The notes under the pieces: model-generated
Databases searched by the model: none
The model's input: only the letters and a program-made list of their open reading frames with translations
What the model was told of the DNA's origin: nothing
Shown here: positions 1-64,000 of the stretch, piece after piece
How positions within the stretch are numbered: position 1 is the first letter of the stretch
How the letters are laid out: the number at the start of each line of letters is the position of its first letter
Assembly: GCF_900156625.1 (NCBI RefSeq)
Contig: NZ_FTOB01000006.1
Span: forward strand, 124,001 to 188,000
Source: Zobellia uliginosa
GTDB lineage: Bacteria > Bacteroidota > Bacteroidia > Flavobacteriales > Flavobacteriaceae
Direction: 5' to 3'
DNA length: 64,000 bases
Translations under genes and position numbers: made by a program

Positions 1-1382
1 AAAACCGTGATCAACACCGCTCCTACTGCCAAGCCACCAATCATCAGTTCTTGACGCTCCATTTCCATTTGGGATACGGCTTGCTTTTTATCGTGGGCGG
101 TCTGCAGGGCCGACTTTTCCTTTTCATACTCGTACTCGGCCTCGAGAAGCGCTATTTCTTCTTTCTTTTCCACCGAAGCAAAACTATCGCGCAATACCAC
201 GGCCTCAGTTTTGTTTTTGTAAGCCCCTTTATAATTTCCCATTTCACTTTGCAGGGAAGCCAATTGTTCAAGGGCATTGAACTGAAGATTTACACTACCT
301 GCCCCTTTCGCATATTGAAAAGAAGCTTTGTAGTTTTCTTCGGCCCGTCCCAAATTCTTATGTACCCCCAAGGCATAGCAATCTCCTAGATGCCGGTGAA
401 CAATAGCCAAATTATTGGCATTCTTCAACTTTTCATAAATCTTCCGGGTCTTTTCAAAATACGGGATCGCCTCTGTATATTGGCCTATTTCAGAATATGC
501 AATCCCCATATTGGTCAAAGCACTGGCCACCCCCCTTTCATTTTTGTTCTTTTCCATGATATCATGGGCCTGTTTATAACTTTCAATGGCTTTTTCAGGA
601 TTCCCGGTATCGTTGTACACCCTCCCAAGATTGGTAAGGGCATTGGCAACACCTTCCTGAAAATCGTTCTTTTTAAAAAACAGAAGGGCTTTTTTCTGGA
701 ATTCCTCAGCTAGCCCAAATTTTTCCAACCGAGCATACAACAGTCCAATATTACTTAGGATAGAAGCGTATTGTCGATCTTCGGTCAACCCTAGGTCTTC
801 ATAAATACGCTTGGCATCGAGGTAACTTTTCAGGGCTTTGGGATACTGGGAGAGGTACATATGATTAATACCTATACTATTTAGCATTTTAGCCATCAAA
901 AAACTATCCTTCGCCTTCTCAAATACCTCATAGGCCCTTCGATTGTTATCATTTGCCCGGGCATAGTCAGATTCATTAAAGTAGACCAACCCCTTATTAT
1001 ATATCAATCGGGCGAGCCCCTGCAGGTCTCCCATATCCCTTCTGACCTCCATCGCTTTGTCGTAAGAGGCCAATGCCAAAGAATCTTCGCCCAAGGCGCT
1101 ATAATTATGACCCCGATACGCATACGCGGTGGCAATACCCGCTTGACTGTTCAGTTTACGGCCCAGTTCCAAGGCCTCCGTTGACCGAAGGACCCCGACC
1201 GCGGGATCCACGGAATAATAGGTATAGGCCAGCTCGTTCAAGATATTCAATCGAAGTGTATCCTGCTTTAAATGCCCCTTCAAAAGCAAGCTCAAACTAT
1301 CTATCTTGGGCCTTTGCGCACGTACGCCGAACAAAGACAACATTAGCAATACGGTAAGCACATTTATTCTATATAAGGGCAT
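1..1382 (-). CDS. TPR-repeat signalling protein, C-terminus cut off
   Basis: The reading frame starts at an ATG at 1382 and runs without a stop out of the low-coordinate edge, so about 460 residues are visible and the C-terminus is missing. An N-terminal hydrophobic stretch ending near VRAQ looks like a signal peptide. It is followed by about seven tetratricopeptide repeats with the usual Ala/Gly/Tyr spacing (for example ALTNLGRVYNDTGNPEKAI). A charged coiled-coil segment and a transmembrane helix (GGLAVGAVLITV) close the visible part. In Bacteroidota this layout usually continues into a histidine kinase, LuxR-type HTH or LytTR domain, which cannot be decided here. It diverges from the lipoprotein gene at 1626, leaving a 243-bp shared upstream region. 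Confidence 0.85.
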   Translation of the reverse strand, partial: MPLYRINVLTVLLMLSLFGVRAQRPKIDSLSLLLKGHLKQDTLRLNILNELAYTYYSVDPAVGVLRSTEALELGRKLNSQAGIATAYAYRGHNYSALGEDSLALASYDKAMEVRRDMGDLQGLARLIYNKGLVYFNESDYARANDNNRRAYEVFEKAKDSFLMAKMLNSIGINHMYLSQYPKALKSYLDAKRIYEDLGLTEDRQYASILSNIGLLYARLEKFGLAEEFQKKALLFFKKNDFQEGVANALTNLGRVYNDTGNPEKAIESYKQAHDIMEKNKNERGVASALTNMGIAYSEIGQYTEAIPYFEKTRKIYEKLKNANNLAIVHRHLGDCYALGVHKNLGRAEENYKASFQYAKGAGSVNLQFNALEQLASLQSEMGNYKGAYKNKTEAVVLRDSFASVEKKEEIALLEAEYEYEKEKSALQTAHDKKQAVSQMEMERQELMIGGLAVGAVLITV

Positions 1383-1625
1383 ATGTACAAGTCAAGGATA
1401 TGCTTCAAATTTAACAGTTTCAGCGTAGTATGCATCACCCTAAACCGTAAATATTGTGATAAATGGTTCTTTTTGAGGTCTGTATACCAAAAACACACCC
1501 TTTACGATTACGGACAAAAAAACAACACCTACCACGCCCAGCATCACGCTTAATAAATGCAAATCGGACGCCACAACACTATTTCCTATTTTCACCCTAT
1601 CAAACCGAACAACCCATTGCAAAAA

Positions 1626-2285
1626 ATGAAAAACCTCTACTACAAAAGAATTGTTCTTGTCATCACCCTTCTATCCTTATGTATAGCCGCTGGGTGCGAC
1701 AGCCACCCCATAAACGACCTTGCGGAAGACCTTGCCGAAGATTTTGAAGAGGTCGATACAGAGGAGGAAAAAGAGGCAGAAGAAGAAGAAGAAGAAGAAG
1801 AAGCTAAGGAAATCATAGGGGTCATGACGGCCAAGGTCAATGAAAAAAAATTCACCACCCCTGAACTTTTAGAACTAGCAGGCGCGGGTGTATCCATCAA
1901 TAAGGGTTACTATCTTTTACAAATCTCAGGTTTTGATGTCGAGTTAGGCCTAAAAAAAGCCCAGCACATCGTACTATCGGTATTTGGCAAAGATTTTAAC
2001 TCCTTAGAACCTGGCACCGAATGGAATACTGTTGTTGAAGATGTATTGGCAGGAGGCGCCCTTGCCGCCTACTCGGAAAACATAGCCACCGATGACGATG
2101 ACAACACGAGTTCAACACTTGACACCTTAGAGAAAGTCTACATCAAGATTACCTCAATAGACCACGAAAAGCAACTACTATCAGGTGAATTCAGTTTTTC
2201 AGGTAAGAACGAAGAGACCGGGAAAACTTACGTAGTTACCGACGGTACATTTAAAGATTTCGAATACAAAATCACAGAGAATTAA
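1626..2285 (+). CDS. Lipoprotein with poly-Glu stretch, DUF6252-like
   Basis: A 219-residue secreted lipoprotein. I chose the ATG at 1626 because it gives a standard signal peptide ending in the lipobox IAAGC (Cys24). An earlier in-frame start at 1557 would only add non-hydrophobic residues. After the cysteine comes a very acidic linker with eight consecutive Glu at residues 52-59. A globular part of about 130 residues follows, ending in a beta-rich repeat with the phrase DGTFKDF. That ending resembles DUF6252-type lipoproteins of Bacteroidota, an assignment from memory of the family style. It is the first of three small lipoprotein genes in a row with 35-42 bp spacing, so co-transcription is likely. 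Function unknown. Confidence 0.8.
   Translation: MKNLYYKRIVLVITLLSLCIAAGCDSHPINDLAEDLAEDFEEVDTEEEKEAEEEEEEEEAKEIIGVMTAKVNEKKFTTPELLELAGAGVSINKGYYLLQISGFDVELGLKKAQHIVLSVFGKDFNSLEPGTEWNTVVEDVLAGGALAAYSENIATDDDDNTSSTLDTLEKVYIKITSIDHEKQLLSGEFSFSGKNEETGKTYVVTDGTFKDFEYKITEN
1779..1802 (+). repeat. (GAA)8 trinucleotide repeat
   Basis: Eight perfect in-frame GAA codons inside the lipoprotein gene at 1626, encoding Glu52-Glu59. Slippage here would change the length of the acidic linker without breaking the frame. Confidence 0.9.
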
Positions 2286-2320
2286 AACCGATCTAAAAAA
2301 CCAAACAAACACCCAAGACC

Positions 2321-2605
2321 ATGAAAAAACCATTACTCCTTTTTACGATTCTTTTATTAGGCCTATGCACCTTGAGCAACTGCAACGTTAAAGACACCAT
2401 AGATGAGCTTAGCGATACACAAAAGGCACTTGATTGCATTAACTTAATTGAAGACATTGACGAAAAGTGGGATAAACAGGATAGAGACTGTGAGGAAATA
2501 AAGTCGGACGTAGCCAAGATTCTGAAAACCTGTAAAGACTTTATAAGTGAAGAACAAAAGGCGCAGCTAGAATTTTATTCGGCAAATTGCGATGCGGACA
2601 ATTAA
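2321..2605 (+). CDS. Small cysteine-containing lipoprotein, unknown function
   Basis: A 94-residue protein with a signal peptide and lipobox LSNC (Cys21), so a predicted lipoprotein. The mature part is about 73 residues, highly charged and helical in character. It has four further cysteines (in ALDCIN, DRDCEE, LKTCKD and SANCDA) that could form two disulfides in the periplasm or at the surface. The ATG at 2321 lies 35 bp after the previous gene and 42 bp before the next, which fits one transcript. I do not recognise a family. Its cysteine-paired helical look is reminiscent of small secreted adaptors, but nothing in the sequence assigns a role. Confidence 0.75.
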   Translation: MKKPLLLFTILLLGLCTLSNCNVKDTIDELSDTQKALDCINLIEDIDEKWDKQDRDCEEIKSDVAKILKTCKDFISEEQKAQLEFYSANCDADN

Positions 2606-2647
2606 AAACCCTCTTAAACCAAACTTAACTAAAACCCTACCCCACCA

Positions 2648-3202
2648 ATGAAATACACCAGACTAAACTTCAACCATTACCGCACCAACCTACTTTTGCT
2701 CGGCCTAAGCTTAACGGTAGCCTGCAGCAGCAATTCCGAAGAGGCCGACGAAACCAACACACCCACGACCTACGGGACGATACAACTATCTGGGGAAGAA
2801 ACCGGAAAAATCGGCTCATCATTACAAGTCGGACATATCGCAATTGGCCGTTCTGATTTGACCGGACATGCCAAAACCGTAATCTTGACCGACAACAACA
2901 CTAAAATAGATAAAAACGGCCCTGTTCCCAGCGACCTGAAAAACAATTTCATTATTATAGGCTTAGATCTTGGCGAGGCATCTACCAGTAGTGCAAGCCG
3001 ATCCCTATCGATGAACATAACCGTAGACGGCACCGAATACAAGCACGCCTGTGCGAGTCCCAATTTTGGCAGCTTCATGGATTGTGGCTCGGATTACCGT
3101 ATAGATTTTGACAAAAAAGAGGTGTTATTTTCAGAAACCACGGTCATCAACACAAAAACCGATGCCGTTTTGACCATGAACGGAACCGTAAAGTGGGATT
3201 AA
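2648..3202 (+). CDS. Lipoprotein, unknown beta-rich family
   Basis: A 184-residue lipoprotein with signal peptide and lipobox TVAC (Cys26). The residues right after the cysteine are Ser/Asn then acidic (SSNSEEADE). Acidic residues near the lipidated cysteine are part of the surface-export signal described for Flavobacterium and Capnocytophaga lipoproteins, so surface display is plausible but inferred. The rest is beta-rich with two cysteines (ACASPNFG and DCGSDYR) and ends in a strand pattern (VLTMNGTVKW) common in small flavobacterial lipoproteins. It is last of the three lipoprotein genes and is followed by a 182-bp gap before the beta-barrel gene. Function unknown. Confidence 0.78.
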   Translation: MKYTRLNFNHYRTNLLLLGLSLTVACSSNSEEADETNTPTTYGTIQLSGEETGKIGSSLQVGHIAIGRSDLTGHAKTVILTDNNTKIDKNGPVPSDLKNNFIIIGLDLGEASTSSASRSLSMNITVDGTEYKHACASPNFGSFMDCGSDYRIDFDKKEVLFSETTVINTKTDAVLTMNGTVKWD

Positions 3203-3384
3203 GCCCCACCCACAAAAAACAAATCACAAGGAAAGCCGCCAACGCTTGCTTGTTCTTTTGCCCCAGACCTGAAGCGCCCCTTCTTTTACACTAAATAACA
3301 ACGAGAAGGAAAATAAATTAAAAATATGTACGTAATTTTACCCCAGCGCTTTTAAAACAACGACTTCATTAAACATAATTAAAA

Positions 3385-3915
3385 ATGAGAAAATCGATTA
3401 CCCTATTAGCAGTGTTTACTTTTTTAGTACAGTTTGCATCGGCCCAAGAATTTGAAGTAGGCTCGAATGTAATCAATGCCGGTATAGGTTTAGGCGGCTA
3501 TTATGGAGGATACAATACTTCTACGGAAAGCCCTGTATTTAGCGCCAGCTACGAAAGGGGTGTTTGGGACATGCCCGGCCCCGGCGTTATAAGTCTTGGA
3601 GGCTACCTTGGCTATAAGAGGTTTACGTATGACAGCTCCTTTGACAATTATGATTATAGCTGGTCATACACAACCATAGGTGCCCGCGGTGCCTATCACT
3701 ACACTGGTTTCGACATTGACAATCTCGACGTATACGGTGGGGTTATGGCCTCTATGCGTATTTATAGCGGCGACAATTACAGTGATCTAAACAGCAGACC
3801 GGGCGCTAGCGCTTTTGTCGGTGGACGCTGGTATTTTTCAGATAGTTTTGCAGGTTTTGCAGAAGCCGGTTACGGCTCTTCTTTTTTGACCTTGGGGGTA
3901 TCGTTCAGGTTCTAG
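3385..3915 (+). CDS. Small outer-membrane beta-barrel protein
   Basis: A 176-residue protein with a signal peptide cleaved around ASA/QEF. The mature part is made of alternating Gly/Tyr-rich strands (GIGLGGYYGG, GGYLGYKRF, GFAEAGYG) and ends in SFRF. A C-terminal Phe preceded by alternating residues is the usual outer-membrane barrel end. The size fits an eight-stranded barrel of the OmpA-like/OmpX class. It has its own upstream region and is followed by a strong hairpin terminator, so it is probably monocistronic. The ligand or role cannot be read from the sequence. Confidence 0.82.
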   Translation: MRKSITLLAVFTFLVQFASAQEFEVGSNVINAGIGLGGYYGGYNTSTESPVFSASYERGVWDMPGPGVISLGGYLGYKRFTYDSSFDNYDYSWSYTTIGARGAYHYTGFDIDNLDVYGGVMASMRIYSGDNYSDLNSRPGASAFVGGRWYFSDSFAGFAEAGYGSSFLTLGVSFRF

Positions 3916-3935
3916 AACTCCTAAGTACACCATAT

Positions 3936-3972
3936 AAAAGCCTTCCTATATTTAATTACGGGAAGGCTTTTC
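3936..3972 (+). terminator. Hairpin terminator after the beta-barrel gene
   Basis: An 11-bp perfect stem (AAAAGCCTTCC with GGAAGGCTTTT) and a 14-nt loop, followed by a T-rich tail. It overlaps the last codons of the convergent gene that ends at 3952 and could work in both directions. Confidence 0.8.
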
Positions 3973-4500
3973 TTCTTTTAGGGCAGCTTCAATCTGCCTA
4001 TTCCAAAGGGCCTGCTTTTCTAAATTTCTGGAAAAATTGGTCTCCCGATCATATTTGTTCTGAAAATTGCCCAACTCTTTTAAAATGGCCTTATAAATAG
4101 CACGAACCTCAGCCTTGGCATTCATTGTAAATTGGGTCTGTGCCAGTCGTTTTCGCATTTTTCGGGCATAGAGTTCCGATATATCAAAATGCAATTGCTC
4201 GTGCCCCAGAATAATAGAATCACACAATTCTGGGCGATACCATGATTTCTGTGGATAAAACTCGCTTTGTACCACAAAATCAAGATATAGTTGCCCTTCT
4301 TTTGTAAAAGACGTAAACGAATAACTAATTCCACTGGCCGTTGTTGCGGCGGCCCATGCGGTCTTAAAATAACTCCCCTTAAAATCGGACCACTGAAGTT
4401 TTCTATCCGCGTCCCAGACGATTACCTCCTCCTCTTGGGAAAAGACCATACCGAACCCCAGAAGACATACTGCCCAAATAAAGTGTTTTAAAGCTCCCAA
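3952..4500 (-). CDS. DUF922-type putative secreted zinc protease
   Basis: About 182 residues with a hydrophobic signal peptide (residues 5-20, ending FSQ). The motif HEQLH at residues 100-104 fits the zinc-protease signature HExxH, and the surrounding ILGHEQLHFD is characteristic of DUF922. The second half is charged and helical. No ATG precedes the signal peptide; the best start is a TTG at 4500, which lies inside the last codons of the upstream OsmC gene. The two genes overlap by 13 bp and are probably translationally coupled. Proteolytic activity is inferred from the motif only, and the substrate is unknown. Confidence 0.75.
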   Translation of the reverse strand: MGALKHFIWAVCLLGFGMVFSQEEEVIVWDADRKLQWSDFKGSYFKTAWAAATTASGISYSFTSFTKEGQLYLDFVVQSEFYPQKSWYRPELCDSIILGHEQLHFDISELYARKMRKRLAQTQFTMNAKAEVRAIYKAILKELGNFQNKYDRETNFSRNLEKQALWNRQIEAALKEEKPSRN

Positions 4501-4892
4501 TGAAATGTAATTACTTTCTCTATATCTGGATGCAAACTATAAAGCACGGGACATGTCAATGCGGTATTTTCCAATATCTTCCTGTTCTTGTCGGACACAT
4601 TGGAAGGCAAAACCAATTTAGCTTCAATTTTTGAAATCCGTCTTGGCCCGGCGGCCATATGTTTCTTAATGTCGACGGTAGCCCCCTTAAGGTCGACCTC
4701 CAAGCCTTTGGCTTTAATACCCATCATGGTAACCATACAACTTCCCAAACCGGTAGCAACGGTATCGGTAGGCGAAAAAGCTTGGCCCAGGCCATTATTG
4801 TCCACAGGGGCATCCGTAATAAAAGTATCACCTGACCGCAGGTGCTCACATGTAGTTCTTAAATCTCCGTTATAGGTAACTTTTGAAGTCAT
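4488..4892 (-). CDS. OsmC/Ohr family protein
   Basis: A 134-residue OsmC-family protein. These are cytoplasmic dimers that reduce organic hydroperoxides using two cysteines. Both expected cysteines are present: Cys52 in the helix motif GLGSCMVTMMG and Cys114 in ALTCPVLYSL. The overall length and the central helix match the family. The start is the ATG at 4892; an in-frame TTG at 4898 is less likely. It is upstream of, and overlaps, the DUF922 gene. The closest subfamily (OsmC versus YhfA-like) cannot be fixed by eye, so the natural substrate is open. Confidence 0.88.
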   Translation of the reverse strand: MTSKVTYNGDLRTTCEHLRSGDTFITDAPVDNNGLGQAFSPTDTVATGLGSCMVTMMGIKAKGLEVDLKGATVDIKKHMAAGPRRISKIEAKLVLPSNVSDKNRKILENTALTCPVLYSLHPDIEKVITFHWEL

Positions 4893-4960
4893 ACTCAAAC
4901 AAGGGGTTATAATTCATAAAAATGCTCGCCCCAAGTTAACGATACGACTTTCAAAAAAGA

Positions 4961-4990
4961 AATAAAATTCGGGTTGCCCCGAATTTTATT
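4961..4990 (-). terminator. Hairpin terminator of the guaA-LysM operon
   Basis: A 13-bp perfect stem (AATAAAATTCGGG with CCCGAATTTTATT) around a 4-nt loop. In the minus direction it is followed by a T-rich run. It includes the stop codon of the LysM gene. Confidence 0.85.
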
Positions 4991-7154
4991 CCGCTTCCTT
5001 TATACGAAGGTCTTCCATGGTAAGGATATACGAAGATCGGTTAAAATAACCTGAAGCACCATTGCGCTCATAATCAAACTTGTTTCCCGAGTACTCGGTC
5101 TCCCCTACCGTTTTTGAAGCTTCCATAAGATTGTTCTTATAAGCCAACCTGAGCAAAAGATCAAAGGTTAGGTCAAAACCGCGAACGGCATAACGATCCG
5201 GCGCACTTCCAAAGCGCTTTTCATATCGTTTGAAAAAAGCATCGGCAGACACGGCCTTGTACACTGACGGATAGGTAAAACGAAGATTCGACAAGTGGGC
5301 ATTACTGATTACCTCGTTATCGAAGGCACTATTCTTATCCGTGGTAAACATACGCACTTTGACCTCTTCGGTATTCAACGAATTCAAAATAGAGGTTACA
5401 CTGGAAACCAGCTTAAAATTATCGGTCTCAACAAATACCCAGTTTTCGGTTTTATCACTTAATAGTCGGGTCAGTTTATCAATATTGATCCCGATGTTTT
5501 TCTCCTCTTGGGTTACTTTTAAGGTATCGGCATCGGCAAAGGTGGCCAATAATTGACGTTTGACCCCTTGGTTTTTATCGTCGGCTATAACAATAATGTG
5601 CTGATCGGTACGCTTTTCCACGGTGTATCCTATCATTCGCTCTCGCAACAATTCTTCAGAAGTATAGGAGAAAAACACGTTCGCAAGGCTTAAATCGCTC
5701 TTTGCCGGTATGGGTGCTACAAGCGGCACTCGTTTACCACCCGCACGAACCGCGGCCTCTTTTAAGGAAGGCATATCCAAGGGTCCGACAATCGCACTGT
5801 ACGAAGCCAGGTTTTCTTTCTGTAAGATTTCCTTGGTTTTCTCAATGCTCAATTGGTTATCGATTGTTTTCACATCTACCGATACCCCAAGGTCGGCAAT
5901 GGAATCCAGTGCTACCAAAGCCCCTGAATAAAGTCCCAAACTATATTTTAGACTATTTCGTTTATCGATAATGTTCGCCACACGATCCTTATCGGACAAA
6001 TCAAGCTTGTCTAACCTAAAAGGCAAAAGAAACATTAGCTTAGGCCTGTTTTGAACATTAATGCTGTCAATGAGATTGATCTTATCAAGAACCAAGGAAT
6101 TACGTATTTCAAAATCACCCTTTTGATCCTTCGGCAATTTCAAGACCATACCCGCTTTCAATCCTTGGGCCAAGTCTGGGTTCAACTCTAAAAGTTCTTT
6201 GTAACTAATACCGAATTTACGGGTAAGCGAAAATTCCGTTTGCTTCGGCTTTACCTCGTAAAAGTTGTAGTTCTCCGTATTGATTTCGCCACTTGCTATT
6301 TTTTTCTGGGGAATACGGATGACCATACCTTCCTTCAATCCGCCCCTTTCCTGAATCTCAGGATTCAAACGAACCACCTCATCGGACTTTACCCCGAATT
6401 TTTGTTCCAGCTGGTAGAAATTCATCTTTGGTGGCACGGTATAGGACAAATACAATTGTGTTTGCTGGTTCTCGACCGTACTGCCCGCTATTTTCGGAAG
6501 CTTTAGCTCTTGCCCTACCGCCAAATAGTCGTTAGCCTTTGAAAGTTCTGGGTTCAAGACCTCCATACTATCTACGGTAATCCCGTACTTATAGGCAATA
6601 CTCCATCTTGTCTCCTTGGGCAATACCGTGTAGGTTTCAAAATCGTCTTCATTGATTTCCAAAATATCTTCGGGTTTTACCCTTTTGTATTTTGGGATTT
6701 TCAAGGTCATTTTTCGCTTCAACTGTGAAGAATACAGTTCAGGATTGTACTTTTTGATATCTTCCGTACTAATATGAAATCGCTTTGCGATACTATAAAG
6801 GGTTTCCCTTTTCTTTACGGTATAAGAAGTAAAACCAATGGGCTCTTCTTGGGCCTCCCCCTTATCGCCTTGTACCGAACTACTTGCCGTTTTCACGGTA
6901 GACTGTTCCGCAACGGCCTTGGCCTTACCATCTTTTGGAATGACCAAGATGGTATTGACCCTTAAATTGTCGCCATCTTTTATCTCTTTGTTCAGCTTAA
7001 GGATGGTTTCGGTATCGACGCGATATTGTTTGGCGATACCCACCAAGGTCTCACCCTTTTTTACGGCATGTGTAGTAAACTTCTGTGCAGAAGCCTTACA
7101 GCCCACAAAAACGAATAATAAAAGCGTAAAGCCTATTTTTAAAAACTGATTCAT
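4986..7154 (-). CDS. Five-LysM protein with periplasmic-binding (PBP1) domain
   Basis: About 722 residues. The N-terminus has a hydrophobic export signal with either a lipobox-like VFVGC (Cys19) or a signal peptidase I site at ASA/Q. Five LysM modules follow (about residues 26-75, 111-155, 179-225, 237-284 and 298-340), each with the xYTVKxxETLxxIA pattern, which bind peptidoglycan. From about residue 365 to the end there is a type-1 periplasmic-binding fold resembling amino-acid ABC receptors (LGLYSGALVALDSI, YSAIVGPLD). It starts 2 nt after guaA stops (an alternative ATG at 7166 overlaps guaA), so the genes are coupled. Whether the receptor-like domain binds a ligand is not known. A cell-envelope role is inferred. 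Confidence 0.88.
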   Translation of the reverse strand: MNQFLKIGFTLLLFVFVGCKASAQKFTTHAVKKGETLVGIAKQYRVDTETILKLNKEIKDGDNLRVNTILVIPKDGKAKAVAEQSTVKTASSSVQGDKGEAQEEPIGFTSYTVKKRETLYSIAKRFHISTEDIKKYNPELYSSQLKRKMTLKIPKYKRVKPEDILEINEDDFETYTVLPKETRWSIAYKYGITVDSMEVLNPELSKANDYLAVGQELKLPKIAGSTVENQQTQLYLSYTVPPKMNFYQLEQKFGVKSDEVVRLNPEIQERGGLKEGMVIRIPQKKIASGEINTENYNFYEVKPKQTEFSLTRKFGISYKELLELNPDLAQGLKAGMVLKLPKDQKGDFEIRNSLVLDKINLIDSINVQNRPKLMFLLPFRLDKLDLSDKDRVANIIDKRNSLKYSLGLYSGALVALDSIADLGVSVDVKTIDNQLSIEKTKEILQKENLASYSAIVGPLDMPSLKEAAVRAGGKRVPLVAPIPAKSDLSLANVFFSYTSEELLRERMIGYTVEKRTDQHIIVIADDKNQGVKRQLLATFADADTLKVTQEEKNIGINIDKLTRLLSDKTENWVFVETDNFKLVSSVTSILNSLNTEEVKVRMFTTDKNSAFDNEVISNAHLSNLRFTYPSVYKAVSADAFFKRYEKRFGSAPDRYAVRGFDLTFDLLLRLAYKNNLMEASKTVGETEYSGNKFDYERNGASGYFNRSSYILTMEDLRIKEAE

Positions 7155-7156
7155 AT

Positions 7157-8689
7157 CTATTCCCATTCAATGGTTGCGGGCGGTTTTGAACTTATGTCAT
7201 ATACGACCCTGTTCACGCCCGGCACTTTGTTGATAATATCGTTTGACGTCTTTTGTAAGAACTCGTATGGCAAATTCACCCAGTCGGCGGTCATACCATC
7301 GGTACTTTCTACAGCTCGCAAAGCTACGCATTTTTCATAAGTACGCTCATCGCCCATTACGCCTACACTATTTACGGGCAAAAGCATGGCTCCGGCCTGC
7401 CAAACCTTGTCATAAAGTCCCCAATCACGTAATCCTTGGATAAAAATATGGTCTACTTCTTGCAAAATAGCCACTTTCTCCCGGGTTATATCCCCTAGTA
7501 TACGAATGGCCAATCCCGGTCCCGGGAAGGGATGGCGCCCTAGACGCTCATCGTCGATACCCATACTCTTACCGACCCGGCGGACCTCATCTTTAAACAA
7601 CATTTTTAGCGGCTCCACCACCTTGAGCTTCATAAAATCAGGCAAGCCCCCTACATTGTGGTGGCTTTTGATGGTTGCTGACGGACCTCCCGTTGCCGAA
7701 ACCGATTCAATAACATCAGGATATATGGTACCCTGCGCCAACCATTTCACATCTTTCACCAAGTGGGCCTCATCATCGAACACATCGATAAACACCTTTC
7801 CGATGATCTTACGTTTCTTTTCAGGGTCGCTTTCCCCCGCAAGGGCATCCAAAAAGCGTGCCGAAGCATCAACTCCTTTAACGTTCAACCCCATATGTTC
7901 GTATTGATCCAGAACATCTTGAAACTCATTCTTTCTCAACAGGCCGTTATTTACGAATATGCAATACAGGTTCTTTCCGATAGCCTTGTGCAGAAGCACT
8001 GCCGCCACGGTAGAATCAACCCCTCCCGACAAACCTAGCACTACCTTGTCGTCTCCTATTTTTTGTTTCAACTCGGAAACGGTCATATCTACAAATGCAG
8101 CCGGGGTCCAAGTTTGTTCAAGGCCGGCGATGTTCACCAAAAAGTTTTCCAATATTTTCTTTCCATCTTTGGAATGATAAACCTCTGGGTGGAACTGTAT
8201 GGCGAAAGTACTCTCGTCTTCAATCTTATATGCAGCATGTTCTACATCGTGCGTACTGGCCAATACTACTCCTTTTTCAGGAAGTTTCTGAATGGTATCA
8301 CTATGGCTCATCCACACTTGGCTCCCTTCCGAAACCCCTTCAAAAAAGGCTTCATCAGATTTTATATACGACAGGTTGGCCCGGCCGTATTCCCTTGTAT
8401 TGGAAGGTGCAACATTACCCCCACCGAAATGGGCAAGGTATTGGGCCCCGTAACAAACGGCCAATAGTGGCTTTTTGCCCCTGATTTGCGACAAATCGGG
8501 ATGTGGCGCATCATCGGCACGTACCGAAAAGGGCGACCCCGATAAGATTACCGCTTTGTACGAAGATAAATCGTCAGGAAGCTTGTTATATGGCTTTATT
8601 TCACAGAAAATATTGAGTTCTCTAACCCTTCTAGCAATGAGTTGTGTGTACTGAGAACCGAAATCGAGTATAAGGACGTTGTTTTGCAT
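7157..8689 (-). CDS. guaA: GMP synthase, glutamine-hydrolysing
   Basis: A 510-residue two-domain enzyme that converts XMP, ATP and glutamine to GMP, the last step of guanine nucleotide synthesis. The N-terminal class I amidotransferase has the nucleophile Cys79 in [11 protein letters not shown] and the triad His in QFHPEVYHS. The ATP-pyrophosphatase domain carries the P-loop [13 protein letters not shown], and the C-terminal dimerisation domain ends in PPATIEWE. Length matches the family. I chose the ATG at 8689 over an in-frame TTG at 8695 because a TATTTTTG -7 box lies just upstream. It is the first gene of an operon with the LysM protein. Confidence 0.98.
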
Positions 8690-8692
8690 GGC

Positions 8693-8700
8693 CAAAAATA
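8693..8700 (-). promoter_or_regulatory. Candidate -7 box of guaA
   Basis: TATTTTTG on the minus strand matches the Bacteroidota -7 consensus TAnnTTTG. It ends only 3 nt before the guaA ATG, so the message would be nearly leaderless if this is the active promoter. No convincing TTG -33 element is seen. Confidence 0.4.
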
Positions 8701-9286
8701 GGAAATTCCATTTTCTCGAAAAGACTCTTTTGTGATAATTATAATCCGTTTTTTAACAATCGTCTTTAATAAATCGGATACGACCTTGAAACACACCCCA
8801 AACCATCGCAAAAAACAAAGGGGCATTTCTTAAAAGACACCCGATCGAGACCATAAAAAAATGATTTATTTCAATCTTACATTTTTTTCAAAGGAGTCTA
8901 TTGCCAACATTTCTTCGATGAATCCCCCAAGGATTTCGCTTTAAAAATCAAATTCCAGACAAATACACAAAATATAACCCAAAGCTTCATATAAAGACTA
9001 ACAAACAACTGGTCTTTAAATATTTAAATTTATTCCTACAAAGTGTTAAATTGTATTAAAACGAATAAATTTAAACCGTTTTTCTTCCTAAAATGAAACG
9101 AGGCCTTTTCATCCCTCCCAAAAAACCGTTTCCCTTTAAGAGCTATTTTGCACGCCTAATTATTTATCGTTTCATTAACAGCCCGCCTTAAAGATAATAA
9201 CTTTCTTGCGTAAGAATTTACTACTACAAAAACATTTCATCAATGTCTAAAAGTAGTATTTCCATCAATCAAAAAACGAACATATC
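8701..9286. other. AT-rich intergenic region, no gene seen
   Basis: A 586-bp region between divergent guaA and the TonB receptor gene. It is very AT-rich, with stop codons in all frames and no start with a plausible product. It must carry the promoter of the receptor gene, but I see no clear -33/-7 pair and no strong hairpin or tRNA-like fold. Confidence 0.6.
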
Positions 9287-11758
9287 TTGAAAAAAGCAAT
9301 CTGCTGTACCTCATTTTTTCTAGTTCTTTTTCAACAAGGCCATGCCAAAACGAGTCACCCTCCTTCCCCGGTCGAAAATGGCATCCATAAAAATCGAAGG
9401 CTACCCTTCGTTATCAAGAACAACTATATACCCCCCAACCAAGACAAAGAGAAATACACCATTAGCGGATATGTTACCGAAAGTGGTAGCGGCGAACACC
9501 TCCTGGGCGTTTCCGTGTATGTACCCGAATTAAAACTGGGCACCACTACAAATGACTATGGTTTTTTCTCTTTGACCCTTCCCGAAGGAAATCATGAAGT
9601 CATCATTTCATATATTGGGTACGGAAACGAAAAACGGCAAATCAACTTATCGGAAGACCAGATACTATCCATAGCCCTGAAGCCTTCCGCCCAAAATCTT
9701 GAGGAAGTAGTCGTTACCGCCGATGAAAGGATAAAGGAAAGCAAGGTCACCCAAATGAGTAAAGTGCAGATCAACCCTGCCGACATTCAAGACATACCTG
9801 CATTACTGGGCGAAAAAGACGTAATGAAGACCCTGCAACTGATGCCCGGTATTCAAGGGGGATCGGAAGGCAGTTCCGGTTTCTTTGTTCGAGGAGGTAC
9901 ACCCGACCAAAACCTAATTATCTTAGACGACGCCGTTGTTTACAATTCCAATCATCTATTCGGCTTTTTCTCGGTCTTTAACGGTGATGCCATAAAATCG
10001 GTAGAAGCGTTCAAAGGGGGGTTTCCGGCGCGCTTTGGAGGCCGGCTGTCCTCGGTCATCAAATTGGATATGAAAGACGGAAACAAAGAGAAGCTTTCCG
10101 GCAAGGTAAATATTGGCCTTATCTCGTCTTCGGCATTGCTCGAGGGGCCCATTAATAAAGGAAAAACCTCTTTTATTGCCAGTGGCCGGCGCACCTATGC
10201 AGATATTATGGCCCGCCCCTTTGTAGATAGCGAAAAGGGCAATAGAACCGGGTATTACTTTACCGATTTTAATTTTAAGATCCATCACATCTTCAGCCCA
10301 AAGGACAAATTGTTCTGGAGCAACTATTTCGGACAGGACAAATTCTATGACAACAGTGTCTATGAAGATGGAGACAGGGACAAGTCACGGTTACAATGGG
10401 GGAATATCACCTCTACCCTTCGCTGGAACCACCAATTCAACAATAAGCTGTTCTCCAACACCTCGTTGATCTTTAGTAATTACAAGTTCAAAATATTGAT
10501 AGAGGAAGATTTTGAAGACCAGAAATACGAGTTCAAGAGCAGCTCAGGTATTAACGACTATACGTTAAAGACCGATTTTGATTATTACCCCAACAGCCAA
10601 CACACCATTCGATTTGGGGCCAACGCTACCATGCACAACTTTACACCACAGCGGCTGTTGCTCAAAGATGAATTCAACCCTAACATAGACAAAGAACAAG
10701 AACTAAATTCTTTTGAAGGTGCAGTTTACGTAGAGGACGATTGGAAATTGACCGATAAATTAAGCCTATCCCCTGGACTCAGACTGAGTTATTTCAACTA
10801 TAAGGACAAGCACTATGTAAACCCCGAACCTAGGCTGGCATTGTCTTATAATATGAAAACCGACCTTGCCTTTAAGGCTTCATATTCGCGAATGAACCAG
10901 TACATCCACCTCTTATCAAGCTCGGGCATAGGACTGCCAACGGATTTATGGGTCTCATCTACCGACAACATAAAACCACAGACCTCGCAGCAGTTCGCTG
11001 TGGGCGTTGCCAAAGACTTCTTCGACAAAGACTATTCAATAACCCTCGAAGGCTATTACAAGACCCTGGATGACGTTATCGCCTATAAGGAAGGCGCCTC
11101 GTTTTTAGCCATCGACGACCTCGAGACAGGAAAAAACAGCAACTGGGAGGAAAACATTACTTCAGGACAAGGTTGGGCCTACGGGGCCGAAATACTCCTT
11201 AGAAAACAAACAGGCCCGCTCACAGGCTGGCTCGGCTATACCTTATCATGGTCTGAACGACAGTTCGATGAATTGAATTTGGGCCAAAAATTCTACGACC
11301 GTTACGACCGTAGGCACGATATATCCTTAGTCGGTATTTATAAGCCGAACGAGAAAATCACCCTATCGGGAACATGGGTACTATCGACCGGAAACAATTA
11401 CACCTTGCCCAACCAACAGCACATTACCAACCCTGTCGACTTCCCTATTATCACCACGGGGGTTTACAACAACTATACGGGAATGGAAAATTTCACCACC
11501 CAACGCAACAATTTTCGCGGAGAGACCAGCCACCGGTTGGATCTAGGGGTACAATTCCACAAAAAGAAAAAGAAAGACCGAGAGCGTATTTGGGGCTTTT
11601 CCCTATACAATGCCTATGCTAGAAAGAATCCGTTCATCTACACCATCGACAATAAAGACAATGACAGTTACGACCCCGATGCCCCAATCGAAAAACAATT
11701 AACGCGGACATCGGTACTCATATTAATCCCGTCGATCAATTACACCTTTAAATTCTAA
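9287..11758 (+). CDS. TonB-dependent receptor with carboxypeptidase-like N-domain
   Basis: An 823-residue outer-membrane transporter. The signal peptide follows a TTG start at 9287; no upstream ATG exists in frame. Residues 57-140 form a carboxypeptidase D regulatory-like beta-sandwich (YTISGYVTESGSGEHLLGVS), as in many Bacteroidota receptors. The plug domain follows at about 160-260 (MPGIQGGSEGSSGFFVRGG), then the 22-stranded barrel, ending in NYTFKF with the terminal Phe. Import would be driven by TonB-ExbBD. The next gene, 3 nt downstream, is a DUF4249 lipoprotein, the usual partner of this receptor subtype. It is not a SusC type, since no SusD is next to it. The substrate is unknown. Confidence 0.93.
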   Translation: MKKAICCTSFFLVLFQQGHAKTSHPPSPVENGIHKNRRLPFVIKNNYIPPNQDKEKYTISGYVTESGSGEHLLGVSVYVPELKLGTTTNDYGFFSLTLPEGNHEVIISYIGYGNEKRQINLSEDQILSIALKPSAQNLEEVVVTADERIKESKVTQMSKVQINPADIQDIPALLGEKDVMKTLQLMPGIQGGSEGSSGFFVRGGTPDQNLIILDDAVVYNSNHLFGFFSVFNGDAIKSVEAFKGGFPARFGGRLSSVIKLDMKDGNKEKLSGKVNIGLISSSALLEGPINKGKTSFIASGRRTYADIMARPFVDSEKGNRTGYYFTDFNFKIHHIFSPKDKLFWSNYFGQDKFYDNSVYEDGDRDKSRLQWGNITSTLRWNHQFNNKLFSNTSLIFSNYKFKILIEEDFEDQKYEFKSSSGINDYTLKTDFDYYPNSQHTIRFGANATMHNFTPQRLLLKDEFNPNIDKEQELNSFEGAVYVEDDWKLTDKLSLSPGLRLSYFNYKDKHYVNPEPRLALSYNMKTDLAFKASYSRMNQYIHLLSSSGIGLPTDLWVSSTDNIKPQTSQQFAVGVAKDFFDKDYSITLEGYYKTLDDVIAYKEGASFLAIDDLETGKNSNWEENITSGQGWAYGAEILLRKQTGPLTGWLGYTLSWSERQFDELNLGQKFYDRYDRRHDISLVGIYKPNEKITLSGTWVLSTGNNYTLPNQQHITNPVDFPIITTGVYNNYTGMENFTTQRNNFRGETSHRLDLGVQFHKKKKKDRERIWGFSLYNAYARKNPFIYTIDNKDNDSYDPDAPIEKQLTRTSVLILIPSINYTFKF

Positions 11759-11761
11759 ACC

Positions 11762-12652
11762 ATGATGAGCAAGTACATTCAAATAAGTTTCGTATTGGCT
11801 TTACTGTGTAGTGCATGCCAAGATCCGGTAGACGCTGATGAACTTCTCAATGAAGAAGACCGCACTTATATCGTAGGTTACATCTCGCCCGCAGACACCT
11901 TACTTTCCGTCCATGTATCGACCACCAAAGCCGCGGTGGGAACCCCCATAGACTCGAACGACCCCTTGGCCGATGTTGAAAAATTCATCATAAAAGATGC
12001 AAGGGTCGTTATTCGAGACGAAGAAAACAATGCGGTTGAACTCACCTATAATCCTGAAAGAAAAAATTACCAAGTAGCGGCTACAGCTTTTGACGTAATC
12101 GAAGGCGGCACGTATTTTTTACAGGTTTCCGCCAAAGGCAAGGACTTTACCTCAACCTGCCGCATCCCTAAAAAAATACCCTCCATTACGGAAAAGATAA
12201 CGCTAGGCGAAAAAAATGAGTTTTACCAAGATTATATCCTAGATATAGCTTTTCAAGATTTCGCCAATGAGAAAAACCACTACATCATAGGTGCCACGGC
12301 AGAATTAAGGGAAGGTGAGCAGGTCAGTTACTTTCCTTTGGATTTTGAATTAAACAGCTTTTTAACCGATGCCATTGGCGATGGAGAGACCATAAGCCGG
12401 TACGCTACTTTTTCGTACGGTTTTACAGATGAGGCGGTTAGCGTAAAACTAACCCTACAAGTAACAAATGTGGAAGAAATACTTTATTCGAACCTGCGTG
12501 CATCCTTTCTAAACGACTACAACGATGGCAATCCCTTCGTAGAATACAGCATAGCCCCTAACAATATTGAAGGCGATGGTGGTATAGGTGTTTTTGCCGG
12601 CTACCAACTTACCGAAAAAGTAATTGAATACGAATTAGCGACGACCCCTTAA
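11762..12652 (+). CDS. DUF4249 family outer-membrane lipoprotein
   Basis: A 296-residue lipoprotein with lipobox CSAC; the following residues QDPVDADELLNEED are acidic, compatible with surface export. The beta-rich N-terminal part (YIVGYISPADTLLSVHVS, then VEKFIIKDARVVIRDEENNAVEL) is the DUF4249 signature region. It begins 3 nt after the TonB receptor and is closed by a strong terminator, so the two form a two-gene operon. By analogy with SusC/SusD pairs it probably assists ligand capture by the receptor, but for DUF4249 this is inference. Two adjacent ATG codons (11762 and 11765) are equally possible starts. Confidence 0.88.
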   Translation: MMSKYIQISFVLALLCSACQDPVDADELLNEEDRTYIVGYISPADTLLSVHVSTTKAAVGTPIDSNDPLADVEKFIIKDARVVIRDEENNAVELTYNPERKNYQVAATAFDVIEGGTYFLQVSAKGKDFTSTCRIPKKIPSITEKITLGEKNEFYQDYILDIAFQDFANEKNHYIIGATAELREGEQVSYFPLDFELNSFLTDAIGDGETISRYATFSYGFTDEAVSVKLTLQVTNVEEILYSNLRASFLNDYNDGNPFVEYSIAPNNIEGDGGIGVFAGYQLTEKVIEYELATTP

Positions 12653-12658
12653 AAAAGT

Positions 12659-12690
12659 AAAAGTCCGGGATACCAAACCCGGACTTTTCA
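12659..12690 (+). terminator. Terminator of the receptor/DUF4249 operon
   Basis: A perfect 11-bp stem (AAAAGTCCGGG with CCCGGACTTTT) and an 8-nt loop directly after the DUF4249 stop codon. Confidence 0.9.
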
Positions 12691-12834
12691 TCAAAATCAA
12701 AAAAACCAACCTAAACACATGAAACGGTTTAATTAATAAACTTTTTCATAGCATTTTTTATTTATAACACCCTACTCATAAAATACCCTACCTCTTTTTA
12801 AAAGTTTTTTCTACTTTTATTCAAAAGCACACGC

Positions 12835-13377
12835 ATGACCTCTATTTACTGGGATGAAACCCTAGGCGAAATAAAAAAAGGAATAAGCGAAATAGGACAT
12901 CCATTTCGTTTTTTTACACTGGCCACTACCGATGAATCGAATCACCCGAGCCAACGCACAGTGGTCTTTAGGCACTTTAACGACAATCTAGATGTGGTGT
13001 TTTATACGGATAGACGCTCGCAAAAAGTCAAGGACATAGAGAAAAATGGAGCCGTAAGCCTATTGTTCTATCACCCTAAGCATTTATTGCAGATCAGTTT
13101 AAAAGGCAAGGCTTCGATAATTACGGATACCGACCTATTGAAAACCTATTGGAGTGCCGTGCCGGATAGCAACAAAAAAGATTACACCACTCACCTAGCC
13201 CCCGGAAGCACTATCGAAAACCCTGAATCTGTAGAATACCTAGACGAGCATTACTTCTGCGCCATAAAAATCGAGCCTACGAGTATGGAATATCTCAAAG
13301 TGAAGCAACCTAACCATATAAGGGTACTGTTTTCAAAAATCGATGGATCTTGGTCCGGCAAATTCTTGGCCCCTTAA
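12835..13377 (+). CDS. Pyridoxamine 5'-phosphate oxidase-like flavoprotein
   Basis: A 180-residue split-barrel FMN-binding protein. The segment FRFFTLATTDESNHPSQRT followed by VVFRHF, and later VVFYTDRRSQKVKDIEKN and VSLLFYHPKH, matches the N-terminal FMN-binding half of the PNPOx family. It is shorter than true PdxH (about 215 residues) and lacks the PdxH C-terminal signature, so it is more likely a general FMN- or F420-type reductase or a haem-utilisation paralogue than the vitamin B6 enzyme. It is transcribed alone and converges with bshC, leaving 11 bp between the stop codons. The substrate is not predictable. Confidence 0.82.
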   Translation: MTSIYWDETLGEIKKGISEIGHPFRFFTLATTDESNHPSQRTVVFRHFNDNLDVVFYTDRRSQKVKDIEKNGAVSLLFYHPKHLLQISLKGKASIITDTDLLKTYWSAVPDSNKKDYTTHLAPGSTIENPESVEYLDEHYFCAIKIEPTSMEYLKVKQPNHIRVLFSKIDGSWSGKFLAP

Positions 13378-13388
13378 GCCTTCAAGGG

Positions 13389-14990
13389 CTACACCTTAAT
13401 AACCGTAAACTCCAGTTGCAAAGGCTTTAAAGCCTCTAAGAGCATCGGAATCAAATCTTCGCCCAGTTCTAGATAAAGTTCAGAGAAGTTCACGTTACGC
13501 TCTTGCAATGATTTATTCGGAAAGAGTTCGTTCTGGATCTCCGTCATACGCATGACGTGGTCTTTTAGTTTGCGTTTTTGCGCTTGTAGCAATCGCTTTT
13601 CAAGATGGTCGAGGCCTTTCTTTTGCTTTACTTCTTGAGCTTTTACGGCACCTAAAAAAGAAGGGTCGGTCTGTTCGGCCAGATCGTACATGGCCCTGAA
13701 CTGCTCTTCCAAATATTGTTTTTGGGGCGTAAAGTCGATATCGATATTCGATATTTCCCTTATTTTTTTATTGATAAAACTGCTTTGCCTTAAAAAAATA
13801 TCGGCTACAGAAAGGTTCATTTTTTCAAGTTTCCCTTTTTGTTTGTCGGTAATCACCAAGGCCGAATTTCTAAGCAACAAAACCGGAAACGGCACCTGCA
13901 TGGCCTCGAACATAGTCTTGAGTTCCAGCCAATAGGCTATTTCCCCTCCTCCCCCAATATAACATAGGTTAGGCAAGATGACCTCCTGATATAAGGGGCG
14001 TGCAATGACATTGGGCGAGAACCGCTCAGGATACGCCTTTAATTCTTGCCGTAGTTCGTCTTTTGTAAAATGGATTTCGGTATCGTTTACGAAATAAGCC
14101 CCGTTCTGTTCTACGATACGTTCACGGAGTCCGTCTTTCAGATAGAAATAGTTGATTTCACGCGGATTGACCTGTACCCTGTATTTTTTATCAAGGGCCT
14201 CAAAGCCTGTTATGGTTTCCGAAACCTTCTTATAGGCCAATTGATCGAAGATATCTTTCTCGGCATAAGGAAGCAAAAGGCTTTTTAAATTTCTATCATC
14301 GCCATCTACAATGACCAGACCTTCCTTTCCAAAAAGTTCATTTGCCAAATAGCGCGTGGCCTCGGCCAAATTGGCATGCTCCAAATACGATTTTCTAAAT
14401 AGCTCCTTTAGCGCCTTGGCATTGGTACTGTTGCCTATTTGATTTGAAAATGCCTCAAAAATTTCATCAAGTCCCTTCGTATCCAAGTGTCCTACTGCGC
14501 CCGAGGCCGTTCTATTCCATTTTAATTTTTTTCCTCGGAAGTTAAAGTAGTTGATCTCCTCGAAATCATGGTCCTCCGTAGCCATCCAATAGACGGGTAC
14601 AAAGTTATATTTCGGATAGGCCGTTTTAAGCTCCTTTGTCAGGTTTATGGTAGAAACGATCTTGTAAAGAAAGTACAATGGCCCGGTAAAAAGATTCAAC
14701 TGATGCCCGGTCACCACCGTAAAAGTAATAGGTTCCTTTAATTTTTTAAGATGTGTTCGGGTCGCATCGGTAACATCGAAACCCTTGTACTGTTTTTGGA
14801 GCGCCTCGTATAGCACTTCCCTGTTCGCATCGGGAAAACTAGTTGCCTTCTCGGCTATTTGGGCCTCAAAATTTTCCAGGTTCGGAAATCGATGGTAAAA
14901 ATTTCGCACCTGCGGTTCTTCAGCAAGATAATCGCAAATAAATTCGGTAAAATAGCCGGTTTTGTAAAAAGGTAAACAGTCAATTTCCAT
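13389..14990 (-). CDS. bshC: Bacillithiol biosynthesis cysteine-adding enzyme BshC
   Basis: A 533-residue cytoplasmic enzyme. It adds cysteine to glucosaminyl-malate in the last step of bacillithiol synthesis. The family signature VVTGHQLNLFTGPLYFLYKI lies at about residues 94-113, followed by the Rossmann-type core (PVYWMATEDHDFEEI), a PNLCYIGGGGEIAYWLELK segment and a C-terminal coiled coil (KKGLDHLEKRLLQAQKRKL). Length fits the family (about 520-540). Start at the ATG at 14990. bshA and bshB are not in the window. Bacillithiol synthesis is established in several Bacteroidota, so thiol redox buffering is the expected role. Confidence 0.95.
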   Translation of the reverse strand: MEIDCLPFYKTGYFTEFICDYLAEEPQVRNFYHRFPNLENFEAQIAEKATSFPDANREVLYEALQKQYKGFDVTDATRTHLKKLKEPITFTVVTGHQLNLFTGPLYFLYKIVSTINLTKELKTAYPKYNFVPVYWMATEDHDFEEINYFNFRGKKLKWNRTASGAVGHLDTKGLDEIFEAFSNQIGNSTNAKALKELFRKSYLEHANLAEATRYLANELFGKEGLVIVDGDDRNLKSLLLPYAEKDIFDQLAYKKVSETITGFEALDKKYRVQVNPREINYFYLKDGLRERIVEQNGAYFVNDTEIHFTKDELRQELKAYPERFSPNVIARPLYQEVILPNLCYIGGGGEIAYWLELKTMFEAMQVPFPVLLLRNSALVITDKQKGKLEKMNLSVADIFLRQSSFINKKIREISNIDIDFTPQKQYLEEQFRAMYDLAEQTDPSFLGAVKAQEVKQKKGLDHLEKRLLQAQKRKLKDHVMRMTEIQNELFPNKSLQERNVNFSELYLELGEDLIPMLLEALKPLQLEFTVIKV

Positions 14991-15105
14991 AAGGGTGTAA
15001 ATATAAAACTCTTCGCCAATGCGGCTTCCTAAAAATACGTTAATTACTTTAACCTGTTTTTCGTACCACTAATGGAAAAACTTACCATATACGACCAATA
15101 ATCAG

Positions 15106-15113
15106 TAGCTTTG
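15106..15113 (+). promoter_or_regulatory. Candidate -7 box of the M14 peptidase gene
   Basis: TAGCTTTG matches TAnnTTTG and lies 27 nt before the ATG at 15141. It overlaps the upstream TTG at 15111, which argues against that TTG being the start. Confidence 0.45.
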
Positions 15114-15140
15114 ATAGCATTCCTAGGAAACATTCGCTAT

Positions 15141-17606
15141 ATGAGATTTTTCATTTCCCTCTTGTTCATTTGCACCTGTCTAAGCTCTCATGCACAGAAT
15201 TTAAAGGCTCCATCAGATTTTTTAGGTTATGAGCTGGGTACGCGCTTTACCCCACACCACCGTGTGCTCGACTATTATTCGTATCTCTCGGAAAACGCCC
15301 CCTCTCGCGTACGACTTGAAAACTACGGGGAAACCAACGAAGGCAGACCGCTGATCTTGGCCTACATATCAACGGCCAAGAACATGAAAAACCGTGAAAA
15401 AATCAGGCTGGAACACCTAAAGAACACCGAAGGAAAAGGGGAGCCCAGCATTGCTATCGTATGGATGAGCTATAATGTTCACGGCAATGAAAGCGTAAGC
15501 ACGGAAGCCTCTATGAAAACCGTGTACGAACTATTGACCCATAAAGAGGAATCTTTAGAAAACACCTTGGTCATTGTCGACCCATGCGTCAACCCTGACG
15601 GTCGAGATCGATATGTGAACTGGTACAATCAGTATAAAAATTCGCCCTACACCATAGACCCTAACAGTGCGGAGCATCACGAACCTTGGCTAAACGGTAG
15701 GCCCAACCACTATATGTTCGACCTGAACCGAGATTGGGCATGGCTTACACAAGTTGAAAGCAGGCAACGTATAAAGGTCTACAACAAATGGTTACCACAT
15801 GTTCACGTCGATTTTCACGAACAGGGCGTGGACAGTCCGTATTATTTTGCCCCCGCGGCAGAACCTTTTCACGAGGTGATTACCGATTTTCAGCGAGAAT
15901 TTCAAACGACCGTAGGGAAAAACCACGCAAAATATTTTGATGCGAACGGATGGTTTTATTTTACCAAGGAAGTCTTCGACCTATTGTACCCAAGTTATGG
16001 AGACACCTTCCCTACCTACAACGGAAGTATCGGCATGACGTACGAACAGGGCGGTAGCGGTAGCGCGGGTCTAGGCGTACGAACAGGTACAGGCGATACG
16101 CTCACCCTCAAGGACAGGATCCTTCACCACCACACCACAGGACTATCGACCCTTGAAATCGCATCACAGAACGCGGTTCGCTTGAACCAAGAATTCAAAA
16201 AGTTCTACCAACCCAAGGACTTTAAGTACAAAAGTTATGTACTTAACGGCAACCCCGACAAACTGAAGGCCTTGACCGAATTACTGACCAAACACGAAAT
16301 CGAATACGAATGGGCCACCGACAAGACCGTAAAAGGTTTCAATTATGTTTCAGGCAAGAACGGCTCGGTAAAAACCGACAATAATACCTTAGTTGTCAAT
16401 TCCGACCAAAAAAAGGGAACCCTGGTAAAGGTGCTCTTTGAACCCAATACAAAATTAAGCGACTCCCTTACCTATGATATTACCGCATGGTCTTTGCCCT
16501 ATGCCTATGGACTTAACGCCATTGCTTCGGAAACCAAGGTTGCCGCAAAAACCACAACGGACCGGAACAACTTCGAGGCCTTAAACCTAGAAGAACTCTC
16601 AAGCAAGTCGTACGCCTTTCTTATAAAATGGAACAGCTTCAGCGATGCCCGATTCCTAGCCGACCTGCTCAATAGCAATATTAAGGTGCGTTATGCCCAA
16701 AACCCCTTTGTTATGGACGGTGTTTCTTACGACCGAGGCACCCTTATCATTACCAAATCGGATAATAAAAACCTTCCGGATTTCTTGGACAGCTTACGCT
16801 CAAAAGCCTTAAAGCACCAAAAGGTGGTATACCCTACCTCGACCGGTTTTGTTGACGGAGGAAAAGATTTTGGTTCACATTCGGTACAGCCCCTAAAAAA
16901 GGCAAAGGTGGCCCTGCTTTCGGGCAAACCCACCTCTACCCTGAACTTCGGTGAAATCTGGTATTTTTTCGAACAGCAGTTGCAGTACCCAGTAAGTGTG
17001 CTCAATAGCGACTACTTCAATACCGTTGATCTTAGCGAATACGACGTTTTGATCCTGCCCAGCGGCAAGCCGTACGCCCAATTTTTAAACCAAGCCCGAA
17101 TGAAAAGCCTTAAGCAGTGGGTCAGGGATGGCGGTAAATTAATAGCAATGGGCAGTGCCCTAAAAGATTTTGCCAAAGATAAAACGCTTCAACTCAAGGC
17201 CAAAAACATCAAGAAAGACAGCATAGCCCCCATACCGATCTATGACCATGATCAAAGGGAGCAAATCAAGAATGAAATAACAGGGGCCATTTTCAAAACC
17301 AAAATAAACAACACACACCCTTTGGCCTATGGGTATGACGACATTTACTTTAGCCTTAAACTGGGGGTCGATGCCTATGCATACCTCGACAAAGGTACCG
17401 TAGCCTATCTCGACGGCAACGGCATTCAACCCGTAGCCGGTTTCGCCGGTAGTGATGCACAACAAAAAATTGCAGAAACATTGGTCTTCGGAGTAGAGAA
17501 ATATGGCTCGGGACAATTAGTCTATATGGTAGACAACCCCTTGTTCAGAGGTTTTTGGGAAAACGGAAAACTCCTCTTCGCCAATGCCCTTTTCATGGTA
17601 GATTAG
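15141..17606 (+). CDS. Secreted M14 family zinc carboxypeptidase, large form
   Basis: An 821-residue exported peptidase with a signal peptide ending SSHAQ. The M14 zinc site is visible: His114 and Glu117 in YNVHGNES, a later His in the HVHVDFHEQG region (222 or 226), the substrate-binding NPDGRDR at 151-157, and the catalytic Glu302 in MTYEQGGSG. The catalytic domain ends near residue 350. The remaining 470 residues include a Rossmann-like glutamine-amidotransferase fold (YDVLILPSGKPYA, WVRDGGKLIAMGSAL), a known C-terminal extension in Bacteroidota M14 proteins. It probably trims peptides in the periplasm or outside the cell. Followed by the metallo-hydrolase gene after 38 bp. Confidence 0.92.
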   Translation: MRFFISLLFICTCLSSHAQNLKAPSDFLGYELGTRFTPHHRVLDYYSYLSENAPSRVRLENYGETNEGRPLILAYISTAKNMKNREKIRLEHLKNTEGKGEPSIAIVWMSYNVHGNESVSTEASMKTVYELLTHKEESLENTLVIVDPCVNPDGRDRYVNWYNQYKNSPYTIDPNSAEHHEPWLNGRPNHYMFDLNRDWAWLTQVESRQRIKVYNKWLPHVHVDFHEQGVDSPYYFAPAAEPFHEVITDFQREFQTTVGKNHAKYFDANGWFYFTKEVFDLLYPSYGDTFPTYNGSIGMTYEQGGSGSAGLGVRTGTGDTLTLKDRILHHHTTGLSTLEIASQNAVRLNQEFKKFYQPKDFKYKSYVLNGNPDKLKALTELLTKHEIEYEWATDKTVKGFNYVSGKNGSVKTDNNTLVVNSDQKKGTLVKVLFEPNTKLSDSLTYDITAWSLPYAYGLNAIASETKVAAKTTTDRNNFEALNLEELSSKSYAFLIKWNSFSDARFLADLLNSNIKVRYAQNPFVMDGVSYDRGTLIITKSDNKNLPDFLDSLRSKALKHQKVVYPTSTGFVDGGKDFGSHSVQPLKKAKVALLSGKPTSTLNFGEIWYFFEQQLQYPVSVLNSDYFNTVDLSEYDVLILPSGKPYAQFLNQARMKSLKQWVRDGGKLIAMGSALKDFAKDKTLQLKAKNIKKDSIAPIPIYDHDQREQIKNEITGAIFKTKINNTHPLAYGYDDIYFSLKLGVDAYAYLDKGTVAYLDGNGIQPVAGFAGSDAQQKIAETLVFGVEKYGSGQLVYMVDNPLFRGFWENGKLLFANALFMVD

Positions 17607-17644
17607 CTCCGTAATGATTATATTCGTTCCCTTAATACGACTAC

Positions 17645-18691
17645 TTGAAAAACTTTAGAAAACAATTTGGGGGCCAATTGACCGACACCCTCATTAAACG
17701 GTACGGCCAATCGGAAAACTGGAAAGAAGGCAAGTTTCAAAACCTGGTAGACACGGGAATGTCCATCAGCTTTTGGGACATCCCCAAACTTCTATACCGA
17801 CAGTTTACCGATAAAGAAAAAAGGGAACCCGCAACACCCCTGCCCATAGCCCCGTTCAACAAAGAATCCTTTTTACGGGAAGACTCCGACTTCAACTGCA
17901 TTTGGTACGGACATTCGGCCCTTTTGATGCGGATGAAGGCAAAGACTATAATAATAGACCCTATGTTGGGGGCCAATGCATCTCCTATCGCCCCGTTCAA
18001 GACCAAACGCTTTTCAGAAAACACATTGGCGGTCATCGACGATTTTCCAGAAATCGACCTAATGCTACTGAGCCATGATCACTATGACCACCTCGATTAT
18101 GACAGCATTCAAAAATTAAAGAACAAGACCAAAAAATACTACGTAGCCCTTGGTGTCAAACGTCATTTGGTCGCTTGGGGCATAGCCCCTGGCCTGATTA
18201 CCGAATTCGACTGGTGGGACGATACCACCTATGCCGACATTCAAATCACCTTTACCCCTAGCAGGCACTTCTCGGGAAGGGGACTGACCGACAGGGCCAA
18301 ATCACTTTGGGGCGGATGGGCCTTTAAATCAGAAAATCTCAGTATTTGGTTCAGTGGTGACGGTGGCTATGGCGAACACTTCAAAACGATTGGAAAAAAA
18401 CTTGGGCCCTTCGATTTTGGCTTTATGGAAGCGGGACAGTACAATGAAAAGTGGCGACAGATCCATATGTTTCCTGAAGAAAGTGTTCAGGCGGCACTTG
18501 ACGCACAAGTAAAAAAAGCCATGCCCGTACACTGGGCGGGATTCGCATTGGCACAACACGATTGGACAGAACCTGCCACAATCTTTAAAAATACGGCCAA
18601 GGAAAAAGGTTTGGAGGTCACCTTCCCCAAGTTAGGAGAACCCTATCGTTTATCGGAGACCCAAAGCGAAGCATGGTGGCCTATCAGGTAA
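17645..18691 (+). CDS. Metallo-beta-lactamase fold hydrolase, NAPE-PLD-like
   Basis: A 348-residue metallo-hydrolase with the binuclear metal motif HDHYDH at 144-149 (SHDHYDHLDY), a distal metal ligand in PSRHFSGRG, Asp in FSGDGGYG, and a late His in MPVHWAGF. The pattern of IWYGHSALLMRMKAKTIIID near the start and the RHFSGRGL phrase resembles N-acyl-phosphatidylethanolamine phospholipase D and bacterial UlaG-like proteins. The start is a TTG at 17645; no in-frame ATG lies before residue 39. No signal peptide, so cytoplasmic. A phospholipase role is possible, but a general MBL hydrolase cannot be excluded. Confidence 0.88.
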   Translation: MKNFRKQFGGQLTDTLIKRYGQSENWKEGKFQNLVDTGMSISFWDIPKLLYRQFTDKEKREPATPLPIAPFNKESFLREDSDFNCIWYGHSALLMRMKAKTIIIDPMLGANASPIAPFKTKRFSENTLAVIDDFPEIDLMLLSHDHYDHLDYDSIQKLKNKTKKYYVALGVKRHLVAWGIAPGLITEFDWWDDTTYADIQITFTPSRHFSGRGLTDRAKSLWGGWAFKSENLSIWFSGDGGYGEHFKTIGKKLGPFDFGFMEAGQYNEKWRQIHMFPEESVQAALDAQVKKAMPVHWAGFALAQHDWTEPATIFKNTAKEKGLEVTFPKLGEPYRLSETQSEAWWPIR

Positions 18692-18725
18692 TCCGTACTA
18701 GGGCGAATTCATTAAAAAAACCGAT

Positions 18726-19331
18726 TTACAACACGGAATAATACCCGTATAGACTAACCGCAAGCCCTATAAAGCCCGATGCGATCATCAGCCCTGTAAA
18801 GACCTCTTGCAATCTTCGGTTGTCATGAATGATCATACCCAGAACACCAAAAAGAATACTGATCTGAAGAAAAAGTATACCGATATCTATTTGCGCCACT
18901 AGTTTTCGATTGGAGATACCTACTTCCTCCCAAGCGCGGAGCCCCACTATTTTTCCCATTTCGCCATCAAGGTCTTGCGACCAGGCCGAACGGGGAATAT
19001 TATCGGAACCCAGTAGTATTTCGGTTTTTTCCTCTTCGTATTTGCGGATCAGGTCGTCGGTCATCTCTATCCTGAAATCCAGCTGATCCATTTTCTCATC
19101 TTCCACCAAGCCTGCACTCCGCAACGATTCTAGGTAATCTCGCTGGTTTTCTTTTAATATCTGCTTGATACTCTTTGCATTGTACCAATTTGAATAACTG
19201 ACATACTTATAATTAGAGCTGGCAATCTTTTCTTCCAATTTGCTGTTCACCACCTCCATAACGGCCAATAATGCCACAATAATCATGATAATTACCCCCC
19301 CTCTACTCTCAATTTTACTACTTTTAGACAT
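18726..19331 (-). CDS. DUF4337-like membrane protein
   Basis: A 201-residue membrane protein. There is one N-terminal membrane helix (VIIMIIVALLAVMEVVNSKL), a long soluble helical segment with the phrase SNWYNAKSIKQ typical of DUF4337, and two C-terminal membrane helices (IGILFLQISILFGVLGMII and VFTGLMIASGFIGLAVSLYG). The ATG at 19331 is preferred over an upstream non-ATG start. It converges with the metallo-hydrolase gene; 34 bp separate the stop codons. The family has no established function. Confidence 0.75.
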   Translation of the reverse strand: MSKSSKIESRGGVIIMIIVALLAVMEVVNSKLEEKIASSNYKYVSYSNWYNAKSIKQILKENQRDYLESLRSAGLVEDEKMDQLDFRIEMTDDLIRKYEEEKTEILLGSDNIPRSAWSQDLDGEMGKIVGLRAWEEVGISNRKLVAQIDIGILFLQISILFGVLGMIIHDNRRLQEVFTGLMIASGFIGLAVSLYGYYSVL

Positions 19332-19540
19332 TATTCGGTATTCTATATCGATTTGGTTTGATGGGAGTTTTGACCTCAATCAAGCCTCCCTAAAGGTTAT
19401 ACGAAAAAAAAGCACTTTGGGACGACACCGACCAGAACGCACATGGAAATTTTAACAAAAAAATACCGATACCAAGAAAAAAGAAAAAATAACGAATTTA
19501 AAAACGTTCGTTTTCTACACTTTATTCCTACATAATCGCC

Positions 19541-20050
19541 ATGACATTTAACACCGAAAGATTAGACCTAAAACCGACCACCGTAGAAGACGCGGTCTTT
19601 ATTCACGAACTCTTCAATTCTCCCGGTTGGATAAAGTATATTGGTGATCGAAAGGTGTATACGATAGGCGATGCCCAAACCTATATCAATACAAAAATAA
19701 GGCCTCAGTTCGAAAAGTTAGGTTATGGCAACTATACCATAGTTCGAACCTCCGATGGTGCCAAAATCGGATCTTGCGGTCTATACGAACGGGATGGCCT
19801 ACCCTGTATCGATATCGGGTTCGCTTTTCTACCCGAATATGCAAAAAAAGGATATGCCTTTGAAGCCGCACACAAGCTAAAAGAAATGGCTTTCGATATC
19901 TTTCACCTTGAAGAACTATCCGCGATTACGAGCATAGAAAATAAAGCTTCACAACGATTACTCTCTAAACTGGGCCTTCACCAAAACGGAACGATACGCT
20001 TGCCGGGCGACACGGTCGAGTTATTGTTCTATCACATCAAGAACACCTAA
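19541..20050 (+). CDS. GNAT acetyltransferase, RimJ/RimL-like
   Basis: A 169-residue N-acetyltransferase of the GNAT superfamily. It opens with FNTERLDLKPTTVEDA, the typical RimJ/RimL-like beginning. The beta4/beta5 acetyl-CoA site is DIGFAFLPEYAKKGYAFEAA, followed by SAITSIENKASQRLLSKLG, the conserved asparagine/serine motif of ribosomal-protein-type acetyltransferases. The length is standard. The acceptor (protein N-terminus or small molecule) cannot be predicted. It appears to be a single-gene unit. Confidence 0.9.
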   Translation: MTFNTERLDLKPTTVEDAVFIHELFNSPGWIKYIGDRKVYTIGDAQTYINTKIRPQFEKLGYGNYTIVRTSDGAKIGSCGLYERDGLPCIDIGFAFLPEYAKKGYAFEAAHKLKEMAFDIFHLEELSAITSIENKASQRLLSKLGLHQNGTIRLPGDTVELLFYHIKNT

Positions 20051-20103
20051 GTTCCGTTCCCCAATACCAAGATAGATCGATCAAACCCTTGCCCGAAAGG
20101 GTA

Positions 20104-20130
20104 TTGTTTTTATACAAATGGCTAAATTTG
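20104..20130 (+). promoter_or_regulatory. Candidate promoter, TTG-N16-TAAATTTG
   Basis: A -33 TTG at 20104-20106 and a perfect -7 box TAAATTTG at 20123-20130, 80 nt before the ATG of the beta-propeller-like lipoprotein gene. The spacing is at the short end of the Bacteroidota range. Confidence 0.5.
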
Positions 20131-20210
20131 CTCCGACAATAAAAGGTGAACCCAAATGGGCCGTTAGTTATGTAGGCTGATATTTCCATTTTCACCAAGA
20201 AACATTTCTA

Positions 20211-21143
20211 ATGAAAATAGCCTTTATTTCCTTGCTGCTAACCGTTGCTACCACCTGCAACAGGCCCCTTTTGGAGCTAGAAGTCATAGATACCACCTTA
20301 CTCGAAAACGTACCCAGCGCCTCCGGCATCACAAAGACCGGTGACCAATTTTTCGTAATAGGTGACGACTCCCCCTACCTCTTCAAGGTCGACGAAGATG
20401 GACGCGTACTTGACAAATCGCTCATCTATTCCACGGAGCTCTTAGACGGAAATAGGCTTGATAAGGTTAAAAAACCCGATTTTGAAGCCTTGGAAAGCGT
20501 TAACGAAAACGAGATCCTAGCTTTTGGTTCTGGGGCAAAATCTCCTGAAAGAGATATTTTTTTGCACATCACCTTAAACGATAATATCAATGTAAGTACC
20601 TATCAGATTTCGGAATTCTACGACCATTTAAGAAAGCACGACGCCCTTGATGGTGCACACCTGAACATTGAGGGGGTAGCCGTATACCACGAAAACATTT
20701 ATCTCTTCAACAGGGGCAAAAACCTTATCTTCATTTTTGATTATTCCGATTTGCTCGATTATTTGGAAGGAAGAAAAGCTTTTTCCGAACCTCAGGCCCT
20801 AGTTTACAAACTACCGCAGATCGATGGTTTTGAGTCTGGCTTTTCAGGAGCCACGATTTTGGAAGAGGAAAACCTTGTTCTCTTTACCGCATCCGTAGAA
20901 AAAACAGGAACGGCCTACTACGATGGCCAAATTGCAGGAAGCTTTATCGGGGCCATTCCTATTGTCAACAATACTTTTTCGAAAAAATACAGGGTTGCGG
21001 CCATACCGAACAACGACACTCCCCTAAAAGTAGAATCGGTCACCGTGGCCGAAAAAACTCCCGATGGCAAGCTGAGACTGGCCCTGGTTACCGATGACGA
21101 TAAAGGGAATTCCATACGACTCAACTGCCTTTTGAAAATTTAA
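20211..21143 (+). CDS. Beta-propeller-like exported protein, DUF6929-like
   Basis: A 310-residue protein with a short hydrophobic N-terminus ending in TTCNR, which may be a lipobox (Cys16), so probably an exported lipoprotein. The body is a series of beta-strands with phrases such as PSASGITKTGDQFFVIGDDSP, PDFEALESVNENEILAFGSG and LNIEGVAVYHENIYLFNRGK. This resembles the DUF6929 or SdiA-regulated propeller families in which a phytase-like propeller is predicted. No catalytic motif is visible. A good -33/-7 promoter precedes it by 80 nt. Function unknown; the family name is a tentative assignment. Confidence 0.72.
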   Translation: MKIAFISLLLTVATTCNRPLLELEVIDTTLLENVPSASGITKTGDQFFVIGDDSPYLFKVDEDGRVLDKSLIYSTELLDGNRLDKVKKPDFEALESVNENEILAFGSGAKSPERDIFLHITLNDNINVSTYQISEFYDHLRKHDALDGAHLNIEGVAVYHENIYLFNRGKNLIFIFDYSDLLDYLEGRKAFSEPQALVYKLPQIDGFESGFSGATILEEENLVLFTASVEKTGTAYYDGQIAGSFIGAIPIVNNTFSKKYRVAAIPNNDTPLKVESVTVAEKTPDGKLRLALVTDDDKGNSIRLNCLLKI

Positions 21144-21205
21144 CCCTAGCCCCTTTTAAAATAAAATTCTGTTAAAATTCCCCCGAACTTAATTCCGCAT
21201 CCCTA

Positions 21206-21226
21206 TTAATCGTAATATTGCAATAT
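21206..21226 (+). promoter_or_regulatory. Candidate ArsR operator/promoter upstream of arsR
   Basis: TTAATCGTAATATTGCAATA with a perfect 12-bp palindrome ATATTGCAATAT at 21215-21226, 14 nt before the arsR start. It overlaps a TAATATTG sequence close to the -7 consensus, so a bound repressor would block transcription. A near-identical element lies at 21586. Confidence 0.6.
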
Positions 21227-21240
21227 ACAAATACAAAAGT

Positions 21241-21570
21241 ATGGGACTCGCCAAAACCGAAATATTCACAGACCTTCAAAATGAGATTGCACTCTATGCA
21301 AAGGTTTTCGGGCATCCGGCACGGGTAGCCATACTTGAGCATTTATTTAAAATAAATGCCTGTGTCTGTGGCGACTTGGTAAATGAAATAGGATTGGCAC
21401 AACCTACCATTTCACAGCACTTGAAAGAACTCAAGAATCTAGGCCTTATAAAAGGCACCGTTGAAGGAACCAGTGTTTGTTATTGCATTCATAAGGAAAA
21501 TTGGACACAAATGAAGGAAGTCATGTTCAAATTCTTGGATCAAGACCTTCCAAAATCGAATTGTTGCTAA
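21241..21570 (+). CDS. arsR: ArsR/SmtB family metalloregulator
   Basis: A 109-residue winged-helix repressor. The core VFGHPARVAILEHLF followed by INACVCGDLVNEIGLAQPTISQHL is the ArsR DNA-binding domain, and CVCGDLV matches the alpha3 metal/metalloid-binding site ELCVCDL. Further cysteines lie at TSVCYCIH and the C-terminal NCC. Members dissociate from DNA on binding arsenite, antimonite or another soft metal. It heads an operon with DUF6428, ArsC and Acr3 genes, which fixes arsenic as the likely effector. A palindromic element sits directly upstream and a related copy directly downstream. Confidence 0.93.
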   Translation: MGLAKTEIFTDLQNEIALYAKVFGHPARVAILEHLFKINACVCGDLVNEIGLAQPTISQHLKELKNLGLIKGTVEGTSVCYCIHKENWTQMKEVMFKFLDQDLPKSNCC

Positions 21571-21585
21571 AAAAATTTGAACTAC

Positions 21586-21605
21586 TTAATCGTAAAATCA
21601 CAATA
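21586..21605 (+). promoter_or_regulatory. Second copy of the ars operator-like element
   Basis: TTAATCGTAAAATCACAATA is identical in 17 of 20 positions to the element at 21206 and lies in the 50-bp gap between arsR and the DUF6428 gene, 15 nt before its ATG. Confidence 0.5.
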
Positions 21606-21620
21606 AATAAAAAATAGATT

Positions 21621-22088
21621 ATGAAACTATCGGAAATCAAATCAGCACTTTCTAAACTAGAACAAATAGCCTTTCAACTTCCCAATGGGGAATTGGTACC
21701 GAGCCACTTTCATGTGACGGAAATAGGTAAAATCACCAAACACTTTATAGATTGCGGGGGCACCGTACGCAACGAAGAGGTCGTAAACTTTCAACTCTGG
21801 AACGCCAACGACTACGACCACAGACTACACCCCGAAAAGCTATTGCACATTATAGAACTTTCAGAAAAGACCTTGGGCATAGGCAACCTTGAAATCGAGG
21901 TCGAATACCAAGGGGATACCATCGGCAAGTTCGGTTTGGATTTTGACGGCACCAACTTCTTGTTAACGACCAAACAAACGGATTGCTTGGCCAAAGAAAA
22001 CTGTGGCATTCCTACCGAAAAACCGAAACTTCAATTTTCCGACTTGGGACAAGGAAGTTCTTGTGATCCTAAGAGCGGGTGTTGCTAA
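21621..22088 (+). CDS. DUF6428 family protein of the arsenic operon
   Basis: A 155-residue soluble protein recognised by its start (LSEIKSALSKLEQIAFQLP), the segment VPSHFHVTEIGKITKHFIDCGG and a cysteine-rich tail (KENCGIP, SSCDPKSGCC). DUF6428 proteins are found in arsenic operons of Bacteroidota between arsR and arsC; no activity is established. The conserved His/Cys residues and the terminal GCC suggest metalloid or metal binding, which is inference. The arsC ATG lies 35 bp downstream. The ATG at 21621 follows a second operator-like element. Confidence 0.85.
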   Translation: MKLSEIKSALSKLEQIAFQLPNGELVPSHFHVTEIGKITKHFIDCGGTVRNEEVVNFQLWNANDYDHRLHPEKLLHIIELSEKTLGIGNLEIEVEYQGDTIGKFGLDFDGTNFLLTTKQTDCLAKENCGIPTEKPKLQFSDLGQGSSCDPKSGCC

Positions 22089-22123
22089 GCCTTTCACCTA
22101 AATTTCCAACTAAACATATTTCA

Positions 22124-22750
22124 ATGAAAACTTTTGAAAAAATTGAAAATACCATTGCCTCCCTACAAATAGGTTCTATTTCCGATGCGCGAAAAACGGT
22201 ATTGCAACCCCTAATCGACTTTATACAGGGCAAGGTTGATTCCGATGAAACCATACGCCTGAATTTTATTTGCACCCACAACTCCCGCAGAAGCCATCTT
22301 TCGCAAGTCTGGGCACAGGCCATGGCCTATCATTTCAATATCAAGAACGTTTTTTGCTATTCCGGAGGAACGGAAGCCACGGCTTTGTTTCCCATGGCTG
22401 CCGAAACACTGGGCAATACCGGTTTTGATGTGGTAAAAAGATCCGATGACAAAAATCCCGTATACAGCATTAAATATGCCCCCAACGAGCACCCTGTCAT
22501 TTGTTTTTCAAAAACCTTGGATGACGATTTTAACCCCAAATCAAGTTTTGCGGCCATTATGACCTGCAGTCAGGCCGATGGTGGCTGCCCATTTATTGCG
22601 GGGGCCGAAAAACGGATCCCCATCACATTTGAAGACCCAAAAGTTTTCGACAACACCCCACAGCAGGCAGAAAAGTACCATGAAAGAAGTATTCAAATTG
22701 CTACCGAACTATTTTTTGTTTTCTCTAAAATAACCCCTAAAAATGGCTAA
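22124..22750 (+). CDS. arsC: Arsenate reductase, low-molecular-weight phosphatase type
   Basis: A 208-residue cytoplasmic reductase converting arsenate to arsenite. The phosphatase-type P-loop C-x5-R is present as Cys50 to Arg56 in ICTHNSRRS. Two more cysteines at about 148 and 155 ([11 protein letters not shown]) match the relay cysteines of thioredoxin-coupled ArsC. It is longer than the classic 130-residue enzyme because of an N-terminal helical extension of about 45 residues, common in Bacteroidota homologues. Start at the ATG at 22124; an upstream in-frame start overlaps the previous gene. The stop overlaps the Acr3 start by 8 bp. Confidence 0.92.
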
Positions 22751-23795
22751 AAAGTTAAGTTTTTTAGACAGCTACCTCACGCTTTGGATATTTGCCGCCA
22801 TGATACTCGGTGTCGCTATCGGCAATTTTTTTCCCCAGCTTCCCGAACTGATAAATTCCGCAAGCAGTGGAACGACCAATATACCTATTGCCATCGGCCT
22901 CATCCTTATGATGTACCCGCCCTTGGCCAAGGTAAATTACGCCCTACTCCCCAAGGTCTTTAGAAATATCAAGATTTTATCCATTTCACTGGTACTCAAC
23001 TGGATTATTGGGCCCGTTCTTATGTTTTTGCTGGCCATTACCTTTCTTCAAGATTATCCGGAGTATATGGTCGGGCTCATTTTGATCGGCTTGGCACGGT
23101 GCATCGCCATGGTACTGGTTTGGAACGACCTCGCCGATGGCAGTAGTGAATATGGGGCCGGACTTGTGGCACTGAACAGTATATTTCAGGTGTTTGCCTA
23201 TAGTTTTTATGCCTATATTTTTATTACCGTACTACCTCCTTATTTTGGTTTTGACGGGGCCATCGTTGATATTTCAATTGCCACCATTGCCGAAAGCGTT
23301 GCCATATACCTAGGCATACCCTTCGTTCTGGGCATATTGAGCCGCTCTATTCTCGTGCGCTTAAAAGGAGAGGAATGGTATTCAAAAAAATTCATTCCTA
23401 CTATCTCACCCATGACCTTGGTTGCGCTTCTTTTTACAATAGTGGTCATGTTTTCCTTAAAAGGCGAGCTTATCGTTGAAATCCCTATGGATGTGCTCAT
23501 CATTGCCGTACCCTTGCTCATTTATTTTGCACTTATGTTCATCATAGGTTTCTTCGTTACAAAAGCCACGGGGGCCACATATGACAAAACTACTTCAGTG
23601 GCCTTTACCGCCGCCGGAAACAACTTTGAACTGGCCATTGCGGTTGCCATAGCCGTCTTCGGATTAAATTCAGGCCAAGCCTTTGCCGGGGTTATCGGGC
23701 CCTTGGTAGAAGTTCCCGCCCTTATTTTGCTGGTTCGGGTTTCGTTTTGGCTACGAAAGAAGTATTATAAAAAAACTGAAAACGCAGTTTCATAG
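22743..23795 (+). CDS. acr3: Acr3-type arsenite efflux permease
   Basis: A 350-residue inner-membrane permease with ten predicted membrane helices, of the bile acid/arsenite transporter superfamily. The conserved cysteine motif [18 protein letters not shown] in helix 4 is the Acr3 signature, as is [19 protein letters not shown] near the C-terminus. It exports the arsenite made by ArsC, using the proton gradient. It is the last gene of the arsR-DUF6428-arsC-acr3 operon, overlaps arsC by 8 bp and is followed by a hairpin terminator. Confidence 0.96.
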
Positions 23796-23807
23796 ACGCT
23801 TTCGGAT

Positions 23808-23867
23808 ATGCCATTACCATTGTTAGCGAAACATGTCTATGGCTTCGCGATGGTAATGGCATTTTTA
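23808..23867 (+). terminator. Terminator of the arsenic operon
   Basis: A 13-bp perfect stem (ATGCCATTACCAT with ATGGTAATGGCAT) closed by a 29-nt loop that contains a second small stem (GCGAA with TTCGC), followed by a T run. Confidence 0.8.
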
Positions 23868-23981
23868 CATTCTTTCTAGTCAATTTTTATTGATATTAAT
23901 GCTAACTCCCCCCTATTTTTGATTGATTTCCTTGCCTAGAAACAATATCTTGCACAGATATTTTTTAAGCATGCTAAGCGA

Positions 23982-25442
23982 ATGAATCTTACTATCGAAA
24001 ATATTGTCTTAATTGGCTCTTTATTACTCTTTATTAGCATTGTCGTAGGTAAAACCTCGTACAAATTTGGGGTGCCTACCTTGCTACTTTTCTTGGGCAT
24101 CGGAATGTTGGCCGGATCGGAGGGTATAGGTGGTATTGTATTCGACGACCCAAAAATTGCCCAATTCATCGGTGTAGTTTCGCTGAATTTTATTTTGTTC
24201 GCAGGAGGTCTCGATACCAGTTGGCCTGCCGTAAAACCCATTCTCAAAGAAGGCATCTTGCTATCCACCCTGGGCGTATTGCTCACCGCGGTTTCATTGG
24301 GTGTATTTGTATACTATGTAACCGATTTTACCATCTATGAAAGTTTACTGCTAGGCTCCATAGTTTCATCTACCGACGCCGCTGCGGTTTTCTCTATTCT
24401 ACGCGGGAAAAGCCTCGCCCTAAAAACCAACCTTAGACCGACCCTGGAGCTCGAAAGCGGTAGTAACGACCCCATGGCCTACGTACTTACCATTGCCTTT
24501 CTTTCCTTGGTCGTAAACCAAGATCAAGGACTGGCCTCTATAGTCCCCTTGTTTTTACAACAGATGATCCTTGGTGGCGCGGCCGGTTTCGGTTTTGGTA
24601 AGTTGAGTAAACTGGTCATCAACAAGATAAGATTAGATTTTGAAGGGCTTTACCCGGTACTGGTCATCACTATGATGTTCATTACCTTTTCGGCAACCGA
24701 TTTTATAGGAGGAAACGGGTTTTTGGCCATCTATATTTGTGCCGTTTATTTAGGCAATCAAGATCTCATCCATAAAAAAACCATCTTTCGTATGTTCGAT
24801 GGTTTGGCCTGGCTGATGCAGATCGTGCTCTTCCTTACACTAGGGCTTTTGGTCTTCCCCAGTCATGTGGTACCCTATATCGGCATTGGCTTGACCATTT
24901 CACTGTTCTTGATTTTTATAGCGCGCCCTATAGGCGTATTCATTAGCCTGATGTTCATTAAAATGAAACTGCGTAGGCGTTTCTATATTTCATGGGTAGG
25001 TCTTCGGGGAGCCGTACCCATTGTGTTTGCCACCTACCCCCTATTGGCGGGCATCGATAAGGCGCATATCATTTTTAATATCGTTTTCTTTATTTCGGTG
25101 ACCTCGGTCCTTATTCAGGGGACAACCTTGGCCATAGTGGCGAAATGGCTACACGTAGGCCTTCCCGAAAAGGCCAAGCGTATATACGAAAAAGAGAAGT
25201 TCCTCGCCGAAATACCCAAGGCGGTCATGAAGGAGATCACCATTGGGGCCCAATGCTCTTCGGTCAACAAAAAAATCGTCGATTTAAACTTTCCCAAGAA
25301 CGCCATCATTGCCATGATCAAACGAGACGACGTTTACATTACCCCCAAAGGGGCCACCGAAATTCAACAGGGCGATACCTTGGTGGTACTTTCCGACAAC
25401 ATGGAAGGATTGAACGCCGTTCAAGAATGTCTAAATCATTAG
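23982..25442 (+). CDS. Potassium/proton antiporter, CPA1 type with TrkA-C domain
   Basis: A 486-residue inner-membrane antiporter. About 12 membrane helices include the CPA1 phrases LLLFLGIGMLAGSEGIGG and FAGGLDTSW near the N-terminus, STDAAAVFSILRG, and GSNDPMAYVLT with the conserved ND ion-binding pair. From about residue 405 a soluble TrkA-C domain (IPKAVMKEITIGAQCSSVNKK) allows ligand control. This layout matches NhaP2/CvrA. It extrudes K+ (or Na+) against protons for ion and volume control. Single gene with its own upstream region after the ars terminator. Some family members prefer Na+, so specificity is not certain. Confidence 0.92.
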   Translation: MNLTIENIVLIGSLLLFISIVVGKTSYKFGVPTLLLFLGIGMLAGSEGIGGIVFDDPKIAQFIGVVSLNFILFAGGLDTSWPAVKPILKEGILLSTLGVLLTAVSLGVFVYYVTDFTIYESLLLGSIVSSTDAAAVFSILRGKSLALKTNLRPTLELESGSNDPMAYVLTIAFLSLVVNQDQGLASIVPLFLQQMILGGAAGFGFGKLSKLVINKIRLDFEGLYPVLVITMMFITFSATDFIGGNGFLAIYICAVYLGNQDLIHKKTIFRMFDGLAWLMQIVLFLTLGLLVFPSHVVPYIGIGLTISLFLIFIARPIGVFISLMFIKMKLRRRFYISWVGLRGAVPIVFATYPLLAGIDKAHIIFNIVFFISVTSVLIQGTTLAIVAKWLHVGLPEKAKRIYEKEKFLAEIPKAVMKEITIGAQCSSVNKKIVDLNFPKNAIIAMIKRDDVYITPKGATEIQQGDTLVVLSDNMEGLNAVQECLNH

Positions 25443-25486
25443 TTTTTTTTAACATCTACAAACCAATATAATTTTACCTTTGCCGA

Positions 25487-25852
25487 ATGAAATCGGTTAA
25501 AAAGGTATTTGGTTTATTTGTGCTGACGGCAATTTATTGCTGCGCCATCGGCATGGGGTTAAATACCGACCAGACCCTTTCGGCTGAAAACCAAAGCCAT
25601 TCCCCTAAAGAATCTATCTCTTCGGTATCGGCCAAGCTTTACTGCCATACCTCCGAATCGGAAACAGCGATCGACGGCCCATCGAGCAACTCCGCTGATT
25701 GGCTTGAAGGCCCTGACAAGGTTTTGGGCTATTATAAGGCCAGCGAGCACATCTTTGAAAGCAAGATTACCCAATACACCCGTTTTTCGAAAAACTTGCT
25801 TATTTCTTACCGAAAGACGGATATTATATTCCCTTTTCACTACTTCTGGTAA
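25487..25852 (+). CDS. Small exported or membrane protein, unknown
   Basis: A 121-residue protein with an N-terminal hydrophobic segment (VFGLFVLTAIYCCAIGMGL) that is either a signal peptide or an anchor. It is followed by a Ser/Glu-rich linker and a short tail rich in aromatic residues (KTDIIFPFHYFW). A -7 box TACCTTTG at 25475-25482 ends 4 nt before the ATG. I do not recognise a named family. The lack of low-complexity bias, a proper start and a promoter-like box make it a likely real gene. Confidence 0.65.
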   Translation: MKSVKKVFGLFVLTAIYCCAIGMGLNTDQTLSAENQSHSPKESISSVSAKLYCHTSESETAIDGPSSNSADWLEGPDKVLGYYKASEHIFESKITQYTRFSKNLLISYRKTDIIFPFHYFW

Positions 25853-25954
25853 ATCATTTTTTTTAGTAACCCATGTCAAATCTTCGATTTGACCCATTAC
25901 CATCGGGCCTGCTCCGCGCACTGCCCTATTTATCCATTCAAAAAACTTAAAAAA

Positions 25955-26440
25955 ATGAATTTAGATTTAGGTACGTCCCTTGTAGGGGCCATATCAGTAT
26001 TAGTATGTGTAATCCCCTTTGTTTTGGTTACCAGAAGTGTCAAGAAAAAAGAAAAAGCAATGCTCCGCTCCCTAAGTAGTTTTGCGGAACAAGAAAACTG
26101 TAAAATACACCAACACGAATATTTGGGCGATTTTATAATAGGAATGGACACCAATAAAAAGGTTGTTTTTTTCTATAAGGAAGAAAGAGACGCTTCTGAA
26201 AAACTTTCGGTAGACCTGAAAGACGTAAAGTCGTGCAAAGCTTCTAGAATTGGAAAGACTTTCCGAAATAAAGGAAAGGTAGAGCAGGTCATCGAACGAA
26301 TCGAACTGGTGTTCACTACCCGTCCTGCCGACAGTCGCAATATTGTTTTTGAGCTTTTCAACAGCCATAACAACCTACAACTGAACGGAGAGCTGCAAAC
26401 CGCCGAAAAATGGGCCAAAATAGTCAATGACTTGGTATAG
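25955..26440 (+). CDS. Membrane-anchored protein, unknown function
   Basis: A 161-residue protein starting at the ATG at 25955 (a longer frame from 25889 adds an unlikely His/Cys-rich leader). One membrane helix near the N-terminus (LVGAISVLVCVIPFVLVTRS) is followed by a basic stretch and a compact cytoplasmic domain of about 120 residues with alternating strands (KVVFFYKEERD, VSKR-like basic loops, IELVFTTRP). This resembles a PH- or YcxB-like fold, but that is a guess. A strong terminator follows. No family recognised. Confidence 0.72.
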   Translation: MNLDLGTSLVGAISVLVCVIPFVLVTRSVKKKEKAMLRSLSSFAEQENCKIHQHEYLGDFIIGMDTNKKVVFFYKEERDASEKLSVDLKDVKSCKASRIGKTFRNKGKVEQVIERIELVFTTRPADSRNIVFELFNSHNNLQLNGELQTAEKWAKIVNDLV

Positions 26441-26461
26441 TCCGCAAGTATTCCCAACTAC

Positions 26462-26490
26462 AAAGCCCCCCGACATTCCGGGGGGCTTTT
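26462..26490. terminator. Bidirectional GC-rich terminator
   Basis: A 10-bp stem (AAAGCCCCCC with GGGGGGCTTT) and an 8-nt loop between two convergent genes, with T runs on both strands. Confidence 0.9.
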
Positions 26491-26510
26491 GTATAAATAG
26501 ATATCATGTT

Positions 26511-27509
26511 TTACTTAAGCAAAACCCTAAATATATAATCATCGGCAGTCAGGTACAGTATTTTTTCATCTTTTCCGAAAGCACAATTCGCCGTTTTTTC
26601 ACCGGTATGGATTTTGGCCAACGGTTTTCCCGATCCGTTAAAAATCCATACCCCACCAGGGCCCGTAGCAAACAGATAGCCCTTGCTGTGCATCTTCATA
26701 CCATCGGGCAGGCCTTGTTGCCCTTCTTGACCTACCAATGGGGTTAGGTCGTAAAATATCCTTTTGTTTTCGACCCTTCCCGTTGATAAAATATCGTATT
26801 GGTACCATACGGCGTGTTCGGGATTCGAAACCGCCACGTACAATTTGGAAGCATCGGGACTTACCGCAATACCATTCGGTCTTGATAATTTATCTACCAA
26901 AACGATTTCCCCCGAGGTTTTTAAACAATACACCCCTTGAAAATCGAGTTCTTTTTGGGGATCGTCCATCTGTTGGGGCAAACCATAAGGCGGGTCGGTA
27001 AAATAGAGATTCCCATCGGCATCGAAAACACCGTCATTCGGGCTGTTAAAGCGCTTCCCTTCAAATGAATCGGCAATTGCTTCATAATTTGCCTTAGGGG
27101 CGTTCAACCCGCTTTTCATTTTGGCTACCCGCCGTTCCCCGTGCTGCATCAACACAAGCTCCCCTTTCGGGTTCAACAGCAATCCGTTCGAACCGGGCTC
27201 CGCCCCGTAATCGCTTTTACCCAAATAACCTGAAGGCTTGAGGTATTCGCTAGTATTTCCTAGGGCATCGATCTTAAATACGGTATTGTTCGGGATGTCG
27301 GAAAACAAGAGGTAATCGCCATCCGCAATCCACAAGGGGCCTTCCGTCCATGCAAATCCACTGCCTATAACTTCAATTTTCGCATTGGCATCTATAACCT
27401 GTAATGCCTCACTATCAAGAATCTCAACTGAAAAGCGGTCTTCCCTTTCTTGTGAAACAAGTGTGGTGTGAAGGCCCATCACTAAAACAAATGCTAAAAT
27501 TATTTTCAT
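26511..27509 (-). CDS. SMP-30/gluconolactonase family lactonase, exported
   Basis: A 332-residue six-bladed beta-propeller of the SMP-30/gluconolactonase/LRE family with a signal peptide ending LVSQ, so periplasmic. The metal ligands of the family are visible: Glu in FAWTEGPLW, Asn in FNSPNDGVF, Asn in RPNGIAVSPD and Asp in GLPDGMKMH. It hydrolyses aldonolactones to aldonic acids. It sits 33 bp downstream of a GntP permease and a D-galactonate dehydratase in one transcription direction, which points to galactono- or gluconolactone as substrate. The ATG at 27509 is chosen over a TTG two codons earlier. Confidence 0.92.
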   Translation of the reverse strand: MKIILAFVLVMGLHTTLVSQEREDRFSVEILDSEALQVIDANAKIEVIGSGFAWTEGPLWIADGDYLLFSDIPNNTVFKIDALGNTSEYLKPSGYLGKSDYGAEPGSNGLLLNPKGELVLMQHGERRVAKMKSGLNAPKANYEAIADSFEGKRFNSPNDGVFDADGNLYFTDPPYGLPQQMDDPQKELDFQGVYCLKTSGEIVLVDKLSRPNGIAVSPDASKLYVAVSNPEHAVWYQYDILSTGRVENKRIFYDLTPLVGQEGQQGLPDGMKMHSKGYLFATGPGGVWIFNGSGKPLAKIHTGEKTANCAFGKDEKILYLTADDYIFRVLLK

Positions 27510-27542
27510 GTCCAATTATTTTAAATCGATTATCCCAGATAC

Positions 27543-28865
27543 TTAGCCCATAAGTTGTGAAATACAGAATATCAAGGTCATGGCCGAAGTACCTAAAACC
27601 AAGGTCCCAACCGTCTGTATCTGATTTCCTTGCTTGACGTCCATTCCCGTTAATGTGGTAAACACCCAAAAGAAGCTATCGTTGGCGTGTGAAACTACGG
27701 TAGAACCGGCTCCAATGGCCAAAACCGTCATCGTTTTCATAAAGGTTTCATCTAGGCCCAAGGCGGGCATCATAGGCGCGACAATGGAAGCCGTTGTTAT
27801 CAAGGCCACCGTAGAGGAACCTTGGGTAGTCTTCAAACAGGCTGCCAATAAAAAAGGAAAAAATAAACCTATGGACATACCCGAAAAGCTTTCGGTAATC
27901 AACTCGGCGAAACCAGAGTTTTGAAGCATGGCCCCAAAAATGCCCCCTGCTCCCGTAATTAAAATTATGGGTGCGGCAATACGCAATGAATCGCCCAACC
28001 AACCTGTTGCCGAATAGACTTGCGCATCTAACTTCTCAGGAAGCAATAAAGACAAAGCCACCCCTATCAGCAATGCTATTACAGGAGTACCCAAAAAAGC
28101 AATGACCGGATATACCGCCATGTCCGTCATATAAAGTTCCGGATAATCAAAAACCGATTTTAAAACAATCAGAATAATCGGCACTATAATACACAACAAG
28201 GAAAGCGACAATTTGGGTCGATGTACCACATCGGGAGCAACTTCCATCCGAATGGGTACATGTACTTTGGAAGCTATTTTGGTTGCAAAAAAATAGCAGC
28301 TGACCAAAGACAAAGAGCTAACGATCAATCCCCATAAAATAACACTACCCAATTCCGCATTCAAAATACCGGCCGCGGCAATTGGCCCGGGTGTCGGCGG
28401 CACCATTACATGGGTGGCGGTCAGTCCCAATGCCAAGGCGGCGGTAGTACCGGCATAAGAAACCTTGGCCTTTTCGGAAAGGGCCTTGTTCAGCGAATTC
28501 ATAATAATGAAGGCACTATCGGCAAAAACGGGAATCGAAAGAAGATAGCCCGTAAGCATCATGGCCAAGTGAATGGATTTCTCGCCAATAAGCCGAATCA
28601 TACGCGTAGCAATGACCATAGCCCCACCTGATTTTTCGAGTACGGTTCCTATGGCCACACCAAAGAAAATAATAAGTCCGATTTTGCCCATGATGCTACC
28701 AAAACCGTTGTTTACCGAGTCGATAATAGCCTCTACGCCCATTCCGGTGATGAATCCGTAGCCAATGGCAGCCAGTAAAAGCACAAAAAATGGATGGATT
28801 TTCCATCGGACAATGCCCATGATAATAAAGGTCAGGGCACAAATTAAAGCTACAAGATAAAGCAT
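27543..28865 (-). CDS. GntP family sugar-acid:proton symporter
   Basis: A 440-residue inner-membrane permease with about 12 helices. The N-terminal INSxxxGFGSIMGKIGLIIFFG region and HVMVPPTPGPIAAAGIL are GntP-family signatures, and the C-terminal GAGSTVVSHANDSFFWVFT is diagnostic. GntP proteins import gluconate or related aldonates with protons. The neighbours (an aldonolactonase and a D-galactonate dehydratase) suggest galactonate, but gluconate is possible. It starts 72 bp downstream of the dehydratase stop, so one operon with order dgoD, gntP, lactonase is likely. Confidence 0.94.
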   Translation of the reverse strand: MLYLVALICALTFIIMGIVRWKIHPFFVLLLAAIGYGFITGMGVEAIIDSVNNGFGSIMGKIGLIIFFGVAIGTVLEKSGGAMVIATRMIRLIGEKSIHLAMMLTGYLLSIPVFADSAFIIMNSLNKALSEKAKVSYAGTTAALALGLTATHVMVPPTPGPIAAAGILNAELGSVILWGLIVSSLSLVSCYFFATKIASKVHVPIRMEVAPDVVHRPKLSLSLLCIIVPIILIVLKSVFDYPELYMTDMAVYPVIAFLGTPVIALLIGVALSLLLPEKLDAQVYSATGWLGDSLRIAAPIILITGAGGIFGAMLQNSGFAELITESFSGMSIGLFFPFLLAACLKTTQGSSTVALITTASIVAPMMPALGLDETFMKTMTVLAIGAGSTVVSHANDSFFWVFTTLTGMDVKQGNQIQTVGTLVLGTSAMTLIFCISQLMG

Positions 28866-28937
28866 AGGTGGTTGGTTAAAGTTGGATTAATTTAAGAACT
28901 AAATCACTCGAAAACTGATATTTAAGCTATTATTTTT

Positions 28938-30095
28938 TTACCATTCGGCAAAACTACCGTCTTCATTTCGCCAGACAGGATTGGCCCAGTTATGCCCAAT
29001 TTTCTGGCCTTCCCTCAACTTCTCTTCGTTGATCTCTACCCCGAGGCCCGGTTTTTTCAGAAGTTCTATATAGCCATCCTTAACATCGAACACTTCGGGA
29101 TTGTCCATATAATCCAACAGATCAAAACCTTTGTTGTAATGAATACCCAAGCTACTTTCTTGGATTGCCGCATTAATGGAATTGAAATCTACATGTAGGC
29201 ATGAGGCAAGCGCTACCGGGCCCAAGGGACAATGTGGCGCCAGGGCTACGTCATAAGCTTCCGCCATGGCCGCGATTCTTCGCACTTCCGAGATTCCCCC
29301 GGCATGGCTTAAATCGGGCTGGATGATATCTACCGTTCCCCTATGCAAAAGTTCCTTAAAATCCCAACGGGAAAACATACGTTCGCCGGTTGCTATTGGA
29401 ATACTGGTATATGGGTAAATATGATCAAAAGCTTCCTTGTTCTCACTCAACACCGGTTCCTCGATAAACATAGGGTTGTAGGGCGCCAGTTCGTCGATCA
29501 GACGTTTGACCATGCCTTTATGTATTCTTCCGTGAAAATCGAGTCCGATATCCAAAGTATCACCAAACTCCTCCCGAAGCAATCGGATATTATCGGCCAC
29601 GGTCTTAATTTTCTGTAAGGAATCGATCCACGCAAAGGCTCCCGTAGCATTCATTTTTACGGCTTTGTAGCCTTGCTCTACTTTTTCCCTTGCCTGCTCC
29701 AGAACGACTTCGGGGTGATCCCCTCCTATCCAGCAGTACATTTTCATTTTCTTTCGCACCGCACCCCCTAAGAGATCGTATACGGGAACACCGAGGTGTT
29801 TGCCCTTAATATCCCAAAGCGCTTGGTCTATTCCTGAAATAGCGCTCATAAGAATAGGCCCGCCGCGATAGAAACCACCACCATAGAGCGTCTGCCAAAT
29901 ATCTTCTATATCATTGGCCGAACGACCGATAAGATACTGTGACAATTCGTTTACACAGGCTTCGACCGTAGCGGCCTTGCCCTCTATAACCGGCTCGCCC
30001 CAACCTATGATCCCACTTTTCGTGGTTATTTTGAGAAAAAGCCAACGTGGCGGTACTTTAAAGAGTTCTATTTTTTCGATTCGCAAGTCATCCAT
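28938..30095 (-). CDS. dgoD: D-galactonate dehydratase
   Basis: A 385-residue enolase-superfamily enzyme that dehydrates D-galactonate to 2-keto-3-deoxy-D-galactonate. By comparison with the remembered E. coli DgoD sequence it matches throughout: GWGEPVIEGKAATVEACVNE, FYRGGPILMSAISGIDQALW and GIHYNKGFDLLDY. Catalytic and metal sites are visible in GLDFHGR, IEEPV, GERMFSR and LAPHCPLGP. Length equals the E. coli enzyme (382). Start at the ATG at 30095 rather than an in-frame TTG at 30104. It heads the cluster with the GntP permease and lactonase; kinase and aldolase steps are not in the window. Confidence 0.95.
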   Translation of the reverse strand: MDDLRIEKIELFKVPPRWLFLKITTKSGIIGWGEPVIEGKAATVEACVNELSQYLIGRSANDIEDIWQTLYGGGFYRGGPILMSAISGIDQALWDIKGKHLGVPVYDLLGGAVRKKMKMYCWIGGDHPEVVLEQAREKVEQGYKAVKMNATGAFAWIDSLQKIKTVADNIRLLREEFGDTLDIGLDFHGRIHKGMVKRLIDELAPYNPMFIEEPVLSENKEAFDHIYPYTSIPIATGERMFSRWDFKELLHRGTVDIIQPDLSHAGGISEVRRIAAMAEAYDVALAPHCPLGPVALASCLHVDFNSINAAIQESSLGIHYNKGFDLLDYMDNPEVFDVKDGYIELLKKPGLGVEINEEKLREGQKIGHNWANPVWRNEDGSFAEW

Positions 30096-30235
30096 ACTAT
30101 TCAACTAAAGTTCTAGGGTTATTTTTATCTCACCGTAGTGGCAGTTTACACCGCTACGATTGGTTTCCCCTAAAGTAGTGAATAATATTGAAGTGTAATT
30201 CGTACGTTTAAAATAAGCGCAGAAGTCCGCCCATA

Positions 30236-30265
30236 AAAAAACCTGTCTCGAACGATACAGGTTTT
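30236..30265 (-). terminator. Terminator of rimO
   Basis: A 9-bp stem (AAAACCTGT with ACAGGTTTT) and a 10-nt loop, with a T run on the minus strand, 40 nt after the rimO stop. Confidence 0.8.
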
Positions 30266-30305
30266 CAATTCTTTACAAAAAAGGCCCTATTTCTAGGGCA
30301 TATCA

Positions 30306-31607
30306 CTATACCGGCTCGCCGTACAGATCGAAATCTGCGGCATCGGTTATTTTTATATTTGCAAACTCTCCCTGTTTCAGATAGTATTTTGACGCATCGA
30401 TAAGGACTTCGTTATCAACATCGGGGGAATCGAATTCCGTTCGTCCGACAAAGTAGGTTCCTTCTTTACGATCAATAATACAACGGAAGGTCTGTCCGAT
30501 TTTTTCTTGGTTCAACTCCCACGAAATTTGTGATTGCAGCTCCATGATCTCGTTAGCCCTTTCTTGCTTGACCTCTTCGGGAACATCATCTTCCAAGGTA
30601 TAGGCGTGGGTATTCTCTTCATGGCTATAGGTAAAGCAGCCCAATCGCTCAAAACGCATTTCGGCCACCCATTCTTTTAGGGTTTGGAAATCTTCTTCGG
30701 TTTCCCCAGGATAACCGACGATCAACGTGGTACGAATGGCCATTTCAGGTACCGCCGCCCTAAATTCTTTTAGCAACTTAGTCGTTTTGGCCTGTGTTGT
30801 ACCGCGACGCATACTTTTTAGGATGGAATCTGAAATATGTTGCAAGGGAATATCCAAGTAATTACAGATCTTAGGTTCTTCCTTCATTACATCAAGAACA
30901 TCCAAAGGAAAGCCCGTCGGGAAGGCATAATGCAATCGGATCCACTCAATGCCTTCAACTTTCACCAAAGCTTGCAATAGCTCGGCCAAGTTTCGCTTTT
31001 TATAGAGGTCCAGACCGTAGTAGGTCAAATCTTGCGCAATGAGAATCAGTTCCTTCACTCCCTTTGCGGCCAATTTTTCAGCTTCGGTCACCAAATCATC
31101 AATAGGTGTACTCTTATGCTTGCCCCTCATAATAGGAATGGCACAGAACGAACAAGGTCGATCACAACCTTCGGCAATTTTTAAATAGGCATAGTTTTTT
31201 GGCGTGGTCGTCAAACGCTCCCCTATAAGCTCGTGCTTATAATCGGCACCAAGGGCTTTCAATAAATTAGGAAGTTCACTGGTACCGAAATACTCGTCTA
31301 CATTCGGAATTTCCTTTTGCAAATCGGGCTTGTAGCGCTCACTAAGACATCCGGTCACGAATACCTTATCTACTTCACCGGCCTCTTTCTTCTGAACATA
31401 TTCCAGAATCGTATTGACACTTTCCTCTTTTGCATTGGCGATAAAGCCGCAAGTATTAATTACAACAACATTACCTTCCTCCTCATGTACCACTTCCTTT
31501 TCGTTGGCACGCAACTGCCCCATGAGCACTTCGGAATCATACACGTTTTTCGAGCATCCCAAAGTAACTACATTGATTTTATTCTGCTTCTGCGATTTTG
31601 TTCTCAT
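30306..31607 (-). CDS. rimO: Ribosomal protein uS12 methylthiotransferase RimO
   Basis: A 433-residue radical SAM enzyme that adds a methylthio group to Asp of ribosomal protein uS12. The N-terminal UPF0004 domain has its cysteines in VVTLGCSKNVYDSE, INTCGFI and VTGCLSERY, holding the auxiliary cluster. The radical SAM CxxxCxxC is EGCDRPCSFCAIP, and a TRAM domain closes the C-terminus (FRCIIDRKEGTYFVGRTEFD). NVYDSE-type spacing favours RimO over MiaB. Start at the ATG at 31607; an earlier start adds a leader unlike the family. It lies downstream of ftsY in the same direction but is separated from it by an inserted gene. Confidence 0.96.
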   Translation of the reverse strand: MRTKSQKQNKINVVTLGCSKNVYDSEVLMGQLRANEKEVVHEEEGNVVVINTCGFIANAKEESVNTILEYVQKKEAGEVDKVFVTGCLSERYKPDLQKEIPNVDEYFGTSELPNLLKALGADYKHELIGERLTTTPKNYAYLKIAEGCDRPCSFCAIPIMRGKHKSTPIDDLVTEAEKLAAKGVKELILIAQDLTYYGLDLYKKRNLAELLQALVKVEGIEWIRLHYAFPTGFPLDVLDVMKEEPKICNYLDIPLQHISDSILKSMRRGTTQAKTTKLLKEFRAAVPEMAIRTTLIVGYPGETEEDFQTLKEWVAEMRFERLGCFTYSHEENTHAYTLEDDVPEEVKQERANEIMELQSQISWELNQEKIGQTFRCIIDRKEGTYFVGRTEFDSPDVDNEVLIDASKYYLKQGEFANIKITDAADFDLYGEPV

Positions 31608-31623
31608 AATTGGAAATTGACCG

Positions 31624-31631
31624 CAAAAATA
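31624..31631 (-). promoter_or_regulatory. Candidate -7 box of rimO
   Basis: TATTTTTG on the minus strand, 16 nt before the rimO ATG, matches TAnnTTTG. No clear -33 TTG. Confidence 0.4.
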
Positions 31632-31727
31632 CAACAAGATGAACGAACGGCTTCCTTTTGGTACGATTTCTTCTTGAATTGCGTTAAACTTTAATAGGCA
31701 TTTGACGTCCTATAAGAAATCGAGGTC

Positions 31728-32828
31728 ATGAAATATACCACCAGCACTGTGCTATGCTTCCTTTTACTAGTTCTTTTCAGTTGTTCCTACGACAAGGTAG
31801 AACCCGAAGTCGAAATCGCCCCAGTTCCACAGGGCATGTATTTTCCTACCACTTCAAGTACCTCTTGGGAAACACTCACCCCTACCCAACTCGATTGGAA
31901 CGAAACGGAAATAGAAAACCTATATGAGTATTTAGAGGAAAACCGTACCAAGGGCTTTATGGCATTAAAAGACGGCCGTATCGTTCTTGAAAAATACTTC
32001 AACGGCCATACTGCCGATAGCCAATGGACCTGGTTCTCCGCCGCCAAGAGCCTGACGGCGACCATCACCGGTATTGCACAAGGGGAAGGCCTGCTGCATA
32101 TTACCGACAAAACCTCCGATTATCTCGGAACGAATTGGACTTCACTACCTATAGAAAAGGAAAACCTGATTACCGTACAGCACCATTTAAGCATGACCTC
32201 CGGCCTAACCGACCATGTAGGTGACTACATACCATGGGTCTGCACGACCCCAAGCTGTTTGGAGTATACTGCAGATGCCGGCACCCGTTGGGCCTACCAT
32301 CAAGGGGCTTTTATCGTTCTTCAAAATATTCTGACCCAAAGTACGGGAATGGACTTCCAGAGCTACGGAAAAGCCAAACTTGAAGACCGGATCGGAATGC
32401 AGGGAAACTGGACCAAAGCCCTAGGTTTGAACCTATATAACAGTACCACCCGAAGCATGGCTCGCTTTGGACTACTCGCCCTGAACAAAGGCAGTTGGGA
32501 CGGGAGTTCGATCGTAAGCAAAACCTACTTCGACCAAATGACCGATACCTCCCAAGAACTAAATAAAAGCTATGGCTATTTGTGGTGGCTAAACGGAAAA
32601 CAAAGTTATATGGGTACGACCTCCCAAGAAGTGGTATCGAGCGCACTTATACCCAATGCTCCCTCCGACCTATTTGCGGCCCTAGGTGCCAACGACCAGA
32701 AAATCTATGTGGTCCCTAGCAAAGGTCTGGTTATTGTTAGGTGTGGTGAAAGTGCAGGAGAAAACCAATTAGGACTCTCAAGCTTCGATAATGAACTGTG
32801 GGCTAAATTAAATGCCGTTATACCTTAA
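31728..32828 (+). CDS. Beta-lactamase-family serine hydrolase lipoprotein
   Basis: A 366-residue lipoprotein (lipobox LFSC, Cys19) of the class C beta-lactamase/penicillin-binding superfamily. The catalytic SxxK is Ser104-Ala-Ala-Lys107 in WFSAAKSLTA. The HHLSMTSGL segment and the WWLNGKQSYMG region are the usual landmarks; the second motif is Tyr-His-Gln rather than Tyr-x-Asn. Such proteins are mostly esterases, D-aminopeptidases or amidases rather than resistance enzymes. The gene is on the opposite strand between rimO and ftsY and its 3' end overlaps the ftsY 3' end by 11 bp. Confidence 0.9.
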   Translation: MKYTTSTVLCFLLLVLFSCSYDKVEPEVEIAPVPQGMYFPTTSSTSWETLTPTQLDWNETEIENLYEYLEENRTKGFMALKDGRIVLEKYFNGHTADSQWTWFSAAKSLTATITGIAQGEGLLHITDKTSDYLGTNWTSLPIEKENLITVQHHLSMTSGLTDHVGDYIPWVCTTPSCLEYTADAGTRWAYHQGAFIVLQNILTQSTGMDFQSYGKAKLEDRIGMQGNWTKALGLNLYNSTTRSMARFGLLALNKGSWDGSSIVSKTYFDQMTDTSQELNKSYGYLWWLNGKQSYMGTTSQEVVSSALIPNAPSDLFAALGANDQKIYVVPSKGLVIVRCGESAGENQLGLSSFDNELWAKLNAVIP

Positions 32829-33774
32829 AGAAGGAGTCTACAAATTCATGCTTATTGAACACCTGTAGATCTTCAATTCCCTCTCCGACGCCAATATACT
32901 TAACGGGAATTTGAAATTGATCGGAGATACCGATGACCACACCTCCTTTTGCGGTACCGTCTAATTTGGTAACTGCCAACGAAGTTACTTCCGTGGCCTT
33001 GGTGAATTGCTTGGCCTGCTCGAAAGCATTCTGCCCGGTTGAACCATCGAGTACCAACAAAACGTCATGGGGCGTATTATCGACCACTTTTTGCATTACC
33101 CGTTTCACCTTTGTCAACTCGTTCATCAAGTTCACCTTGTTATGAAGTCGACCTGCCGTATCGATAATCACGACATCGGCATCTTGCTTGACGGCCGAAC
33201 TCAAGGTATCGAAAGCGACAGAAGCCGGATCACTGCCCATTTTTTGTTTTACGATGGGCACGTCAACACGATCGGCCCACACCTGTAATTGATCGATGGC
33301 CGCAGCACGGAAGGTATCGGCTGCACCTAAAACCACTTTCAAGCCCTGCTTTTTAAACTGATAGGCCAACTTACCAATGGTCGTGGTCTTCCCCACTCCA
33401 TTTACACCTACCACCATAATGACATAGGGTCTTTTATCTTGCGGTACGGAAAATTCCGTTTGGTTCCCCAAATTGGTCTCGGAAAGAAGACCGGATATTT
33501 CTTCGCGAAGAATAGTATTGAGCTCATCGGTACCCATGTACTTATCCTTAGCGACACGAGCCTCGATGCGGTCAATAATTTTTAAGGTGGTGGTGACCCC
33601 AACATCGGAAGAAACAAGAACTTCCTCTAGGTTATCCAGTACATCGTCATCTACTTTAGACTTACCGGCAACCGCTTTGCTAAGCTTAGAGAGAAAGGAA
33701 GTTTTAGATTTCTCCAAGCCCTTATCAAGGCTTTCCTTTTTCTTTGAAGAAAATATATTCTTGAACAAACTCAT
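32818..33774 (-). CDS. ftsY: Signal recognition particle receptor FtsY
   Basis: A 318-residue GTPase that docks ribosome-SRP complexes at the inner membrane. A short basic N-terminus (FKNIFSSKKKESLDK) replaces the long acidic A domain of E. coli, normal for Bacteroidota. The N domain is followed by the G domain with the P-loop GVNGVGKTTTIGKL (123-136), the SRP-specific DTFRAAAIDQLQVW, DTAGRLHNK, TKLDGTAKGG and the closing GVGEGIEDLQVF. Start at the ATG at 33774. It is downstream of DUF4295 but separated by a terminator, so it probably has its own promoter in the 150-bp gap. Confidence 0.98.
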   Translation of the reverse strand: MSLFKNIFSSKKKESLDKGLEKSKTSFLSKLSKAVAGKSKVDDDVLDNLEEVLVSSDVGVTTTLKIIDRIEARVAKDKYMGTDELNTILREEISGLLSETNLGNQTEFSVPQDKRPYVIMVVGVNGVGKTTTIGKLAYQFKKQGLKVVLGAADTFRAAAIDQLQVWADRVDVPIVKQKMGSDPASVAFDTLSSAVKQDADVVIIDTAGRLHNKVNLMNELTKVKRVMQKVVDNTPHDVLLVLDGSTGQNAFEQAKQFTKATEVTSLAVTKLDGTAKGGVVIGISDQFQIPVKYIGVGEGIEDLQVFNKHEFVDSFFKV

Positions 33775-33902
33775 GTTTTCTTTGTATTAATAGGCTCAAA
33801 GATAATAAAGTAAGGCGGAAGTTTTTACTTTAATTGACACCACCATGGCTTTAAAGCATTCCATTTTTACCCCAGGTTTCCCCATCTCGGGATAGGAGCA
33901 AC

Positions 33903-33932
33903 AAAAAAAGCCCCTTCTTTACGAAGAGGCTT
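33903..33932 (-). terminator. Terminator of the rpmB-rpmG-DUF4295 operon
   Basis: A 9-bp stem (AGCCTCTTC with GAAGGGGCT, one G-U pair) and a 5-nt loop, followed by seven T on the minus strand. Confidence 0.85.
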
Positions 33933-33952
33933 CATCATACTGTAAAAGTATC

Positions 33953-34105
33953 TTACTTTTTAGACAACCATTCATTGACCGCTTCTGGGGCCATAACGGA
34001 TTCAACAAAAGTATAAGAACCACTTTTTGCCGATTTCACCATTTTAATGGCTTTTGTCAATCTTTTTGAACTTGTCTGTAAACTTGCTACCGTCTTCTTT
34101 GCCAT
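33953..34105 (-). CDS. DUF4295 small basic protein
   Basis: A 50-residue basic protein beginning MAKKTVASLQTSSKRLTKA and ending EWLSKK, too short for usual ORF cut-offs. It is the DUF4295 family, found in Bacteroidota directly after rpmG. Size, charge and constant association with ribosomal protein genes suggest a ribosome-associated protein, which is inference from context. The gap to rpmG is 36 bp and a terminator follows, so the unit is rpmB-rpmG-DUF4295. Confidence 0.92.
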   Translation of the reverse strand: MAKKTVASLQTSSKRLTKAIKMVKSAKSGSYTFVESVMAPEAVNEWLSKK

Positions 34106-34141
34106 GACTAATTTCTTTTATGTCCCCGTTGATACGAAAAC

Positions 34142-34324
34142 TTATTTAATCTCCTTATGGATTGTCATCCTCTTTAAAATAGGATTGAACTTTTTAATCT
34201 CCATTCTTTCGGGAGTGTTCTTTTTGTTCTTGGTAGTGATATACCTTGAAGTACCAGGCATGCCCGAATCTTTATGTTCGGTGCATTCCAAAATAACCTG
34301 TATTCTATTTCCTTTCTTTGCCAT
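34142..34324 (-). CDS. rpmG: 50S ribosomal protein bL33
   Basis: A 60-residue protein beginning [18 protein letters not shown], with [20 protein letters not shown] typical of bL33. Only one cysteine remains of the two CxxC pairs, so this is the zinc-free form. It lies 11 bp after rpmB in the same operon. Confidence 0.97.
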
Positions 34325-34335
34325 CGTATTCTAGC

Positions 34336-34572
34336 TTATTTTACCAATCCTTCTGCCTTTGCTTCTTTCAAAACCGCAGAAATACCCCTTTTGTTGATAA
34401 TTTTCAACGCTTTTGCTGAAACCTTCAAAGTTACCCAACGGTCTTCTTCGGGAATATAAAAACGTTTCTTAGAAAGATTGACATTAAACCTTCTTTTGGT
34501 CTTATTGATAGAGAACGATACATTGTTACCGAACATCGCTCTCTTTCCCGTAATTTCACAAACTTTTGACAT
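34336..34572 (-). CDS. rpmB: 50S ribosomal protein bL28
   Basis: A 78-residue protein with the bL28 start CEITGKRAMFGNNVSFSINK and the middle motif RFNVNLSKKRFYIPEEDRWV. Only one cysteine is present, so it is the zinc-free form. First gene of the rpmB-rpmG-DUF4295 operon, with a well-formed promoter 28 nt upstream. Confidence 0.97.
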   Translation of the reverse strand: MSKVCEITGKRAMFGNNVSFSINKTKRRFNVNLSKKRFYIPEEDRWVTLKVSAKALKIINKRGISAVLKEAKAEGLVK

Positions 34573-34599
34573 CGCGCTGATTTTTCTTTAAACAGGGTG

Positions 34600-34630
34600 C
34601 AAATTTATATCATTTTTATGGGATGGACAA
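34600..34630 (-). promoter_or_regulatory. Promoter of the rpmB operon, TTG-N20-TAAATTTG
   Basis: On the minus strand a -33 TTG (34628-34630) and a perfect -7 box TAAATTTG (34600-34607) are separated by 20 nt, matching the Bacteroidota consensus. It is the clearest promoter in the window. Confidence 0.7.
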
Positions 34631-34639
34631 AAGAATATT

Positions 34640-35890
34640 TCAGATTTTTGAAATTTCTTTTTGTAACAGCTCTAAAGCCTTGTTTACCGCCTTCTCCACA
34701 ATACGATTTCTATGGTTGCCCATATTGAATTTTTGGGCATGAACACCTGTCGGTGTTGCAATGGCCAAAAAGACCGTTCCGACCTCGGCATCCGAATCCC
34801 CTTTTGTCGGGCCGGCGTTACCCGTGGTTGCTATGGCATAATCGGTTTTTAATAAACTTCTTACGTTTTTAGCCATGGCCTCGGCCACCTCGGCACTGAC
34901 CACGGAATATCTACCCACTACATCCTTGGGCACCTTTAACACGTTTATCTTTGTCTCTGTGGCATAACTCACGACACTGCCCTTAAAGTAGGCTGAAGCC
35001 CCCGGCAAGGCCGTCAGTTGCCCTGCGATCTTTCCTCCGGTGAAGCTTTCTGCCGTAGCCAAGGTCAGGCCTTTTTCCGTTAAGGTCTTGGCCACCAATT
35101 CTTCCAAGGTTTGCTCGTCTTCGGTTCCATACATGATGTCGCCTATGAGTGCCGGCAGTTTTTGGGACTCCGCCTCTACCGCATCGACCAAGGCTTGTCT
35201 ATCTGGCCCTTTAGCACTTAAGCGCAACCTGACTTTTCCCAAATTGGGCAGATAGGCCAGTTTGATGAAGGGGGGAAGCTGGTCTTCCCACTGTTCCAAT
35301 CTCTCGGCAATGGCACTTTCTCCCAAGCCATAAGTTACTATGGTCTTATGCAGGATATATGGACGTTCAAAATCTTCAATGATTTTAGGAATGACCTGGT
35401 TTACTATCAAATTCTCCATTTCATAGGGCACACCCGGCAAGGAAACAAAGGCCACGCCCTCTTCTTTAAACCACATTCCCGGAGCCGTACCGAGCGCATT
35501 ATGAAGCACGGTCGCCTTAGAAGGCACCAAGGCCTGCATCCTGTTCATATCGGATATAGGAGTAGATGAAATATACTTTTCAAAAAGCTCTTCCACGTGG
35601 GCCAGCACACCTGCGTCTTCCACCAAGGTATCATTAAAAAACTCGCAGAGGGTGTGTTTGGTAATATCATCCTTGGTCGGCCCGAGCCCTCCGGTCATAA
35701 TTACCACCTGAGCCCTAGCCCTGGCTTCTTCAAGGGCCTGAAGAATATGTTCCCTATTGTCTTGAACCGAAGTAATCTGATATACCGAAACCCCGATTTT
35801 ATTCAGTTCCTTAGAAATAAAGGCCGAATTGGTATCGACGATCTGACCGATTAAGATTTCGTCGCCAATGGTAATGATTTCGGCAAACAT
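34640..35890 (-). CDS. cinA: CinA family nicotinamide-nucleotide amidase
   Basis: A 416-residue two-domain protein. The N-terminal MoCF-like domain starts with [20 protein letters not shown] and carries [15 protein letters not shown]. It hydrolyses ADP-ribose-type substrates. The C-terminal PncC amidase domain ([22 protein letters not shown], then [21 protein letters not shown]) deamidates NMN in pyridine nucleotide recycling. The length is normal for the fused form. Its ATG overlaps the stop of the upstream Hpt gene by one base, so the two are coupled. Historically named competence/damage-inducible protein A. Confidence 0.96.
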
Positions 35891-36231
35891 TAAATACTAA
35901 AATCTTTTTTCAACTCGGAAACGACTTGATGTATATCTTTTTTTAACAAGGGAAAGACTTGCTCTATCTCCGAAATATTTGCCCCTGCCTTACCCAGGGT
36001 TTCTATTTGCAATGCAGCGGCACGGGTCTGCTCCATCCCCAAAAGATCCACATTCGGCTTGATTTTATGGGCCAATTTATACACTTGGTCATGGTTTTGA
36101 TCGTTCAGTGCAATCTCAAGATCTTCTAAATCCTGTGGCACTTCTTCTAAAAATACAGAAATTACAGAGTTGATGAAATCCTCATCCCCTTCAGCCATCT
36201 CATTGATTTTATCAAGATTGTAAATCATCAT
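35890..36231 (-). CDS. Stand-alone histidine phosphotransfer (Hpt) protein
   Basis: A 113-residue four-helix protein. His55 in [14 protein letters not shown] fits the phospho-accepting His of the Hpt domain (H-x-x-K followed by the small-residue/Gly turn). It carries no kinase or receiver domain, so it would shuttle phosphate between a hybrid kinase and a response regulator encoded elsewhere. It is sandwiched between an FAH-family gene and cinA with overlapping start/stop codons on both sides. Two adjacent ATG codons (36231 and 36228) are possible starts. Confidence 0.88.
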
Positions 36232-36839
36232 TTTACTTTTAAATGAAAAAGCTCACGCCCTTCAAGAACACCCGAAAGGTAATCATTTGCTTCAATTCTT
36301 CCAACACCGGAAGGCGTTCCGGTAAAAATTATATCGCCTTTTTTTAACATAAAAAAACGAGAAACATAAGCCACAAGTTCATCTATCTTCCAGAGCATGA
36401 GACTTGTATTTCCCTTTTGTACTTCCTCACCATTCTTGAACAGCGAAAAATTTATACGGTTCAAATCTTCAAAATCGGTTTTCGGAAGCCATTCACCTAT
36501 AACGGCGGCTCCGTCAAACCCTTTTGCCTTTTCCCAAGGCAGGCCTTTTTCCTTTAGTTTTGACTGTAGGTCCCTAGCCGTAAAATCAATACCTAGGCCT
36601 ACTTCACTATAATATTTATGCGCAAACTTTTCATTGATGTGCTTGCCCACCTTGTTGATCTTGACCAATACTTCAACCTCGTAATGGACATCGTTAGAGA
36701 ATTCGGGGATATAAAAATCTTGTTCTTTAGGCAGGATTGCGGAATCGGGCTTGATAAACACTACCGGTTCTTCAGGGCGTTCATTGGCCAATTCGGCAAT
36801 GTGCGCAGCATAGTTCCTCCCTATACAAATAAGTTTCAT
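36228..36839 (-). CDS. FAH family hydrolase, FAHD1-like
   Basis: A 203-residue enzyme of the fumarylacetoacetate hydrolase family. The short form beginning with LICIGRNYAAHIAEL, the metal ligands in VHYEVEVLVKI, the GLGIDFTARDLQ loop and the GDIIFTGTPSGVG end match FAHD1-type acylpyruvases/oxaloacetate decarboxylases. The exact keto acid substrate cannot be told from sequence. It lies between the DnaQ-like exonuclease and the Hpt gene; the 3' end overlaps the Hpt start. Confidence 0.93.
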   Translation of the reverse strand: MKLICIGRNYAAHIAELANERPEEPVVFIKPDSAILPKEQDFYIPEFSNDVHYEVEVLVKINKVGKHINEKFAHKYYSEVGLGIDFTARDLQSKLKEKGLPWEKAKGFDGAAVIGEWLPKTDFEDLNRINFSLFKNGEEVQKGNTSLMLWKIDELVAYVSRFFMLKKGDIIFTGTPSGVGRIEANDYLSGVLEGRELFHLKVK

Positions 36840-36856
36840 GTGTACCGATTTAGGCC

Positions 36857-37633
36857 CTACCCTAATTTATTGTTCAGTTGGCTCAATTTGATCTGCGTCA
36901 ACACCTTTTTGGTATACAGGGGAAAGTCGGCATTAAGAATCCACCCGAAATAGCCAGGCTCTTTTTCAAGAACATCCAACACCTTTCTACCCTTATGCTT
37001 ACCAAAGGCGAACACCTCAACACCATCTTCATCATAGCCCAAAAAGCCTGCAAAGTCGGCGAACTGCCGATGGGTTGAAAATTCAGCCAATTTTTTTACG
37101 TTGTTCTCAAGCTCGGGGTATCGATCCAACTGCGACAAAAGCACCTCATAGGTAGCCTGGGTATCGGCCTCCGCACTATGCGCATCGGTCAAATCTTTCC
37201 CACAATAAAATTTATAGGCCGCGGCAAGGGTTCGCTTTTCCATCTTGTGAAAAATAGTCTGCACATCTATCGAGACCATACTTTTCATATCAAAGTCGAT
37301 TTCGGCCCGAAGCATTTCTTCCGCCAATAAGGGAATGTCGAAACGGTCAGAATTAAATCCGCCCAAATCACAGTCCTTTATCATCGCGTAAATGGTCTTG
37401 GACAACTCCTTAAAAGTAGGCTCATTGGCCACCTTTTCGTTTGAAATACCGTGTATGGCCACGACCTCGTCCGGTATTTGCATTTCAGGGTTTACCAACC
37501 AAGTCTTGCTCTCCTTATTCCCGTTAGGGTATACTTTCAACACAGATATTTCTACAATTCGGTCTTTGGCAACATTGGTTCCCGTAGTTTCCAAATCAAA
37601 AAAACAAATGGGACGCGTAAGATTAAGCTCCAT
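36857..37633 (-). CDS. DnaQ-like 3'-5' exonuclease with C-terminal DUF3820-like domain
   Basis: A 258-residue DEDDh exonuclease. The metal-binding acidic residues sit in CFFDLETTGTN (Asp13, Glu15), GGFNSDRFDIPLL and DAHSAEADTQATYE, with the catalytic His in the last motif. After the nuclease domain (about residues 8-172) comes a small domain with VFAFGKHKGRKVLDVLEKEPGYFGWIL, like the DUF3820 module linked to nucleases. It may be a proofreading subunit of DNA polymerase III or a repair/RNA exonuclease; Bacteroidota have several paralogues. A TATATTTG box lies 20 nt upstream of the ATG. Confidence 0.93.
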   Translation of the reverse strand: MELNLTRPICFFDLETTGTNVAKDRIVEISVLKVYPNGNKESKTWLVNPEMQIPDEVVAIHGISNEKVANEPTFKELSKTIYAMIKDCDLGGFNSDRFDIPLLAEEMLRAEIDFDMKSMVSIDVQTIFHKMEKRTLAAAYKFYCGKDLTDAHSAEADTQATYEVLLSQLDRYPELENNVKKLAEFSTHRQFADFAGFLGYDEDGVEVFAFGKHKGRKVLDVLEKEPGYFGWILNADFPLYTKKVLTQIKLSQLNNKLG

Positions 37634-37652
37634 GTTTTTGCAATTTTTTAAG

Positions 37653-37660
37653 CAAATATA
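37653..37660 (-). promoter_or_regulatory. Candidate -7 box of the exonuclease gene
   Basis: TATATTTG on the minus strand, 19 nt before the ATG at 37633, a perfect match to TAnnTTTG; no clear -33 TTG. Confidence 0.45.
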
Positions 37661-37717
37661 ATCTTTAACGAGCTTAGAGAAAATATATCTTTGGTTTTCT
37701 TGCCCGACACTGCCCTA

Positions 37718-38992
37718 CTACAACCTTGTATTGATTACATTGTTAAAGGCTGAACCAAAGGTATAGCTTAGCCCAACGCTCAAATTCGACTCATAATCCG
37801 TAGCGATCTGCTTTTGCTGTAGCAACACATCTTCTAACGAAGCATCTCCAGCCGGAAGGTTTATCTGGTCCCGTATAAGCTCGAACCTACCCGAAAACCG
37901 GGCCGCCAAGCCCTTTAACAGCCGTACCGAAAAACTTCCGTTCAGCTGAATTCTATTTTTAGAAAAATCATTTAAAAACGTAGAGCCCCTTAAGCGCGCA
38001 TAGACATTGCCCCAAGGTTGGCGATACCTTACCTGCACATCCAAGGAATGATTAAAAACACCCTCGACCATTTTTTCAAAGATAGTCGGCTCAATATAAT
38101 CGTTATGCAGATAACCGATTTTATAGGCGAATACAATTTCCCTACGAAGCACCTCCTTATAAGGGTAAATATTATATTCGATAGCCGGGGTCACATAGTA
38201 TTTAAAATCAATATTCGTAAAGGTATTGTGCTGTACGCCCACAAAAATGCCCGAGGACCAATGATCCGACAGACTTGCCACAACACTACCATCGGCAGAA
38301 TACCGAAAGCGTTCACTGGTAAAGGTTTCGTCATCTTTAACGAATTCCTTATTGGCCTGGTTCAGCTCTACATCACTGCGTATCCTTAGCTTTTCGGTCA
38401 CGTGATCACTCTGAAAACCTAATTCGTATTCAAACTCTTTACGGCTCGACTCCTTCTTTAATTTAGCCTCACCATAAACCTCAAAGATCCAGTTGTTCCA
38501 AGGGTCACGAAAGTCGACTTCCTGCACTTCCCCCAATCCTCCATCATTCACGGTATAGGTAATATTTTCAGCCATATCCGATTCTAAAATATATTGAAGG
38601 AGTCCCGATTGCACCTTTTTTAAAAGTCCCTTTCTCACCTCGTCATCGGTCATACTCGAAGTCGTTTCATATGAAAGCTTCCCAAAGATCTCTTGATAAT
38701 CCTCTATCCCCTCAAACTCCAGCATATACGTCCTCCCCCCACTGCCATTGGCAATGTCGTAAACAAACAATTTTATGTTAGACTGGGCCTGATCGCGAAC
38801 ATGGTTTATATACGCAATTTCTTGACGTAAAAAGTTCTTATCACAATTGCAATCGATATACAATTTTAAGGGTGCCTTGGCTTCACCTTGTTTTTCCCCT
38901 TGGGAAAAAAGAACAAAAGGAAGCATAAAAACAAGAAGGCACACAAGATTTAAAATTGTGTAAACATGATGTTTAAGAATTTTATTTGGCAT
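37718..38992 (-). CDS. Outer-membrane protein with N-terminal CxC domain, uncharacterised
   Basis: About 424 residues. A signal peptide ends at FSQ (residue 31). A soluble domain of about 120 residues follows, opening with YIDCNCDKNFLRQEI and containing YINHVRDQAQSNIKLFVYDI and GSGGRTYMLEFEG. A beta-barrel makes up the rest, with alternating strands such as FRYSADGSVVASLSDHW and a C-terminal SVGLSYTFG. I recall the same CxC-TEI-YVRDR-GGxxY pattern in unnamed proteins of other Bacteroidota, but no function. The ATG at 38992 is preferred over a GTG at 39019 that precedes the signal peptide. Transcribed alone between dnaQ-like and E2 genes. Confidence 0.8.
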   Translation of the reverse strand: MPNKILKHHVYTILNLVCLLVFMLPFVLFSQGEKQGEAKAPLKLYIDCNCDKNFLRQEIAYINHVRDQAQSNIKLFVYDIANGSGGRTYMLEFEGIEDYQEIFGKLSYETTSSMTDDEVRKGLLKKVQSGLLQYILESDMAENITYTVNDGGLGEVQEVDFRDPWNNWIFEVYGEAKLKKESSRKEFEYELGFQSDHVTEKLRIRSDVELNQANKEFVKDDETFTSERFRYSADGSVVASLSDHWSSGIFVGVQHNTFTNIDFKYYVTPAIEYNIYPYKEVLRREIVFAYKIGYLHNDYIEPTIFEKMVEGVFNHSLDVQVRYRQPWGNVYARLRGSTFLNDFSKNRIQLNGSFSVRLLKGLAARFSGRFELIRDQINLPAGDASLEDVLLQQKQIATDYESNLSVGLSYTFGSAFNNVINTRL

Positions 38993-39157
38993 TATTGGTT
39001 TGGAAAGCTTGGTGGACACTTATCTACCGCATGAAAATAAGACTATTAATCTAGTAATAGCGAAACCCCACCATAAAACCAATATAATTTATTGATTTTA
39101 AAGTATTTTCCCTTTAAAACGAGAATGCCTCAATAAAAAAGTGTCAAAACAACACCT

Positions 39158-40507
39158 TTAGACCTCACGATCAACATCCCAAGCCTCTAGATAGTCGGCC
39201 ACCGCCTTGGCAAACATACTGCCCAAGGCTCCGTTTACTACCCTATGATCATAGCTATGGGAAAGGTACATCTTACTGCGAATCCCTATAAAATCACCTT
39301 CAGCGGTCTCTATTACCGACGGAATCTTCCGAATCGCCCCCAAGGCCAAGATACCTACCTGCGGCTGATTGATAATAGGCGTACCGAACACACTGCCAAA
39401 GGTTCCGACATTGGTTACCGTATAAGTACCGTCTTGCACCTCATCGGGTTTTAATTTATTCGTTTTTGACCTAATGGCCAGATCGTTTACCACCTTGGCC
39501 ATACCTACCAAGTTCAATTGGTCGGCATTTTTTATGACCGGAACGATAAGGTTACCGTCAGGCAGGGCCGCAGCCATACCTATGTTTATATTTTTCTTTT
39601 TGATAACCGTATCACCCTCTACAGAGATGTTCATCATGGGATACTTTTTCAATGCCTTGGCCACAGCCTCCATAAAGATGGGGGTAAACGTCAGTTTTTC
39701 ACCTTCCCTTTTTTCAAAATCCGCCTTAACCTTATTACGCCAGTTTACGATATTGGTCACATCTACCTCGATAAAACTCTGTACATGCGCCGAAGTCGAC
39801 ACACTCTCGGCCATATGCTTGGCTATCAATTTACCCATACGCGACATGGGAATGACCTCCGCATCAACGGATTGCTTTATGGTAGCCGCGGCAACCGGCT
39901 CTTTTACCGCTTGCACCGAATTCACTGAAGAGGCCTCTTTTTTAACCGCTGCAGGGACCGCAGCAGGCTCTTCAGCTCTTACCCTACCGTTCTTTAAATA
40001 CTCGAGAATATCGTTTTTGGTGACCCTTCCATCGTTACCCGTACCCTTAATGGTATCGAGTTCGTCCATTGAGACACCTTCTTGCTTCGCTATATTTTTC
40101 ACCAAGGGCGAGTAAAAGCGTTCTCCTGATACGGTCTTAGGAGCTTGATGAACGGGTGCACTGGCCACTTCCTTGGCCACCTTTACCGTTTCCTCTACCA
40201 TGGCCACCGATTCCTCTTCCTTGTCGCTTGTCTTATCGTCAACCACAGCTTCCGTATTGGCCGACTGTTCGGTCTCGATTATAGCAACCGTCTCCCCAAC
40301 CTTGATCACATCGTCTACCTCAAAGAACCTTTCCACCAAAACACCTTCCACCTCACTTGGAACCTCTGAATCTACTTTGTCAGTAGCAATTTCAAAAATA
40401 GGCTCGTCCAATTCAATAGTATCCCCAACTTCTTTCAACCAAGAGGTCAACGTTGCCTCGGCAACACTCTCACCCATTCTCGGTAATTTCAGTTCAAACT
40501 TTGACAT
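39158..40507 (-). CDS. 2-oxo acid dehydrogenase E2 (dihydrolipoamide acyltransferase)
   Basis: A 449-residue E2 core protein. One lipoyl domain carries the lipoylated Lys44 in EIATDKVDSEVPS. A long Ala/Glu/Val linker leads to the E3-binding domain (YSPLVKNIAKQEGVSMDELDTIKGT) and the catalytic domain starting near residue 220 (SRMGKLIAKHMAESVSTSAH). The active-site motif reads HRVVNG (His421), with Asn at 425 where most E2s have Asp. The domain sequence and the lack of E1/E3 next to it fit the branched-chain type used in Bacteroidota, where E1 is encoded elsewhere. The product would feed acyl-CoA starters to iso-fatty acids. Confidence 0.93.
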   Translation of the reverse strand: MSKFELKLPRMGESVAEATLTSWLKEVGDTIELDEPIFEIATDKVDSEVPSEVEGVLVERFFEVDDVIKVGETVAIIETEQSANTEAVVDDKTSDKEEESVAMVEETVKVAKEVASAPVHQAPKTVSGERFYSPLVKNIAKQEGVSMDELDTIKGTGNDGRVTKNDILEYLKNGRVRAEEPAAVPAAVKKEASSVNSVQAVKEPVAAATIKQSVDAEVIPMSRMGKLIAKHMAESVSTSAHVQSFIEVDVTNIVNWRNKVKADFEKREGEKLTFTPIFMEAVAKALKKYPMMNISVEGDTVIKKKNINIGMAAALPDGNLIVPVIKNADQLNLVGMAKVVNDLAIRSKTNKLKPDEVQDGTYTVTNVGTFGSVFGTPIINQPQVGILALGAIRKIPSVIETAEGDFIGIRSKMYLSHSYDHRVVNGALGSMFAKAVADYLEAWDVDREV

Positions 40508-40544
40508 ATTCTTATTTTATACTGCTTTTAAGCTATTTTGGTCG

Positions 40545-40552
40545 CAAAAATA
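40545..40552 (-). promoter_or_regulatory. Candidate -7 box of the E2 gene
   Basis: TATTTTTG on the minus strand, 37 nt before the E2 ATG. Confidence 0.4.
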
Positions 40553-40589
40553 CCAAAAAAAGCACCTATTTGTTAAATTTTCCACATTT

Positions 40590-41210
40590 TTAATTCGCCT
40601 TCAAGGAACCTTCAAAGGGAATTCTATTTAAAATACTTCGTCCCAGCGTGACCTCATCGGCATACTCAAGTTCATCGCCCACGGCAATTCCCCGGGCAAT
40701 GGTAGAGGTACTGACATCAAGTCCCTTCAATTGCTTGTAAATATAAAAATTCGTCGTATCGCCTTCCATAGTAGAGCTCAAGGCAAAAATAAGTTCCTTT
40801 ATCTCTCCCTTTTTAGCCTTTTCCACCAAAGAGGCGATGGTAAGGTCTTGGGGGCCTACACCTTCCATAGGCGATATTTTTCCACCAAGAACGTGATAGA
40901 GTCCCCTGTATTGACTGGTGTTCTCAATAGCCATTACGTCCCTGATATCCTCTACAACGCAAACTAGGCTTCTATCCCGCTTGGGGTTGGCACAAATTTC
41001 ACAAAGCGCCACATCTGAAATATTATGGCAATTTTCACAAAACTTGATATCATTTCTCAAATGCTGCAGGGCATTGGACAATCTTTCGGTCTGTTCGCCC
41101 GGTTGTTTCAACAAATGTAGTACCAACCGCAGTGCCGTACGTTTACCGATACCCGGCAACTGTGACATTTCGTATACCGCATTTTCCAGAAGCTTTGATG
41201 AAAAATCCAT
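40590..41210 (-). CDS. recR: Recombination protein RecR
   Basis: A 206-residue DNA-binding ring protein that loads RecA with RecF/RecO at single-strand gaps. The helix-hairpin-helix [20 protein letters not shown] is followed by the C4 zinc finger [16 protein letters not shown], the Toprim domain ([15 protein letters not shown]) and a Walker-like end ([21 protein letters not shown]). I chose the ATG at 41210; upstream in-frame codons would overlap the divergent symporter gene. A TAATTTTG box (41216-41223) lies 5 nt before the ATG. Confidence 0.97.
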
Positions 41211-41267
41211 GACCACAAAATTACGTACTATTTTTACTTTTTGTACTTTGGTTTGAAATTTTATTAC

Positions 41268-42746
41268 ATGACCGCCACCCACATTCTCATCTTGATCGGT
41301 GTTTATTTTCTTTTGCTTTTGCTCATATCTTACTTTACGGGGAAAAACGACTCGAACGTTGACTTTTTCAAAGCCGGCAAATCATCGCCTTGGTACTTGG
41401 TAGCCTTCGGTATGGTAGGCGCCTCACTCTCAGGCGTTACCTTTATATCGGTGCCTGGTTGGGTAGAGACATCCGAATTCAGCTATATGCAGGTGGTCTT
41501 TGGCTATTTGGCCGGATATTTCGTTATCGCCTTTGTACTCCTTCCCATATACTACCAACTTAACGTAACCTCCATTTATGAATATCTAAAAAAGCGTTTT
41601 GGAACGGTCAGTTACAAGGTCGGGGCCGTATCCTTCTTTATATCTAGGGTTCTCGGAGCGGCTTTCAGGCTCTTTCTCGTAGCCATAGTTTTACAGCAAT
41701 TCGTTTTTGACGAGCTTGGCGTTCCTTTTGAGATTACGGTAATCCTGTCCATATTGCTCATATGGATATACACCTTTAGGGGAGGAATAAAAACCATTGT
41801 ATGGACCGACACCCTTCAAACGGCATTCATGCTCTTATCCGTAGGCTTGAGCATCTATTTTATCAATCAAAAGCTAGATTGGGGTTTTACTGAATTTTTA
41901 GCTTCGGAAGAGCTAAAACAATACAACAAGATTCTGTTTACCGATAGTTTTTTTGACAAGAACCACTTTCTAAAATCATTTTTCGGCGGAATGTTCATTA
42001 CCATTTGTATGACGGGTCTCGACCAAGATATGATGCAAAAGAACCTCACCTGCAAATCGCTTAAGGATGCACAAAAAAACATGATTTCCTTTAGTGTTGT
42101 ATTGGTTATCGTAAACTTTGTCTTTCTCTTGCTTGGGGCGCTATTGTTCATCTATGCCGCCAAATTCAACATTGCCACCCCTTTAATGGACGGCCAACCG
42201 AAGTCTGACCTTCTTTTTCCTGAAATCGCATTGAATAGTGGCCTGGGCAGCGTTGTAGCCATCACCTTTATGCTCGGACTCATTGCCGCGGCCTACAGCA
42301 GCGCCGATAGTGCGCTGACCTCTTTGACCACTTCGTTCTGCGTAGATTTTTTAAATATTGACGAAAAAGAAGAAAAAGACCAGAACCGAATTCGAAAGAC
42401 CACCCATGTCGGCATGAGCATACTTTTAATCGTAACCGTTATACTCTTCAAGTACATTCTTGACCGGAATGTTATCGATGGGTTGTTAACGGTCGCCACC
42501 TACACCTACGGCCCTTTACTAGGCCTATTTACCTTTGGAATATTCACCAAGTTCGCCATTAAGGATAAGTATACATGGCTCATAGCCTTGCTCTCCGTTC
42601 TTTGTATCTTAGGCCTAGCCAATTTACCGACCGATTATCTAGGTGGATATCAAGTAGGTTATGAACTATTGCCCTTGAACGGATTACTAACATTTTTAGG
42701 ACTTTGGGCCATTCGCAAAAGAAATGCCCCCGTGAAGGTCGATTAA
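41268..42746 (+). CDS. Sodium:solute symporter (SSS family)
   Basis: A 492-residue inner-membrane sodium symporter with about 13 helices. Family marks are [33 protein letters not shown] near the N-terminus (conserved SLSG core), [21 protein letters not shown], and [20 protein letters not shown] with the sodium-site Ser/Ser-Asp residues. The Bacteroidota subfamily with this pattern is unassigned to substrate. Start at the ATG at 41268. It is divergent from recR, with only 57 bp between start codons, so the two promoters must overlap. Confidence 0.93.
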
Positions 42747-42808
42747 GTACCAAATTGTAAAATGTTAAAGTTTCATCCGAAAAATCGGACGTCCTATTTG
42801 TCGGATAT

Positions 42809-43168
42809 TTAATATTGACCTGTAGCCAATAGGACCAAGGTGCAAGCCACGACCACTTCAATCCCTTTGGATTCCAGTAATTTGTATAATTCGGGGTTTT
42901 CAGTGCCCGGATTAAATATTACACGTTTCGGGTTTATTTGTAAGATTTTATCGATATATTCAGGCTGGCGAGCTGGACCGATATATAAAGTAATGGTGTG
43001 AATGTTTTGAAATTCGCTTAAATTGGTCTTTATTTGTATACCCCTGATTTTACCTTTTCGAAGGCCGAATGCTTCTGTTTTGATGTTATGGTCTACTAGG
43101 CGATTTACCGCCAGATTGCTGTAACGATTCGTTTTGAGCGAGGCTCCGAATACCAGGGTAGTTTTCAT
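42809..43168 (-). CDS. CoA-binding protein (YccU-like)
   Basis: A 119-residue Rossmann-fold protein of the CoA-binding 2 family. It starts TLVFGASLKTNRYSNLAVNRL (nucleotide loop) and has RVIFNPGTENPELYKLLESKGIEVVVACTLVLL at the end. Family members bind CoA in structures, but the cellular role is unclear. It is a stand-alone gene converging with the sodium symporter; 62 bp separate the stop codons. Confidence 0.88.
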   Translation of the reverse strand: MKTTLVFGASLKTNRYSNLAVNRLVDHNIKTEAFGLRKGKIRGIQIKTNLSEFQNIHTITLYIGPARQPEYIDKILQINPKRVIFNPGTENPELYKLLESKGIEVVVACTLVLLATGQY

Positions 43169-43336
43169 ATGTTAAATATGATGTTAAAGTTTAATACATT
43201 TTGTAACCTTTGTAACATTTGTGCGTCTTATTAAAAGTCGTTATGATGTTTATAACCTTTCAATAATATTGGTCGGTGATAAAGCTATATGTTTATAGTT
43301 AATGGTTAGTGTTTAGTATAGCAGCATCAACGACAG

Positions 43337-43365
43337 AAACCCCGATGGAGACATCGGGGTTTTGT
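43337..43365. terminator. GC-rich hairpin terminator after the FabH-like gene
   Basis: An 11-bp perfect stem (AAACCCCGATG with CATCGGGGTTT) around a GAGA tetraloop, downstream of the minus-strand FabH-like gene. T runs occur on both strands. Confidence 0.85.
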
Positions 43366-43393
43366 GTGTGTCGTATATTGTATTGCTAGTTAC

Positions 43394-44401
43394 TTACCAT
43401 TTAATAATAACACTGCCCCAAGTGAAACCGCTACCGAAAGCCGCCAAGACCAGCAAATCGCCTTCTTTGACCTTTCCTTTTTCCCATGCTTCGGTAAGGG
43501 CTATAGGAATAGATGCAGCGGTAGTATTGCCATATTTCATAATGTTGTTATACACTTGGTCATCGGAAAGTTTGAATTTCTTTTGGATAAATTGTGAAAT
43601 ACGCAGATTGGCCTGATGCGGCACAAGCATATCAATATCTTCAGGAGTCAACCCATTGGTCTTCAAGCCTTCCATAATCACCTCACTGAATCGCACCACC
43701 GCATTTTTAAACACGAATTGTCCGTTCATATACGGAAAATAAGACTCATCGTTAGGATCGTCATCTTCAATGATATCGGTAACCCAGCGCTTACCCATAC
43801 CTGGCGCTATCAAAGAAAGCTCTTCGGCATGTTGGCCTTCGCTGTGCAAATGGGTGGAAAGAACACCTTTTGAATTGTCTTCCTCCCTACTGAGCACGGC
43901 GGCACCCGCACCATCACCGAATATCACCGAAACCCCCCTACCCCGGGTGGTCATATCGAGGCCATGGCTATGCAGTTCCGAACCGATAACCAAGACATTT
44001 TTATACATGCCGCTCTTGATATACTGATCAGCCACACTTAAGGCGTAAATAAACCCGGAACATTGATTTCTAACATCTAATGCCCCCACGGTCTTTATCC
44101 CCAAATCTCGTTGTACCAGTACACCGGGGCCAGGAAAATAATAATCGGGACTCAAAGTGGCGAAAACGATAAAATCGATATCATCTTTGTCGATACCGGC
44201 ACGTTCAATAGCTATTCTTGCCGCTTTAACACCCATGGTGGTCGTAGTATCGGTACCTTTAACCACATGTCTTCTCTCTTTTATACCCGTACGTTCTTGG
44301 ATCCATTCATCATTGGTATCCATAATCTTGGCCAAGTCGTCATTGGTCACTACGTTTTCGGGCACAAAATATCCTAGTCCCGTTATTTTTGAATTATACA
44401 T
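43394..44401 (-). CDS. 3-oxoacyl-ACP synthase III (FabH paralogue)
   Basis: A 335-residue thiolase-fold condensing enzyme. The Cys-His-Asn triad is visible: Cys114 in RNQCSGFIYALS, His262 in VPHQANLRI and Asn292 in GNTTAASIP. The C-terminal GSGFTWGSVIIKW is the FabH ending. It condenses an acyl-CoA with malonyl-ACP. The housekeeping fabH of flavobacteria normally sits next to rpmF and accBC; here the neighbours are an ABC1 kinase and a TetR-type protein, so this is probably a second KASIII with a special starter or a role in a lipid or quinone side pathway. The ABC1 gene ends 109 bp upstream. Confidence 0.94.
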   Translation of the reverse strand: MYNSKITGLGYFVPENVVTNDDLAKIMDTNDEWIQERTGIKERRHVVKGTDTTTTMGVKAARIAIERAGIDKDDIDFIVFATLSPDYYFPGPGVLVQRDLGIKTVGALDVRNQCSGFIYALSVADQYIKSGMYKNVLVIGSELHSHGLDMTTRGRGVSVIFGDGAGAAVLSREEDNSKGVLSTHLHSEGQHAEELSLIAPGMGKRWVTDIIEDDDPNDESYFPYMNGQFVFKNAVVRFSEVIMEGLKTNGLTPEDIDMLVPHQANLRISQFIQKKFKLSDDQVYNNIMKYGNTTAASIPIALTEAWEKGKVKEGDLLVLAAFGSGFTWGSVIIKW

Positions 44402-44510
44402 AGAAGATTTTTTAAAAATTTAAAAGCAAACGCTTTCAACGTATTGCAAAGTAACCCGTAAATTTCTAAGATATGCAAAAATTATAAGATGATTTTGATC
44501 TTCCGATATT

Positions 44511-45821
44511 TTAAGATAAGTACCGCTTAAAGCTATCGACCTCAATTTTTGCGTTAAGGTCATGGAGGAGATTGTAAAGACCGAAGAAAGTACGGTTCAT
44601 ATAAAGGAAGTGCTTAGACCCCCTATTCCCGTTCATTTTTCGTATTTGACTGTCTTTCGAATAGCGTTCGCTCAAATCGGCGATTTTCTCCCAAAAATCA
44701 TTAGAGCCAAAATCAAAATACTCCTCATTGAAGGGCGAGGTAAACAGCGAAAGCATTTCTTTAAAAAGCGCCTTAAAGAACTTCAATTCTTCAGGGGAAT
44801 CGGTTTCCGTCAATATTTCCAACTCATACAGCTTTTCCATAAAAACGGCATCGTTTTCAATGTTCCGTTTTTGTGCCAACTCAAAATAAGGCACATAAAA
44901 TTCCTTGGGCACCTCTTTAATACACCCGAAATCTATAGCGATCAAGCTATGGTCTTCGCTTATCAAAAAGTTACCGGGATGCGGATCGGCATGGACCTTT
45001 CTCAAACCGTGAATTTGAAACATATAGAAGTCCCATAATGTCTGACCTATACTATTACCGACTTCCGGATCAAATTCCTTCTTGGTAAATTCACTTAGGT
45101 GCCGCCCCTGCATCCAATCCATAGTGATAATACGCTCGCTGGAAAGTTCTTTATAGTATTTAGGAAATTTAAGGTTCTTGATGGCCGAGCATTTCTCGGT
45201 AATTTCGATACTTTGTTCAATTTCAAGCAAATAATCGGTTTCCTCGATAAGCTTGTTCTCTACCTCCTTAAAATACTTATCCGAGTCCTTGCCCTGCAAG
45301 TTGAACATTCTGATGGCTATGGGCTTTACCAAGGCCAAATCACTTGATATGCTCTCGGCTACACCTGGATACTGTATCTTGACCGCCAAGGCTTTGCCAT
45401 CTTTGGTAGCCTTGTGTACTTGACCTATACTGGCCGCGTTCACACTATCTTTTTCAAAGGTATCGAAGAGTTCTTCAGGGTACTTGCCCAGATATTTCTT
45501 AAACGTTTTTCTAACCAATGGTGCCGACAGTGGTGGCACCGAAAATTGAGATAACGAAAACTTGTCGACATAGGCCCTCGGCAATAAGTTTTTTTCCATA
45601 CTCAACATCTGGGCTACTTTCAATGCACTTCCCTTTAGGCTTTTAAGCCCGTCATAGATATCTTCGGCATTGTTTTCGTTGAGTTCGTCTTTCCCTAGCT
45701 CGGGGTTGACCATTTTTTTTCCGTAGTACTTCACATAGTTTCCACCGATCTTTACACCCGTCTTAACCAGTTTGCCTGCTCTTTCTATCTTACCCGTGGG
45801 TATACTATCAAGTGTCTTCAT
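44511..45821 (-). CDS. ABC1/AarF/UbiB family atypical kinase
   Basis: A 436-residue protein of the ABC1 (COQ8/ADCK/UbiB) family, with the signature segments KGSALKVAQMLSME (KxGQ-like region), AASIGQVHKATKDGKALAVK (Ala-rich loop and the ATP-binding Lys), the metal/catalytic motif HADPHPGNFL and AIDFGCIKEVP. COQ8 and UbiB are lipid-linked ATPases needed for quinone synthesis. Bacteroidota use menaquinone, so its substrate here is uncertain. It starts 36 bp after the TetR/COQ9-like gene and is followed by a FabH paralogue in the same direction. No membrane helix is obvious. Confidence 0.93.
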   Translation of the reverse strand: MKTLDSIPTGKIERAGKLVKTGVKIGGNYVKYYGKKMVNPELGKDELNENNAEDIYDGLKSLKGSALKVAQMLSMEKNLLPRAYVDKFSLSQFSVPPLSAPLVRKTFKKYLGKYPEELFDTFEKDSVNAASIGQVHKATKDGKALAVKIQYPGVAESISSDLALVKPIAIRMFNLQGKDSDKYFKEVENKLIEETDYLLEIEQSIEITEKCSAIKNLKFPKYYKELSSERIITMDWMQGRHLSEFTKKEFDPEVGNSIGQTLWDFYMFQIHGLRKVHADPHPGNFLISEDHSLIAIDFGCIKEVPKEFYVPYFELAQKRNIENDAVFMEKLYELEILTETDSPEELKFFKALFKEMLSLFTSPFNEEYFDFGSNDFWEKIADLSERYSKDSQIRKMNGNRGSKHFLYMNRTFFGLYNLLHDLNAKIEVDSFKRYLS

Positions 45822-45857
45822 ATGTTTTTGTTAAGTCGAGAATAATGAAGCACCCCG

Positions 45858-46514
45858 TTATGCCATAGCCTCTTTATACAAGAATTTCCCGAAATCGATT
45901 ATATTTTCCAAAGGCGTATGATCAAAGATGTCGAAAACGGTGTTGATCGATTTTTCAATGGCCAGGTCGGTTTTTTCAAAACCAGATGAACTGTCATCCA
46001 TCCAAAACTTCAATACGAACAGAAACTGCAACCAGGCCCCTTCAGAAAATATCTTGGGATTGTACTTCGTGATTTTGCTACTTTTTCCCGCATTGGCCTC
46101 ATCGATCAAACCTATAGCAAAGCCCTTCACCAAGTGCCGTAAATCTTTCAACTGCGCCAAATTCTTGAGTGCATTCCGATGTTCGGTCAAAGTGAGCAGC
46201 ACATAGCTCCGGTTTAAGGTAAGCAACTCAAAAAAGGTAAAGAAGAAGGTCAACATCTTTTCTTTGTTCGAAAGGCTTTCGTATTCGTCGTTCTTGTCCA
46301 AAAGCGCTTCGGTATGGGCGTAAAATTTGCCCCATATTGCTTTCTGCAGGGATTCCACCGAACCAAAAAACGCATAGAAATCGGTTTCGGCAATCTTGTT
46401 TTCCTTACAGAACCTGTATATCGATTTCGGTACCGCATCATGCTCGAGAACGTAGTCCATATAGAGTTCAATGATGCGATCTTCCGTAATTTTATTTGTT
46501 TTTCTCTTAGCCAC
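45858..46514 (-). CDS. TetR-fold protein, possibly COQ9-like
   Basis: A 218-residue helical protein. The N-terminal 55 residues look like a TetR HTH (TEDRIIELYMDYVLEHDAVPKSIYRFCKENK then FYAFFGSVESLQKAIWGKF), starting from a GTG at 46514. The C-terminal domain is all-helical and hydrophobic (TFFFTFFELLTLNRSYVLL, WLQFLFVLKFWMDDSSSGF), reminiscent of COQ9, which is a TetR-fold lipid-binding protein and functional partner of COQ8. The next gene, 36 bp downstream, is an ABC1/COQ8 homologue. So it may be a lipid carrier rather than a repressor, or a repressor of the cluster; the sequence does not settle it. Confidence 0.8.
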   Translation of the reverse strand: MAKRKTNKITEDRIIELYMDYVLEHDAVPKSIYRFCKENKIAETDFYAFFGSVESLQKAIWGKFYAHTEALLDKNDEYESLSNKEKMLTFFFTFFELLTLNRSYVLLTLTEHRNALKNLAQLKDLRHLVKGFAIGLIDEANAGKSSKITKYNPKIFSEGAWLQFLFVLKFWMDDSSSGFEKTDLAIEKSINTVFDIFDHTPLENIIDFGKFLYKEAMA

Positions 46515-46947
46515 GATTCTTGAGTTTTATTACATAAAGTTACGCCTTAAAGGCTTTAATTACTGTTAAGGGTATACCAATTCTTTGTCTAATTTAAAAA
46601 ACGTGCTTTCCGAAGAAAACACGCTCTTAAACAACCTAACAATAATTAATTTAAACGTGATCCAAACTAAAACGCTCTTTCTCATAGCAATTTTAATCAC
46701 ATCCATGATCAAATATACAAAATGTTTAACTATTTTCAAAAATAATTAAACAAAAAGACAATTGTGCCATTTCTTCAAAGTATGGAACAGCAGAATGCGC
46801 CAGTTTGTCACTCTTACCAGATGTGGTATTTTTTTTGACGGGCACCGTCTAGGTAATTACAACTGTGGTTCTTTTATGCCCAAGAACCAAAACAAATATT
46901 AAACTATAGGTCAAGCTACGGCGAGTACCTTACTAAAATTATAGTAT
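46515..46947. other. Intergenic region with candidate heat-shock elements
   Basis: A 433-bp AT-rich gap between the TetR-fold gene and htpG with no credible gene. Two similar 14-mers, GTGCCATTTCTTCA (46764) and GCGCCAGTTTGTCA (46797), match in 10 of 14 positions and start 33 bp apart. A small perfect hairpin GACGG-GCA-CCGTC is at 46837-46849. These are about 100-180 bp upstream of htpG. Confidence 0.4.
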
Positions 46948-48837
46948 ATGGCAACAGGTAAAATCAACGTATCGGTGGAGAATATTTTTCCGCTGATTAA
47001 GAAATTTTTGTACAGTGACCACGAAATCTTCTTAAGGGAGCTAGTGTCGAACGCGACCGATGCGACGCTTAAACTGAAGCACCTGACCTCTATAGGCGAG
47101 GCCAAGGTAGAGTACGGCAACCCGATGATTGAAATAAAGGTCGATAAGGAAGGAAAAAAAATACACGTTATAGACCAAGGTATCGGTATGACGGAAGACG
47201 AGGTCAAAAAATACATCAACGAGCTTGCTTTTTCAGGTGCCGAGGAATTCTTGAACAAATATGAGGACGGTGCCAAGGAAAGCGGAATTATAGGTCATTT
47301 CGGTTTAGGCTTTTATTCGGCCTTTATGGTAGCTGATCAGGTAGAGATCAATACCAAAAGCTTTAAGGAAGACGCCGAGGCGGTACACTGGAGCTGTGAT
47401 GGATCGCCGAATTTTACCTTAGAGCCCGGTAGCCGTCAAGAACGCGGTACGGAAATCATCCTACACATTGCGGAAGACTCGACCGAGTTTTTGGAAGACA
47501 GCCGCATCAGTCAACTTCTAAACAAATACAACAAGTTCATGCCGATACCGATCAAGTTCGGCACAAAAACGGAGACCTTACCCAAACCGGAAGATGCCAA
47601 GGAAGACGATCCGGCGCCTACCCAAGAAGTAGACAACATCATTAACAACCCTAATCCGGCTTGGACGAAGCAGCCTGCCGACCTAGAGGAGAAAGACTAT
47701 AAAGAGTTCTACCGCGAGTTGTACCCCATGCAGTTCGAGGAGCCCTTGTTCAATATTCACCTGAACGTAGACTACCCCTTCAACCTTACCGGTATTCTAT
47801 ACTTCCCTAAGTTGACCAACGACCTCAATGTACAGAAAGACCGAATTCAGCTGTACCAAAACCAGGTTTTCGTTACCGATAACGTCGAGGGCATCGTGCC
47901 CGAGTTCTTGACCATGCTTCGCGGTGTAATCGATTCGCCCGACATTCCTTTGAACGTCTCTAGATCATATCTACAGGCCGATGGTGCCGTCAAGAAAATT
48001 TCTTCGTACATAACGAGAAAAGTCGCCGATAAATTGAATTCATTGTTCAAGAACAACCGCGAGGAATTTGAGCAAAAATGGAACGACATCAAAATCGTTA
48101 TTGAATACGGAATGCTCAGTGAAGACAAGTTCTTTGAAAAAGCTGACAAATTTGCACTTTACCCCACTGTAGACGGTACCTACTATACGTTTGAGGAACT
48201 ACAGGAAAAAATCAAGGAAAACCAAACCGACAAAGACGACAAACTCGTTGTTCTTTATGCCTCAGACAAGGTAGCCCAACACAGTTATATCGAGGCTGCA
48301 AAGGCAAAAGGTTATGAAGTGCTTTTGATGGATTCCCCCATTATTGCCCATTTGATGCAAAAATTGGAAACCTCAAAAGAGAAACTTTCCTTTGCCCGTG
48401 TAGATGCCGACCATTTGGACAACCTGATCAAGAAAGAAGATGCCCAAATCTCTAAATTATCGGACGAGGAAAAAGAAACCCTTAAAAAGAACCTTGAGGA
48501 GGTAATTACCGATAAGAGCTACACCGTGCAACTTGAAGCTATGGACAGTGACGCCTCTCCCTTTATCATTACCGAGCCTGAGTTCATGCGCCGTATGAAA
48601 GAAATGCAGCAAACCGGTGGTGGCGGTATGTTCGCTATGGGGTCGATGCCCGATATGTACAACCTTATCGTAAATACCAACCACCCGCTCGTAGGCGAGA
48701 TATTGAACACCAAAACCGCCAAAAAACGCGAACGCCTAATCAATCAATCCATAGATTTGGCACGACTCTCAAAAGGGTTGCTAAAAGGTGAGGAATTAAC
48801 GAACTTTATCAAACGCAGTTATGACATGGTAAAGTAA
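46948..48837 (+). CDS. htpG: Chaperone HtpG (Hsp90)
   Basis: A 629-residue ATP-dependent Hsp90 chaperone. The GHKL ATPase motifs are in order: RELVSNATDA (with Glu and Asn), VIDQGIGMTEDEV, and IIGHFGLGFYSAFMVAD. The middle domain has LTNDLNVQKDRIQLYQNQVFVTDN and LNVSRSYLQADGAVKKI, and the C-terminal dimerisation domain follows. Length is typical of bacterial HtpG (about 620-630). Start at the ATG at 46948. Single gene closed by a strong terminator. It helps mature client proteins under heat and other stress; possible control elements lie upstream. Confidence 0.98.
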   Translation: MATGKINVSVENIFPLIKKFLYSDHEIFLRELVSNATDATLKLKHLTSIGEAKVEYGNPMIEIKVDKEGKKIHVIDQGIGMTEDEVKKYINELAFSGAEEFLNKYEDGAKESGIIGHFGLGFYSAFMVADQVEINTKSFKEDAEAVHWSCDGSPNFTLEPGSRQERGTEIILHIAEDSTEFLEDSRISQLLNKYNKFMPIPIKFGTKTETLPKPEDAKEDDPAPTQEVDNIINNPNPAWTKQPADLEEKDYKEFYRELYPMQFEEPLFNIHLNVDYPFNLTGILYFPKLTNDLNVQKDRIQLYQNQVFVTDNVEGIVPEFLTMLRGVIDSPDIPLNVSRSYLQADGAVKKISSYITRKVADKLNSLFKNNREEFEQKWNDIKIVIEYGMLSEDKFFEKADKFALYPTVDGTYYTFEELQEKIKENQTDKDDKLVVLYASDKVAQHSYIEAAKAKGYEVLLMDSPIIAHLMQKLETSKEKLSFARVDADHLDNLIKKEDAQISKLSDEEKETLKKNLEEVITDKSYTVQLEAMDSDASPFIITEPEFMRRMKEMQQTGGGGMFAMGSMPDMYNLIVNTNHPLVGEILNTKTAKKRERLINQSIDLARLSKGLLKGEELTNFIKRSYDMVK

Positions 48838-48856
48838 CACCAAACTACATACTTAC

Positions 48857-48898
48857 AAAAACGCCCGATTGCAGAGTGCAGCAATCGGGCGTTTTTTC
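48857..48898 (+). terminator. Terminator of htpG
   Basis: A perfect 15-bp stem (AAAACGCCCGATTGC with GCAATCGGGCGTTTT) and an 8-nt loop, followed by T residues. Confidence 0.95.
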
Positions 48899-49388
48899 TT
48901 GTTAAAATTCATATCTTCCCCAAAAATTTGAAATAGGCCCCAAAAATGCCCAAAATTTTGAAGTCTATCTCCATAAAAAAATCAAAAAAATACCTACTAA
49001 TAGGTGCCGCTAAAAGAAGAACGAAAGAATGAAAACTCTAAAACTGCACAAAACACCTCGGCTATCTGACTTTTGGAATACCCCAAAAAACAACAATAGG
49101 GCCTACCCCAAAACCTTAACATCCATTTCTATTTCAGGTCGACAGGATGCATTCGTCCCGTCAAGCCTTTTTCAACACATATCTTTGATGCAGACTTTGG
49201 TTTCCTATGCGACCAAAGCAGATGCAAATGGAACAAGAACCTAAGCATCCTTAGCATCCTTTGCGATCCTTGTTTTTCAAGAAACTCATATTTCACTGAA
49301 CCCCAATAAACGTTTTACATTTTACACCGATATAGAGTGCCCCATCATCTCTAACGAAACCCTATTACTTACTTAAAGCTTACTTTGT
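48899..49388. other. Intergenic region, no supported gene
   Basis: A 490-bp stretch without a convincing gene. Short similar A/T tracts preceded by CCC recur at 48918 (CCCAAAAATTTGAA) and 48949 (CCCAAAATTTTGAA). A threefold imperfect GCATCCTT run lies near 49242-49270. A 71-codon frame at 49029 has no family features. The region must hold the promoter of the cupin gene; TTACTTTG just before 49389 resembles a -7 box. Confidence 0.5.
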
Positions 49389-49763
49389 ATGGTACTTACA
49401 GAACTAAACCCCAAGGGTAATTTTGACTCTTGGGACAAAAAGAAACTGAATGAAATCGAACAGAATACCTTCAGCACAAAAATTGGCGATATCCTTTTTG
49501 AAAATGACGAACTTATATTAAGCGAAATAATTCTAAAGCCCGGGGAAAGAACTCCTTTTAGAAAGCATTGTAACGATTATAGCTGTACGTGCTTTACAGA
49601 CGGACTTTTGGTTTCAAGAAATGTAAACGGACAAATCGGACTTTTGCGTTTTGACGAAGGGGATCAATTCTATTGGACCTGCAGTAGAAAGGAAACCATT
49701 CACGACCTGGAAAATATCGGAGAGAACACCGTCATCATTAAGGTGATTGAAATAAAAAGGTAA
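49389..49763 (+). CDS. Cupin-fold protein
   Basis: A 124-residue single-domain cupin. The two cupin motifs are recognisable but degenerate: LSEIILKPGERTPFRKHCNDYSCTCFTDG (G-x5-H region) and LRFDEGDQFYWTCSRKETIHDLENIGENTVIIKVIEI (second motif). Few of the usual His/Glu metal ligands are present, so enzymatic function is doubtful and small-molecule binding is possible. It converges with the inositol oxygenase gene. No family-specific name. Confidence 0.75.
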   Translation: MVLTELNPKGNFDSWDKKKLNEIEQNTFSTKIGDILFENDELILSEIILKPGERTPFRKHCNDYSCTCFTDGLLVSRNVNGQIGLLRFDEGDQFYWTCSRKETIHDLENIGENTVIIKVIEIKR

Positions 49764-49797
49764 CGGCCATTCCGCCCTTAGGTTGAATGACCGTTGC
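49762..49797 (+). terminator. Weak hairpin after the cupin gene
   Basis: A 10-bp stem with one mismatch (AACGGCCATT with AATGACCGTT) and a 14-nt loop between two convergent genes; the T run is poor. Confidence 0.35.
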
Positions 49798-49817
49798 TAT
49801 TGAATTAAATTATAAGG

Positions 49818-50627
49818 CTACCAGAAAATAGGTCCCTTACCCAAGTATTTTTCAGCTATGGGCTGGTAATATTCGCGCACCTCTTCCAAATCGTATATTT
49901 TTTGGCATTTGGTGTAAAGGTCGTATTTATTGAAATCTTTAATCAGTTCTAAATACTTCTTATCTCCTTCATTCAAGAGTTCCTTATAGCTTCCTCCGGT
50001 ATGCCAAGGGTAAAAGGAGTGGTACCGGACCATGACCATGGCTTCTTTGGGCAATGTGTTTTCCTTATGGTTTGAAAGCACCTGATAAAGATATTCATCA
50101 TGCCCCCAGGCAAGGTTTAGTTTGTCAAGTCCGCAACCTTCTTGGTAAATACCTGTAGGGGTATTGTAACGGGCATCGGCCATATCGGGATTCAATTCGT
50201 TAAATTCGGGGTACACACAGGTATCGGGCAATTTACAACCGACCACAAAGACATCGCCAACGGTACCCCATTGCTCGTCTTGACTTGTACCATCTTCATC
50301 GCTGCCCCAAAGGAACATTATCTTCCCTAAATCGTGAATAAGCCCTGTCAGCTGCATCCAATCGGGACGATTGTCTTCCCTGATAGCCTCGGCACTCTGA
50401 ATCAGGTGCTGTACGTTAGGTAGATCCAAATCGGGATCGCTCACATCGATCAACTTATTCAAATGACCCATGGCTTCCCATAGATCCATAGGTTTATCAT
50501 AGGTCAAATACTTCTTTTGCATACGCTGAACATAATCAACAGTCTGATTCTTCCGCATTTTCCTGTAATGCTCTTTCACAGCGGCCGATACGTCTACAGC
50601 CTCATAATCCCTGAACGTTTTTTCCAT
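49818..50627 (-). CDS. Myo-inositol oxygenase
   Basis: A 269-residue di-iron HD-domain oxygenase converting myo-inositol and O2 to D-glucuronate. Diagnostic phrases are MDLWEAMGHLNKLIDVSDPDLDLPN, LTGLIHDLGKIMFLWG (iron-binding His-Asp), WGTVGDVFVVGC, LAWGHDEYLYQVL and VRYHSFYPWHTGG, and it ends in GKGPIFW. This matches eukaryotic-type MIOX almost over the full length (about 285). It is 60 bp downstream of a sodium:solute symporter in the same direction, which would import the inositol. No glucuronate isomerase is in the window, so the product probably joins a uronate pathway elsewhere. Confidence 0.96.
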   Translation of the reverse strand: MEKTFRDYEAVDVSAAVKEHYRKMRKNQTVDYVQRMQKKYLTYDKPMDLWEAMGHLNKLIDVSDPDLDLPNVQHLIQSAEAIREDNRPDWMQLTGLIHDLGKIMFLWGSDEDGTSQDEQWGTVGDVFVVGCKLPDTCVYPEFNELNPDMADARYNTPTGIYQEGCGLDKLNLAWGHDEYLYQVLSNHKENTLPKEAMVMVRYHSFYPWHTGGSYKELLNEGDKKYLELIKDFNKYDLYTKCQKIYDLEEVREYYQPIAEKYLGKGPIFW

Positions 50628-50687
50628 TTTTAAAAATTTAGCATTAAACTCACTCTGTTACAGTACTTTTTCTATCCCGATTATGTG

Positions 50688-52286
50688 CTAGACATTGCCT
50701 AAAACAAGGTACAAAATAATCGTAAACAGTATAAGAAAGAAACTAAAGGGCTTGGCAAACCTCCATGGTTTTAGGTTTAACACGCCCGCGTCTTTCATAA
50801 TAAACTTTTCTTCTTTTTTGGTTAAGGCCGATACCATGTGCATAATGGCGATATTCAGAACGAATTCAATACCCCAAATATGGATAAAATGGAGGTTGAC
50901 CTCAAGCACATAATACATAAACACGTAGAACAACAGACCAAAGCCTAGTCCTGCTTTGGCGCCGGCAGCCGTTACTCTCGGAAAAAGGAAACCAGCAATG
51001 ATCACACTGGCTATGGGAATAAAGAATATACCGTTCAGCTGTTGCAGCAACTGGTATAGCCCATCTGGGGCATTGGCCACAAAGGGGGCAATGCCAATGG
51101 CCAATATGGCGAGAATGGCCGAGGTACTTTTACCGATGACCACCAACTTCTTCTCATTGGCATCTTTTTGAATGTATTTTTTAAATATATCAAGGCTAAA
51201 AACCGTGGCGGCACTGTTCAAGGCACTGTTAAAAGTACTTAAAATAGCCCCCATCATTACGGCAACAAAAAAGCCCGTAAGCCATAGAGGCAATACTTTC
51301 TTCACCAAAAGCGGATATACGTTATCTGGATTATCGTACAGGCTCTCCCCAAAATAATAAAAACCTATAAGTCCGGGCAACACAATTACCAAAGGTACCA
51401 ATATCTTCAGCAGTCCGGTAAACAGTAGTCCTTTTTGGGCTTCCTTTAGATTGACCGCGCCCAACACCCGTTGAATAATAGACTGGTGCATGGTCCAGAA
51501 ATAGATTTGGTTGACCATAAGGCCCGTAAACAAGACCTCAAAGGGCAGAATAGCGGAACGTGCGCCCTCTCCTACTCCCGATTCGTGACTAATTACGTTG
51601 AATTTTTCAGGACTATGCTTAAAAACGGTCGACATCCCCTCGAGAATGTTTCCGTCCCCAATGGCCAATAGGGCCAGTATGGGTACCAGAAGACCCGCTA
51701 CCAAAAGTCCAAAGCCGTTAATAGTATCGGTATAGGCGACCATTTTTAATCCGCCAAAAATAGCGTAGACCGCACCAATGCTTCCTACAACTAAAATCGT
51801 AATCCATATTCCTTCGCTCGTTGTCACATTCAAGAGTTCCGAGATATCGAAGATAGCTTCAATGTTCAATGCTCCAGTGTATAGAACAATGGGCAGCAAA
51901 GTAGCCACAAAGGAGATGATCAAAAGAAGGGCCACTAAGGTCCGCGTAAGTCCGTCAAAGCGTTTTTCCAAGAATTCCGGGATGGTAGTCAAGCCCATTT
52001 TAAGGTAGCGCGGCGCAAAATATAGGGCAGCTATGACCAAGGCCAAGGCCGAAGTTACCTCCCACGCTACAATGATCGCCCCGTTACGATAGGCCGACCC
52101 GTTCATCCCCACCAAATGCTCGGTAGATATATTCGTCAAAAGTAAAGAGCCCGCTATGACCACCCCGGTCAATGACCTGCCTCCCAAAAAATATCCGTCT
52201 TTGGTATTCAGCTTGTCCCTCCTAAGCTTGTAAGTGGCGTAAAAGGCTACAAATCCTGTAAATAATAAAAATGTTAATAATGCCAT
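50688..52286 (-). CDS. Sodium:solute symporter, likely for myo-inositol
   Basis: A 532-residue SSS family transporter with about 14 helices. Marks are GYFLGGRSLTGVVIAGSLLLTNISTEHLVGMNGSAY (SGLT-like helix 1-2), IFGGLKMVAYTDTINGFGLL and MGAILSTFNSALNSAATVFSLDIFKKYI. It belongs to the SGLT/SMIT-like branch that carries sugars and polyols. Its position directly upstream of myo-inositol oxygenase suggests inositol as the cargo, which is inference from context. Start at the ATG at 52286. The two genes form a likely uptake-and-oxidation operon. Confidence 0.93.
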   Translation of the reverse strand: MALLTFLLFTGFVAFYATYKLRRDKLNTKDGYFLGGRSLTGVVIAGSLLLTNISTEHLVGMNGSAYRNGAIIVAWEVTSALALVIAALYFAPRYLKMGLTTIPEFLEKRFDGLTRTLVALLLIISFVATLLPIVLYTGALNIEAIFDISELLNVTTSEGIWITILVVGSIGAVYAIFGGLKMVAYTDTINGFGLLVAGLLVPILALLAIGDGNILEGMSTVFKHSPEKFNVISHESGVGEGARSAILPFEVLFTGLMVNQIYFWTMHQSIIQRVLGAVNLKEAQKGLLFTGLLKILVPLVIVLPGLIGFYYFGESLYDNPDNVYPLLVKKVLPLWLTGFFVAVMMGAILSTFNSALNSAATVFSLDIFKKYIQKDANEKKLVVIGKSTSAILAILAIGIAPFVANAPDGLYQLLQQLNGIFFIPIASVIIAGFLFPRVTAAGAKAGLGFGLLFYVFMYYVLEVNLHFIHIWGIEFVLNIAIMHMVSALTKKEEKFIMKDAGVLNLKPWRFAKPFSFFLILFTIILYLVLGNV

Positions 52287-52491
52287 AAATGGGGGTAATT
52301 TCCTAATTTATACAAGGTGCGATAAGCCACCGAATGTCAAATTAACAGAATTTAAGCGAATAATCTAGCACATTATCAAAATTTTCGTGTGCGCAGACGA
52401 AAATAAATTGTCCACTACTTCCCTTGAAGTATTGAAAACAAGTAACCAGGCAGGATTCTATTTTTACCGATAGGTTTTCTACCTTTAAGCT

Positions 52492-53133
52492 ATGAAAATC
52501 ATCTCGACCAATATCGGACGCCCCACCACAGTTATATGGAACGGCAAAAATGAGCAGACCGGCATATTCAAATACCCGGTAGAAGAACCCCTATTTTTAG
52601 GAAAGACCGATGTAGCCAAAGATTCGGTCATTGACCGAAAGCACCATGCCGGCATCAACAAGGCCTGTTTTCTATTTTCGGTAGACCATTACGACTACTG
52701 GAAAAAATTATATCCAGATCTGGAATGGAAATGGGGAATGTTCGGTGAGAACCTTAGCGTAAGCGGACTTGATGAATCTATCGTACGCATAGGCGATATC
52801 TATAAAATAGGAAGCGCCCTTGTTCAAATTTCACAACCAAGGGAACCTTGTTACAAGCTCGGAATCCGGTTTAACGACCAAGGCATTTTAAAAAAGTATA
52901 TCGACTATGGCTACCCAGGCACCTACGTTCGCATTCTTAAAGAAGGAGAAGTCAGAAAAGGAGAGCGATTTATTTTAGTAGAGCAATCTACAAACGAACT
53001 TACGGTAAAGGATTTTTTTCAGCTCTTGTTCATGCGTAAAAAAGACCAAAAGATATTGGAATTGGCATTGAGCAACCAAGCCTTGCCAGGGTACAAACGT
53101 GAGCGTTTAAGGAAATATCAAGTTAAACCATGA
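52492..53133 (+). CDS. MOSC domain protein (YiiM-like)
   Basis: A 213-residue MOSC-domain protein. The core has VIDRKHHAGINKACFLFSVDHYDYW, WGMFGENLSVSGLDE and ISQPREPCYKLGIRF, with the conserved cysteine that binds a sulfur-bearing ligand or molybdenum cofactor. A C-terminal extension resembles the YiiM/3-alpha domain. YiiM-type proteins reduce N-hydroxylated compounds with molybdenum cofactor, so detoxification is plausible. It overlaps the next gene by 4 bp (ATGA), indicating co-translation with the DoxX-like membrane protein. Confidence 0.9.
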   Translation: MKIISTNIGRPTTVIWNGKNEQTGIFKYPVEEPLFLGKTDVAKDSVIDRKHHAGINKACFLFSVDHYDYWKKLYPDLEWKWGMFGENLSVSGLDESIVRIGDIYKIGSALVQISQPREPCYKLGIRFNDQGILKKYIDYGYPGTYVRILKEGEVRKGERFILVEQSTNELTVKDFFQLLFMRKKDQKILELALSNQALPGYKRERLRKYQVKP

Positions 53134-53483
53134 GCTATACATGGCACCTCTACGTAATGGGAGCTATTTACGTGCTGGCCGGGATCATGCACTTTATCAA
53201 ACCTAGGGTGTATATGGCAATCATGCCCCATTATTTGCCCAACCATAAGCTTTTGGTGCAACTGAGCGGTGTGGCCGAAATAGTTCTGGGCCTGGGCGTT
53301 TGTTTCCCTTTTACAAAGAATTATGCCCTATACGGACTCATTTTAATGTTGACCGTATTCTTACCGGTGCACGTCTATATGCTTTCAGAAAAAAAGGCTT
53401 CAGCGGGTATTCCCAAATGGATATTGTGGGCAAGGCTGCCTTTGCAGTTTGTTCTAATGTACTGGGCCTACAGCTACCTATAA
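53130..53483 (+). CDS. DoxX-like small membrane protein
   Basis: A 117-residue inner-membrane protein with four helices. The pattern YVLAGIMHFIKPRVYMAIMP, then LVQLSGVAEIVLGLGVCFPFTK and ILMLTVFLPVHVYML, is typical of DoxX-like proteins with the conserved G-x-x-H-F. Some DoxX proteins act with oxidoreductases, which would suit its coupling to the MOSC gene, but no function is proven. A hairpin lies directly downstream on the opposite strand's transcript. Confidence 0.85.
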   Translation: MSYTWHLYVMGAIYVLAGIMHFIKPRVYMAIMPHYLPNHKLLVQLSGVAEIVLGLGVCFPFTKNYALYGLILMLTVFLPVHVYMLSEKKASAGIPKWILWARLPLQFVLMYWAYSYL

Positions 53484-53486
53484 GCA

Positions 53487-53523
53487 TAAAAAAAGCCCCT
53501 AAGGTTCTCAACCACCTTAGGGA
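53487..53523 (-). terminator. Terminator of the small secreted protein gene
   Basis: A 9-bp stem (CCCTAAGGT with ACCTTAGGG) and an 8-nt loop, with seven T following on the minus strand. Confidence 0.85.
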
Positions 53524-53552
53524 CAATTTAACTCAACTCAACTTAAACAATC

Positions 53553-54137
53553 TTAATTTACCGATATCTCCTTGTAGTAGGTTTCTTTGCTATCCCTTAC
53601 TACTACCGTGTAATCTCCGGAATAGGCCTTGGTAAAATCAAATGCTTTTTCAATAGTCATCTCGCCTTCTCTCTTTTCCGAGAAAACCAATCGATTACTA
53701 CTGTCATAAACTTGTATGTTTACGTTTTTCTTATCGAGGTTCAATAGGTTCAAATAAACCATACCTTCTTTCACCCTAAAGACCGGTTTGCTGTTTTCTT
53801 TCCTATCGATAACCTTCACATCGCTACCCACAATACTTATAGTATAAGATATCGTCTTTAATTCATCTTCCGATTTAAAGAAATATAGACCATCTTCAAG
53901 GTTAGACAAGTCGAATTTCTTGGCGTAAGCCCCTTTTTCAACTTTTTCAAAGAATATAACGTTCTGTTCCGCGTCGATGAACTTGATAGTTGTGCTTCCC
54001 GATTGGGTATCAAGCTCGTATACGAAACTTTTTACATTTTCATTAGGTACAACGCTCAGTTTAGGCTCATTCGCTAATCCAACAGTCGTGCTGAATAATA
54101 ATGCGATCATTGCTGCTGTTCTTACTACTTTTTTCAT
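53553..54137 (-). CDS. Secreted beta-sandwich protein, DUF3244-like
   Basis: A 194-residue exported protein with a signal peptide ending LANEP. The mature part looks like two beta-sandwich repeats: residues 38-80 (TIKFIDAEQNVIFFEKVEKG then LEDGLYFFKSED) and residues 128-190 (LLNLDKKNVNIQVYDSSNRL then YSGDYTVVVRDSK). This resembles DUF3244 and the type IX secretion C-terminal fold, but it lacks a long preceding cargo domain. A 6-bp hairpin (ACCTGT with ACAGGT) at 54155-54172 lies in the 5' leader, and a TATGTTTG -7 box at 54201-54208. A strong terminator closes the gene. Function unknown. Confidence 0.78.
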   Translation of the reverse strand: MKKVVRTAAMIALLFSTTVGLANEPKLSVVPNENVKSFVYELDTQSGSTTIKFIDAEQNVIFFEKVEKGAYAKKFDLSNLEDGLYFFKSEDELKTISYTISIVGSDVKVIDRKENSKPVFRVKEGMVYLNLLNLDKKNVNIQVYDSSNRLVFSEKREGEMTIEKAFDFTKAYSGDYTVVVRDSKETYYKEISVN

Positions 54138-54378
54138 GTCGTTGTTGTTTTGGAACCTGTCGTGAAACAGGTCGATTAATATTGGTTTAATATTACACTA
54201 CAAACATACCGCCGTATTTCCTCTCCCACTACTCCACAATTGGCCAAAAACTATGGTATTTTAACATCGCATATTTACCAAAACACCTCATAGGGTAATA
54301 TTGAATATATTTTAGTTAATTTTGCAAAGAAAGGAAGAAACAACCTTGTTTAATTTTGTCATTCAAATACCCCCGTAG

Positions 54379-55248
54379 ATGAATCAGAAACCCGCTTTTG
54401 AGGCCATTGAACCCAGTTTTGGGCATTCTTATACGTATCAACGGTTTGATGCGACCAAGAACAACAAAAACAACATCTGGCATTACCACCCTGAAATAGA
54501 ACTGGTTCACGTAAACGGTGGATCGGGAAAAAGACAGATCGGAAGCCATGTTTCGTACTACTCCAACGGCGACCTTATATTAATAGGAAGCAATTTACCC
54601 CACTGTGGCTTTACCGATAAGCTTACAGGCAACGAGAGTGAGACCATTATTCAGATGAAGCAAGACTTTTTGGGAAATGACTTTTTTGATATTCCCGAAA
54701 TGAAAAAGATCCAATCCCTCTTTGAAATGGCCAAGGGTGGTATCGCCTTTTCAGGAAAGACCAAAAGAAAGATCGGTGAGAAGATGCAGATATTGGAGTA
54801 CCAGACTCATTTTCAGCGCCTACTCTCCATTTTGAACATTTTGAACGAACTGGGCAACTCCAAAGATTTCAAGATTCTCAATGCGGAAGGTTTTTCCATG
54901 GAGACCGAAGTAAAAGACAATGACCGTATCAATGTGGTCTTCAACCATGTAAAGAACAACTTCAAAGAAGAAATAACCTTAGACGAAATCAGTAATATGG
55001 TGAGCATGACGGTACCATCTTTCTGCCGTTACTTTAAAAAGATTACCAATAAGACTTTCGTTCAATTCGTAAACGAGTACCGCTTGGTGCATGCCTCCAA
55101 GCTCTTGGCCGAGCAGCCCTTAAGTATTACCGAGGTTTGTTTCGAAAGCGGATTCAATAACTTTTCGCATTTTAATAAGCAGTTCAAGGCCTTTACCGGG
55201 CAAAACCCATCGGAGTATAGAAATGAGCTGAAAACGGTCCTTAAATAA
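54379..55248 (+). CDS. AraC family transcriptional regulator with cupin N-domain
   Basis: A 289-residue regulator. The N-terminal 100 residues form a cupin-like sensor (IWHYHPEIELVHVNGGSGKR, then DLILIGSNLPHCGF), and the C-terminal 100 residues hold two helix-turn-helix motifs of the AraC type (ITLDEISNMVSMTVPSFCRYFKK and ITEVCFESGFNNFSHFNKQF). Such proteins usually respond to sugars or other small molecules. Its stop overlaps the AlkB-type gene by one base (TAATG), so both are one unit. A TAATTTTG box at 54317-54324 may be the -7 element. Confidence 0.93.
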   Translation: MNQKPAFEAIEPSFGHSYTYQRFDATKNNKNNIWHYHPEIELVHVNGGSGKRQIGSHVSYYSNGDLILIGSNLPHCGFTDKLTGNESETIIQMKQDFLGNDFFDIPEMKKIQSLFEMAKGGIAFSGKTKRKIGEKMQILEYQTHFQRLLSILNILNELGNSKDFKILNAEGFSMETEVKDNDRINVVFNHVKNNFKEEITLDEISNMVSMTVPSFCRYFKKITNKTFVQFVNEYRLVHASKLLAEQPLSITEVCFESGFNNFSHFNKQFKAFTGQNPSEYRNELKTVLK

Positions 55249-55847
55249 TGAAAGGGCTGTTTCCGAACGAGGTCCACCTAAATCTGCCCGATAGCGATAT
55301 CGTCTATTATCCTGATTTCTTGGAACGCTCGGAGGCCGACAGCCACTTTGACCTACTTTATAAGGAAACACCATGGCAGCAAGACCATATTTCCCTATTT
55401 GGCAAACGCTACGCCCAACCCAGACTCACCGCTTTGTACGGCAACAACGGGAAGCCCTATTCATATTCAAATTTGGTGATGCTCCCCCATTCATATACAG
55501 AGAGCCTTTTAAAAATAAAGAATAAAGTAGAGGCCCAAAGCGGAACAAGCTTTACTTCCTGCCTCCTAAACCTGTACCGCAACGGTCGGGATAGCAACGG
55601 ATGGCATACCGATAACGAAAAAGAATTAGGAAAACACCCCATCATTGCTTCGGTAAGTTTAGGGCAAGAACGTTTCTTCCACTTGAAACACAGAACGGAC
55701 AAAAGTTTAAAACAAAAGCTCTTATTACAACACGGAAGCCTTTTATTGATGAAGGGCCCTACACAAGAAGCCTGGCTGCACCAAATACCGAAAACGGCAA
55801 AACCTATCGGCGCCCGTATCAACCTGACCTTTAGAATTATTGCATAA
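55248..55847 (+). CDS. AlkB-type 2-oxoglutarate dioxygenase
   Basis: A 199-residue Fe(II)/2-oxoglutarate enzyme of the AlkB family that removes methyl groups from alkylated bases. Iron ligands His-x-Asp appear in NGWHTDNEKEL and the distal His in AWLHQIPKT; the 2-oxoglutarate-binding arginines are in RINLTFR. The substrate lid has LLNLYRNGRDSN, as in the ALKBH2-like branch. The ATG at 55248 overlaps the AraC stop. The protein lacks a signal peptide. It may act on DNA or RNA. A hairpin terminator follows. Confidence 0.93.
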   Translation: MKGLFPNEVHLNLPDSDIVYYPDFLERSEADSHFDLLYKETPWQQDHISLFGKRYAQPRLTALYGNNGKPYSYSNLVMLPHSYTESLLKIKNKVEAQSGTSFTSCLLNLYRNGRDSNGWHTDNEKELGKHPIIASVSLGQERFFHLKHRTDKSLKQKLLLQHGSLLLMKGPTQEAWLHQIPKTAKPIGARINLTFRIIA

Positions 55848-55882
55848 AAAAATCGGCCATTTTGCAATGACCGATTTTTTTT
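55846..55882 (+). terminator. Terminator of the AraC-AlkB unit
   Basis: A 12-bp stem with one mismatch (AAAAATCGGCCA with TGACCGATTTTT) and an 8-nt loop, ending in a run of T. Confidence 0.85.
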
Positions 55883-56032
55883 CCCTTTAGCTATGAGAAG
55901 GTTACTGTCTTTAAACGTCGGGCGCCGAATAATTTCCTCGCAACCATCTACATAAATATAACTTCAAATAGACGAGGGGGGTATAAGGATTCGTTGAATT
56001 CCAGTTTTTTTTGATAAATGGTCGATTCCATT

Positions 56033-56803
56033 TTAAAAAAGCCCGTTCAAGACCTTGGCCAAACGCAGTCCGCCCTTTTGCAATTGGTCTTCAACGGTGC
56101 CCCACCAATCAAAACTATAGCGATAATATAATTTTTCACCAGCCTCCACTGAACCGTACAATTTTTGGGCGATATCTTGGGACTCCCCTACCCAGTCGTA
56201 AAGAGTTCCCTCTTGAATCTGCTTGATTTGCTTTTTTGAAAGTTTGGGCAAGCTTGACGCCAATTCGGTATAGCTCATACCGTAGTCGTTGATCATATTA
56301 GAATCCCAAACTTTGTGGAGGTTACTCCCCTTGTTGAACCATTGCACCTGAATATCGTTCCCTCCCCTATCTTCAAAACGGCCTACATGTAAGGGCTGGT
56401 GAAGATCACCGATCAAGTGGACCAACATTTTTAGATAAAACACCTTATCTTCCCTTTTGCTGTTCGGATCTTTTATGATTTCAACACATTTCTGTATTCC
56501 TACTACAATATCCCCGTGTTTGTTGGGCTCGATATCGGAATACCTCTTTCCATCCGGAATGTTTACGTAATGCCAAGCACTGAATTCTTTAAAGGCTCTG
56601 TCGGCCTTAATGTCATCTCCAAACGTAGATACATAGGCAAGGTCTTTACCGTTCAATAATTTCTTCAGGGCTTTCCTGGTTTTTTTTGAAAGGTGTTGCT
56701 GTGCTACCTCGCCAACGGTCCGGTGTCCGGTTTTAGACCATTCGCCCTCGTTTGCGTTAGAAAATAAGCTAATAAAGAACAAAAAGAATACTATTTTTCT
56801 CAT
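56033..56803 (-). CDS. S1/P1 family nuclease, exported
   Basis: A 256-residue zinc nuclease that degrades single-stranded nucleic acids and removes 3'-phosphates. The zinc-binding residues are visible: Trp in GEWSKTGHRTVGEVAQ, His in AWHYVNIP, His in LVHLIGDLHQPLH and Asp in GGNDIQVQW, plus the LHKVWDSNMI motif. In this family the amino group of an N-terminal Trp binds zinc; here a standard signal peptide cleavage (SNA/NEGEW) would leave four residues before the Trp. Start at the ATG at 56803. Divergent from the PBP1A gene with a short shared upstream region. Confidence 0.93.
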   Translation of the reverse strand: MRKIVFFLFFISLFSNANEGEWSKTGHRTVGEVAQQHLSKKTRKALKKLLNGKDLAYVSTFGDDIKADRAFKEFSAWHYVNIPDGKRYSDIEPNKHGDIVVGIQKCVEIIKDPNSKREDKVFYLKMLVHLIGDLHQPLHVGRFEDRGGNDIQVQWFNKGSNLHKVWDSNMINDYGMSYTELASSLPKLSKKQIKQIQEGTLYDWVGESQDIAQKLYGSVEAGEKLYYRYSFDWWGTVEDQLQKGGLRLAKVLNGLF

Positions 56804-56847
56804 GGACAAAATTTACGGACAAAAGTAGAAAATTAGAGTTTAATCTA

Positions 56848-59157
56848 TTGTTAAGAAGCCCAAGGGTTTCATTTTTTAATTTGATATTGCATCTAAAATT
56901 TATCGATTTGGTTTTAAAAAAAATAAAGTCCCCTTTTCTAAGATATACCCTACTGGCGGCACTTGCCCTCGTGCTGTTTTTCTTTGTATTCATACTGAGT
57001 ATTTATTGGGGCGCATGGGGCAAGGTTCCCAACAAGGAAGAGCTTTCTGACTTTCAGTACCAAAGGGCATCGGAAGTATACACGGCAGATAGCGTGCTCA
57101 TTGGCAAGTTTTACCTTTACGATAGACAGCCTATTGCTTTTGAGGCTATTCCGGAACACCTACGCAACGCACTTGTATCTATAGAAGACGAGCGCTTTTA
57201 CGACCATTCGGGCATTGATTACCAAAGTTTGGGCCGTGTTGCCGTAAAGACGATTCTTATGCAAGACCAATCGGCAGGTGGCGGTAGCACCCTCACCCAG
57301 CAACTTGCCAAGAATTTATATCCGCGTAGGGACAGAAAAAAAACAAATATTGTAGTCGACAAGATAAAAGAGATGGTCATTGCTTCCCGACTGGAAGAGA
57401 TTTATACCAAAGAAGAAATCCTGACCCATTACCTAAATACCGTTTCCTTTGGCGATAATACTTTTGGCATTGAAAGTGCATCCCTTAAGTTTTTCAATAA
57501 GCCGGCCAAAAACCTTAACGTAGAAGAAGGTGCCGTTCTCGTAGGAATGTTAAAGGCAACCTATGGCTATAATCCCCGTATATTCCCTGAAAGAAGTCTC
57601 GAACGAAGAAACCTGGTACTTCAGGCCATGGCGAACAACAATCACCTTTCGAACGAAGAGAAGGATAGCCTTACCGATAAACCGCTAAAACTCGACTACC
57701 GCGATTTCGACAACAATGCCGGTCTAGCCCCGTATTTTAGGGAAGAGGTAAGAAAGCAACTGCTTAAATGGAACGCAAAACAAAAGGAAGAAGGCCATGA
57801 CTACAACATTTACACCTCGGGACTAAAAGTCTACACCACCCTCGATTACAATATGCAGTTCTGGGCCGAAGAGGCCATGCGCGAACATATGCAGTCGCTT
57901 CAAGGCAGTTTTGAAAAAAGCTATGGCAAGAACGCACCCTGGCGTACCAACAAAAAGCTGATTGAAAAAGTCGTCAAGCAATCAGGCATATACCAAAAAC
58001 TAAAAAAACAGGGTCTCGAACATGGGCAAATCATCGATTCGCTCAGCAAAAAGAAGCAAATGGTCTTGACCGACTGGGAGGGTGAAAAAACCGTTCAAGC
58101 CAGCAGTATAGACAGTATAACGCACTACATGAAATTCTTGAACACCGGCTCATTGGCCCTTGACCCAAAGACCGGTGCCGTTAAAACCTGGATCGGAGGT
58201 ATAGATTTCGAACATTTTAAATTCGACCATGTTGCCCAAAGCAAACGACAGGTTGGCTCTACGTTCAAGCCCATTGTTTATACCACAGCACTTGAAACAG
58301 GTATTTTACCCTGCACCTATTTTTCAGCTGAAGAAGTGGCCTATGAAAACCTAAAGGGGTGGTCGCCCAGCAACTCCGGAAAAAAAGACGAAACCTATCT
58401 CAACTATTCCATGGAGGAAGCCTTGAGCCATTCGGTAAACACCGTTGCCGTAAAGGTCTTGGAAAAGGCCGGCATCAGCAATGTATTGACCATGGCCAAA
58501 AATATGGGCATTTTCTCAAAATTGCCCGAGCAGCCCTCATTGGCCTTGGGTACCGGCGAAATTTACTTGAACGAATTGGCCGGTGCCTATGCCAGTTATG
58601 TCAACGATGGCAGGGCCGTTCTTCCCTATCTCATCGAAAAAATAACGGATAAAAAGGACTCCGTTTTGATGGAATTTAAACCGAAACGGGCCAGAAAGAC
58701 GGCTTTTTCAGAGGAAACAAGACAGATTATGATCGAGATGATGAAAGGCACGATCGACAGGGGTACGGCTTCCCGGATACGTTCTACCTATAAATTGAAC
58801 AATGCCATTGCCGGAAAGACCGGAACCACACAAAACAACAAAGATGCCTGGTTCGTTGCCATCACACCTAAACTGGTGCATGTGACCTGGGTGGGACTCG
58901 ACCATCATGAAATCGGGTTTAAAAGTACAAGTCTAGGACAAGGTGCCAACGCGGCATTACCTATTTTTGCCAAATGGATGCAAGAAATGAACAAGCATCC
59001 GTATTATAACGAAATAACAAAGGCCCAGTTCGAACGGCCCAATCCGGCCATATTGGAAATGCTAGACTGCGAACCCGTAAAACGCGATGGTTTCTTCAAG
59101 CGCCTCTTTAAAAACCCGGATAAAAAGAAGACCAAAAAATTTAGAAAAGGAAATTAA
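56848..59157 (+). CDS. Penicillin-binding protein 1A (bifunctional peptidoglycan synthase)
   Basis: About 769 residues: a short cytoplasmic tail, one membrane helix (YTLLAALALVLFFFVFILSIYWG), then a GT51 glycosyltransferase domain (EDERFYDHSGID with the catalytic Glu, GGSTLTQQLAKNLYPRRD) and a transpeptidase domain with the motifs STFK (471-474), SVN (529-531) and KTGT (657-660). It polymerises and cross-links peptidoglycan. No ATG lies before the membrane helix. TTG codons at 56848, 56881 and 56908 are all candidates; 56908 leaves more room for the divergent nuclease promoter. The tail after the last motif is basic (KKKTKKFRKGN). Confidence 0.95.
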   Translation: MLRSPRVSFFNLILHLKFIDLVLKKIKSPFLRYTLLAALALVLFFFVFILSIYWGAWGKVPNKEELSDFQYQRASEVYTADSVLIGKFYLYDRQPIAFEAIPEHLRNALVSIEDERFYDHSGIDYQSLGRVAVKTILMQDQSAGGGSTLTQQLAKNLYPRRDRKKTNIVVDKIKEMVIASRLEEIYTKEEILTHYLNTVSFGDNTFGIESASLKFFNKPAKNLNVEEGAVLVGMLKATYGYNPRIFPERSLERRNLVLQAMANNNHLSNEEKDSLTDKPLKLDYRDFDNNAGLAPYFREEVRKQLLKWNAKQKEEGHDYNIYTSGLKVYTTLDYNMQFWAEEAMREHMQSLQGSFEKSYGKNAPWRTNKKLIEKVVKQSGIYQKLKKQGLEHGQIIDSLSKKKQMVLTDWEGEKTVQASSIDSITHYMKFLNTGSLALDPKTGAVKTWIGGIDFEHFKFDHVAQSKRQVGSTFKPIVYTTALETGILPCTYFSAEEVAYENLKGWSPSNSGKKDETYLNYSMEEALSHSVNTVAVKVLEKAGISNVLTMAKNMGIFSKLPEQPSLALGTGEIYLNELAGAYASYVNDGRAVLPYLIEKITDKKDSVLMEFKPKRARKTAFSEETRQIMIEMMKGTIDRGTASRIRSTYKLNNAIAGKTGTTQNNKDAWFVAITPKLVHVTWVGLDHHEIGFKSTSLGQGANAALPIFAKWMQEMNKHPYYNEITKAQFERPNPAILEMLDCEPVKRDGFFKRLFKNPDKKKTKKFRKGN

Positions 59158-59184
59158 GCCCGACAAACTTTAAATACCATACCC

Positions 59185-59988
59185 TTGAATTACAAAATAC
59201 TCTGTTCAGACTTAGATGGAACCTTATTAACCTCAAAAAGTGATGTTTCCGAGCTAACCATTGCCGAAATACGCCGTATAAAAACGCACATGAGAATCAT
59301 ATTGGTCTCGGCAAGAATGCCGAGCGCCATGACCTATTTACAACAAGACCTCGGTATAGAAGACCAACCTATCATCTGTTACAATGGCGCCCTGGTACTT
59401 GATGGCACCCAAGAACTTTCTTCAGTACATATTGACACCGACCACCTTGATGAAATATACGGATTGGCCAAGGCCAATGGCACCCAACTAGGCCTGTACC
59501 ATAAGAACGAATGGTATGTACCCACAGACTCTGAACGAGTGCAGAAAGAGATCAGGTACACCAAGACCACACCGGTTTTCAGACCCACATCGGAAACCCT
59601 TTCCGATTGGAAAGACCGTGAACTGGGGGCCCATAAAATAATGCTCATGAGTACCAAAGCCCATGCCGACACCCTGTACCCCATTCTTGAAGAAGAACTG
59701 GGCACCCACCTCAACCTCTATCGCTCCAACGATACTTTGATCGAAATAGCCCCGAAATCCGTTTCTAAACTATCGGCCATACAATCATTGTTGCGACAAG
59801 ATGAGTCATTGGAACATGTAATTTCCTTTGGCGACAATTACAACGATATTGAAATGCTGCAAAACAGTGGCTGTGGGGTAGCCGTGGGCAACGCCCGGGA
59901 GGAAGTAAAGGCCATCTCCAATGCGGTAACCCTAGCCAACACCGAAAACGGTGTGGCACACTATATTCGAAAGCATCTGGTAATTTGA
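59185..59988 (+). CDS. Cof-type HAD family phosphatase
   Basis: A 267-residue HAD hydrolase of the Cof (IIB cap) subfamily. Motif I is CSDLDGTLLTSKS with the nucleophile Asp, motif II is ILVSARMPSAM, motif III/IV lies in ISFGDNYNDIEMLQNSGCGVAVGNA. The cap domain is inserted between about residues 85 and 185. The start is a TTG at 59185, 27 bp after the PBP1A stop. Such enzymes dephosphorylate sugar phosphates or pyridoxal phosphate; the substrate is not predictable. It probably forms a transcript with PBP1A and the DUF819 gene. Confidence 0.9.
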   Translation: MNYKILCSDLDGTLLTSKSDVSELTIAEIRRIKTHMRIILVSARMPSAMTYLQQDLGIEDQPIICYNGALVLDGTQELSSVHIDTDHLDEIYGLAKANGTQLGLYHKNEWYVPTDSERVQKEIRYTKTTPVFRPTSETLSDWKDRELGAHKIMLMSTKAHADTLYPILEEELGTHLNLYRSNDTLIEIAPKSVSKLSAIQSLLRQDESLEHVISFGDNYNDIEMLQNSGCGVAVGNAREEVKAISNAVTLANTENGVAHYIRKHLVI

Positions 59989-60019
59989 TTATATTTGAAA
60001 AAAAGCATCCCAAAATCAT

Positions 60020-61336
60020 ATGACCGAACCGTTATTACCCGCTCCACTAATAACCGATGACACCGTTGTTTTTGGATTATTGGCACTCTGCCTAGGTTTC
60101 ATTTTTTATGGCTCATCTAGGGAAAAAGGACTCTGGAGCAAATTCTACGGCATTGTTCCCGCCGTACTCATGTGTTATCTATTGCCCGGTATACTTGCCT
60201 CTACAGGCATTATTGCAGAAAAGTGGCATACGGTAAACGATGCCGGCGAAATCATTGCCCATAGCTCAAAACTTTATCACGTGGCCAGTCGCTATCTATT
60301 GCCTGCGGCCTTGGTACTTATGACCTTGAGTATTGACCTAAAGGCCATTGCCAACTTAGGCTCAAAGGCGTTGATTATGTTCTTAACGGGTAGCGTAGGA
60401 ATTATTATCGGCGGACCAATTGCCATTTTGATCGTATCGATTTTTTCCCCCGATACCGTAGGCGGAAACGATTTTGATGCGGTGTGGAGAGGACTTTCTA
60501 CTATTGCCGGTAGTTGGATCGGTGGCGGGGCCAATCAGGCCGCCATGTACGAAATCTTTAAATATACGCCTGAAAAATATGGCGCTATGGTGCTTGTAGA
60601 TATTGTTGTTGCCAATATTTGGATGGCTGTTATTCTTTTAGGTGTAGGCCGTACCAAACAAATTGACAAATGGCTCAAGGCCGATACTTCCGCTATAGAA
60701 ACCCTTAAAGTTAAGGTGACCGCTTTTGCTGAAAAAATAACCCGCGTACCTACTTTAAAAGATTATATGATGATGCTCTGTTTTGCTTTTACAGCAACGG
60801 GTATCGCGCATTTCTTTGGGAATAATATCAGTGATATGTTAACGAACTCTTTTGAAAGCGTTCGTGACCAAAAAAGCTTTCTATCTTTCTTGGGTTCCAG
60901 TTTCTTTTGGATGGTAGTGATTGCCACGGCAGCTGGTATAGCCCTATCATTTACCAAAGCTAAAAACTATGAAGGAGCCGGCGCCAGTAAAATTGGCGGA
61001 ATGTTCATTTATCTTCTCGTAGCGACCATAGGTATGAAAATGGACCTTGGAAAGGTACTTGAAAACCCTGGATTGATAGCCATTGGTTTTATTTGGATTT
61101 CCATTCATGCAGGACTATTGATTTTGGTAGCCAAACTAATCAAAGCGCCTTTTTTCTTTTTAGCGGTAGGTAGCCAGGCTAATGTGGGTGGTGCCGCTTC
61201 GGCTCCCGTTGTTGCTGCGGAATTTCACCCATCATTGACTTCCGTAGGGGTACTTCTAGCTGTTTTCGGTTATGTAGTAGGTACGGGTGGTGCACTGCTC
61301 TGTGCGTATTTGATGGAGGTGGCTTCTTCGCTTTAA
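60020..61336 (+). CDS. DUF819 family membrane protein
   Basis: A 438-residue inner-membrane protein with about 12 helices. The conserved DUF819 segments are WSKFYGIVPAVLMCYLLPGILASTGII, LPAALVLMTLSIDLKAIANLG, TIAGSWIGGGANQAAM and the C-terminal AVGSQANVGGAASAPVVAAEFHPSL. The two glycine-rich discontinuous-looking segments and Asn/Gly-rich re-entrant loops resemble sodium-dependent transporters, so transport is likely but the family has no assigned substrate. It starts 31 bp after the HAD gene, in the same direction. Confidence 0.92.
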   Translation: MTEPLLPAPLITDDTVVFGLLALCLGFIFYGSSREKGLWSKFYGIVPAVLMCYLLPGILASTGIIAEKWHTVNDAGEIIAHSSKLYHVASRYLLPAALVLMTLSIDLKAIANLGSKALIMFLTGSVGIIIGGPIAILIVSIFSPDTVGGNDFDAVWRGLSTIAGSWIGGGANQAAMYEIFKYTPEKYGAMVLVDIVVANIWMAVILLGVGRTKQIDKWLKADTSAIETLKVKVTAFAEKITRVPTLKDYMMMLCFAFTATGIAHFFGNNISDMLTNSFESVRDQKSFLSFLGSSFFWMVVIATAAGIALSFTKAKNYEGAGASKIGGMFIYLLVATIGMKMDLGKVLENPGLIAIGFIWISIHAGLLILVAKLIKAPFFFLAVGSQANVGGAASAPVVAAEFHPSLTSVGVLLAVFGYVVGTGGALLCAYLMEVASSL

Positions 61337-61376
61337 GTATAAGTTTTAAAATTTGTTTATCTCGAACATTACAAGA

Positions 61377-61861
61377 ATGAAAAACTTAACGGTCTTTTTG
61401 TTTTTTATTGTTTCGATTACGTATTCGCAAACAGCCGAATTCGGTAATCTCACGAAAAAGTCAGAGTATAAAAACAATAAACGGATATAAAATCAATATT
61501 GGAGACACTTTAACCTAGGTATTCCAAGCTCGGACTCAGGATTCGCTTATATCTCTCAAAATGGGCAAAGAGTATCCCATACTTTGGCAGGAAAACCAAT
61601 CGTAATCGACAAATTAAAGACTTACGGAAACAAAAAAAGTCGTTACAAGATGTATGCCCAGTTTAAAGGATATGGACTTCTTCCTGTTTTGATAGATTAT
61701 GAAACGGCTTTGGAACTGGGAGAGATTAAAAATCCTGATAAAAAAATAACTAGAGAACAAGCTCTTGCCCAACTTAAGGAAGCTAAAAAATTACTAGATC
61801 TGGAAGTGCTCACACAAAAAAATATGAAGAACTAAAAACCAAATTGACACCAAAATTATGA
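61377..61861 (+). pseudogene. Broken secreted protein with SHOCT-like C-terminus
   Basis: A signal peptide ORF begins at the ATG at 61377 (MKNLTVFLFFIVSITYSQ) and stops at a TAA at 61488. The continuation GYKINIGDTLT is in another frame at 61484-61516. The first frame resumes at LGIPSSDSGFAYISQNG (from 61515) and runs to 61835. Its expected SHOCT-like end YEELKTKLTPKL is again in the other frame and stops at 61861. Joined together, these segments make one protein of about 160 residues. So there are about three small indels: near 61483, near 61515 and in the seven-A run at 61816-61822. The frame breaks are direct observation; the intact product is inferred from what related lipobox-less secreted proteins look like. 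Confidence 0.75.
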
Positions 61862-61907
61862 ATGACTAGATATCAACATTCACCTTTACCTCTTATTCAT
61901 TCAAACA

Positions 61908-62873
61908 TCAATCCCAACTCAACTGACTGCGTTCTTTCCAATAGGCCATAGAATCTACTTTTGCCTCGGTAAGTTCCCCTAGTTCTTCTTCATTTAATGT
62001 GAAGGTATTCGCCTTTAGATTTTGGTCCAACTGATTTATATCGGCCGCTCCACTTAGCACATAGTCCGGTTGAAGATAATCCATCACAAAACGAAGTGCG
62101 ATGGCATCCATACCTACTTGATGACGTTCGGCCAAAGTCCGCAATGTCGTATAGAGAGATTGGTATTGTGGGTATCTTTTATTGGGAAATACGCGACCGT
62201 TGGCCAAGGCTTCCTTTATGATCAATTTCTTCCCCTGTGCCTGCACCTTTCGCAAAATGGGCAAAGTGGCCTGTTCAAACATATTGAAGGTAACTTGAAA
62301 ACTATCGAAAACCACATCGCCGTTGATGCTTGTTTGAAGCGCATTTTCAATGACCTCCTTTTGCTTGGGCCCACTGGTGGAAATCCCAATTTTGAGTCCA
62401 GTAGCTTTTTTTATTTCCAATAACTTTTCCAACACCGGTTTGTTTTCGAGTACCCCACTTTCAAAGGTGGCGGAATGGATTTGATAGTACTGCAAGGCGG
62501 GAAGCAGTTCTTTAGAAACCTGCCATTGCTCCGTAAGCTTTCCTAGAGAGTGTTCTTTTACTTCATGGGGACCATCATAGCCCAATTGCCAATTGGCCAC
62601 ATAGGTATAGCCCCATTTGGTTCCGAGAACTACGTCTGTATACTTTCGGCCATCGTTCCAAGCCTTTAAAAATTCTTCGCCCTTTCCGTAAGACGGGGCA
62701 GTATCGAAATAGCGTACCCCTTTTTCATAGGCATCATCCAATACTTTTAAAGCATTGGCCCTAAAAGCAACTTCAGACTTATCCCTATTGCCTGCATCAA
62801 TATTTATATATTCCGGGCGGCCCAAAGCGGCCATTCCCAAGCCGATTTCAGTTTTCGTTTTCTCTTTCTTCAT
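61908..62873 (-). CDS. Aldo/keto reductase
   Basis: A 321-residue TIM-barrel NADPH oxidoreductase. Catalytic residues are visible: Asp and Tyr in YFDTAPSYGKGEEFL, Lys in VLGTKWGYT and His in YYQIHSATFE. The end contains FVMDYLQPDYVLSGAADINQLDQNL, the cofactor-binding loop. Substrates are carbonyl compounds or sugars; this shape is close to the L-galactose/pyridoxal-type bacterial reductases but not assignable. It starts 12 bp after the SelO stop in the same direction, so it is the second gene of that operon. Confidence 0.93.
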   Translation of the reverse strand: MKKEKTKTEIGLGMAALGRPEYINIDAGNRDKSEVAFRANALKVLDDAYEKGVRYFDTAPSYGKGEEFLKAWNDGRKYTDVVLGTKWGYTYVANWQLGYDGPHEVKEHSLGKLTEQWQVSKELLPALQYYQIHSATFESGVLENKPVLEKLLEIKKATGLKIGISTSGPKQKEVIENALQTSINGDVVFDSFQVTFNMFEQATLPILRKVQAQGKKLIIKEALANGRVFPNKRYPQYQSLYTTLRTLAERHQVGMDAIALRFVMDYLQPDYVLSGAADINQLDQNLKANTFTLNEEELGELTEAKVDSMAYWKERSQLSWD

Positions 62874-62884
62874 GGGGTTTTATT

Positions 62885-64000
62885 CTAAGAACTACACGAC
62901 AACATGGAACAGCCCACTTTGTTTCTTGCCCAATCAGGGCGTTTGGCAAACCATTTTTCTTGTTCCGGTTGTTCGTCATAGGGCTTTTTCAAAAGTACGA
63001 ACAGTTCGTCGATCAAGGCATAATCTCCCTTATCGGCAGCATCTATGGCCAATTGTGCCATATAGTTACGCAACACGTATTTAGGGTTTACGGAGTTCAT
63101 TTTTTGCTTTCGTTCCGTATCGGACAGTTCTTCTTGGCCCAATCGATTCTGATAGGTGGCGAACCAGGTTTTCCATTTTTCAAGTACTTCACCGCTCACC
63201 TCGTCGGGCGTATAGAAGGCATCGCCCACCACTTCCATAAACGCGCCTGAATTCGTTTCTTGCTTTTTAAAATTGGCCAAATTCCGAAAGAACAAGGTCA
63301 TATCGGTTTCGGTTAGCTGTAGGTTTTCCTCCAAATCATCGAGCAAATGTAGATCAAGGTCATCCGCTTTATACAGTCCGATCTTAGATTTCATCATATC
63401 CCTATACTTTTGCCCGAACTTCGTCTTGAATCCTTCCAATACGGCTTCCAAAGGTGCGGCTTCCCCGATCAAGGGAAAAATCGCATTGGCCAATTGATAT
63501 AGGTTCCACAGGCCGATATTAGGTTGGTTCCCGTACCGGTATCGTTTATGTTGGCGGTCCGTGGTATTGGGTGTCCATCCATGGTCGTAACCTTCCAACC
63601 AGCCGTATGGGCCGTAGTCGATGGTCAATCCAAGAATAGATAGATTATCGGTATTCATCACGCCATGTACGAAGCCCACGCGTTGCCAGTGCACCAACAT
63701 CTCTAGGGTTGCATCTGCCACAGCCTGAAAAAATTGAACATAGCTTGCTTTGGAAGGCGCTCCCAATTCCGGAAAAAAGTGTTTAATGGTATAATCTACC
63801 AATGTTCCCATGGTAGCGGTATCCTCCCTTGCCGCAAAAATCTGATAGTTTCCAAAACGAAGAAAAGAAGGAGCAACCCGACAGACAACAGCCCCCTTCT
63901 CATAGGCCGAATTACCATTGTAAAGTATATCGCGAAGCACTTTGTCGCCCGACAAGGCCAATGACAGTGCTCGTGTTGTAGGTACCCCAAGGTGGTACAT
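62885..64000 (-). CDS. selO: SelO (YdiU) protein AMPylase, N-terminus cut off
   Basis: About 371 C-terminal residues of an approximately 520-residue pseudokinase-fold enzyme that transfers AMP to Ser/Thr/Tyr of proteins. The frame runs to the window edge, so the true start is outside; the first Met shown is internal. Seen features are GVPTTRALSLAL, VHGVMNTDNLSILGLTIDYGPYGWLE (catalytic and metal-binding Asp/Asn), NPKYVLRNYMAQLAI and the C-terminal CSMLSCSS, where the Cys three residues from the end takes the place of the selenocysteine of animal SelO. The aldo/keto reductase follows. Confidence 0.94.
   Translation of the reverse strand: MYHLGVPTTRALSLALSGDKVLRDILYNGNSAYEKGAVVCRVAPSFLRFGNYQIFAAREDTATMGTLVDYTIKHFFPELGAPSKASYVQFFQAVADATLEMLVHWQRVGFVHGVMNTDNLSILGLTIDYGPYGWLEGYDHGWTPNTTDRQHKRYRYGNQPNIGLWNLYQLANAIFPLIGEAAPLEAVLEGFKTKFGQKYRDMMKSKIGLYKADDLDLHLLDDLEENLQLTETDMTLFFRNLANFKKQETNSGAFMEVVGDAFYTPDEVSGEVLEKWKTWFATYQNRLGQEELSDTERKQKMNSVNPKYVLRNYMAQLAIDAADKGDYALIDELFVLLKKPYDEQPEQEKWFAKRPDWARNKVGCSMLSCSS

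Follow-up and report, generated by a model that had tools for sequence, protein, structure and literature searches.

A COQ8-like ABC1 gene and its TetR-fold partner form a conserved pair in Bacteroidota, with a possible link to photoprotection

Organization of the locus

Here we describe a gene pair from Zobellia uliginosa (Flavobacteriaceae), found in a window of 64,000 nucleotides (positions 124,001 to 188,000 of contig NZ_FTOB01000006.1, assembly GCF_900156625.1). Three open reading frames lie on the minus strand in the order TetR-fold protein, ABC1-family protein and KASIII paralogue (Table 1), with 36 bp between the first two and 109 bp between the second and third; the ORF coordinates thus bear out the order, strand and 36-bp gap given in the first-pass annotation. 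Upstream of the first gene is an inverted-repeat box, the sole exact copy in the 5.3-Mb genome, followed by the element TATATTTG, which we take to fit the Bacteroidota -7 promoter consensus. The leader of this gene also holds a 46-codon ORF, which was dropped because it is not conserved within the genus.

Table 1. Features of the locus, in window coordinates
Feature	Position	Strand	Details
TetR-fold protein (PF17931)	45858..46514	-	218 aa, GTG start; Pfam E 4e-48; model pLDDT 86.8
ABC1/UbiB/COQ8-family atypical kinase/ATPase, soluble type	44511..45821	-	436 aa; PF03109 E 2.4e-53
KASIII/FabH paralogue	43394..44401	-	335 aa; ACP_syn_III PF08545/PF08541
Degenerate helix-turn-helix of TetR-fold protein, residues 28-53	46356..46433	-	From comparison with canonical TetRs
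C-terminal motif of TetR-fold protein, FWxxDxSxxFExTD...IEKS...DFGKF, residues 171-211	45882..46004	-	Conserved; end of motif low-confidence in model
KVAQ of ABC1, residues 68-71	45609..45620	-	Variant of COQ8/UbiB KxGQ motif
HADPHPGN of ABC1, catalytic, residues 277-284	44970..44993	-	From motif parse
30-bp inverted-repeat box TGTTTAA-N16-TTAAACA	46723..46752	.	Presumed promoter region of the pair
TATATTTG, Bacteroidota -7 promoter-like element directly downstream of box	46710..46717	-	From sequence

The TetR-fold and ABC1 genes form a fixed unit

ABC1 of the window type was found in 92 genomes of a 296-genome phylum sample and, at the limit used, was not found in the other 204. A TetR-family ORF lies upstream of ABC1 on the same strand in 91 of the 92 ABC1-positive genomes, even at about 20% identity; in the 16 that gave no initial TetR match, detection of this ORF relied on an iterated profile. 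Conversely, all 76 TetR-positive genomes of the sample also have ABC1. All 80 named Flavobacteriaceae loci have the two genes side by side, and a count over 23 loci found them paired in all 23. The TetR-fold gene followed by the ABC1 gene is a fixed unit across the phylum, and the earlier suggestion that a COQ9-like TetR-fold protein is paired with a COQ8-like protein is supported by this neighbourhood survey. Co-conservation of all three genes, also proposed at that stage, holds for these two but not for KASIII, which adjoins the pair only on the Zobellia/Maribacter side of the Flavobacteriaceae.

No TetR gene was seen upstream of plasmid-borne ABC1 in loci of Acinetobacter, Indioceanicola, Vibrio, Sphingomonas, Dinoroseobacter and Streptomyces, and at the one mycobacterial locus compared, on the M. 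marinum plasmid pMMRN, a TetR/AcrR gene is divergent from ABC1 rather than upstream and co-directional. A further pair, considered by way of an actinobacterial TetR resembling 3c07, was rejected: no ABC1 is annotated beside the 86.9%-identical plasmid gene of Streptomyces cynarae in the PLSDB table, which is incomplete. A search of open-licence PMC papers returned no publication on the TetR-fold/ABC1 pair.

The ABC1 protein resembles COQ8

Both its PF03109 domain and its predicted ABC1 fold place the second protein in the UbiB/COQ8/ABC1 family. Like COQ8/ADCK3 of the UbiB family, it has a protein-kinase-like fold, HADPHPGN and DFG motifs and an Ala-Ala-Ser loop, and the best structural matches of its model are COQ8A (Z 32.8), MSMEG_1954 (Z 27.4) and Rv3197 (Z 24.6). 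In contrast to COQ8/ADCK3, none of the 150 relatives parsed from 160 loci has a membrane-helix-like stretch at the C terminus, and KxAQ replaces KxGQ, presumably the family motif, in 142 of the 150 (10 loci were unparsed, and 8 of the 150 fell outside the search pattern). The UbiB equivalog TIGR01982 scores 149.2 bits, below its cut-off of 487.55. MSMEG_1954 and the macrolide-binding MABP-1 (Rv3197) are likewise soluble ABC1 proteins, roughly 440 aa long. The match of the window protein to the MABP-1 family NF050082 is long but, at 132 bits, far below the cut-off of 800.

The TetR-fold protein has lost canonical DNA-binding residues

Modelling and structure comparison predict a TetR fold for the upstream protein, and its score of 163.2 bits against PF17931 (TetR_C_23; cut-off 29.1) makes it a member of that family; 21 of 22 diverse family members match the same profile at E up to 10. 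The TetR_N profile PF00440 gives no match in the protein up to E 1, and the 13 TetR_N matches of the genome exclude it. Residues 40-53 of the helix-turn-helix have a mean net charge of -1.35 in 23 family proteins versus +1.73 in 11 canonical TetRs of the same genome. Within this stretch E43 is invariant, and a hydrophobic residue, V53, stands where canonical TetRs carry lysine (0 of 23 family proteins versus 11 of 11). Because the recognition helix is acidic, the lysine absent and TetR_N unmatched, the protein is probably not a DNA-binding repressor, and the first-pass view of it as something other than a transcription factor is probably right. This loss may not cover the whole family, since TetR_N still matches some distant members weakly: with the limit loosened to E 10, 7 of 22 score, the best at 3.6e-5.

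COQ9, an isoprenoid lipid binder and partner of COQ7, likewise has a TetR fold without a canonical DNA-binding helix. Strict COQ9 membership was ruled out on the profiles PF08511 and TIGR02396: the former has no match in the window protein up to E 1, and among its 22 relatives PF08511 matches one (E 0.067) and TIGR02396 two (best E 0.0028). Over 179 residues the model aligns with COQ9 (4rhp) at Z 12.9 and rmsd 4.5; ordinary TetRs score equally well, and 3c07, a TetR whose HTH domain is good, scores higher (Z 17.4). A link in sequence runs through PDB 3ni7, which is matched by family profile A3 at E 9.5e-10; the matched stretch of 3ni7 scores 23.2 bits with PF08511, above the cut-off of 20.5, and has further matches to PF17931 and TIGR02396, both below their cut-offs. 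Judged by these profiles, the PF17931 family is tied to COQ9 yet is no COQ9 member. The window protein further differs from COQ9 in having its COQ8-like partner encoded next door. Profile search found no COQ9 in the whole Z. uliginosa genome, and COQ9 proteins on large plasmids were absent from the 5 records inspected.

A shared box points to a possible light regulon

The box, with at most one mismatch, lies within 400 bp upstream of the TetR-fold gene in 100 of the 136 loci, out of 160, in which this gene was placed. From its end to the gene is a distance of 23-283 bp, and TAnnTTTG follows no more than 14 bp downstream in 63 of the 100 boxes. None of the 43 pair-bearing loci from outside the Flavobacteriaceae gave a match, a count in which only loci with a placed gene could score. 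There are six one-mismatch sites in the Z. uliginosa genome, one of them at the photolyase operon; chance can give such a site. Two-mismatch sites are at background (53 vs 63 for the reversed control). Upstream inverted repeats of any kind exceed shuffles, but these include terminator-like hairpins, and the analysis was therefore limited to the specific box.

In the Flavobacteriaceae loci L067-L069 the same box precedes crtI, right after a gene for a MerR/B12-domain protein, and in relatives it is also found upstream of an SRPBCC-SDR-photolyase operon and of a gene in a photolyase cluster. The photolyase operon of Z. uliginosa itself lies elsewhere, away from the pair. Photolyase occurs within 15 kb of the pair in 5 of 11 genus representatives versus 0.16 expected (P 1.8e-7, an optimistic value because the limit was chosen after the distances were seen and the genomes are related). 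The next co-directional gene after the pair encodes a flavin reductase in 8, a photolyase in 5 and an SDR-DUF2867 protein in 4 of 80 loci; an opposite-strand gene is next to the pair in 34 of the 80. Squalene/phytoene synthases (PF00494) are near universal (285 of 296 sample genomes), so their co-occurrence with the pair is uninformative. Outside the Flavobacteriaceae the pair is frequently collinear with photolyase, flavin reductase and SDR genes, and there only this neighbourhood, and often nothing, backs a light role.

Box and neighbourhood together point to a place for the pair in a carotenoid/photolyase, or light, regulon, a link that the first-pass annotation did not suspect. The pattern of a LitR/CarH-type system, in which carotenoid and photolyase operons share one box next to a MerR/B12 gene, was found in Flavobacteriaceae relatives only. 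In Pseudomonas, according to PMC9758184, regulators of the LitR/CarH family control a photolyase, a cryptochrome-like protein and a short-chain dehydrogenase, a gene set similar to that around the TetR-fold/ABC1 pair; the box, the phylum and the pair itself differ, and ABC1 gave no hit in the text of that paper.

The TetR-fold protein could instead be an ordinary, lipid-sensing local repressor that, by binding the box ahead of its operon, controls ABC1, perhaps together with the carotenoid and photolyase operons. Its fold is close to that of real regulators, the box sits at a short distance before its gene, and the weak TetR_N matches of distant members fit such a role. We consider it unlikely in view of the acidic helix and missing lysine in 23 of 23 proteins, the unmatched TetR_N profile, the 43 loci outside the Flavobacteriaceae that retain the pair and in which no box was found, and the MerR/B12 gene that precedes the box at crtI. 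Binding sites before unrelated operons had been named at the outset as a sign of an ordinary regulator; the box does precede further operons, but these carotenoid and photolyase operons are interrelated. The MerR/B12 protein is the better candidate for the box binder.

Proposed function and alternatives

The best overall explanation, to which we give close to an even chance, is that the two proteins handle a lipid in a COQ8/COQ9-like manner as part of photoprotection. They would form a two-part machine. Having given up DNA binding, the TetR-fold subunit would hold a hydrophobic, probably isoprenoid, lipid in its C-terminal domain and/or dock on ABC1; the ABC1 ATPase, soluble and free of a membrane anchor, would drive access to that lipid at the membrane surface, much as COQ8 has been proposed to act on coenzyme Q intermediates that COQ9 is proposed to present. 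In the Flavobacteriaceae a regulator binding the box, most likely a LitR/CarH-like MerR-type protein with a B12 domain, would induce the pair jointly with the genes for carotenoids and photolyase. Since it would be switched on with these genes, we propose that the pair helps to protect or repair the membrane in the light. The box in common with these genes hints at a so far undescribed helper for membrane lipids that acts under strong light. A more specific version is less likely: a bacterial cousin of COQ8-COQ9, in which a non-DNA-binding TetR-fold carrier and a soluble COQ8-like ATPase, induced in photoprotection, handle a non-ubiquinone lipid such as a carotenoid, menaquinone or another isoprenoid.

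Alternatively, the pair might be a constitutive helper of quinone or isoprenoid biosynthesis, as in the COQ metabolon, acting on menaquinone, the quinone of the Bacteroidota, with no special role in light. COQ8A as the closest structural match and the conservation of the pair in lineages lacking the box or photolyase neighbours agree with this. However, the sampled phylum uses menaquinone, yet 204 of the 296 genomes lack this ABC1 type at the limit used, which argues that the pair is not generally needed for menaquinone. The box is, in addition, common to photoprotection operons. We regard this reading as improbable.

As to the KASIII gene, PF08541 has six matches in the genome, including a FabH preceding acetyl-CoA-carboxylase-like genes (recognised by eye), and the description of the window gene as a second KASIII is thus correct. 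Its best match among the KASIII proteins compared has 38% identity, and C114-H262-N292 is presumably its catalytic triad. All three genes could make up one lipid module, as first conceived; KASIII would then start an acyl chain, the TetR-fold protein carry it and ABC1 release it. They are adjacent and co-directional in Zobellia and in loci L064 and L065, and in 37 of 80 named close relatives no more than 600 bp lie between KASIII and ABC1. Yet in a different set of 80 loci KASIII is the next co-directional gene in only 10, 8 of them from Zobellia, and not in the other 70, and a long opposite-strand gene separates it from the pair in some relatives. HtpG is as constant a neighbour (72 of 80 named relatives of the same clade), which suggests shared ancestry of the region. 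On these counts KASIII was rejected as a module part; it is probably a neighbour, and the three-gene reading is very unlikely. Binding and neutralisation of lipophilic drugs, as by MABP-1, is given the least credence, for despite the common soluble architecture, the long NF050082 match and the fold similarity to Rv3197, the score is far under the cut-off, COQ8A is closer in fold, and the neighbourhood is one of photoprotection rather than efflux.

Conclusions

The Pfam match makes these proteins read as TetR regulators, an annotation that is corrected here. Zobellia and its relatives would offer a two-gene system, outside the ubiquinone pathway, in which a COQ8-type ATPase and a TetR-fold partner could be studied without the rest of the coenzyme Q complex. 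ATP use by COQ8/UbiB proteins is described as still debated in PMC7263595 and PMC7615680. If the pair is indeed a bacterial cousin of COQ8-COQ9, the long-unclear role of COQ8 could be put to the test in a simple setting of just two proteins. It would also mean that regulators had given rise to TetR-fold lipid carriers and that these had been joined to ATPases of the UbiB family in pathways other than that of ubiquinone. Furthermore, the carotenoid/photolyase gene set of the Flavobacteriaceae would gain an unexplained member, together with a clear and testable DNA box.

A conserved TetR-fold/ABC1 unit

The order TetR-fold gene, ABC1 gene, KASIII gene, with a first gap of 36 bp, had been put forward in the first-pass annotation and was found as described on the minus strand. 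No TetR_N match was obtained for the window's TetR-fold protein in the Pfam search.

Features around the TetR-fold/ABC1 pair (window coordinates)
Feature	Position	Strand	Remarks
CoA-binding protein gene	42809-43168		next after the KASIII gene
KASIII gene	44401-43394	minus	complete KASIII; 109 bp after the ABC1 gene
ABC1 gene	45821-44511	minus	PF03109; 36 bp after the TetR-fold gene
TetR-fold gene	46514-45858	minus	PF17931 (TetR_C_23), E 4e-48, sole Pfam match
Hairpin	46596-46628	minus (sense)	12-14 bp stem, 4-nt loop, U-rich end
Box, exact	46723-46752		single exact copy in the genome
HtpG gene	46948-48837		5' side, divergent to the TetR-fold gene

The TetR-fold gene is present in 23 of 40 relatives, with ABC1 directly behind it in all 23. 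Among 296 Bacteroidota genomes (the phylum sample), 92 carry this type of ABC1, counted at E up to 1e-60, and all 76 genomes with a TetR-fold match are among them. Loci were retrieved from 60 of the 92, plus 20 from relatives. An upstream TetR-family ORF on the same strand was recognized in 74 of these 80 loci, and in all 80 with the profile iterated on upstream frames; it lies within 240 bp of ABC1 in 77, and in three an ORF resembling a HAD phosphatase (named by eye) intervenes. Run against the proteins called in the loci, the iterated profile gave 73 hits, and the TetR-like ORFs lying 3' of ABC1 in loci L102-L104 were absent among the 25 weakest. As for the remaining 32 genomes, one is the window's own, 30 have the genes adjacent by match coordinates, and G130 has its hits on different contigs.

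The TetR-fold and ABC1 genes are one unit: an upstream TetR-family ORF accompanies ABC1 in 91 of the 92 genomes (G130 excepted), and ABC1 adjoins the TetR-fold gene in 80/80 named Flavobacteriaceae loci, which were selected by TetR-fold match. The pairing proposed at first pass is thereby upheld. Within the same loci the TetR-fold protein diverges faster, falling to ~20% identity versus ~40% for ABC1.

A 353-aa ORF at L108:6831-7892, with a CYTH-type-looking start and an end matching the TetR-fold profile, is either a fusion or a chance read-through. Of 81 loci, 13 have a queuosine-precursor-transporter gene (TIGR00697) beside the pair, and these are in distant lineages (L096-L099, L110-L112, L114, L116, L118-L121).

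KASIII as a neighbour

Co-conservation had been suggested for all three genes; it holds for the pair but not for KASIII, which is the next co-directional gene in only 10 of 80 loci, eight of them from the window's genus, and is therefore regarded as a neighbour rather than a module part. In 37 of the 80 named close relatives no more than 600 bp separate KASIII from ABC1, and HtpG is near the pair in 72; some relatives have a long opposite-strand gene between ABC1 and KASIII. Synteny of this region within one part of the Flavobacteriaceae accounts for the three-gene line noticed at first pass.

An inverted repeat upstream of the pair

A 30-bp inverted repeat, TGTTTAA-N16-TTAAACA (the box), occurs within 400 bp 5' of the TetR-fold gene and was scored in the 136 of 160 loci that allowed placement of that gene: 71 have an exact copy and a further 29 a copy with a single mismatch. 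Among 2720 random windows drawn from these loci, partly covering identical sites, 67 held a box with at most one mismatch. All box-bearing loci are Flavobacteriaceae, including 12 of 17 family members in the phylum sample; none was found in 43 phylum-sample loci outside the family, among which fall the 24 loci lacking gene placement. In 63 of 100 cases the box is followed, at no more than 14 bp, by a TAnnTTTG element.

The box also recurs elsewhere. In L067 and L069 it follows directly on a gene for a MerR protein with a B12-binding domain and precedes crtI by 16 bp, measured from box centre to gene start; it has the same place before crtI in L068, where the MerR/B12 gene is visible only in part. 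It also precedes an SRPBCC-SDR-photolyase operon in L228 and, in L075, L138, L144 and L146, a conserved ~149-aa gene belonging to the photolyase cluster. The window's genome has six one-mismatch sites, one at the photolyase operon and another (L256, G000:C10:115833-115862) between mnmA-like and fasciclin-like lipoprotein genes (named by eye); its two-mismatch sites did not exceed the control. At L143:4213 and L249:8983 an exact box also lies immediately 3' of ABC1, ahead of a long gene on the opposite strand.

Between box and TetR-fold start, a hairpin was present in 9/9 genus genomes examined (including L129-L136), with a compensatory pair change in L133; it is possibly an attenuator or small-RNA terminator.

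Relationships of the two proteins

COQ9 profile searches ruled out the window's TetR-fold protein as a COQ9, to which this 218-residue product had been likened at first pass. COQ9 has been proposed to present lipids; its structure matches the TetR-fold model at Z 12.9, tied with FadR-like regulators by fold. The best PDB matches of A3, a family profile including diverse members, were 3c07 (E 3e-13) and 3ni7 (E 9.5e-10). The latter, from Nitrosomonas europaea, was deposited as a TetR regulator yet passes the COQ9 cut-off (PF08511), with PF17931 and TIGR02396 matches below theirs; 3ni7 thus links COQ9 to TetR_C_23 in sequence.

The TetR-fold protein is probably not DNA-binding, judging from its helix-turn-helix residues. 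In 23 family proteins, compared with 11 of the same genome's 13 TetR_N proteins (the other two were not extracted), Lys at position 53 is found in 0/23 versus 11/11, position 43 is invariably Glu, and residues 40-53 carry a mean charge of -1.35 versus +1.73. Conservation is highest in the C-terminal part: mean pairwise identity among 15 diverse members is 0.47 (residues 10-66), 0.42 (67-150), 0.54 (151-199) and 0.61 (200-215). The last stretch is among the lowest-confidence parts of the structure model and resembles a putative partner-binding tail.

COQ8A is the closest structure to the ABC1 model (Z 32.8), followed by MSMEG_1954 and Rv3197. Among 150 parsed ABC1 relatives from the 160 loci, KxAQ occurs in 142; 136 carry HADPHPGN and the other 14 HADTHPGN, and none has a C-terminal hydrophobic stretch of membrane-helix strength. 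The genome's other ABC1 protein, unlike that of the pair, has KLGQ and a strong hydrophobic stretch. On Mycobacterium marinum plasmid pMMRN (L127), an ABC1 gene has a divergent TetR/AcrR gene and a cytochrome P450 after it. On Dinoroseobacter shibae pDSHI05 (L126), a soluble ABC1 gene lies directly 3' of a DUF3047 gene, DUF3047 possibly representing a different type of ABC1 partner.

Photoprotection genes and a proposed light response

Outside the Zobellia clade, the genes around the pair in 80 loci include photolyase (19), SDR-DUF2867 (14), the photolyase-related family DPRP (9) and flavin reductase (8), at least one of these being present in 26. Carotenoid-type genes comprise squalene/phytoene-synthase-type crtB (5), crtZ-like (6) and crtI-like (4), the crtI and crtZ names being presumed from sequence; MerR/B12 genes occur in 3/80. 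Directly downstream and co-directional are flavin reductase (8 of 80, its start overlapping or abutting the ABC1 stop in seven), photolyase (5) and SDR-DUF2867 (4). Photolyase lies within 15 kb of the pair, a limit set afterwards, in 5 of 11 genus representatives with known positions versus 0.16 expected. Only 2 of the 80 named loci, which come almost entirely from the Zobellia/Maribacter/Salegentibacter side, have one in the flank.

We propose that light would act on a MerR/B12 repressor, the putative regulator, by analogy with LitR/CarH systems (PMC9758184), and would free the crt, photolyase and TetR-fold/ABC1 promoters. After transcription, the two partners, with ABC1 as the ATPase, might act on an isoprenoid or another lipid of the membrane, much as proposed for COQ9 and, in PMC7615680, for COQ8. 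Regulation and neighbourhood suggest a role of the pair in light, chiefly within Flavobacteriaceae, and it may serve other purposes in distant lineages.
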